Of a stretch of DNA of 26,951 bases, positions 1 to 26,951 are shown in pieces. The notes beneath the pieces were generated by a model. That model made no database searches. It was not told the DNA's origin and saw nothing but the letters and a program-made list of their open reading frames with translations. Numbering within the stretch: the first letter of the stretch is position 1; each line of letters opens with the position of its first letter. A program made the position numbers and the translations under genes. Location of the stretch: positions 1 to 26,951 of the IMG/VR virus record IMGVR_UViG_3300045007_000398, one strand, 5' to 3'. Source of the stretch: a virus.

Positions 1-282
1 TATAAAAATATCTGCCTATTTGGTGCTCTTCTTCACGAATATTGGGAAACAAAAAAGACACTCAGTAACAAAGTTAGTAATGATTCAATAGATAATTATT
101 ATGACATAGCAAGGAAATGGGGGGCAATAGGGGGTAAAATCCTTGGGGCTGGAGGGGGAGGATTCTTATTGATATTTGCTGAACCTGAAAAACAAGAACA
201 AATAAAGTTGGCACTAAAAGATCTGATTTATGTACCATTCCATTTTGAGAAAAGCGGAACATCTATAATCTTTAAGGGGTAA
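1..282 (+). CDS. GHMP-family sugar kinase, C-terminal end (heptose-7-phosphate kinase-like), 5' truncated
   Basis: The reading frame is open from base 1 to a TAA at 280-282 and gives 93 residues of the end of a GHMP kinase. The diagnostic part is GAIGGKILGAGGGGF (residues 41-55 of the fragment), the glycine-rich C-terminal motif of this family, preceded by a FGALLHEYW segment as in D-glycero-D-manno-heptose-7-phosphate 1-kinases (HddA type). Family knowledge: HddA phosphorylates heptose-7-phosphate at C1 on the way to GDP-heptose. The specific substrate is my inference from this motif and from the transketolase genes downstream. The N-terminus and active-site loop lie outside the window. The next gene begins 20 bases on, so it looks like the same operon. 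It could be a kinase for another sugar, such as L-fucose. Confidence 0.75.
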   Translation, partial: YKNICLFGALLHEYWETKKTLSNKVSNDSIDNYYDIARKWGAIGGKILGAGGGGFLLIFAEPEKQEQIKLALKDLIYVPFHFEKSGTSIIFKG

Positions 283-302
283 TCGGAAAAAATAGAAAAC
301 CT

Positions 303-1922
303 ATGCACACATTATTTATAAACGAACGGTGGGTCCGCAACGACCCTACTCTCAGAGAAGCAAGGGGTACGGTAGAATCTTACCTTGAATCTGGCTTTGG
401 AACAGCTTCTGAATTCCATCCTGACGAATATTTTCTAAACAATAAAAAGGACTGGAATTTTGCCATAATCGAAAAAATAATAGAAGAAAAGCCCGATGTT
501 GTTTTCTATATGTGGATATTTAGTCAATACAACCCCACCTTAGAAGTATTTTCCATTATTCACAAAATGAAAATCCCGATAGTATGTTGGTGGGGAGATT
601 TTTTATTTGAAGAGTCAAGGAAAGTAGCAAGAATCCTATCCCCATTTATAAGTACTCACCTCTTAGTTGACATCCCATTCCCCATCACCGTTGATGCCCA
701 CAGGGAGAAATATAAGCATATTTGGCCCACTCCAATAAATCAATTTTTTCATAGGGGGGAAGAGAATAATAGAACAATCGCCATTTCTTTTCCTGGTGGT
801 TCTATAGAAGGAGGAAACAAGGGGCCACGAGAACAATATATAAATTTCCTTAAAGCCAATGGAATAGACGTTTTTGTAGGAGGAACTAGAAAACAAGAAA
901 CAACTATGCAATATGCTGATAATATGCGAAAATCCAAATTGGTGATAAACTTTTCTCCGAGAATGGAACTAGGTTGCCCCCTAAAGGGTCGCACATTTGA
1001 GGCCATTTGGTGTGGGGCAGCATTAATGGAGCCTGCTGGTTCCTTTTTAGAATATCACTTTAGACCATTTGTTGATTACATACCCTATGAAAATGAACAT
1101 GATTTACTAGATAAGGTAAAATATTATACAGAACACGAAAAAGAAAGGCAAGAAATAGCCAATAGGGGCTATGAAAAGGCGATCCAAAGATACAATCCAT
1201 TCTCTTTCTGGAACAAGATTTTCAATGATTATTTGATCTCCTATGATTTAAGGCTGGATGATGAGAAAATTCGTTTACTGCTCAACGAATTTATTTCCAA
1301 TAAAAAAGAACCTTTTTGTAATGACAAGGTATTTATAGAAGAAATAGCTTATATAATCCAAACCTATGGATTACGAGAATTTTGGGAAACGGGTTCCTAT
1401 TTAGGAAATTCCTCTAATTTTATCAAAAGGCTTTTCCCACACATGGTAGTATCCTCTTGTGATATACACGAGGGCTATTTGGAAAAGGCCAGGCAAGATT
1501 GTGCCACTGTTTCCTATGAATTGGCAAATTCTGTAGAATATTTACGCAATAAATTGTTTTCTTGCTCTTCTATTCCCTTTGTATTTCTTGATTCCCATGG
1601 CCATGAAGGTGGATTACCACTGGAAGAAGAATTGACCTTAATCGGTAATTCTGGTAAGGAACTTGTCCTGTGTATTCATGACTGTAAAATACCAAGTAGA
1701 AAAGTTTTTGGATGGGACACCTACGAAGGGGTAGATATTTCTACTGAACTCGTGGAAAAGATTTTATATAAAACGGAATGCGACTTTGATATTTTTGTGC
1801 CTACTAATCTTTATTGCCACAGTCCCTTGCGTGGAAGATGTTATGTGCTAATCAACCCTGAAAAGATATTCTCTAGCAAGATGATTACAAAGCTATTTAC
1901 CCCCATAGAGGAATTACCATGA
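303..1922 (+). CDS. CgeB-like glycosyltransferase fused to a C-terminal methyltransferase-like domain
   Basis: This protein of 539 residues appears to have two domains. Residues 1 to about 310 resemble the CgeB/YkvP group of glycosyltransferases (GT-B fold); the clearest piece is KGRTFEAIWCGAALMEP near residues 227-243, followed by a FRPF...YIPYEN segment and a helical end, typical of the nucleotide-sugar binding half. Residues about 345-530 look like a Rossmann-type methyltransferase: a glycine-rich loop WETGSYLGNS near 360 and an acidic FLDSHGHE near 428. The second assignment is weaker, because the loop is not canonical and binding of S-adenosylmethionine is not proved. The role is probably sugar transfer plus modification of the sugar. 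Its stop overlaps the next start as ATGA, implying coupled translation. No strong Shine-Dalgarno sequence precedes the ATG. Confidence 0.7.
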   Translation: MHTLFINERWVRNDPTLREARGTVESYLESGFGTASEFHPDEYFLNNKKDWNFAIIEKIIEEKPDVVFYMWIFSQYNPTLEVFSIIHKMKIPIVCWWGDFLFEESRKVARILSPFISTHLLVDIPFPITVDAHREKYKHIWPTPINQFFHRGEENNRTIAISFPGGSIEGGNKGPREQYINFLKANGIDVFVGGTRKQETTMQYADNMRKSKLVINFSPRMELGCPLKGRTFEAIWCGAALMEPAGSFLEYHFRPFVDYIPYENEHDLLDKVKYYTEHEKERQEIANRGYEKAIQRYNPFSFWNKIFNDYLISYDLRLDDEKIRLLLNEFISNKKEPFCNDKVFIEEIAYIIQTYGLREFWETGSYLGNSSNFIKRLFPHMVVSSCDIHEGYLEKARQDCATVSYELANSVEYLRNKLFSCSSIPFVFLDSHGHEGGLPLEEELTLIGNSGKELVLCIHDCKIPSRKVFGWDTYEGVDISTELVEKILYKTECDFDIFVPTNLYCHSPLRGRCYVLINPEKIFSSKMITKLFTPIEELP

Positions 1923-2911
1923 AAGTAGGAATATTTATACCTACATGCAACCGCCCCAAGTTCTTGCAAAGGGCTTTGACCTATTATGGTAGAAAATCTG
2001 AACTATTACGAGAAACAATATTCCATATTTATGATGCTTCTAGTCCAGAAATTATCAATATAAATAAAAGAGAAGTCGAATCACATGAATTGAACATTAA
2101 CCATGTGGAATACAAAGACCAACCTAACGAATATCAAAGATTTTTAGATTCTTCTAGGAACATAGAAGAAGAATATATTCTCCAGGTTGGGGATGATGAT
2201 TTTATAATCCCAGAAAGTTTGAAAGCAACCCAGATATTTCTGGACTCCAATGAAAATTATGTTGCTTGTAGTGGCATGAGAATGTCTTTTATCTTAGATA
2301 GTCCGGATGAAAATAAAGTAAAAGGCAAAAATATTGTTCCAACAAGAACAATCCCTGGCCCATACTGGCCTATGGACAATCCTATAGGTCGTTTCAAAAC
2401 TTATATGAGAACTGGCATTCCCATGCAACACTTCCTTACCCGCAGAGAAACCTATAGAGATATTTATGCCCACTTAGAAACAATGATGGATGGGGTTCCT
2501 CTACTAACCCAGGATTTATTGCCATGTGCTCTGTTGTCCATTAGTGGTAACATTAAGAGAATAGATTATATATTGTCTTTTCTACGCCAAGAAAGTGATC
2601 TTTCGACCTACAAATATATTGATGAAATCATGACATATCCTAACTTCTCTGAGACTTTGGTAAAAGCCAAAGAACTTTTAGTAACAAAAATGAGTAATCT
2701 CGTGGGAAAAGAGGAAGCCCAATTTACTGTGGATAGGGAATTTATTGTCCGTTTCATTTGTTTGCTCCAGTGGGTCAAAGATGTAAAATACGGCAGAGGA
2801 AATGATGAAAATGTGTTCCTCCAAGAACAAGATAAATTGAAATTTATTCCAGGGACAGAAGCTTATTACAAGCAAATCCTGAGGGACATTTACGAAGTAA
2901 GCAAGAAATAA
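1919..2911 (+). CDS. GT-A fold (GT2-like) glycosyltransferase
   Basis: The 330-residue protein starts with the family-2-like strand IFIPTCNRP (residues 5-13) and carries GDDDF at about 91-95, the acidic DxD-type site that binds metal and nucleotide sugar. The start is supported by GAGGA six bases upstream and by a four-base ATGA overlap with the previous gene. It is a clear paralogue of the N-terminal half of the protein at 4856-6502: both share IPTxNRPxFLxR, GDDDFxIP, an NxxxRxxxYMR segment and an LxPCxL segment. It most likely transfers a sugar to a glycan or protein; donor and acceptor cannot be told from the sequence. No membrane segment is visible, so it should be cytoplasmic. Confidence 0.8.
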   Translation: MKVGIFIPTCNRPKFLQRALTYYGRKSELLRETIFHIYDASSPEIININKREVESHELNINHVEYKDQPNEYQRFLDSSRNIEEEYILQVGDDDFIIPESLKATQIFLDSNENYVACSGMRMSFILDSPDENKVKGKNIVPTRTIPGPYWPMDNPIGRFKTYMRTGIPMQHFLTRRETYRDIYAHLETMMDGVPLLTQDLLPCALLSISGNIKRIDYILSFLRQESDLSTYKYIDEIMTYPNFSETLVKAKELLVTKMSNLVGKEEAQFTVDREFIVRFICLLQWVKDVKYGRGNDENVFLQEQDKLKFIPGTEAYYKQILRDIYEVSKK

Positions 2912-2912
2912 A

Positions 2913-3641
2913 TTGATAAAACTATTGCAACAAAAAGCGAATGAAGTTAGAAAACAGGTTTTGGAGAACTGTTATCGCTATAAGAACAACCACTTGTCCT
3001 CTTGTCTAAGTATCGTAGACATTATGACAGTGCTGTTTTTTGGAGAGTTCGTCCACGAGGAAAAATCCAAATTTATAATGAGCAAGGGCCACGCAAATCT
3101 TGTGCATAGTACAATTTTAGAAATGATGGGGACACCAAATGTCAGGCATACTGACCATCCTGAATACGGAAATCCGGGAATAGTGTGCACCTCTGGTTCC
3201 CTAGGCCAAGGGCTTGGTGTTGCTTGTGGAATGGCTTTGGCAAATAAGTTGAATAATGTTGGAAAAAGAGTGTATACCATAGTCGGAGACGGCGAATGCT
3301 ATGAAGGGCTAACTCAAGAAGCTCTGAATTTTATTACAAATATCCCAATAACTGTTTTGATAGACTACAATGGTTATAGTTGTGAGAAGGAAAGTCTTCA
3401 CTTGTCCTATGTCAAAACTCACATAAATGGACATAATATAGAAGAAATATACAACGCAATTAAAGAAACGTCAGAACCCCATCCTCGGGGCCATATAATT
3501 TGTTGTCATACGACAAAAGGTTATGGAATACCTAGTATTTATCATACAGAATTATTACACTATATCACACTAAATAAGGATAATATAGAAAGCATCACAA
3601 GAGAAATGGATTTTAATTTACAAATTCCTAAATCAGAATGA
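2913..3641 (+). CDS. Transketolase N-terminal half (thiamine diphosphate-binding subunit of a split enzyme)
   Basis: The 242-residue protein contains the thiamine-diphosphate (PP) domain of transketolase. The cofactor/Mg motif begins with GDGE at residues 125-128 and ends with N153 in DYNG. It is preceded by SKGHAN (57-62) and by GSLGQGLGVACGMA, a typical transketolase stretch. The usual length of a fused transketolase is about 650 residues, so this is only the first domain; the pyrimidine-binding domain is in the next gene, overlapping by ATGA. The start is a TTG one base after the previous stop, with no good Shine-Dalgarno sequence; an in-frame stop at 2898-2900 limits any extension. The SGHPGG segment of normal transketolases is changed here to NNHLSS. 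Split pairs like this occur in sugar biosynthesis clusters. Confidence 0.88.
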   Translation: MIKLLQQKANEVRKQVLENCYRYKNNHLSSCLSIVDIMTVLFFGEFVHEEKSKFIMSKGHANLVHSTILEMMGTPNVRHTDHPEYGNPGIVCTSGSLGQGLGVACGMALANKLNNVGKRVYTIVGDGECYEGLTQEALNFITNIPITVLIDYNGYSCEKESLHLSYVKTHINGHNIEEIYNAIKETSEPHPRGHIICCHTTKGYGIPSIYHTELLHYITLNKDNIESITREMDFNLQIPKSE

Positions 3642-4528
3642 CTACACAGCGCGACACCTTTTTTCAAACTATAGGCGATGCCTACAAACAAGGCAGGAAA
3701 GATTTAGTAGTATTAACTGCTGATATGGGGGCAGCAGCATTAAATGAATACAAAGGTTCCGATTTTTTAATTAATCCTGGTCCCTGCGAGCAGTTGGTAA
3801 TAACAATGGCAGCAGGATTGGCATTACAAGGAGCAAAACCATTCTGTTATGGAATAGCCCCATTTATTTCCCTGCGTGCCATAGAACAAATAAGAGTGTC
3901 TGTTTGCTCCATGGATTTACCAGTTACAATAGTGGGAGTTGGTAGTGGGCTTTCCTACGATACAGCAGGACTTACCCATCATGGGACAGAAGACCTCAGT
4001 ACCATGCGGACAATACCCAACATGAATATAGTCAATATTAGTACTATTGAAATGGCTAAATGGTATGCCAAATTTTCAATGGAATATAAACATCCCTTAT
4101 ATGTTAGACTAGATAAAAAAGCATACAACCAAACATTTATTCCTCTGTATGGTTGGTTCACTCATAATTACGGTGTAGTAAATAGGGTTAATAAAAATGT
4201 GGCAATTATTACTACGGGGGTTTTTACCCAATACCTGTTAGAACAAAAATCCGTTTTGCCTAAAAATTCCTTTATTCTGGAAGTCTATAGATTTCCTTGT
4301 GAACAAAAGAAATTGTCTACTTTTTTGGAGTCCTGTGCTAAAATAATCACAGTAGAAGAAGGGTATACTACAGGAGGATTAGGTGATTATATAGCCTCAC
4401 TTGGTTTCAAAGTAACAAAAATTGGTTTAAGCACATTTTGTGAAACTCAGCTCAGGCAACACTATTGGGATAAATTATTAACAGAAATCAAAAATGAATT
4501 GCAGGGAGAGAAACGTGAAGGAAGGTAG
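3638..4528 (+). CDS. Transketolase C-terminal half (pyrimidine-binding and C-terminal domains)
   Basis: This 296-residue partner of the preceding gene holds the pyrimidine-binding domain: CEQ at residues 50-52 contains the conserved glutamate that activates thiamine diphosphate, and HHGTEDLSTMR (114 onward) is the transketolase/DXP-synthase type signature. From about residue 180 a C-terminal Rossmann-like domain follows, with EVYRFPCEQ and the EEGYTTGGLG motif. The ATG overlaps the previous stop, so equimolar synthesis with the other half is likely. The pair would move two-carbon units between sugar phosphates, for example making sedoheptulose-7-phosphate, which fits the heptose-kinase-like gene at the left edge; that link is inference. 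A synthase using thiamine diphosphate for another sugar is possible. Confidence 0.88.
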   Translation: MTTQRDTFFQTIGDAYKQGRKDLVVLTADMGAAALNEYKGSDFLINPGPCEQLVITMAAGLALQGAKPFCYGIAPFISLRAIEQIRVSVCSMDLPVTIVGVGSGLSYDTAGLTHHGTEDLSTMRTIPNMNIVNISTIEMAKWYAKFSMEYKHPLYVRLDKKAYNQTFIPLYGWFTHNYGVVNRVNKNVAIITTGVFTQYLLEQKSVLPKNSFILEVYRFPCEQKKLSTFLESCAKIITVEEGYTTGGLGDYIASLGFKVTKIGLSTFCETQLRQHYWDKLLTEIKNELQGEKREGR

Positions 4529-4808
4529 TGAAGCTATCCAAAGGGCTTTCCAAAAAGCTGAAAAAGAATGGCAAGATAAACACGATGAAATGTGGGCTAA
4601 AATGCCAGAAGAGCAAAGACTTGCTGCTACAGATGTAATATTTAGAAAACTTATTGAACACGCAGAAGAGGGAGGAACCTACAGAAAACTAATATATGAT
4701 AGGCTAGGATTCAGGGTTGGTGGTGCCTACGCAGTTCTGTACTGTGCTGGAGGCATGACAATAAGCAACTTTTTTGAGTTACCCAAAAAGGAGATTTCCC
4801 ATGAATAA
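4515..4808 (+). CDS. Small hypothetical protein inside the sugar operon
   Basis: I do not recognise this 97-residue protein. I chose the GTG at 4515 over the in-frame ATG at 4494 because GGGAG at 4503-4507 lies seven bases before it. The N-terminal 60 residues are charged and helical; the C-terminal part, with YDRLGFRVGGAYAVLYCAGG, is more hydrophobic. The first bases overlap the end of the transketolase gene, so it belongs to the same operon. No catalytic motif or membrane anchor is evident. It could be an accessory factor or an ordinary phage small protein placed here by chance. Confidence 0.7.
   Translation: MKEGSEAIQRAFQKAEKEWQDKHDEMWAKMPEEQRLAATDVIFRKLIEHAEEGGTYRKLIYDRLGFRVGGAYAVLYCAGGMTISNFFELPKKEISHE
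4788..4793 (+). promoter_or_regulatory. Strong Shine-Dalgarno sequence AAGGAG
   Basis: AAGGAG lies seven bases before an ATG at 4801, inside the end of the preceding gene. It is among the best ribosome-binding sites on the + strand of the window, yet the ATG it serves opens a reading frame of only 16 codons; the glycosyltransferase that follows is in another frame. It may therefore load ribosomes for a short leader peptide and downstream re-initiation. Confidence 0.6.
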
Positions 4809-4851
4809 TTGGGTGAAACAATTTATTTTTATTGTGGCTATTGCATACTAA
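4801..4851 (+). CDS. Possible 16-residue hydrophobic leader peptide
   Basis: An ATG with a strong Shine-Dalgarno sequence opens 16 codons reading MNNWVKQFIFIVAIAY, then TAA. The stop is four bases before the ATG at 4856 that begins the next glycosyltransferase, which itself lacks a good ribosome-binding site. The spacing suits re-initiation by ribosomes ending the leader. Alternatively it is the relic of a frameshifted start, or noise; there is no family evidence at this length. Confidence 0.35.
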   Translation: MNNWVKQFIFIVAIAY

Positions 4852-4855
4852 AACA

Positions 4856-6502
4856 ATGTTAGAAAAACTTACTTTATATATCCCAACTATAAATCGCCCC
4901 CAATTCCTAAACCGCTCCTTGAAATATTATAATTCTATGGAGTTTGATGGGAGTATTCTTATTGGGGATAGTAGTAACTCAGATAAAAAATCGGAAAATC
5001 TCCAAGCCATAAGCAAATATCCAAATTTACAAATAGACTATCATCACTTCAAGTTGGGGGATGAATACCACCACCACGATGCTGTTAAAACCTATCTTCT
5101 TCTAGGCCAAATTAAAACTCCTTACACAACCTTTGCTGGGGATGATGACTTTCAAATTCCTGATGGGCTTAAATTATGTGTAGAATTTTTAGAGAACAAT
5201 CCAGATTATGTAGCAGCACATGGAGAAAGGCTAAATTTTACCCTTGATGACGAAATGTACGGTAATATAATAGGATTAGATATTCATGGTGGTTATAATT
5301 GGGAAACAGACAACGCCGTAAATAGATGGCAAGATTATATGAGAAAAGGAGTGGCCACCACCTATTACATACACAGAACTTCTGCTTGGAAAAAATATTA
5401 CCAATTCTCTAAGGATGCCAAATCTAACTACTTAGGTAACGAACTGATCCCCTGTTCTCTGTGTGCCTTATTGGGAAAAGTGAAAAAATTGGATTGTTTG
5501 ACAACAGCTTTTCAGAGAGACAATCCCATTAGAAAATTCAGTTTCGCCAAAACTACCTTATGGGATCTAATTAATGGAAAAAATTGGTCAGATTCCGCAA
5601 CCATATTCAGAAAAGCTGTAATTGAACAAATCATGGAGACAACTACCGAAGAGAAAGCGAGTGACATATTTTATCAGGAGTTTTGGTACCATTGTTTGAA
5701 CATTATGCACTATCAATTTAATACTAAATATTCTACACCCCAAGAAAAACAATATCAACAATTAGATATGACCAAACTGCCCGTGGATGATCCCTTCTTC
5801 CCCGTTTATAAGGTCTTACTTGGGGAAAGTGGGGAAATATTAAATGGGTATTTGGAGAAAATTCATGGGTTAGATATCAGGGAAGGCAGCACCAACGAGG
5901 ATTACAAAAAACTTATTGAGCTGGTCTTGTCCATAGCAAAGTCTGGAATGAAAGTAGTAGAAGTTGGCAGTTGGAAGGGAGGTACAACAGGAGTTTTGGG
6001 GGAAGTTATCAAAGAACAGGGTGGGGAATTAACAGTTATTGACCCCTGGGAGAACGAAACAGTCCCAATAAATCACGATGATATTTATGAAATTTTTAAA
6101 AATAACATGAAAACATTAGGACTGGAAGAAACAATCAGAATAATTAAAAAATCATCACGGGAAGGTCACAAAGAAATTGAAAATGAAAGTATGGATTTGG
6201 TGTTTTTAGATGGCCTGCATATGTATGGTTATATCAGTCATGATATTAAAGATTATTATCCCAAATTGCGGAAGGGCGGAATTTTATGCGGACATGATTG
6301 CAATTTGAGGTTTGAAGGACAGCCGCCAGAAGTACAAAAAGAAGTTGAAGAAAATATTCATACAAATTGTGTAAGTATTAAATCCCTAAATGGAAAGAAG
6401 GTTCATTGTGGAGTTACAAAAGCAATTTTTGATTATTTTGGGAACAAATATCAGACTTCCAGTAATCCAATGTGTTCTGTTTGGTGGGTAATCAAAGAAT
6501 GA
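4856..6502 (+). CDS. GT-A glycosyltransferase fused to a class I SAM-dependent methyltransferase
   Basis: I start this protein at the ATG at 4856 (548 residues), because it then aligns with the paralogue at 1919, both opening with the YIPTxNRP-type strand; a TTG at 4832 would add eight residues. Residues 1-300 are the glycosyltransferase, with GDDDF at 95-99. Residues about 345-500 form a Methyltransf_24-like domain: VEVGSWKGGTT at about 368-378 is the S-adenosylmethionine-binding loop, FLDGLHMYGY near 450-459 the acidic strand, and GGILCGHDC a late motif. The likely role is to transfer a sugar and methylate it, or to cap the chain. The stop overlaps the next start by ATGA. Confidence 0.82.
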   Translation: MLEKLTLYIPTINRPQFLNRSLKYYNSMEFDGSILIGDSSNSDKKSENLQAISKYPNLQIDYHHFKLGDEYHHHDAVKTYLLLGQIKTPYTTFAGDDDFQIPDGLKLCVEFLENNPDYVAAHGERLNFTLDDEMYGNIIGLDIHGGYNWETDNAVNRWQDYMRKGVATTYYIHRTSAWKKYYQFSKDAKSNYLGNELIPCSLCALLGKVKKLDCLTTAFQRDNPIRKFSFAKTTLWDLINGKNWSDSATIFRKAVIEQIMETTTEEKASDIFYQEFWYHCLNIMHYQFNTKYSTPQEKQYQQLDMTKLPVDDPFFPVYKVLLGESGEILNGYLEKIHGLDIREGSTNEDYKKLIELVLSIAKSGMKVVEVGSWKGGTTGVLGEVIKEQGGELTVIDPWENETVPINHDDIYEIFKNNMKTLGLEETIRIIKKSSREGHKEIENESMDLVFLDGLHMYGYISHDIKDYYPKLRKGGILCGHDCNLRFEGQPPEVQKEVEENIHTNCVSIKSLNGKKVHCGVTKAIFDYFGNKYQTSSNPMCSVWWVIKE

Positions 6503-7872
6503 ACTTCCTACTTGTCAAACCAGGCAACCAACCTATTCTTTATGGGGAAACCCATAAATTCAATTCCCCGGCCATTGAGCCACCATTTTGGCCCCTATTA
6601 CATGGTTCCTATTTACAGCAGCTGGGGCAAGAAGTCAAAATAATAGATTTAGAAATAGAACCCCGCGAAAAGCTAACAGTGGAACTGATAAATCAACCAG
6701 ACTACATTGTAATCTATATGTCTGGTCATAACCCCACTGCTAGTATAATGAATATGGTGGGAATAGATGAATTGATCAAACAGATCAGGAGTTTTCACGA
6801 AAGGGCTGTTATTCTTTTACATGGTCTTTACCCCAGTTCTGATTCCCTTCGCATATTAGAAAAACATAGAGGGATAGATTATGTCATAAAACAAGAGGGA
6901 TTTATATCTCTGGACTATTCAAATACACGCAGACCCCAGGGATTGACTATAGACCACCTCCCCTTGATTAATTGGGATCTTATTGATTTATCCAGATACC
7001 GTGCCCATAACTGGCATTTATTTGGCAATATACACAACAGGAGTCCCTATGGTATAGTATATTCCTCCTTCGGTTGTCCCTTTTCCTGTGATTTTTGTTG
7101 CATCAATGTTATGCACGATAGGGTTCAATTGAGAGATATGAATTTAGTACTTCAAGATATCAAAAATTTGTATGATAGGGGAGTCCGCAACATTAAATTT
7201 CATGACGAACTCTTTGTTATGGACAAGAAGAGAGTTATGGATTTATGTGTTAAAATAATAGAACACAACATGGGGGATATTAATGCTTGGGCCTATGCCC
7301 GTACAGATTCTTTAGATTCTGAATTAATAAAAATTATGTTGGAAGCTGGGATTAGATGGTTAGGTATTGGATATGAATCAGGTTCGCAGGCAATTTTAAA
7401 TTCTTCCGATAAGAAGCAAAATTTACAAAAAGCATACAAAGTTACTGAATTGTGTAAAAAGCATGGAATGAATATAAATGGAAATTTTATGTTTGGCCTT
7501 ATAGATGATACTATAGAAACTATGGAAACTACTCTTAAATTATCCCTGGGACTTCTCCCAGAATGGGCCAATTTTAATGTGGTTCATGCTTTTCCTGGCA
7601 CCAAACTGTATGAAAAAGTTAAGAAAGAACCCTGGTTTAATGAACCTAAATTATATGAAGAATATACCCAACATGGTTTCCACTGCACCCCAATGGGTTC
7701 TAAATATTTAACCCCAAAAGAAGTTCTGCAATTTAAAGATGAAGCTTTTCGTCGCTTCTATAAAAATCCTGTTTATCTAAACATGGTTGAAACTAAATTT
7801 GGAACAGAAACTAAGGAATATATCCAAAACACTTTGATTTATTACCCTAAACGAAAAATAGTTGAGGTATAG
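6499..7872 (+). CDS. Radical SAM enzyme with N-terminal cobalamin-binding-like domain
   Basis: The protein has 457 residues from the ATG at 6499, which overlaps the previous stop as ATGA; a start at 6472 would lie inside the upstream gene. Residues 193-200, CPFSCDFC, are the CxxxCxxC iron-sulphur cluster site of radical SAM enzymes, followed by IKFHDELF and a GYESGSQ segment as expected for the barrel. Residues 1 to about 150 have the layout of the B12-binding domain common in such enzymes, but I do not see the DxHxxG cobalamin-ligand motif, so B12 may bind base-off without a histidine or not at all. In this operon it may methylate or rearrange a sugar or lipid; the substrate is unknown. Confidence 0.82.
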   Translation: MNFLLVKPGNQPILYGETHKFNSPAIEPPFWPLLHGSYLQQLGQEVKIIDLEIEPREKLTVELINQPDYIVIYMSGHNPTASIMNMVGIDELIKQIRSFHERAVILLHGLYPSSDSLRILEKHRGIDYVIKQEGFISLDYSNTRRPQGLTIDHLPLINWDLIDLSRYRAHNWHLFGNIHNRSPYGIVYSSFGCPFSCDFCCINVMHDRVQLRDMNLVLQDIKNLYDRGVRNIKFHDELFVMDKKRVMDLCVKIIEHNMGDINAWAYARTDSLDSELIKIMLEAGIRWLGIGYESGSQAILNSSDKKQNLQKAYKVTELCKKHGMNINGNFMFGLIDDTIETMETTLKLSLGLLPEWANFNVVHAFPGTKLYEKVKKEPWFNEPKLYEEYTQHGFHCTPMGSKYLTPKEVLQFKDEAFRRFYKNPVYLNMVETKFGTETKEYIQNTLIYYPKRKIVEV

Positions 7873-7951
7873 CTCAAAGAACACAAAATTTGGACCCCTC
7901 AGACGTCCCAGGTCAAACGATTTTTAAAAACACAGGGAAAACCCTTAATTT

Positions 7952-8650
7952 ATGAAAATAGTGTTAATTGGATTTGGTGAAGTTGGTAAAGCAATATATC
8001 AATTAATTGCTCCACACTACAAAGACATCAAGATAATAGATCAAAAATACTTTGATAGAAAAGAAATCCCTAAAACAGATATTTTATTGGTGACTATTCC
8101 TTATACAGAAACCTTTATTCATACTATCAAAGAATACCAAAGACAGGCGCAGCCCAAAAGTACCATCATATTTTCTACTGTCCCTATTGGTATTTGTCGT
8201 TCTTTAGACGCCTCACATTCCCCCATTGAGGGGAAGCACCCTTTTCTCTATGAAAGTATTAAAAAATCTCCAAGATGGATTGGCGGCTATAACGAACAAG
8301 TATTGGAATTTTTCAAGCCAATAAATTTGGTACTTAGACTAGCAGACAAACCTGAAACTACAGAATTTTTAAAATTACGTTCGACAACTCTATATGGCCT
8401 TAATATAGAATTCGCTAGGTATTCAGGAGAAGTCTGCAAAAATCTGGGGATTGAATATGAATTGGTGAAATGTTTTGATAAAGACTACAACGAACTTTAT
8501 TTATCCATAGGGTTGGGACAATATGGGAGATATATTTTAGATCCACCGCAAGGAAAAATAGGGGGACATTGTATACTACCCAACGCTGATTTATTATATA
8601 GACAATTTCCAGACAACCTAATTAAAGAAATCTTGAAAAAGAATATATAA
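7952..8650 (+). CDS. Compact UDP-glucose/GDP-mannose dehydrogenase-like NAD-binding protein
   Basis: The 232-residue protein opens with the nucleotide-binding strand and loop IGFGEVGKAI (GxGxxG at residues 7-12). The middle reads like the UDP-glucose dehydrogenase family: PRWIGG, then FLKLRSTTLYGLNIEFARYS, which matches the conserved long helix, and finally KIGGHCILPNADLL, where C207 matches the catalytic cysteine of the GGHCxP motif. Family members are about 400-450 residues; here the C-terminal UDP-binding domain is absent and the Rossmann part is short. It may act on a smaller or carrier-bound sugar, or be inactive. It is separated from the radical SAM gene by 79 bases, the largest gap in the operon, so separate regulation is possible. 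Confidence 0.6.
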   Translation: MKIVLIGFGEVGKAIYQLIAPHYKDIKIIDQKYFDRKEIPKTDILLVTIPYTETFIHTIKEYQRQAQPKSTIIFSTVPIGICRSLDASHSPIEGKHPFLYESIKKSPRWIGGYNEQVLEFFKPINLVLRLADKPETTEFLKLRSTTLYGLNIEFARYSGEVCKNLGIEYELVKCFDKDYNELYLSIGLGQYGRYILDPPQGKIGGHCILPNADLLYRQFPDNLIKEILKKNI

Positions 8651-8651
8651 T

Positions 8652-9101
8652 ATGCAGAAGCACCCCAATATCGAACCCCCTGAAATAGAAGAAAAGCAAA
8701 AAACACAAGGAAAAAGAAAACGCAGAGAAACTTTGTGCAAGGATAAGTGCAAAGAATACTTCCATTGTGGAATATGTGGTTCTGAAGACTTGGTTTATAC
8801 CCAATTAGTATACTGTGAACAATGTGGAAAAGAAAATTATGATATAGACATAAAAAGGAAAATTCTTACTATCATCGCAGAATCTCCCTGTTCTTGTAAA
8901 GGAAAACCATATGTATATCGGAACAAAACTTTTTGCCGTAATCCTAGGGGAGACATAACTATTCGCATATGTTCTGCATGTGGGAGTGTAGAAAGTAATA
9001 CCTGTCCCGTATGTAAGTCTTATTCAAAGTGCTGGACTTCTCCTTTTGGAGAAAAATATTGCAGACTTTGTGGGTATAGGCATAAAGGATACAGAAAATA
9101 G
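8652..9101 (+). CDS. Cysteine-rich multi-zinc-ribbon protein
   Basis: The 149-residue protein has a lysine-rich basic N-terminus (residues 1-30) and then many cysteine pairs: CGIC, CEQC, CSC, CSAC, CPVC and CRLC, in pairs suited to zinc ribbons. I recognise no family. The basic leader and ribbons suggest nucleic-acid binding, possibly a transcription or recombination helper, but that is inference. It begins one base after the stop of the upstream gene and its TAG stop overlaps the apparent ATA start of the DNA methyltransferase, so the two are probably translated together. Confidence 0.7.
   Translation: MQKHPNIEPPEIEEKQKTQGKRKRRETLCKDKCKEYFHCGICGSEDLVYTQLVYCEQCGKENYDIDIKRKILTIIAESPCSCKGKPYVYRNKTFCRNPRGDITIRICSACGSVESNTCPVCKSYSKCWTSPFGEKYCRLCGYRHKGYRK
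9085..9089 (+). promoter_or_regulatory. Shine-Dalgarno AAGGA that points to a non-canonical ATA start
   Basis: AAGGA lies eight bases before the ATA at 9098, inside the 3' end of the zinc-ribbon gene. By contrast, the first in-frame ATG of the methyltransferase (9152) has no comparable site. This spacing is the main reason to place the methyltransferase start at 9098. Confidence 0.5.
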
Positions 9102-9685
9102 AACTTATTAAAAGTATTTCTTATAATCAAGACGAAATTATAAAAAATATAATGGCCCTACATACAGGGCCTATTCAAATTGATTTTACTTTTGGTTCTG
9201 GCAATTTTTGGAAAAGACTGCCAGCTCCCAAATTTTGTTTTGATATAGCACCTAAAACAAAAAAGGCAATTCCTGCTGATGTGCGAAACATTCCCTTAAA
9301 AGATAATAGTGTAGTTTCCTGTGTTTTTGATCCCCCTTTTATGATGCGAACAGGGCCAGGATCTGTATTGAAAAAAAGATTTCAAGAAATAAAAGGAACT
9401 ATTCAGGATTTATGGGATTTCTATTTTTTAGCTATGAAAGAAATTCACAGAGTTTTAGCTCCAAAAGGTTGGTTGGTTTTTAAGTGTCAGGATGGTGTTT
9501 TATCAGGAGTAAACAACTTTACTCACTGTCAGATATATAATATAGCAACAATTCTAGGTTTTGTTCCTAAAGACCTATTCATATTGCTCGCAAAAAATAG
9601 AATGTGGTGCCCAACTCACAAAATTCAAAGGCATGCTCGTAAGTTTCATTCATATTTCTGGGTATTTCAAAAGGCTAATCAGTGA
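9098..9685 (+). CDS. DPPF-type DNA methyltransferase, probably starting at ATA
   Basis: This is a phage DNA methyltransferase-like protein: FDPPFMM is the catalytic motif IV of amino-group (N6-adenine or N4-cytosine) methyltransferases, IDFTFGSGNF is the S-adenosylmethionine-binding loop, and FKCQDG and ARKFHSYFWVF are typical later segments. Starting at the first ATG (9152) gives 177 residues and cuts off the stretch reading ELIKSISYNQDEIIKNI (9101-9151), which is in frame, stop-free back to 9083 and looks like the normal N-terminus of this group. No ATG, GTG or TTG exists there. ATA at 9098 has a well-placed Shine-Dalgarno and overlaps the upstream TAG as ATAG, copying the ATGA overlaps elsewhere in the operon; that gives 195 residues. 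The role may be self-protection against restriction. Confidence 0.75.
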   Translation: MELIKSISYNQDEIIKNIMALHTGPIQIDFTFGSGNFWKRLPAPKFCFDIAPKTKKAIPADVRNIPLKDNSVVSCVFDPPFMMRTGPGSVLKKRFQEIKGTIQDLWDFYFLAMKEIHRVLAPKGWLVFKCQDGVLSGVNNFTHCQIYNIATILGFVPKDLFILLAKNRMWCPTHKIQRHARKFHSYFWVFQKANQ

Positions 9686-9879
9686 ACAACCAAATAATTG
9701 AACAGTGCAATGGATGCGATAATATCGTAGAAAATGTTTGTCGTATTTGGGTATGCCCTACAGCAAAATGGAGGCTAGGTCCCTGTTTTAATGCTACACA
9801 TATCAATAAAGATAGAAGAATAATTAGGGAAAAAGTTAGAGTAGGGCAACAGAAGTCTAAAAAGAAGACAAGAAAATAA
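9682..9879 (+). CDS. Small conserved Cys-rich phage protein
   Basis: The 65-residue protein starts with GTG overlapping the methyltransferase stop (GTGA). It has CNGC near the N-terminus, then a second pair of cysteines, and the stretch PTAKWRLGPCFNATHI, a pattern I associate with small phage proteins of unknown function that may bind metal. The C-terminus is strongly basic (KKKTRK). It sits directly before the ribonucleotide reductase. No function can be assigned. Confidence 0.65.
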   Translation: MNNQIIEQCNGCDNIVENVCRIWVCPTAKWRLGPCFNATHINKDRRIIREKVRVGQQKSKKKTRK

Positions 9880-9912
9880 TCCCAAGCACACGAGAACAAA
9901 GGAGTTTAGGCT

Positions 9913-12291
9913 TTGGTAAAATTATCCAGTAATGCGATGGAAGTTTTAAACAAAAGATACTTACAAAAAGATAAAAATGGCAACGTTGTTGAAACATCTG
10001 AGCAAATGTTCAGACGTGTAGCTAAACATATAGCAAAGGCAGAAAGAACACCAGAATTGCAGAGGGAATGGGAAGAAAAGTTCTACAATGTAATAACTAA
10101 TTTGGAGTTTCTCCCAAACAGCCCAACCCTCAGGAATGCTGGTGCAAATAGTGGAGTGTTAGCAGCTTGTTTTGTTCTTCCTATAGAAGATTCTAGGTCA
10201 AGTATTTTTAAAACCCTGACTGAAGCTGTGGAAGTGCAGTCTTGGGGAGGAGGAACAGGGTATTCCTTTTCTAACTTACGACCCAAGGGGGATTTAATCC
10301 GCACAACTGGTGGTTCAGCAAGTGGACCTTGTTCTTTTATGGAAGTATATGATTTTACTATAGGTGAGATAATAGAACAAGGTGGTACTAGGAAAGGTGC
10401 TCAACTTGCAACTCTCCTATGCAATCATCCTGACATATTCAGATTCATAGACTGTAAAAAACAAGAGGGCAAACTTACGCATTTTAATATTTCTGTTTCT
10501 ATTACAGATAACTTCATGGAAAAATTAAACAAAGATGAAGGTATTGGTGATTGGTCGCTAGAATTTGAAGGAAGAGGATATTCTTTATGTAGTACAAAGG
10601 AACTATGGGACAAAATAATTTATAATGCTTGGGAAAATGGAGAACCGGGGATATTATTCATTGATACCATTAACAAGAAAAATCCTTGTAACAAATATCA
10701 GACAATCGAAAGTAGTAATCCATGTGGTGAAAGTCCACTTGCTTCTTACGAGTCCTGCGTACTAGGTTCTATTAATCTTGCTAATTTTGTAATTAGAAGA
10801 TATTTTCCCCCTAATTTGCAGAAGCCACTGGATGGGGGCCTTGATTTCGATTGGGACAAACTCAAAAGTGTAATCAAAGTTGCTGTTCGTTTTTTAGATA
10901 ATATAATAGATGTTAATAACTACCCCATCCCAGAAATAGAAAGAGAAACGAAGAAATTTAGGAAAATTGGTATTGGTGTCATGGGGTGGGCTGATGCTCT
11001 GATCAAACTGAACACGTCTTACAGCAGCCAACAGGCTTTGGCCCTTGCAGAAAAAATTATGAAATTTATTAATACTGAAGCTATTTCATATTCTAAAGAA
11101 TTGGCGATTGAAAAGGGATTTGGCACATGGAAAACCCAAACAGAATTAAGTACAACAGAAGAAACTACCACAGAACTAGCCACTAGGAGAAATGGGGTAG
11201 TTACCGTAATCGCCCCCACAGGCACATTGTCCCTGATTGCTGGTTGCTCCGCCGGAATTGAACCAATATTTGCCTTAGAATTCAATAAAAAATGTATAGA
11301 TAAAGAAATAGTAGTCAAACACCCTTTGTGGGAAGAATACACCAAATCCCACTTCCCCAACATAGTTCCGGACTGTCTTGGGATCAAACCAGAATATTTC
11401 ATAGAATCCAAAGATGTTCCCATTGAGCAGCATATTAGGATGCAAGCGGCGTTTCAAAGGCATACGGAGGGGGCTGTATCTAAAACTATTAATGCCCCTA
11501 ATTCAGCCACTATTGAAAATGTGGATTACGCATTCAAATTAGCATTTGAACTCGGATGCAAGGGCATAACCTTCTATCGCCAAGGAAGCAGGGAAGACGA
11601 AGCCCAAACACCCATTGTAGACAAAGGACACGTAGTGAAGTCAGGCCCAACACACCAGGCTGTCAACCTGGAGACCGCGGGTTCAAATCCCGTCGTGTCC
11701 GCCAATTCAGAAGAAACACTTTTTCCTCCTGAATGGATGTGGGGGGGAAGACAAATGGTAAAAACTGGAGAAGGCACACAGTGGATTCATTTATTTGAAG
11801 ACCCTGTAACTGGCTACAGGGAAATGTGGTCCCAAATTAGTAAAGAAGGGAGAACAATTTCTTCCATGAATGCTGCTACGGGGCGATTAGCTACTTTGGC
11901 ATTAAATAGGGGGGCGACTTGGGAAGAAGTCGAAAAGCAATTGCGAGGAATCATAGGAGAAAAAACGGCTTGGTTTGGTGGTGAGCAAATACTTAGCCCT
12001 CCCGACGCAATGGCTAAAACTATTAGGAAGCGTATATTAAAAAATCCAGAATGGAATAAAATGTTGTTAGTATTGTCAGGTCAGCACAATCCAACAAAAG
12101 ATATGGGTTCTGCTCCTACCCCCAAATTCCAATCGGATAAAGAAATTAAACAATTACATGATTTTGGCTTTAAAATAGCAAATGAATTATTGGGGGAACC
12201 TCTGTGCCCAGACTGCGCTTTTCCTTTGACCTACGATGAAGGATGCAAGGGCGGGAGATGCGGAGCTTGTGGGTGGTCTAACTGTAGTTAA
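9913..12291 (+). CDS. nrdJ: Class II (adenosylcobalamin-dependent) ribonucleotide reductase
   Basis: The 792-residue enzyme reduces ribonucleotides to deoxyribonucleotides for phage DNA synthesis. TTG at 9913 is the start, with AAAGGAG eight bases before it. The first redox cysteine is C86 (AACFVLP), the active-site motif NPCGE is at 269-273 with catalytic C271 and E273, and the partner cysteine C282 lies in SCVLGSINL. The barrel ends near residue 555 (GCKGITFYRQGSRE). A linker follows, then a TSCPD-like domain from about 617 (ISKEG...RLATLAL...QLRGI) and a cysteine-rich tail with C765, C768, C778, C783, C786 and C791 that probably relays reducing power. Absence of a second subunit and no radical-generating gene fit class II. 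Residues 572-597 are encoded by a complete tRNA-Asp gene, which is extraordinary. Confidence 0.93.
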   Translation: MVKLSSNAMEVLNKRYLQKDKNGNVVETSEQMFRRVAKHIAKAERTPELQREWEEKFYNVITNLEFLPNSPTLRNAGANSGVLAACFVLPIEDSRSSIFKTLTEAVEVQSWGGGTGYSFSNLRPKGDLIRTTGGSASGPCSFMEVYDFTIGEIIEQGGTRKGAQLATLLCNHPDIFRFIDCKKQEGKLTHFNISVSITDNFMEKLNKDEGIGDWSLEFEGRGYSLCSTKELWDKIIYNAWENGEPGILFIDTINKKNPCNKYQTIESSNPCGESPLASYESCVLGSINLANFVIRRYFPPNLQKPLDGGLDFDWDKLKSVIKVAVRFLDNIIDVNNYPIPEIERETKKFRKIGIGVMGWADALIKLNTSYSSQQALALAEKIMKFINTEAISYSKELAIEKGFGTWKTQTELSTTEETTTELATRRNGVVTVIAPTGTLSLIAGCSAGIEPIFALEFNKKCIDKEIVVKHPLWEEYTKSHFPNIVPDCLGIKPEYFIESKDVPIEQHIRMQAAFQRHTEGAVSKTINAPNSATIENVDYAFKLAFELGCKGITFYRQGSREDEAQTPIVDKGHVVKSGPTHQAVNLETAGSNPVVSANSEETLFPPEWMWGGRQMVKTGEGTQWIHLFEDPVTGYREMWSQISKEGRTISSMNAATGRLATLALNRGATWEEVEKQLRGIIGEKTAWFGGEQILSPPDAMAKTIRKRILKNPEWNKMLLVLSGQHNPTKDMGSAPTPKFQSDKEIKQLHDFGFKIANELLGEPLCPDCAFPLTYDEGCKGGRCGACGWSNCS
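11626..11704 (+). tRNA. tRNA-Asp (anticodon GTC) nested in frame in the ribonucleotide reductase gene
   Basis: The sequence folds as a full tRNA. The acceptor stem is GGACACG/CGTGTCC (11626-11632 with 11694-11700, seven perfect pairs), followed by discriminator G and encoded CCA (11702-11704). Bases 8-9 are TA. The D arm pairs GTG/CAC, with A14, G18G19 and A21 present and one mismatch at 13-22. The anticodon stem is CCAGG/CCTGG (11655-11659 with 11667-11671), loop CTGTCAA, anticodon GTC at 11662-11664. The variable loop has five bases. The T stem is GCGGG/CCCGT with one G-T pair and loop TTCAAAT. It lies on the same strand as the reductase and is read as 26 stop-free codons plus one base. Whether it is processed is unknown. 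Confidence 0.93.
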
Positions 12292-12292
12292 T

Positions 12293-12538
12293 TTAGACTA
12301 ATTCTACCACTACATGTAAACATTCACCATGATCATCACCATCATCAAATTCTCCTAAACATATAACACACTTCCACATTACACAACCCCAGCGTTTCGG
12401 TAGTACAGGAACTTGTTCTGGGTAATAATTACACATATCATCAATATCAATAAAATAGCACATTCCACAAGTATGCCAAGGGTATTTACGGTATCCTTTA
12501 CCATTGTCTATAAACATATGGGGGACGAAACTGATCAT
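12293..12538 (-). CDS. Small Cys-rich hypothetical protein
   Basis: The 81-residue protein carries CGMCYF, then MCNYYPEQVP, then GCVMWKCVIC. The spacing of CxxC with a following YF, C-x-YP and CxxxxC resembles a widespread class of tiny phage proteins that probably hold one metal or iron-sulphur site. It has an acidic, histidine-containing end (DDGDDHGE). It is the last gene of the - strand operon and ends one base from the stop of the ribonucleotide reductase on the other strand. Confidence 0.6.
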   Translation of the reverse strand: MISFVPHMFIDNGKGYRKYPWHTCGMCYFIDIDDMCNYYPEQVPVLPKRWGCVMWKCVICLGEFDDGDDHGECLHVVVELV

Positions 12539-12542
12539 TTCA

Positions 12543-12851
12543 TTAGTGGAATAAACTCTTTTTCACACATTCTGTAGAATCCAGGGAGTACTCCGGATTC
12601 CAAATTACTTCCCAGCCCTTACGGGAGGCAGCAGAAGCAAGAGAAACTAAGGCTTCATTACTTATAGTCAAAGGAGTTCCGTCAGGTCCATTTATTCTGA
12701 ACCAACCCTTAGTTTTCCAGCCATCATCTGAATTCTCCATCCAAGATGTCCGCTGGAAAACAAGATGGTCGCTTGTATAAGCAAATTCTTTTTTAAACAA
12801 TACACCATTTCTCATTGCTTCTATTTCAAGGTGTAGAATTTCTTGTTCCAT
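12543..12851 (-). CDS. Hypothetical protein
   Basis: I recognise no family for this 102-residue protein. It has an acidic N-terminal half and a central segment WFRINGPDGTPLTISNEAL that reads like a small beta-rich domain, then an alanine-rich helix. No membrane segment or catalytic motif is visible. It sits four bases upstream of the next small gene, in the same direction, so it is probably co-transcribed with the late operon. Confidence 0.6.
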   Translation of the reverse strand: MEQEILHLEIEAMRNGVLFKKEFAYTSDHLVFQRTSWMENSDDGWKTKGWFRINGPDGTPLTISNEALVSLASAASRKGWEVIWNPEYSLDSTECVKKSLFH

Positions 12852-12862
12852 AATAAACCTTC

Positions 12863-13075
12863 CTAGTGATGAGGGGGCTTTTTATTCTCATAATCATCAC
12901 AAATTTCATTGTGGCAAGCCATACAGTTGATCTTTTTAACAACTGTTTTCATAATTACATCGGCTATTTCTAATACATTCTCTGGATGGATAGTAGAATT
13001 AAATTCTATGACCAGCTTAGGGTTTTCGTCCATCCTCCAATAAAAACGGCAAGAAACTGCTTCATTTTCTTCCAT
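12863..13075 (-). CDS. Small hypothetical protein
   Basis: I place the start at the ATG ending at 13075 (70 residues) because GAGG lies about eight bases upstream and it avoids overlap with the metallophosphoesterase; an in-frame ATG at 13153 would overlap it by 76 bases. The protein is acidic at the N-terminus, with an EVLEIADVIMKTVVKK helix and a CMACHNEIC cysteine cluster near the end that may bind metal. No function is recognised. Confidence 0.6.
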   Translation of the reverse strand: MEENEAVSCRFYWRMDENPKLVIEFNSTIHPENVLEIADVIMKTVVKKINCMACHNEICDDYENKKPPHH

Positions 13076-13077
13076 AG

Positions 13078-14088
13078 TTACGTCCTCACGGGGTAAAATC
13101 TTGTAGTAACACTTACAACCCGTTCCGGAGCCACAACCACTTCTATTGTCCAAAAACCCATAGAAGCACTTATCTTCCTACCCCGCATAAATGGTGTTTG
13201 GTGTTGGGTGCATCCTCCCTGTATTATGCAAACGCCTCTGTAGAAAAGTACTTCAGCTTTATGGTAGTGACCAACTAGCAAAAGATCTGGTTTTGTTCCT
13301 GGGGATAATTCTGAAACGTATTTTTGAACATTATATGAAATTGCATAAGCTGTCCCACCATCTGGATGACAAAGCCTGACAGTTGCTGTGGAATCACCAG
13401 AACCTATAGTGATATCAGCCTCTTGATGTCCCAAACAAACCAAGTCTTTGCGTTTGTCAGATATTTTTGCTCCAATATCATTGCCGCCATCTTTCCAGAA
13501 ACTCCTATCGTGGTTACCAACAATAAAATAGGTGGTTATGCCTTTGCGTTGTGGATAAACTTGGCAAGCCAAATCAACTTGTGCGTCTGCCCCAATAACC
13601 TCTAGTTCATATTCGTGACCCTTAAACATTTTTTGCCCATCTATAATATCCCCAGAGTGAAATACCGTTTTAATCTTTTCAGATTCAAAGACGTCATAGG
13701 CATAATTAAGTAGAGCTTTGTCCGAATACAAACTGCCTATATGGCTATCGGAAACATAGCCAAATTTATGATGAGTACCATCCAAACAAAGCATGGGGGT
13801 TTGGATGTGTCTGGTTAGTTCTTGAACTTGCCTCTGTAATTTCCTAACCTGTTCTTCAGCATCAAGAAGTTTATAAGAATCTACTTCGTTTTCTTTATAG
13901 GTTTCGTCCCCCATTTCGGCTAAGTAGTTTTTAGCCTTTTCTATAACTTCACTCCACTTCCCAAACAAGCGATACAGTGAACGCCTTGATGGTTTTTCTG
14001 TTTTTAGCGCGTCATAGACTGTGGCAGAAATAACTCCCTGTTCCCTAATTATTTTAGCAAATTTTTCTATGGTCGTTTTTTGGTCCAC
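13078..14088 (-). CDS. Calcineurin-like metallophosphoesterase with HTH-like N-terminus
   Basis: The 336-residue protein has the full metal-binding set of the calcineurin-like family: D114 and H116 (SDSHIG), D147 (GDIIDG), N192-H193-D194 (GNHD), H241 (CHPDGG) and H274/H276 (GHYHK). The N-terminal 60 residues look like a helix-turn-helix (SRRSLYRLFGKWSEV), and residues 70-95 form a short coiled coil. Such proteins are nucleases, RNA or nucleotide phosphodiesterases or phosphatases; the HTH suggests a nucleic-acid substrate, which is inference. GTG at 14088 is the start, supported by AGGAGG four bases upstream. It follows the spanin genes and precedes small proteins in the late operon. Confidence 0.85.
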   Translation of the reverse strand: MDQKTTIEKFAKIIREQGVISATVYDALKTEKPSRRSLYRLFGKWSEVIEKAKNYLAEMGDETYKENEVDSYKLLDAEEQVRKLQRQVQELTRHIQTPMLCLDGTHHKFGYVSDSHIGSLYSDKALLNYAYDVFESEKIKTVFHSGDIIDGQKMFKGHEYELEVIGADAQVDLACQVYPQRKGITTYFIVGNHDRSFWKDGGNDIGAKISDKRKDLVCLGHQEADITIGSGDSTATVRLCHPDGGTAYAISYNVQKYVSELSPGTKPDLLLVGHYHKAEVLFYRGVCIIQGGCTQHQTPFMRGRKISASMGFWTIEVVVAPERVVSVTTRFYPVRT

Positions 14089-14098
14089 AACTCCTCCT

Positions 14099-14431
14099 TT
14101 ACTTCCAGAACTTCCACCAAGATTCCTTTTCTATTTTGAGTTCTGGGATTGGTTCAGTAATTTGCTTATTAAGAATGTCTATGGCTAATTCTCTTTCGTC
14201 AAAACCCGCTTCTATCTCGATCATGTATTCTTCCAGTTCCCCTACAAAAGAAAGAGGTATTTGATCAAATACTTCTCTATTCGGGGGTTTTAGCTTTGGC
14301 CTTGGGGATAAGTCTTTTAATGTTACCGCCGGAACTCTCAGGATTGGTTTTTGGGTTACGGTAGTTGTACAGCCGTACAAAATTATTGTAAAGAAAATCC
14401 CTGTCATTGCTAGTGACAGCTTGTTTAACAT
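14099..14431 (-). CDS. Rz1-like outer-membrane spanin lipoprotein
   Basis: The 110-residue protein begins with a short hydrophobic signal ending in ILYGC, a lipobox with C21 as the lipid-modified residue, followed by proline-containing segments. Its gene overlaps the end of the Rz-like gene by about 155 bases in a different frame, the classic Rz/Rz1 arrangement. Together the pair would bridge inner and outer membranes and disrupt the outer membrane at lysis, so the host is Gram-negative. I prefer ATG at 14431 over GTG at 14434, because AGGGG is seven bases before the ATG. It is longer than lambda Rz1 (60 residues). Confidence 0.78.
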   Translation of the reverse strand: MLNKLSLAMTGIFFTIILYGCTTTVTQKPILRVPAVTLKDLSPRPKLKPPNREVFDQIPLSFVGELEEYMIEIEAGFDERELAIDILNKQITEPIPELKIEKESWWKFWK

Positions 14432-14693
14432 CACTAGTCCCCTTTTTGATTCTTTGTTGGAGTGTTAATTGTTCTCTTTGAAATTGTATAGCCTTTTCCA
14501 AGTCCATTGTTCTTACTTTTTCTTGTTGTAAATCACGTAAAGCATTGTCCCTTTCTTTAACCATAGTTTCTATTTTTCGTTGTTCATTCCACATGGTGAT
14601 TTTGTGATAAATACCAAATCCTCCTAAGACTAGTAGGGATATGGCAATAATACCTAACTTACTTTTAACAAGAGACCATATTAAGGGCCACAT
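14277..14693 (-). CDS. Rz-like inner-membrane spanin
   Basis: The 138-residue protein has one membrane segment near residues 12-30 (LGIIAISLLVLGGFGIYH), then a long charged, heptad-like region to about residue 85 that suits the periplasmic coiled coil of an Rz-type spanin. The C-terminal half is encoded by DNA that also encodes the N-terminus of the Rz1-like lipoprotein. The position after the endolysin and holin-like genes supports the role. No sequence match to lambda Rz is claimed beyond this architecture. Confidence 0.75.
   Translation of the reverse strand: MWPLIWSLVKSKLGIIAISLLVLGGFGIYHKITMWNEQRKIETMVKERDNALRDLQQEKVRTMDLEKAIQFQREQLTLQQRIKKGTSDVKQAVTSNDRDFLYNNFVRLYNYRNPKTNPESSGGNIKRLIPKAKAKTPE
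14410..14437 (-). promoter_or_regulatory. Seven-base-pair hairpin over the Rz1 start
   Basis: CTAGTGA (14410-14416) and TCACTAG (14431-14437) are perfect inverted repeats with a 14-base loop. In the mRNA the stem includes the GTG and the first base of the ATG start of the Rz1-like gene. It could hold back Rz1 initiation until ribosomes on the overlapping Rz frame open it. It could also be chance. Confidence 0.35.
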
Positions 14694-14696
14694 AAT

Positions 14697-14957
14697 TTAT
14701 TTCCCATTTCCTTCTTCTAATGGTTTTGCCTTTGGACGACCAAAATAAGAGGCTCCAGCGTTAATAACACCACCACCAAATAGACCAAGTATCAAAGTTA
14801 CAGTCTCTTTATCTATACCATGTCCATGATAAAAGCAATGGTAGATAATAAGCACAATAGAAACAAACATCAAGATTGTGCCAAATGCCAACAAAATAAC
14901 GTAGGGTGTGCTTGTCTTGGTATTATCTGCACTTCTCAATTCCTGCCAAAAGCTCAT
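14697..14957 (-). CDS. Holin-like small membrane protein
   Basis: The 86-residue protein has two predicted membrane segments (about residues 18-42 and 52-70), the first very hydrophobic (YVILLAFGTILMFVSIVLII), and a charged C-terminal tail. TAGGAGC precedes its ATG by five bases. Its location directly after the endolysin gene and before the spanins fits a holin, which would form pores in the inner membrane. Holins share little sequence, so this rests on size, topology and context. Confidence 0.65.
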   Translation of the reverse strand: MSFWQELRSADNTKTSTPYVILLAFGTILMFVSIVLIIYHCFYHGHGIDKETVTLILGLFGGGVINAGASYFGRPKAKPLEEGNGK

Positions 14958-14966
14958 GGTTTGCTC

Positions 14967-15449
14967 CTAGTATGAGACCACCTTGTCCCAAGGATAGTTT
15001 GGACCAGGATCGCCTTTGCGCCCTGAGGCCACATCTTCATGTCCCACCACATCTTCAATAGGATATGCTTCAAAAAGCGCGTTTACAACGGCTCTGTTAG
15101 CTTCTATCTGTTCATCAGGCCACTCGTCTCCAATACCAACATTTTCTATCCCAATAGAGAACGAGTTGACCCCACTACTCCCCCCATAAGAAGATTTCCC
15201 AGCATGCCACGTGGCAACATTAAAAGGAGCTAGTTGATAAATTGTACCGTCTTTATCTACAACTATATGAGCAGAAACTTTAGATCTTTTTGTAGTCAAC
15301 CAAGACAAGGCTCCTTCCAGACTATTATCCCCGGTGTAATGTATAACAATTAAAGTTGGCGTTATTTCTACCCCAACATTAGGGGTTTCTTTGTATGGGA
15401 CTTGTTGGTCGCCTACATAAAGTAAATTATCTATAACTTTACATTCCAT
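14967..15449 (-). CDS. Endolysin, N-acetylmuramoyl-L-alanine amidase (Amidase_2)
   Basis: The 160-residue protein is a single-domain Amidase_2 enzyme, which cuts the bond between muramic acid and L-alanine in peptidoglycan. Zinc ligands are H37 (IHYTG), H137 (GHEDV) and D147 (in GDPGP). The stretch ATWHAGKSSYGG and SFSIGIENVG are family signatures. No signal peptide is present, so export needs the holin. AGGA lies six bases before the ATG, and its first bases overlap the end of the upstream 137-residue gene. Alternative family names (AmpD-like) describe the same fold. Confidence 0.9.
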   Translation of the reverse strand: MECKVIDNLLYVGDQQVPYKETPNVGVEITPTLIVIHYTGDNSLEGALSWLTTKRSKVSAHIVVDKDGTIYQLAPFNVATWHAGKSSYGGSSGVNSFSIGIENVGIGDEWPDEQIEANRAVVNALFEAYPIEDVVGHEDVASGRKGDPGPNYPWDKVVSY

Positions 15450-15852
15450 AAGTATTCCTCTCTATTATTTCTGTAATCTTCATTATTATATTGTCCTGGT
15501 CCCGTAGTTGTAGTCGATAGGTTGTGGCCCCAAAATGGGCTATGGCCATCATTCGGACCTTAACTGTGTCAAATTCCTTGTGAGAGAGCATGTCTAGGTG
15601 AAATCCTCGCAGGACATAGACCGTACGAATATAGATATAAGATTCTGCAGTGAACTGAATAATGCCCTGGATGTCCCGGTTGGTCTGGGTGACAAACGGC
15701 GGGGTAATGGGGGTCATACCGATCTCCTCCGGCATAAATTCCAGGAACGCGATGACATGGGCTGGATCGGTAATCAAGGCCAGTTCACAGCCCAGGGCCT
15801 CCAGGAACATCTGGGGACCGAAGACTTCCACGCTTAGGACTTCGACCGTCAT
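15439..15852 (-). CDS. Hypothetical protein between tail spike and endolysin
   Basis: I do not recognise this 137-residue protein. It reads as a small alpha/beta protein with hydrophobic strands (VYVLRGF, MMAIAHFGATTYRLQL). GGAG lies eight bases before the ATG. Its 5' part is G+C-rich, like the tail spike upstream, while the 3' part is AT-rich like the phage body, so the junction of an imported segment may lie inside it. The position just after a tail spike would fit a tail-spike chaperone or a lysis accessory; both are guesses. Confidence 0.65.
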   Translation of the reverse strand: MTVEVLSVEVFGPQMFLEALGCELALITDPAHVIAFLEFMPEEIGMTPITPPFVTQTNRDIQGIIQFTAESYIYIRTVYVLRGFHLDMLSHKEFDTVKVRMMAIAHFGATTYRLQLRDQDNIIMKITEIIERNTYGM

Positions 15853-16006
15853 TGTTCATTCTCCCATCCTCCTTACTACTTAATTGGCCCTTACAGTCGT
15901 TATTTCAGAGCAGCGACTAGAGTCTCTCCAGAGCTACCCCAAATCTCTTACTTATCTGTGCCAATACACTAACCCAACCATAACCAAGGATAACACGACC
16001 ACCCCT

Positions 16007-18172
16007 TTACGGCACCTCTGCCACCACCAGGTTGGGATCAAAAAACACCACTCGAGCCGCATACGCATACCCTAACACCTGCACCTGATCGCCACTAGAC
16101 GCGGGCGCGCTCTGGGTGATGGCGCCTGCAGTAGCGGCGCTGGCATACAACAACCCCCCCACGGTGAGCGCTCCACCCCAGCCACCATCGTTGCGAATAA
16201 ACCCATTCTTCAGGAACACTCCTGAAGCGTTGGCGAGGGTGGTTGCAGTAACCAGGACCATCCCAGGCATGGTGCTTGCCGCGTTGGCCTGGGCTTTCCA
16301 GTATTTTCCGTCCGTCTTCAGATAACAGACATTATTAATAGCTAAATTCTCGCCTGCGGTAGCGGTAAATGCATCCCCCGAATACGCATAGTTAGAGATA
16401 CTGGTAGTAAGGTTGATATAGCCGTTGGTGTCGATGCTACGGATAGAATAACTATCAGACATTACCGAACCCGTTGCAGCCTTTTTCCATAAAGTCACGC
16501 CTCCAATGGAGGTGCCCACGGTAATCCGGCTATTATTTACAGTAATCGGGCCGACAGTAGCCCCGGTTATCAAGGATGCAGTGCCGCCAGGATTGTCCGC
16601 GCCCAGATAAACATTATCCAAAACGACGAAATTGACATACTGGTTTAGTTCAATGGGGTACGGCGAATAAAAATCCCTGACGCTGAGTTGATAGAGGTTA
16701 CTGCTGGTAATATTGAAGTAGATAAACCGGGCATCAACACGAGCAGTTGCATATTCGCATCTGCCGCCCCGGATAGAGATACTATTTGCGGCTGGACTAA
16801 ATCCGCCATTTTTGTAAAGGCCGTATTTGGCGTAAGCAAACTCGCAACCTTCAAACATCAGGTTGTTAACATAGTTGCAATCGAAATAGACATTGTAGCC
16901 ATCTTCCGAAGTGGAATTGACAAAGACACACTCCTCAAAACGGAAGTAGTCAACATCTATCCCCCAAGCATGGGCATTGGGGTTCTCACCAAAGTAGACA
17001 TCCATGTTGCAGTGGGCAATGGTCACATTGCGGAAAGTATTGTTGGTATGTCCGTAGGTGGCAATGCCTTTCCCGGTGTTGCCTACGTTTTTGAATCCCT
17101 CAATGTAGAGATTTTCTAGTACAAAGTAGACAATATCTACCAACTCCAGACCAATACCATCCGTGGCGGCAGCACCATCAAAACCATAGATGCGAAAATC
17201 CCGCAAGACGCATCGGGCCATGTTGCTATTAATTCCGGTGGAGTATTTAAGCGCCGAAGTGCCGTCATTCTTGGTATAGACTAATTTAGTTTTCTCCTTC
17301 CCAGAGCCGACTAAGTGAATCTCCCATAGGGTATTCACCACTTGTGAACCCAGATAATAGGTTGTGGGGAGCAGCTTGATTTTACCTCCGCCGGTAAGGG
17401 CATTAAATGCCGCTTGCAGGGCCGGGGCCATGTCCGTAGTGCCGGGGATGGTATTGAAAGCCCACCACTCGATAAAAACCTCTTTGGTCGCAGATGCCCC
17501 CAATATCACTTTGCCCGTGCCGGTGCAAGAGAAGATTTGATAGGGTCCGGCCTCCAACCCGCCGTTGATGGTGAGGGTCTTGGTGGTGGCGATGGCTAGG
17601 ATAGCCCCGCGCTCCGGTTTGAGGGTAACGTTGGCGGGGATGGTCTGATCACTGGTGATGCTCCAGGTTCCAGGGGAGAGAATCAAGGTTCTTTCCAGCG
17701 AACCGATCGCCGCCAGCGCCAACTGGAGCGTGGCCTGGCTGGGGACGCCATAATCCCGGGCCACCACATACCCCGGCCCGTATGGGTAATTGCCGTCGCG
17801 GGTGGCAACGACCTTGACATATAACAGGTTGGCGGTGAGGACGGATGCACTCAGGTTGACCGTGGTGATCCCGCCGCCATAAGACCGGGAAGCAACGGCA
17901 GCATATTTCATGCCGTCCGCGCCGCAATATGCCTCGACCCGTTTATTAATCGCAAACTTCTCGGTAAAATCTCCGGGCAGGGTGAATGTATCGCCACCCA
18001 CGTAGGAAGGAGTCTCCGTGATAAAAAGCATGATGTCCTCAGTCTGGAATTCCGAGGCCATTAAAGTTGCCAGACCGTCCACGTCCGTGCCCACCGCCCG
18101 CTTGAACAGGGTTTCGGTGCTATCCCAGTGTTGCTGTTCATAGGTCTGCTCGTAACTGGTATATCTGCCCAT
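16007..18172 (-). CDS. Tail spike / receptor-binding protein with pectate-lyase-like beta helix
   Basis: I start this 721-residue protein at the ATG at 18172, eight bases after AAGGAG; a TTG/GTG-type start at 18217 would lie in the previous gene. The N-terminal 150 residues probably attach it to the tail. From about residue 150 come repeats of the right-handed beta helix: LILSPGTWSI and GKIKLLPTTYYLG type entries, then many short strands with Asn ladders. A C-terminal domain (about 600-721) contains GMVLVTATT and GYAYAARVVF. The protein probably binds and perhaps cuts surface polysaccharide; enzymatic residues cannot be named. Codon use is G+C-rich, unlike the tail genes upstream. Confidence 0.85.
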   Translation of the reverse strand: MGRYTSYEQTYEQQHWDSTETLFKRAVGTDVDGLATLMASEFQTEDIMLFITETPSYVGGDTFTLPGDFTEKFAINKRVEAYCGADGMKYAAVASRSYGGGITTVNLSASVLTANLLYVKVVATRDGNYPYGPGYVVARDYGVPSQATLQLALAAIGSLERTLILSPGTWSITSDQTIPANVTLKPERGAILAIATTKTLTINGGLEAGPYQIFSCTGTGKVILGASATKEVFIEWWAFNTIPGTTDMAPALQAAFNALTGGGKIKLLPTTYYLGSQVVNTLWEIHLVGSGKEKTKLVYTKNDGTSALKYSTGINSNMARCVLRDFRIYGFDGAAATDGIGLELVDIVYFVLENLYIEGFKNVGNTGKGIATYGHTNNTFRNVTIAHCNMDVYFGENPNAHAWGIDVDYFRFEECVFVNSTSEDGYNVYFDCNYVNNLMFEGCEFAYAKYGLYKNGGFSPAANSISIRGGRCEYATARVDARFIYFNITSSNLYQLSVRDFYSPYPIELNQYVNFVVLDNVYLGADNPGGTASLITGATVGPITVNNSRITVGTSIGGVTLWKKAATGSVMSDSYSIRSIDTNGYINLTTSISNYAYSGDAFTATAGENLAINNVCYLKTDGKYWKAQANAASTMPGMVLVTATTLANASGVFLKNGFIRNDGGWGGALTVGGLLYASAATAGAITQSAPASSGDQVQVLGYAYAARVVFFDPNLVVAEVP

Positions 18173-18178
18173 AGTACT

Positions 18179-18184
18179 CTCCTT
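18179..18184 (-). promoter_or_regulatory. Shine-Dalgarno AAGGAG for the tail spike, overlapping the upstream stop
   Basis: AAGGAG lies six to eight bases before the ATG at 18172, and its first bases are shared with the TAA stop (18183-18185) of the 39-residue frame. The arrangement would couple translation of the two genes and fixes the start of the spike. Confidence 0.7.
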
Positions 18185-18302
18185 AAAAGGTGGTAGTCTC
18201 CCCAAAAACCCGGCCATTAAGCCGCGCCGCCGCTAAAACGGATTGCTTAATCCAGCTCGTAGCCAAATCTAGGGTCGCGCCGTTTGGATTGGTGGTAGCC
18301 AT
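18183..18302 (-). CDS. Small 39-residue protein upstream of the tail spike
   Basis: A frame of 39 codons starts at ATG (18300-18302) and ends at TAA inside the spike's ribosome-binding site. The product begins MATTNPNGATLDLATSWIKQ and continues as a helix, with G+C-rich codons like the spike (for example three GCG in a row). The frame overlaps the end of the 76-residue gene in another frame. Its composition and coupling make it more convincing than the out-of-frame tail of that gene. It may be a small structural or chaperone partner of the spike; no family is known to me. No strong Shine-Dalgarno precedes it. Confidence 0.55.
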   Translation of the reverse strand: MATTNPNGATLDLATSWIKQSVLAAARLNGRVFGETTTF

Positions 18303-18477
18303 AACCGTTAGCCACACCCTTTTCCACTTCCAACTGATATTGTGTATGATCATCATCCCCCTGGTCTACGTTAGCTTGGTTTAGTCCTATTACTCCGGTT
18401 ATGGAATTATAAGTAACAGGACTACTGCCACTTACAGCAGCCCGGATAACACTCGTTGGTTGGTTTACAATAATCAT
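18247..18477 (-). CDS. Tail-fibre-like short protein, probably a truncated fibre N-terminus
   Basis: The 76-residue protein begins three bases after the stop of the tail hub (TAA then ATG). Residues 18-60 read SSPVTYNSITGVIGLNQANV, then DDDHTQY and EKGVANGY, the typical opening of modular phage tail fibres, where the normal text continues for hundreds of residues. Here the frame turns into a basic stretch (YHQSKRRDPR) and stops, exactly where the DNA becomes G+C-rich. I read it as a remnant whose fibre body was replaced by the spike cassette. It could still act as a short adaptor between hub and spike. Confidence 0.65.
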   Translation of the reverse strand: MIIVNQPTSVIRAAVSGSSPVTYNSITGVIGLNQANVDQGDDDHTQYQLEVEKGVANGYGYHQSKRRDPRFGYELD

Positions 18478-21400
18478 TTAATAACTCATCCTAAAAGCCG
18501 AAACTTTCAATGACCAGGTAGAATCTTCTTCTATGTATAATTCCACTATTTGATCTTCATCCAAAGAAACCCAACCTTCTCCTTGGGTAGTCCCTACTGG
18601 TGCAGTACCATTAATAGAACCAGATCCTGTTGTCCCATTTTTCCTAACCCCAAAATCAGTTACGGTAGTAGTTGTTACTGATAGAGAGAACCAAGCATTT
18701 AATGAGACTGGGGGGGCCAAATCACTAACATCTTGATCCACCCAATTTTGTGCGACAGTTCCAGATGAACAGGTTTGTATCACACCATAATAAACATCTC
18801 TACCCAATTGGGTAAAACTCTTAAACCCACCACTCCCAAAAGTTCGCATAGCTCCTAGTAGATATTTATGGGTATAGCCAGATGGCAAACTAGGAGTTGC
18901 ACTACTAGTGGAACCTAATCCCCCAACCAAACCTTGAACACTATTAGCAATAGCATAAAAATAGTACCAAGTACCTGTAGCTAAACTACCAGTATCTAAG
19001 CCATTTACACCCGTAGTTGCAAAATCAATGGTAAAACCCTGTGCAACAGCCGTATACACACTACCTACAGTATCCTGCAAATCACATAGGTCGAATGATA
19101 CGTCTATTTTAGTTCCGGGTGTTGCACTATTAACACTTATTTGTAAATTCTCTGGTGTTCTAGATATCTCATCCCCAGGATTGCCTACTACATAGGAATG
19201 TGCTGTTACATCAGATAAACTTTGTAAAATTCTCCCATAATAATTAAAAGCAGGCAACTTTACATACATAGTTCTATCAATTTCTTTTCTGTCTATATCA
19301 TATTTAAATAGTCTTTCATCCAAGCGAATAAATGTTGAACCCATTTCATGTGTAGCTATGGTGGAACTGTAACAACCCCTAATCAAATAATCTAAATCAT
19401 AATTATATGCCGTAGTCAGGGTTGCGTTTTTATAAGCAAGATATTCTCCATCTACATAACATAAGGTTCTTAAGTTTGTTGCCTCACTAGTAGCAGCAGA
19501 AGACAAAGATCCTTTACTGTCAGTCAAATCAATACTTAATATATTGCTTGTATCTAGCGCAGACCCTTTGCCAAATACCGTACTCAGTGAACCAAAACGA
19601 CTTTTTCCTATTAAAGTTCCTACTTTTTTATAAGTAATATCGTCGTCAGAAACCCAAATATTACAACCACCCCAATTATCACCACCAGATGTTGCCAACC
19701 AAACCTGCGGATCAGTAGTTAATTTTAATGGTGGAGTTAAAATTAGTGGGGTCGTTGAATTCCCCGGAGCAATAAATTGGTTATAACCCCCACCCCCAGG
19801 ACTCTGGTGACCATAAGAAGCTGGATTAGCCACCCCAATATCAACTTCTTCAGCAATAACCTTTAACTCGTTATCATCTAGCTCTTCTATTTCAATTATT
19901 CGGACTAGTTGCCTGTTAAGACCCAAACCATCCTCTGTAATAGTAACCAAATCTCCTGGTTCCAACAAACAGTATCCCCAATGCAATTTAAATTCATAAG
20001 TATTCCTTACTGTTATATGTTTAGCACAAATGATTTGTGCTATTCTCAATGCCAAATCTGGGTCTGTTATTTCATGCAATTTCACAACCGAAGCCGTTTT
20101 TAGTCCGAAATCTTCTATATTTGCTTGATCTTTAAATTCGACAGGCTCTGGGTTGTATTCATTGTTTTTATTCAATATTTCTATTTGTATATGGTTATAG
20201 GCATCTTGTGGTGTATTTCTACTGCATAAAATAGGAGATTCGCTTTCTCCCAGAAAATCATCATTATCCAAATCATAGATAGGGGTTATGTTGGGGATCC
20301 AAGTAACACTCCCATTTGTAGCCGTAGCATCCCCATAAGGCATCATCTTTATCTTACCTTCACTCCAAACTATATCCGAGTTGGTAGCTTGCAACCAACG
20401 AGAAAATATGTCACGAGCATCTTCCTGGTCTATAATTGCAGGCGATAAAAAAAATTCATTAGCTATACAGTAATCATTATAATCTTCCAGGGAAGACATT
20501 AGTATATTAGAAGTAGATAGATTAAAACCATAATATTCGTTAGTCCAAATATCTTTAAAAACCGTAGCTGGGTTTGAACCAATTATCTTGCCATAGATAT
20601 AATCAAATAAAACTGCTCTATTGTAGTCTCCCTTATAAAAAGTATATGTACCATCATCTACGGCATATTCATTTGCTGTTGGGTCGCTAACTACTTCTGT
20701 CAGTATAGTTCCACTTGTGGACCACTTTACTTCTATATTCTCAACAAAAGTTGCTTTTTCATTTACTTCTACAGTAAATGGCAAAAGAACATATCCATAA
20801 GTTATATGCACCTCTGAACCAGCATAAATTGCCTCAAATGTGTAAACTCCTTCACTCGCTGTATGTGGAATATCACTGCCATCTCCACCTGCTACACTAA
20901 TGTCAGCGGCCCAATCTGCAGTATGTCCTACAGTTATCGTATAGGGAGGACTTAAAGGAACTATCAATCCTATTTCCGATTTAGTAGTAATATTGGGTGT
21001 AGTTGCCGCCTCGTCATTCATAGTAGCTAGAGTAGTGTAGTTTGGACACAAACCCGCAATTACAAAGGTAAAATTGGGTAAACTAGGCGTTTCCTTTAAG
21101 TCATAATTAGTAGCAGCAAAGTAAGCCAAACCAGGGTATGGTAATGCCTGTGTTGCGTGGCTCGAACATAGATAAGACCAAGGTGCTTGGGGGTATGTTC
21201 CCTTAAATGTTACCATTCCTTGTTCGCTCACCATACCAGTATAAATACCAAAGACAGTTTGCCAACCAGGAGTAATTGTGGCGGGATGTAAATCTATTGT
21301 TTCTTTACCTGCCCAAACTTGGTAAATATCAACGATAGGCCCTTCACAAAGACCCAGACAAAAGGCTACTCTGTACGTCCAGGTATTTGTAGATTGACCT

Positions 21401-21618
21401 GTAGCAAACATACCCCCCTTGCCACCAGCACCTTGACTATTGGCTATAGCTTGAAAATCACCATACCAAATTAAATTCCCAGTTATTCTGGTGAGCCCAT
21501 AGACTATAGGGACAGGTAGCCCGTAAGCAGAAGTTTGAATTCTGATACCGTTAGCTACAGGCTGGGCTGTGCTATTATCGTTACCCCCACCAAATAAACC
21601 ACCCATTAGGGTCCCCAC
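18478..21618 (-). CDS. Tail hub / tip attachment protein (J-like), with C-terminal adhesin-like domain
   Basis: The 1046-residue protein matches the tail hub proteins of siphoviruses and gene transfer agents: a Gly-rich start (MGGLFGGG), VPIVYGLTRITGNLIWYGDF at residues 34-53, then a hub core with PATVFKDIWTN and, near residue 520, the LEPGDLVTIT segment of the Phage-tail_3 type. The lower part contains CYVDGEYLAYKNATL. The last 200 residues (TGVNGLDTGSLATGTWYYFYAI, SGYTHKYLLGAMRT read as two pieces) look like a tail-fibre C-terminal domain grafted on. An inserted domain at about 220-300 is of unknown type. Its start overlaps the NlpC/P60 gene by 13 bases. Confidence 0.82.
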   Translation of the reverse strand: MGTLMGGLFGGGNDNSTAQPVANGIRIQTSAYGLPVPIVYGLTRITGNLIWYGDFQAIANSQGAGGKGGMFATGQSTNTWTYRVAFCLGLCEGPIVDIYQVWAGKETIDLHPATITPGWQTVFGIYTGMVSEQGMVTFKGTYPQAPWSYLCSSHATQALPYPGLAYFAATNYDLKETPSLPNFTFVIAGLCPNYTTLATMNDEAATTPNITTKSEIGLIVPLSPPYTITVGHTADWAADISVAGGDGSDIPHTASEGVYTFEAIYAGSEVHITYGYVLLPFTVEVNEKATFVENIEVKWSTSGTILTEVVSDPTANEYAVDDGTYTFYKGDYNRAVLFDYIYGKIIGSNPATVFKDIWTNEYYGFNLSTSNILMSSLEDYNDYCIANEFFLSPAIIDQEDARDIFSRWLQATNSDIVWSEGKIKMMPYGDATATNGSVTWIPNITPIYDLDNDDFLGESESPILCSRNTPQDAYNHIQIEILNKNNEYNPEPVEFKDQANIEDFGLKTASVVKLHEITDPDLALRIAQIICAKHITVRNTYEFKLHWGYCLLEPGDLVTITEDGLGLNRQLVRIIEIEELDDNELKVIAEEVDIGVANPASYGHQSPGGGGYNQFIAPGNSTTPLILTPPLKLTTDPQVWLATSGGDNWGGCNIWVSDDDITYKKVGTLIGKSRFGSLSTVFGKGSALDTSNILSIDLTDSKGSLSSAATSEATNLRTLCYVDGEYLAYKNATLTTAYNYDLDYLIRGCYSSTIATHEMGSTFIRLDERLFKYDIDRKEIDRTMYVKLPAFNYYGRILQSLSDVTAHSYVVGNPGDEISRTPENLQISVNSATPGTKIDVSFDLCDLQDTVGSVYTAVAQGFTIDFATTGVNGLDTGSLATGTWYYFYAIANSVQGLVGGLGSTSSATPSLPSGYTHKYLLGAMRTFGSGGFKSFTQLGRDVYYGVIQTCSSGTVAQNWVDQDVSDLAPPVSLNAWFSLSVTTTTVTDFGVRKNGTTGSGSINGTAPVGTTQGEGWVSLDEDQIVELYIEEDSTWSLKVSAFRMSY

Positions 21619-22046
21619 AAACTATAGAATACTTTTTTTCTTTTAGCCAAATCTCCCATGGAAGCATTACCCCAAACACACTTTTTTTCCGATCTATAAG
21701 CATGGATTATAAGAGGCCAATCAATTACAATGGCTCCATGGGCATAACAGTGACCGAATTTATATACTACTAAGTCTCCCGGCAAGGGAGGTCCCTCTAT
21801 TCTCTTAGTAAATTTCTCTAGCCATCCTATGTACTTCTCTTCTCCTCTATGTAAAAACCATTGTTCAGAATAGCTTTCAACGTGTATAGGGTCTATCAGA
21901 CCTACGTTTACCCCTACTCTCAACAATAGTCTTCCGCAATCAACTCCTACTCCCTTAATTGCTGCGTCGTGATGATATGGGGTACCCACCCATGTTATCG
22001 CTTCTTCAACCACTAATTTTCTTTGTTCTTCTACATTAGTAAGCAT
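21606..22046 (-). CDS. NlpC/P60-type tail peptidase
   Basis: From the ATG at 22046 the protein has 146 residues; longer frames exist up to 22154 but would overlap the upstream gene by over 100 bases, and an ATG at 22064 with AGGGG upstream is a fair alternative. The NlpC/P60 triad is present: cysteine in GVDCGRLL, histidine in YAHGAIVIDW, and a further histidine in IIHAYRSEK. AITWVGTPYHH is the usual opening. Such proteins sit at the tail tip and cut peptidoglycan stem peptides at entry, or process the tape measure. It lies between the DUF2163-like gene and the hub, as in gene-transfer-agent-like tails. Confidence 0.85.
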   Translation of the reverse strand: MLTNVEEQRKLVVEEAITWVGTPYHHDAAIKGVGVDCGRLLLRVGVNVGLIDPIHVESYSEQWFLHRGEEKYIGWLEKFTKRIEGPPLPGDLVVYKFGHCYAHGAIVIDWPLIIHAYRSEKKCVWGNASMGDLAKRKKVFYSLWGP

Positions 22047-22959
22047 TTTCTGGTTTAGGCACATATGGCATTCCCCTAAAATGGGATACTGTATTACCTG
22101 CTGTGTAAGCCAAATTAGAAAATTTTTCTGCGCAAGTAATTTGTCTTTTGTCACAACCAGGCCAAAGAATTAGACCGTCTCCTACAGAAGGAATTGTTAG
22201 TAGGGAGGAATTTAAAGTCAACTGCCCTGGTGTTTGACTTTTTATCGTTTTTCTTGTGCCATCCAGCTCCCCAGAAGTAAATTCTATAGCTCCTAAATCA
22301 TAGTAACCAGTAGCTCCTGTATTATCACACACTACAACCTTCCTTGTACTGCCAGCTACGACTTGAGATACTGTTGCCCAGTTGGCTTTATTCAAAGTAC
22401 AACCAATGTCAAATAGGGTATACTGACACCCTGGTTGATATAAATTCCTAGGCAGTTGCCTATTAAAAATTTCTAAATCACTTTTAACTGTAATTTCAGC
22501 TTCTTGAGTGAGTTTAACTGGTTCTGCCACATTGCCTGTAAATAAAATAACGACCCCCACAGGATTTAAAACAGAGATTATATCATCATTAGGTGTACTA
22601 CTAGAAAAGGCTCGTTCCAACTTAATTGTAGCCCCATCTAAAGCCCCCAACCTAACAGCTTTTAGCCAAGAAATGCCGAGTAAAGTATCTTCATCTTCTT
22701 CACTGTCTGTAGAAATTGGATATATCTTTGGAGACATTGTCAGTTCTAATGAATCTACTTCTAATCCCCTTACTATCCTTACTTTACTTCTTTCCATAAC
22801 GAAAGGAGTAAAAGTATGACCGTTCCAAACTATATTAACATCACTATTAGTATAATAAACTGAAGTCCCCCCCACCAACGTAATAGTCAGCAGATCAGCC
22901 ATGATAAATTCATCATAACTATTTAACAAACTTAACAATTCACTGGTGGCTGATTTCAT
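22036..22959 (-). CDS. DUF2163 / BR0599-like tail assembly protein
   Basis: The 307-residue protein reads as the tail protein that follows the DUF2460 protein in gene-transfer-agent-like phages. LLNSYDEFIMADLLTITL opens it; the middle has FNRQLPRNLYQPGCQYTLFD with CTLNKANW, and the end carries WPGCDKRQITCAEKFSNL and FRGMPYVP, the C-terminal BR0599 signature, with cysteines that could bind metal or an iron-sulphur cluster. Its start overlaps the preceding gene as ATGA. The protein probably builds the distal tail or hub. Confidence 0.85.
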   Translation of the reverse strand: MKSATSELLSLLNSYDEFIMADLLTITLVGGTSVYYTNSDVNIVWNGHTFTPFVMERSKVRIVRGLEVDSLELTMSPKIYPISTDSEEDEDTLLGISWLKAVRLGALDGATIKLERAFSSSTPNDDIISVLNPVGVVILFTGNVAEPVKLTQEAEITVKSDLEIFNRQLPRNLYQPGCQYTLFDIGCTLNKANWATVSQVVAGSTRKVVVCDNTGATGYYDLGAIEFTSGELDGTRKTIKSQTPGQLTLNSSLLTIPSVGDGLILWPGCDKRQITCAEKFSNLAYTAGNTVSHFRGMPYVPKPENAY

Positions 22960-23600
22960 TTAACACTTACCAATACAATGCTGTCGGTTCTCCAAAGATT
23001 ATAATTAAAATTTTCTAACCCAATATAATCTTCTTTAAACCTGCATCTATAATAAAAGTAGAAGTCGGCAGTTATAACAACTCCATCAGCAGGGGCAGTA
23101 GTAAAAGTGACTAATCCTCTTTGTGAAATGGAATAATCAGAATATTGTAATACTCCGTCCAAGTAGATGTAAGGAGTTTCCCAAATGGGGACTCCATAGC
23201 CTGATCCAGAATAGTCGCTACCACCTTCACCATAGCCCGTTGTAAACGGAGGGAAGTAAGGATATTCTGTAAACCAATAATTCCAATTTCTGTATAACTG
23301 AAACTGAGTAGTGGAACCATCACCAGTCCCTAAAGCAAAATCTTCTACATTATTTAGGGGATCCCTGAAATAAAAGGTATCAAATGCCCCTTTCAATAAG
23401 TTAAGAAAACCCCCAATTATTAAAATGTCGTCATTATCCATTAGGGTGAATGGGAATTCAAATTCCCAAATGGGGGCTGAATAGTAAGACCCTCTATATT
23501 CCATACCACTAACTGATCGCTTAACAATAGTATTCCAAACGGGCCTTCTAGTAAAGGAATAAGAAATTTTAGGTAAGGTGGGGAAAATAACGTTAGCCAT
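22956..23600 (-). CDS. DUF2460-like distal tail protein
   Basis: This 214-residue protein has the DUF2460 pattern: FPTLPKISYSFTRRPVWNTI at the start, YRGSYYSAPIWEFEFPFTL, a FYFRDPLNN segment and VTFTTAPADGVVITADFYF near the end. The family forms the distal tail ring that joins tube and hub. Residues 120-150 hold a Gly/Tyr/Ser-rich insert (GYGEGGSDYSGSGYG) that is probably a surface loop. The gene shares one base with the end of the tape measure gene. Confidence 0.85.
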   Translation of the reverse strand: MANVIFPTLPKISYSFTRRPVWNTIVKRSVSGMEYRGSYYSAPIWEFEFPFTLMDNDDILIIGGFLNLLKGAFDTFYFRDPLNNVEDFALGTGDGSTTQFQLYRNWNYWFTEYPYFPPFTTGYGEGGSDYSGSGYGVPIWETPYIYLDGVLQYSDYSISQRGLVTFTTAPADGVVITADFYFYYRCRFKEDYIGLENFNYNLWRTDSIVLVSVK

Positions 23601-26600
23601 TACTTTGTTATCATCCTACCATAACTATAGTCTCTGTGGGATTGTTTAAGATTTTTAAGCATCTGTTTCCCATGTTTTTCAAGAACTTTGTCCACACCCT
23701 TGGCATCTATAGCATTTACTTGTGGGGCATAAGTAAAATTAATTGAAGAGCCTGATTGTGGGACATATCCCGCATTCACAGCGTTAAGGAAGGGAACACC
23801 TACCGCATCTACTCCTCTGCGAGATACCATGTATTCGCCAACCTGTCCAATTAATGGCACTTCATCGTGGGCTAAATGCATTCCCTGATGAGCACGCCGA
23901 ACTTCACCCATATTAACACCAAGGGAGGCATCATTTCCAGGCCCTGTCCCTCGGTATCCACCACCACCCATTAAACCGGCAGCTAGGGTTCCAGCAAAAG
24001 CAACAGCAGCAATTATTGGGGCCAAAGCGATATTCAAGGGGAAGGGTACAGATTGCATTACAGATCGGAATCCAGCGGCTGCGGCCATCCCTGCATCTTT
24101 TATAACGGCGGCTTGAGCAATCTTCGAAATAATACCAATTATCTGGCTACCCGCCCCCAATAAAGAAGACATCCGAGCAATATTCCCAGCGCCTGAGGCA
24201 GCAGTCATGTTCTGTTGAGAACTAATCCACCTATTTTCGATATTATCAATAACCCCAAGAGCTGTACTACCGAAACTTTGTATTTGAGATTGTTCACGTC
24301 CAAAGAATCCCTCACCGTCTGGAATTTCTGCGCCACCTAGACCACCAGGAACACCCCCACCCACACTAGGAACAGCATTCCCTAAAACCTCAGCAGCTTC
24401 ATAACAATACTCCAAAATGGCCAAACCAGCAGCAATACCACCCTGTTCGATAGTCATAGCTGATAACTCGGCTTGGGTCTGTTGTGTTCCAACTTCTGTG
24501 CCAGTTATCCATTGCCAAAGTTTTGCTACTCCTGTGAATACCTGACCAACTCCTAAATCTAAGCCCTTTTGCAGCAAACTACTTACTATAGTTCGAGCAA
24601 TCGCTTTTAAATCAAACCCTTTCCCGCTGAAATAATTAATAAGCTGCTCTCCAATACCTTTACTAACCTGCTGTTCTACATCTTCTAAAACACTTTTCAC
24701 TATCCCAGATATTTCTGTTAGGCTTTTTTTAATTCTCTCTAATGCCCAAATATTAATACCACCTAAAATATCCTGAGTTTCCCACTTCTTAACTGTCAAC
24801 TGATATCTTTGGGCAGCTTGTTCAAGAAGCAACAAAGTGGCTAATTCTTCTTTCTGCACACTACTAAGATTTTGATTTTTCTCAAGATATTCGGCCAAAT
24901 CAATTTTTGCCACAGCCTGTTGTATGTGCAAACTAGCTTCTTGATATTTTAATTGGTCTGTAACAAGGGGCATATTAGAACTGAGGCCAGAAAGGTATTT
25001 TTCATACTGACCAAGTATGCTTTTTTGTGCTTCCAGTTTGTTAAGCTGACTTTTAAGAAGATCATCTTTTTCTTTTTCTTTAATAATATTTTCGGTGTTC
25101 TTTCTTAGATATTCTACTATGTGTGTCCCATGTATTTGGTCGTAGGCTTCTAAACCTGCATCTAATATCAGTTGTTCTGTTTTAGAACGGAGTATTTCTT
25201 TCTCAAATCCTAAAGCGTATGTTCTCCACTCATTCTGTTCTTGATATGTTAGGTTCATTCCAGCAAGAATGTCAGCCGTATTTTTGACCATTTCATTTAT
25301 TTTAATGGTGTCATTCAATTCAGTTCTATACAGTTCTATGGCTTTTCCCAGTTCCTGTATCCCTTCCTTGTCATAACCCCCCATCTTCGCCGCCAAAGCC
25401 TTGTCTGCCACTTGTTGCCATGCTTTCGTTGCATCTAAGCCAGTATATTTACTAAAGATCTTATTCACATAATCGTAAGTTTCTTTGCGAATACCAGTTC
25501 TCGGCGCACCAGCTTCTATCCATTTATCTACATTCGCAGGACCCCAGTTGTATGCCATTAAGGCCAACCATCTATCTTTAAATTTATCTAACATTAAATC
25601 AAAATATTTTGCCCCACCCATAATATTTTGGCGTGGATCAAAAATATCTGTCACCTCCATATCCAGAGCTGTGCCCGGCATTAATTGCATAAGTCCCTTT
25701 GCCCCCTTGGGGGAGACAGCCCCAACTCTGCCGCCAGATTCTGCAGCTATCATAATTCTGATAAAATCGGCACCTATTCTTGGATATTTGTTTGCTGCTT
25801 CTTCCACTGCATCAGCAATTTGTTGGCTCAAGGGCCTAGTATCTATTTGCAAAGGAAATTGGGGATATTTTCCTTCCATTTGTCTGCGGTATTCTAAACC
25901 ACCCATAAAATTTTCAAAAATCTTATAATATCCCCCATAGTCTGTGGCATAGGCGCCACTCGGAGGTATAGGAATATTACTGTATGGGCTTGATTTTCCT
26001 TTATTCCCAAATCTGTCAAACAGTTTTAATAGTTCGTCTAATCTATCGGTCAGTTCTTCTATTTGAAACTTCCAACTGTTGCCAAATCTAGTAGCTGACT
26101 CTACTCCCTTATCCCCTACAGATACCAAGGTCTTTTCTAGAGCAGAACCACCCTCCAAAAGACCAGACATAATACCACCAAGGAAACCTCCTTCTTTAGA
26201 AGGTGTGAATTTCCTTCTCAATTCTTCATACTTAAATTCTATTTTTTTGGCTTCTCCTCCTATGGTGCCCCCTACTATAGTATCTAAGTAAAATTGGTAA
26301 AATTCTCTATTGGATTTTTCTATCCCCTCCTTAATAATTTTATCCCGTAGTTCATATAATTGTCTCTCGAAAGCTATTGACATTTTTTGGGTTTCCCCAA
26401 ATTCTCTCATTTTTGTTATTGATTTTTCTATAGAATCATTCAACTTAAACATATGGGACACTATCCTACCAAAATGATTTTCAGTTGACTTGCCTAGTTC
26501 TTGTCCCATAGTGGCTATAAGGGAATTGGCAGAAGTTAAGGCTGCGACAGCTTCTTCCTTCCACTGCCTGACCCAAGGCTCCTGTTGGGTAGGTGGTAAT

Positions 26601-26951
26601 CCTGTTGGAACCTGAAGACCCTTTTGTAAAGCTTCTATTGCTTCTTCCGCTTCTTTCCAGGTCCTCTCTTTTATCTCAGTCCATTCATTTAATAGTTCCC
26701 ACCAACTCCTGGATCCTGTCTTCATGGCTTCCAAATATTCTTTAAAAGAAGCGGTTCCACTTTCAGACAACCTTCTTAAATACTCTTCTTCAACTTTTTT
26801 TGCTGTGGCTCTTTCTAATTGCAGCTGGGCTAGCAGCCCTATCCCCCCGCCTATGCCCATTCCTATGCCTGCCCCCTGTGGACCAAAGCGAGCTCCTGCT
26901 ATACCACCAGCAACAGCACCAGCAATTGGCCAACCTGGATATCCCAACCCC
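23600..26951 (-). CDS. Tail tape measure protein with lytic transglycosylase domain, 5' truncated
   Basis: At least 1115 residues are visible; the frame stays open at the window edge and the only start there is a TTG without visible context, so the true start probably lies outside. A glycine-rich hydrophobic stretch opens the visible part (IAGAVAGGIAG), then long coiled coils. A soluble lytic transglycosylase domain is at about residues 385-500: IMIAAESGGRVGAVSPKGAK with the catalytic glutamate, GLMQLMPGTA and ALMAYNWGP. The C-terminal third has hydrophobic segments (AGLAILEYC, FPLNIALAPIIAAVAFAG). It fixes tail length, and the enzyme domain would open peptidoglycan during DNA entry. Confidence 0.93.
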   Translation of the reverse strand, partial: GLGYPGWPIAGAVAGGIAGARFGPQGAGIGMGIGGGIGLLAQLQLERATAKKVEEEYLRRLSESGTASFKEYLEAMKTGSRSWWELLNEWTEIKERTWKEAEEAIEALQKGLQVPTGLPPTQQEPWVRQWKEEAVAALTSANSLIATMGQELGKSTENHFGRIVSHMFKLNDSIEKSITKMREFGETQKMSIAFERQLYELRDKIIKEGIEKSNREFYQFYLDTIVGGTIGGEAKKIEFKYEELRRKFTPSKEGGFLGGIMSGLLEGGSALEKTLVSVGDKGVESATRFGNSWKFQIEELTDRLDELLKLFDRFGNKGKSSPYSNIPIPPSGAYATDYGGYYKIFENFMGGLEYRRQMEGKYPQFPLQIDTRPLSQQIADAVEEAANKYPRIGADFIRIMIAAESGGRVGAVSPKGAKGLMQLMPGTALDMEVTDIFDPRQNIMGGAKYFDLMLDKFKDRWLALMAYNWGPANVDKWIEAGAPRTGIRKETYDYVNKIFSKYTGLDATKAWQQVADKALAAKMGGYDKEGIQELGKAIELYRTELNDTIKINEMVKNTADILAGMNLTYQEQNEWRTYALGFEKEILRSKTEQLILDAGLEAYDQIHGTHIVEYLRKNTENIIKEKEKDDLLKSQLNKLEAQKSILGQYEKYLSGLSSNMPLVTDQLKYQEASLHIQQAVAKIDLAEYLEKNQNLSSVQKEELATLLLLEQAAQRYQLTVKKWETQDILGGINIWALERIKKSLTEISGIVKSVLEDVEQQVSKGIGEQLINYFSGKGFDLKAIARTIVSSLLQKGLDLGVGQVFTGVAKLWQWITGTEVGTQQTQAELSAMTIEQGGIAAGLAILEYCYEAAEVLGNAVPSVGGGVPGGLGGAEIPDGEGFFGREQSQIQSFGSTALGVIDNIENRWISSQQNMTAASGAGNIARMSSLLGAGSQIIGIISKIAQAAVIKDAGMAAAAGFRSVMQSVPFPLNIALAPIIAAVAFAGTLAAGLMGGGGYRGTGPGNDASLGVNMGEVRRAHQGMHLAHDEVPLIGQVGEYMVSRRGVDAVGVPFLNAVNAGYVPQSGSSINFTYAPQVNAIDAKGVDKVLEKHGKQMLKNLKQSHRDYSYGRMITK

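Follow-up and report, generated by a model that had tools for sequence, protein, structure and literature searches.

Phages carry glycosyltransferases and nucleotide-sugar genes, and the locus described here raises the question of which sugar such genes would make when a split transketolase (TK) and a radical-SAM enzyme stand among them. A preliminary description of this DNA had read the locus as a route by which the phage builds its own activated heptose, with the TK as supplier of sedoheptulose-7-phosphate. The other possibility weighed here is that the TK branches a keto-sugar. Three ThDP enzyme families are described as forming tertiary alcohols on sugars, namely YerE-like decarboxylases, alpha-keto acid dehydrogenases 2 (aKADH2, E1 alpha/beta) and split-gene TKs (PMC12247030, a 2025 review). 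Whether the split-gene TKs transfer a two-carbon unit to a keto-sugar is an open question, with 13 known candidates, all from Streptomyces and none demonstrated in vitro (PMC12247030).

A sugar operon at the left end of a phage record

The window, that is, the whole stretch of DNA analysed, is the complete linear IMG/VR virus record IMGVR_UViG_3300045007_000398 (26,951 bases). Its left 8.65 kb (1-8650) hold the sugar operon, with every gene on the + strand (Table 1), followed in the middle by a DNA methyltransferase and ribonucleotide reductase and, over the right half, by minus-strand genes of a phage tail and lysis module (DUF2460, baseplate hub, Rcc01698-like tail protein, transglycosylase tape measure and amidase). 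The kinase gene is truncated by the left end of the record (base 1 lies inside the gene), so that what lay to its left had to be deduced from relatives. Owing to this truncation, no C3-dehydratase, epimerase or nucleotidyltransferase is seen in the window itself.

Table 1. Genes of the sugar operon and the evidence for each assignment.
Feature	Position	Strand	Evidence
GHMP sugar kinase, C-terminal 93 aa, cut by left end	1..282	+	PF08544, HddA-like 57.5 bits
Glycosyltransferase (Glyco_trans_1_2; GT1) with C-terminal methyltransferase-like domain (about 1260-1919)	303..1922	+	PF13524 59.3 bits
TIGR04440-family glycosyltransferase	1919..2911	+	TIGR04440 106.7 bits, cut-off 70
TktN, N-terminal half of split TK, TTG start, compact, 242 aa	2913..3641	+	PF00456
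TktC, C-terminal half of split TK	3638..4528	+	PF02779, catalytic residues, tree position
Small predicted ORF protein, 35-base overlap with TktC	4494..4808	+	ORF; sub-threshold Pfam match only
TIGR04440 glycosyltransferase fused to Methyltransf_24 domain	4856..6502	+	TIGR04440 175.5 bits, PF13578 68 bits
Radical-SAM protein, B12-binding-domain class; Cx3Cx2C cluster motif at 7075-7098	6499..7872	+	PF04055, AlphaFold2 model
Short nucleotide-sugar-dehydrogenase-like protein, without C-terminal part, GGHC motif kept	7952..8650	+	TIGR03026 27.5 bits, below cut-off 189.8

Much of the preliminary description held up. The co-orientation, the radical-SAM enzyme and the split TK were all recovered, the last with a split TK as its nearest solved relative (6yak/6yaj), and the "two or three" glycosyltransferase domains proved to be three. 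The heptose-kinase-like end of a GHMP kinase was likewise confirmed (PF08544 38.8 bits; best NCBIfam match HddA, over 82 aa; best solved structures 3k85, 4usm and 4n3o). Other claims stood in part. ATGA overlaps occur at only three junctions (1919, 3638 and 6499); elsewhere, neighbouring genes overlap by 35 bases or are separated by a single base or a short gap. One of the two methyltransferase-like domains is certain (PF13578, in an ORF listed from a TTG at 4832, for which a reading of the junction makes the ATG at 4856 the likelier start). The second, at the C-terminus of GT1, is weaker than claimed: it matched no Pfam family or PDB chain, and a stand-alone homologue (33%) lies at 6774-7535 of the viral locus L319, inside the same gene set. 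The likeness of the last gene to a sugar dehydrogenase is faint.

Relatives were obtained with family-specific alignments of the kinase, the radical-SAM protein and TktN. Scanning viral contigs with single proteins (TktC, GT1 and the radical-SAM protein) turned up no relatives, and a search of the phage collection brought nothing useful for the glycosyltransferases or the dehydrogenase-like protein. The closest gene sets are those of L063 (140 kb) and L102 (74 kb), which have in common with the window the kinase, GT1, the TIGR04440 glycosyltransferase, Methyltransf_24, TktN, TktC and the radical-SAM gene. In both, these genes lie among phage genes (thymidylate synthase, exonuclease and tail-fibre genes), which bears out the reading of the locus as a phage-borne operon for sugar synthesis and transfer. 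L319 has the same TK, glycosyltransferase, methyltransferase and radical-SAM genes, with no kinase in view. The cassettes of L063 and L102 open with epimerase, HddC-like gene and kinase, and an RmlC-like 3,5-epimerase follows the kinase. GmhA, GmhB and HddC had been expected to the left of the window; an HddC-like gene was found directly left of the kinase in both relatives, but neither GmhA nor a GmhB-like HAD phosphatase was found anywhere in the two records. GmhA was also not found in the records of L319 and L018.

The radical-SAM gene and its ThDP partners

A radical-SAM profile built from two sequences (the window and L018) retrieved at least 149 viral contigs and 77 bacterial loci. Of the 77 bacterial loci, 52 carry an HddA-like kinase on the same strand, 45 an HddC-like gene, 48 a DegT-type PLP enzyme and 56 epimerase-type genes; only 5 or 6 have GmhA. 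Near the radical-SAM gene we observed three kinds of ThDP enzyme: a PDH-E1-like alpha/beta pair (E1), a split TK and an acetolactate-synthase-like enzyme (ALS). These types match all three of the sugar-branching families named above (PMC12247030).

The three types hardly ever share a locus. After near-copies were collapsed (radical-SAM identity >80%) and ThDP neighbours counted within 8 kb, 50 of 63 non-redundant bacterial loci had one ThDP type (31 E1, 11 TK, 8 ALS), 13 had none and none had two, where permutation gave an expectation of 9.4 doubles. Among 53 non-redundant viral loci, 45 had a ThDP enzyme (29 E1, 12 ALS, 3 TK and 1 double) and 8 had none, where 9.0 doubles were to be expected. 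In neither set did any of 20,000 permutations give so few doubles, although the resulting p-value is optimistic since kinship was ignored. The radical-SAM and ThDP genes lie on the same strand and close together across many phyla. One stretch, L073, holds TK, E1 and ALS genes together.

The cassette PLP enzyme almost always carries His where the catalytic Lys would stand (SFYYAHHMSTIEGG), and its best match is RfbH. On these two grounds the PLP enzyme of most cassettes should be a sugar C3-dehydratase, predicted to yield deoxy-keto sugars. Deoxy-keto sugars are the substrates that YerE branches (PMC12247030). The TK of the window belongs to one of the named ThDP families and is linked to the radical-SAM gene; the C3-dehydratase was seen only in the relatives.

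The cassette consists of ordinary parts in an unusual, recurrent combination, and it is a widespread, unstudied bacterial gene set. One cultivated carrier, with the TK type, is Uliginosibacterium gangwonense DSM 18521 (L219). The window very probably carries a phage copy of this conserved radical-SAM/ThDP sugar cassette.

The transketolase groups with radical-SAM-linked enzymes

The ThDP motif and catalytic residues of classical TK are present in the window enzyme (GDG, Asn, five His and Glu positions), with His27, His60, His82, Asp126, Asn153 and His216 conserved in TktN and the catalytic Glu51 and His114 retained in TktC. Other positions have changed (TktA numbering): Ser385 is Ala, His461 is Gly and Asp469 is Ala. 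Arg358, Ser385, His461 and Arg520, which from TK structures we take to be the phosphate anchors, read Arg, Ala, Gly and Lys in the window, so that the classical set is not kept. Ser385 and His461 are replaced in every cassette TK as well as in the window. We had considered the His461 to Gly change decisive against the use of a sugar phosphate; because Gly at 461 also occurs in the GmhA-linked TKs of L020, L060, L062 and L064, it was downgraded to supporting evidence.

A maximum-likelihood tree built from 71 TktC rows puts the window in a clade of 33 rows with support 100/100, whose members are only TKs from loci selected by radical-SAM and viral relatives of these. The TKs of metabolism, whether split or full-length, fall outside it, as do the four GmhA-linked TKs; the non-cassette references from the phage collection come from faecal records without annotation or from a Salmonella contig. 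A FastTree placement of the window TktC beside L018 and L279 had a support of 0.10 and was set aside.

Selection by TktN, which makes no use of the radical-SAM gene, gave 128 viral contigs, of which 80 were kept. Among the TktC sequences from this selection, 13 of 15 that were radical-SAM-linked fell in the window's clade, versus 3 of 37 unlinked ones. Viral TKs also occur in other settings (a radical-SAM gene accompanies 15 of the 80 TktN-selected loci and a kinase 5), which counts against the branching reading.

The kinase and the heptose question

Searching with a profile of the kinase's C-terminal part brought up relatives in at least 374 viral contigs; 80 of these were retained. The kinase tree, a quick tree with SH-aLRT support only, shows two clades beside the solved HddA-like kinases, one viral and mostly GmhA-adjacent, the other (clade II) made up mostly of kinases from radical-SAM/ThDP cassettes. 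The window fragment is too short for firm placement in this tree, but by score 19 of its 20 nearest relatives are clade II cassette kinases, and its mean score is 175 against cassette kinases, 149.5 against GmhA-adjacent phage kinases and 49.7 against canonical HddA. It is far nearer to the cassette kinases than to 3k85, 4usk and 4n3o. The HddA model NF049969 has a curated cut-off of 600 bits, against which the 93-aa piece reaches the value in Table 1 and full-length relatives only 109-163 bits.

A heptose may nevertheless be the base on which the cassette works. A GmhA from host or phage, the kinase and HddC would then make an activated heptose, which the TK and the radical-SAM enzyme would modify into a branched derivative. 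One locus, L279, has GmhA, kinase, radical-SAM gene, TktC and TktN in a single row, and its TK joins the window's clade. In addition, 29 of 30 bacterial genomes with the cassette contain a GmhA-like match outside it, for which reason we no longer count the lack of GmhA in the bacterial cassettes as an argument against heptose, and 2 of 7 TK cassettes from bacteria lie about 2 kb from a GmhB-like phosphatase. Against this stand the four viral records without GmhA (L063, L102, L319 and L018) and the full-length kinases, which score far below the HddA cut-off and form clades apart from the three solved HddA-like kinases, so that another sugar substrate is quite possible. We regard a modified heptose of this kind as a serious candidate with somewhat less than an even chance, and heptose as the base sugar in general as falling only just short of one.

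The route originally proposed, in which the split TK makes sedoheptulose-7-phosphate that passes through GmhA, the HddA-like kinase, GmhB and HddC to GDP-D-glycero-D-manno-heptose or a derivative for the phage glycosyltransferases, fares less well. It draws on the likeness of the kinase to HddA and on the presence of a GmhA-like gene at at least 53 of the 80 kinase-selected viral loci (HddC-like 25, TktC 9). L060 has GmhA, kinase, HddC, dehydratase, TktN, transaldolase (only transaldolase-like) and TktC in one row beside the terminase, and L062 has GmhA, kinase, HddC, dehydratase, TktN and TktC in one row beside packaging genes; the row in L279 speaks for this route as well. Phages predicted to make activated heptose all the way from hexose phosphate, such as L060, exist, and the earlier heptose idea is sound in itself. 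However, the TKs of L060, L062, L020 and L064 are not of the window's clade, and in the whole records of L063 and L102 neither GmhA nor a GmhB-like gene was found. If the TK fed sedoheptulose-7-phosphate to GmhA, GmhA and ThDP enzymes should occur together; in the 80 loci we found the opposite, an anti-association (both 6, GmhA only 47, ThDP only 15, neither 12; Fisher p = 7.5e-5). Moreover, the TK slot is often taken by pyruvate-using E1- or ALS-type enzymes, which to our knowledge are not known as makers of sedoheptulose-7-phosphate. These results disfavour the TK as supplier, and we consider this route unlikely. On balance, the TK probably branches a keto-sugar instead.

Fold of the radical-SAM protein

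An AlphaFold2 model of the radical-SAM protein from 37 sequences (pLDDT 90.6, pTM 0.90) combines the radical-SAM fold with the Cx3Cx2C cluster motif. Its closest solved fold is AprD4 (PDB 6fd2; Foldseek E 5.5e-24, Z 33.5, 2.6 A over 396 residues; next Z 28.1). By sequence, the protein scores higher to the HpnJ and BchE models than to AprD4 (NF033070, 89.5 bits against a cut-off of 500), and all three scores are below their cut-offs. An AprD4-like function is suggested by the modelled fold, which does not prove dehydratase chemistry. A radical-SAM dehydratase that leaves a deoxy-keto sugar would provide the acceptor for a ThDP enzyme, which would explain why the radical-SAM and ThDP genes travel together.

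A candidate pathway

The chemical steps, their order, the base sugar and the glycan acceptor of the following pathway are what we infer. A sugar would first be activated by an HddA-like kinase and an HddC-like nucleotidyltransferase, the latter encoded, in the closest relatives, beyond the point where the window begins. It would then be converted to a deoxy-keto nucleotide sugar by epimerase-type enzymes together with the radical-SAM enzyme, and the split TK, as a ThDP carboligase, would add a two-carbon (hydroxyacetyl) unit to the ketone, which yields a C-branched sugar. Attachment of this sugar would fall to the glycosyltransferases, with virion, host surface and DNA as candidate targets, and the methyltransferases would methylate. 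We put at even chances that the phage operon makes and transfers an unusual activated, carbon-branched sugar by such a TK carboligase route. A broader reading, to which we give rather less credence and which we put forward tentatively, is that throughout phages and bacteria the cassette pairs a radical-SAM sugar dehydratase that makes the ketone with one of three interchangeable ThDP carboligases that branches it, so that split TKs would act on nucleotide sugars outside Streptomyces and phages would have branched-chain sugars of their own.

That the kinase, TK and radical-SAM enzyme serve no single product and belong to unrelated pathways lying side by side in a variable glycan region would fit the modularity of glycan gene clusters, the L073 stretch and the separation of TK pair and kinase in some loci, but is improbable given the tight, same-strand tie of the radical-SAM gene to a single ThDP type over many phyla and the same seven-gene set in three phages.

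Discussion

The carbon-branching reading can be set beside several known systems. In the host-recognition regions of pelagimyophages, glycosyltransferases, nucleotide-sugar genes and radical-SAM cassettes lie in a variable region, as here; in the parts of that report available to us, no pathway is assigned to the radical-SAM genes and TK goes unmentioned (PMC7029224). A literature search on phages and branched-chain sugars found no paper, and a branched sugar made by a phage for itself would, if true, be new in the searchable literature.

The GDP-D-glycero-D-manno-heptose pathway (GmhA, HddA, GmhB, HddC) is alike in its HddA-like kinase and, as far as the two closest relatives go, in an HddC-like gene immediately to the left of that kinase. 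It differs in that these relatives are without GmhA or GmhB and in that the kinase lies outside the clade of the solved HddA-like kinases. AprD4, a radical-SAM 1,2-diol dehydratase acting on paromamine in apramycin synthesis, resembles the window's radical-SAM protein in fold over nearly the whole length. The two are only 18% identical, however, and the partner genes differ: AprD4 partners the reductase AprD3 in C3-deoxygenation (PMC5461906), and no AprD3-like reductase was recognised here.

The yersiniose-type pathway combines a C3-dehydratase with YerE (PMC12247030), and the relatives of the cassette likewise pair a His-type C3-dehydratase with a ThDP enzyme; in both, a C2 unit would be placed on a deoxy-keto nucleotide sugar. 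Here the ThDP enzyme is a split TK, accompanied by a radical-SAM enzyme and an HddA-like kinase in a phage, and the dehydratase is not in the window. The split-gene TKs proposed for miharamycin and amipurimycin all belong to Streptomyces secondary metabolism (PMC12247030), whereas those described here are accompanied by a radical-SAM gene and occur in phages and in glycan loci across many phyla. The cassette thus offers many natural sequences for the question of split-gene TKs raised in that review, and its strict pattern of one ThDP type per locus makes the action of TK on a keto-sugar directly testable.

Viral relatives of the operon enzymes

HddA-like kinases were found in at least 374 viral contigs; in loci L011-L087 a large viral clade of the kinase directly adjoins GmhA-like genes and a conserved glycosyltransferase.

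The phage contig L060 has GmhA, kinase and HddC-like genes. Here, at L060:4449-6592, the two halves of the split transketolase (TK), TktN and TktC, flank a transaldolase/fructose-6-phosphate-aldolase-like gene. A second phage locus holds the compact row GmhA-kinase-radical SAM-TktC-TktN, flanked by structural genes (L279:6858-10750).

In viral contigs (L088-L166), PDH-E1-like (E1) pairs and acetolactate-synthase-like (ALS) genes are common next to the radical-SAM family of the operon, and beside these E1- and ALS-type genes the kinase is often absent. One 159-kb viral contig places E1-, ALS- and TK-type ThDP enzymes in adjacent cassettes (L073:5512-14269). In the 140-kb phage, an alginate-lyase-like gene (L088:11549-12529) has the radical-SAM gene on one side and TktN on the other.

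Genes downstream of the operon

The protein encoded directly after the operon has many paired cysteines and looks zinc-ribbon-like by eye; family searches gave no match at the thresholds used. Within the ribonucleotide reductase frame, the tRNA call is in frame with the reductase and lies between its two domains. Either the reductase linker hosts a tRNA-Asp gene or two genes meet at this position.

Features downstream of the operon (window coordinates)
Feature	Position	Basis or content
Cysteine-rich protein	8652-9101	
Ribonucleotide reductase open frame	9913-12291	barrel domain + TSCPD domain
tRNA-Asp (gtc)	11626-11704	ARAGORN

Follow-up and report, generated by a model that had tools for sequence, protein, structure and literature searches.

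The window, the whole stretch of DNA analysed here, is a 26,951-base IMG/VR virus record for which no family is listed. Among its genes are those for a glycosyltransferase, a radical-SAM protein, an endolysin and tail proteins. The nearest annotated relatives of the large tail protein are found in phages of Acinetobacter, Brevundimonas, Pseudomonas and Rhodobacter, and the source virus is most likely a tailed phage infecting a bacterium. A contig of another record (L111) is 99.4% identical to window positions 18673-24060, so the same virus or a close strain has also been assembled elsewhere. This contig covers tail genes only and does not reach the nrdJ site. The alignment between the two contains 11 gap openings over 5.4 kb, which hints at sequencing or assembly indels in one of them. 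Two further genes are of separate interest. A predicted metallophosphoesterase (13078-14088, minus strand) has below-cut-off similarity to the small subunit of archaeal DNA polymerase II (PolD; NCBIfam NF003118, E 4.8e-14) and to a phage DNA repair exonuclease family. On the plus strand, a phage transketolase (2913-4528) is split into two adjoining half-genes (2913-3641 and 3638-4528), which lie near glycosyltransferases and a nucleotide-sugar dehydrogenase-like protein.

The features of the nrdJ locus are collected in Table 1. The gene begins at a TTG codon with AGGAG upstream and contains no stop up to its last listed base. Three Pfam domains are recognized in the translated sequence: Ribonuc_red_lgN and Ribonuc_red_lgC, the all-alpha and barrel domains, which reach to residue 555, and TSCPD (residues 653-706). 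The NCBIfam model NrdJ_Z matches with 604.6 bits against a cut-off of 399.95. All six C-terminal cysteines (C765, C768, C778, C783, C786 and C791) are present and are kept in relatives (alignments A1 and A2). In another class II enzyme, the terminal cysteines serve electron delivery and zinc binding (PMC5704485). By family score, domains and cysteines, the protein is a class II NrdJ with a Cys-rich C-terminal domain, and on its sequence the enzyme domains look intact. Speculatively, the internal ATG within the C-terminal region could start a separate C-terminal domain, behind a weak ribosome-binding site.

Table 1. Features of the nrdJ locus, in window coordinates.
Feature	Position	Strand	Basis
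nrdJ, class II (B12-dependent) ribonucleotide reductase, 792 aa	9913..12291	+	Open frame, Pfam, NCBIfam
Catalytic barrel, residues 84-555	10162..11577	+	Pfam PF02867; alignment to T. maritima NrdJ 1xje
Interdomain linker, residues 561-609, predicted disordered, whole tRNA inside	11593..11739	+	AlphaFold2
tRNA-Asp(GTC), encoded CCA	11626..11704	+	ARAGORN, Rfam 68.1 bits, stem check; in frame, residues 572-597 plus one base
C-terminal TSCPD / Cys-rich domain	11740..12288	+	Pfam PF12637; alignments A1, A2
Candidate internal ATG, start of C-terminal domain, behind GGGGGGGAAG	11755..11757	+	Sequence only; weak, speculative

The initial annotation had placed a complete tRNA-Asp gene on the nrdJ strand, inside the reductase frame, and had proposed ARAGORN as a check. 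ARAGORN calls tRNA-Asp(gtc) at exactly this position, as the sole tRNA of the window. Rfam (cmscan) matches RF00005 at 11626-11701 (E 4.3e-13; cut-off 29 bits), and the score of this match is typical of the cellular tRNAs listed for seven genomes, which score about 63-77 bits. In the cloverleaf, 20 of 21 pairs are standard. Pairing is complete in the acceptor, anticodon and T stems, and the D stem consists of three pairs and the one exception, an A.A at 13-22. The discriminator G73 and the CCA are present and the conserved bases are intact. The GUC anticodon and the full cloverleaf point to tRNA-Asp identity. C38 is usual in the anticodon loop of tRNA-Asp and is common rather than strictly defining. 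The window tRNA has A38, which does not exclude Asp because a cellular tRNA-Asp of the Elusimicrobiaceae genome L148 shares it. An archaeal origin, considered on account of the D-arm, was dropped, as this bacterial Elusimicrobiaceae tRNA-Asp has a similar D-arm together with A38. The matches in 14 genomes are partial only.

The tRNA with its CCA is 79 nt long, equivalent to 26 codons plus one base, and it starts at the first position of codon 572. The reductase frame is open throughout, as the initial annotation had stated. The tRNA is internal to the frame, 195 codons upstream of the end of the protein, rather than forming a C-terminal extension where the gene ends. It lies between Ribonuc_red_lgC and TSCPD, in agreement with the proposed linker position. 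AlphaFold2 gives a pLDDT below 50 for residues 561-609, with block means of about 25-33, and the flanking barrel and C-terminal domain are better predicted. The linker has 48 residues here, 26 of them from the tRNA, and would have 22 without it. In single-ORF relatives it has 17-58 residues, and both 48 and 22 are inside the natural range.

The tRNA segment differs in composition from the rest of the gene. Its 26 codons have a GC content of 61.5%, compared with 39.6% in the remainder, and a GC3 of 65%, compared with 33%. Its codon likelihood is lower than that of every other 26-codon stretch of the gene. An in-frame insertion of an intact tRNA-Asp gene into the flexible linker of a phage nrdJ is strongly indicated, as the GC and codon use of the segment are unlike those of the rest of the gene. 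The initial annotation had offered insertion into a tolerant linker as one of two readings, and this is supported by the linker lengths, the compositional contrast and the predicted disorder. No convincing promoter for the tRNA is found within the gene, so the tRNA would have to derive from the nrdJ transcript. The local RNA as a whole has no extra stability compared with shuffled sequences (z 0.09).

Frames often stay open across a tRNA. Roughly 36-39% of frames through tRNAs are open. In a set of mostly cellular tRNAs, 31 of 57 and 26 of 57 are open in two of the three frames, and among viral tRNAs the counts by frame are 25, 10 and 44 of 74. For two of the three frames, the open share is between about a third and three fifths of the tRNAs. 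Among 684 distinct viral tRNAs from other loci, 98 sit within same-strand frames that stay open for at least 100 codons with 20 codons on either side, and only 18 lie in such frames with 60 codons on either side. Sixteen of these 18 share the frame with a second tRNA and represent frames across tRNA arrays. The remaining two, ARAGORN calls (L121 and L139/L140), were rejected as further nested tRNAs; in L121 and L140, Rfam does not detect a tRNA within these frames. Such calls are the reason why the double support from ARAGORN and Rfam matters. One well-supported tRNA flanked by two conserved domains has no counterpart among the 684 other viral tRNAs. The surprise is this arrangement and not the open frame itself.

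In the 109 other related reductase loci, taken from viruses and genomes, no tRNA lies inside the gene. A pattern for the 3' half of the tRNA has no match in any other viral contig. Three IMG/VR scans for the T-arm of a tRNA, placed an appropriate distance past the barrel end motif, give 45 matches and no reductase, within a coverage from which the window record itself and very near records may fall out. A middle-distance version of the barrel and T-arm pattern has no match in 297 genomes, and a viral scan anchored on the C-terminal motif contains no reductase with a tRNA among the matches listed. An alignment of C-terminal domains was dropped as a scan query, being too divergent. An apparent split nrdJ in Geotalea (L009) looks like a frameshift and is not counted as evidence. 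Many of the viral class II reductases among the loci L040-L110 are barrel-only, with open frames of roughly 530-740 aa and no C-terminal domain by similarity to the window NrdJ. Six loci (L002-L004, L025, L026 and L028) have reductase frames of 1130-1581 aa with long insertions within the barrel, which are probably inteins.

The account that we consider probable, with considerable room for doubt, combines the linker insertion with a read-through enzyme and occasional tRNA processing. Ribosomes that read through would produce the full-length enzyme with 26 tRNA-encoded linker residues, as the intact domains suggest. On some transcripts the tRNA would fold between ribosomes, RNase P would cut its 5' end and 3' processing would free it. 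Each such event would leave two pieces, an nrdJ message without a stop codon, whose end falls exactly at codon 571, and the detached 3' part. Ribosomes on such a nonstop message are expected to enter ribosome rescue. By analogy with NrdJa without NrdJb (PMC4520616), an enzyme product cut off before the C-terminal domain would retain its catalytic site and lose normal re-reduction. Enzyme and tRNA would each be made at the expense of the other, and the earlier reasoning that processing and full-length translation compete is sound. This competition would be a by-product of the insertion, with or without a role in control. The account brings together a cell-like tRNA score and an intact cloverleaf with CCA, a 792-aa frame that keeps barrel, TSCPD and terminal cysteines, a disordered linker of variable length that holds the whole tRNA, an insert of foreign composition absent from the related loci, and the lack of a convincing promoter. 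Against it, the arrangement is known from a single sequence, the gene in its pre-insertion state is not seen in any close relative, coupled ribosomes might block folding of the tRNA, and the local RNA is no more stable than its shuffles.

Other explanations differ from this account mainly in what becomes of the tRNA. It may have arrived recently and stay unprocessed in infection, unfolded by translation or of no gain to the phage, so that only the reductase is made. A linker that accepts many lengths, the frequency of open frames through tRNAs and the missing sign of a dedicated promoter are all consistent with such a passenger. The intact stems and conserved bases speak against it, as they imply that the tRNA is either recent or maintained by selection. 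RNase P does not require structures of this kind to have their own promoter, a further point against the passenger, which we regard as unlikely. An assembly chimera of two sequences joined at the tRNA is conceivable for a lone metagenomic contig. Such a chimera would need to bring together the barrel and the C-terminal part of a class II reductase in frame, at the domain boundary and on opposite sides of a 79-base element, and is very improbable.

Alternatively, nrdJ may have retained the tRNA because processing adjusts how much reductase is made, as in the proposal for selB/selC. The architecture and logic are those of the published selB/selC model (PMC8124441), an RNase P cut would fall exactly on a codon boundary, and class II reductases with the C-terminal part as a separate protein exist (PMC4520616). 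No second nrdJ case appears in the IMG/VR scans or the 297 genomes. We know of no functional link between tRNA-Asp and dNTP supply, which weighs further against a regulatory role, and such a dual-coding switch is doubtful. A per-molecule choice between reductase and tRNA-Asp, in which each cut removes the electron-delivering domain and so tunes dNTP supply against translation capacity during infection, is held with similarly little confidence.

Nested tRNA genes themselves are already known, and the statement in the initial annotation that no case had been described does not stand. In Alphaproteobacteria, complete tRNA-Sec genes (selC) are nested in selB ORFs, and alternative expression of tRNA and protein has been proposed (Mukai 2021; PMC8124441). 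As in nrdJ, the selC tRNA is complete, on the same strand and in frame without a stop with a conserved protein gene. It also begins at a codon boundary (GGA, Gly), and the model proposed for it is the one put forward here for nrdJ, in which cleavage leaves a nonstop message and a transcript gives one of the two products, tRNA or protein. Unlike the nrdJ tRNA, which is internal and upstream of a needed domain, selC is a C-terminal extension at the end of the selB ORF. It is functionally related to the SelB protein and the arrangement is conserved across many species, whereas nrdJ carries an ordinary elongator tRNA in a phage and has been seen once. A mitochondrial tRNA-Lys of Armadillidium vulgare, as cited in PMC8124441, is likewise described there as wholly within a coding region (cox1) in direct orientation; it is a 60-nt tRNA in a compact organelle genome. 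In Pseudomonas aeruginosa NrdJa/NrdJb (PMC4520616), the Cys-bearing C-terminal part is also separable from the catalytic part, but as two proteins, with no tRNA described between the genes. Functional-looking tRNAs are encoded by other phages, including in tRNA-dependent lysogeny (PMC10865867). Those are separate genes, whereas the window tRNA is inside nrdJ. An attachment-site reading of it was set aside, as no integrase is identified in the fragment, the window being incomplete. No phage or reductase example of a nested tRNA was found in the open-access literature. The new element is the position of an ordinary elongator tRNA within the gene for a phage enzyme.

Annotation pipelines usually take a tRNA and a protein gene as mutually exclusive. 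Even as a passenger, the nrdJ insert means that a tRNA gene can become part of a conserved phage gene whose translation runs across it. Should both products be made, the locus would be a clean natural case in which one stretch of RNA, inside an enzyme, is both the linker of that enzyme and a processed structured RNA, and the competition between ribosomes and RNase P would become directly measurable.
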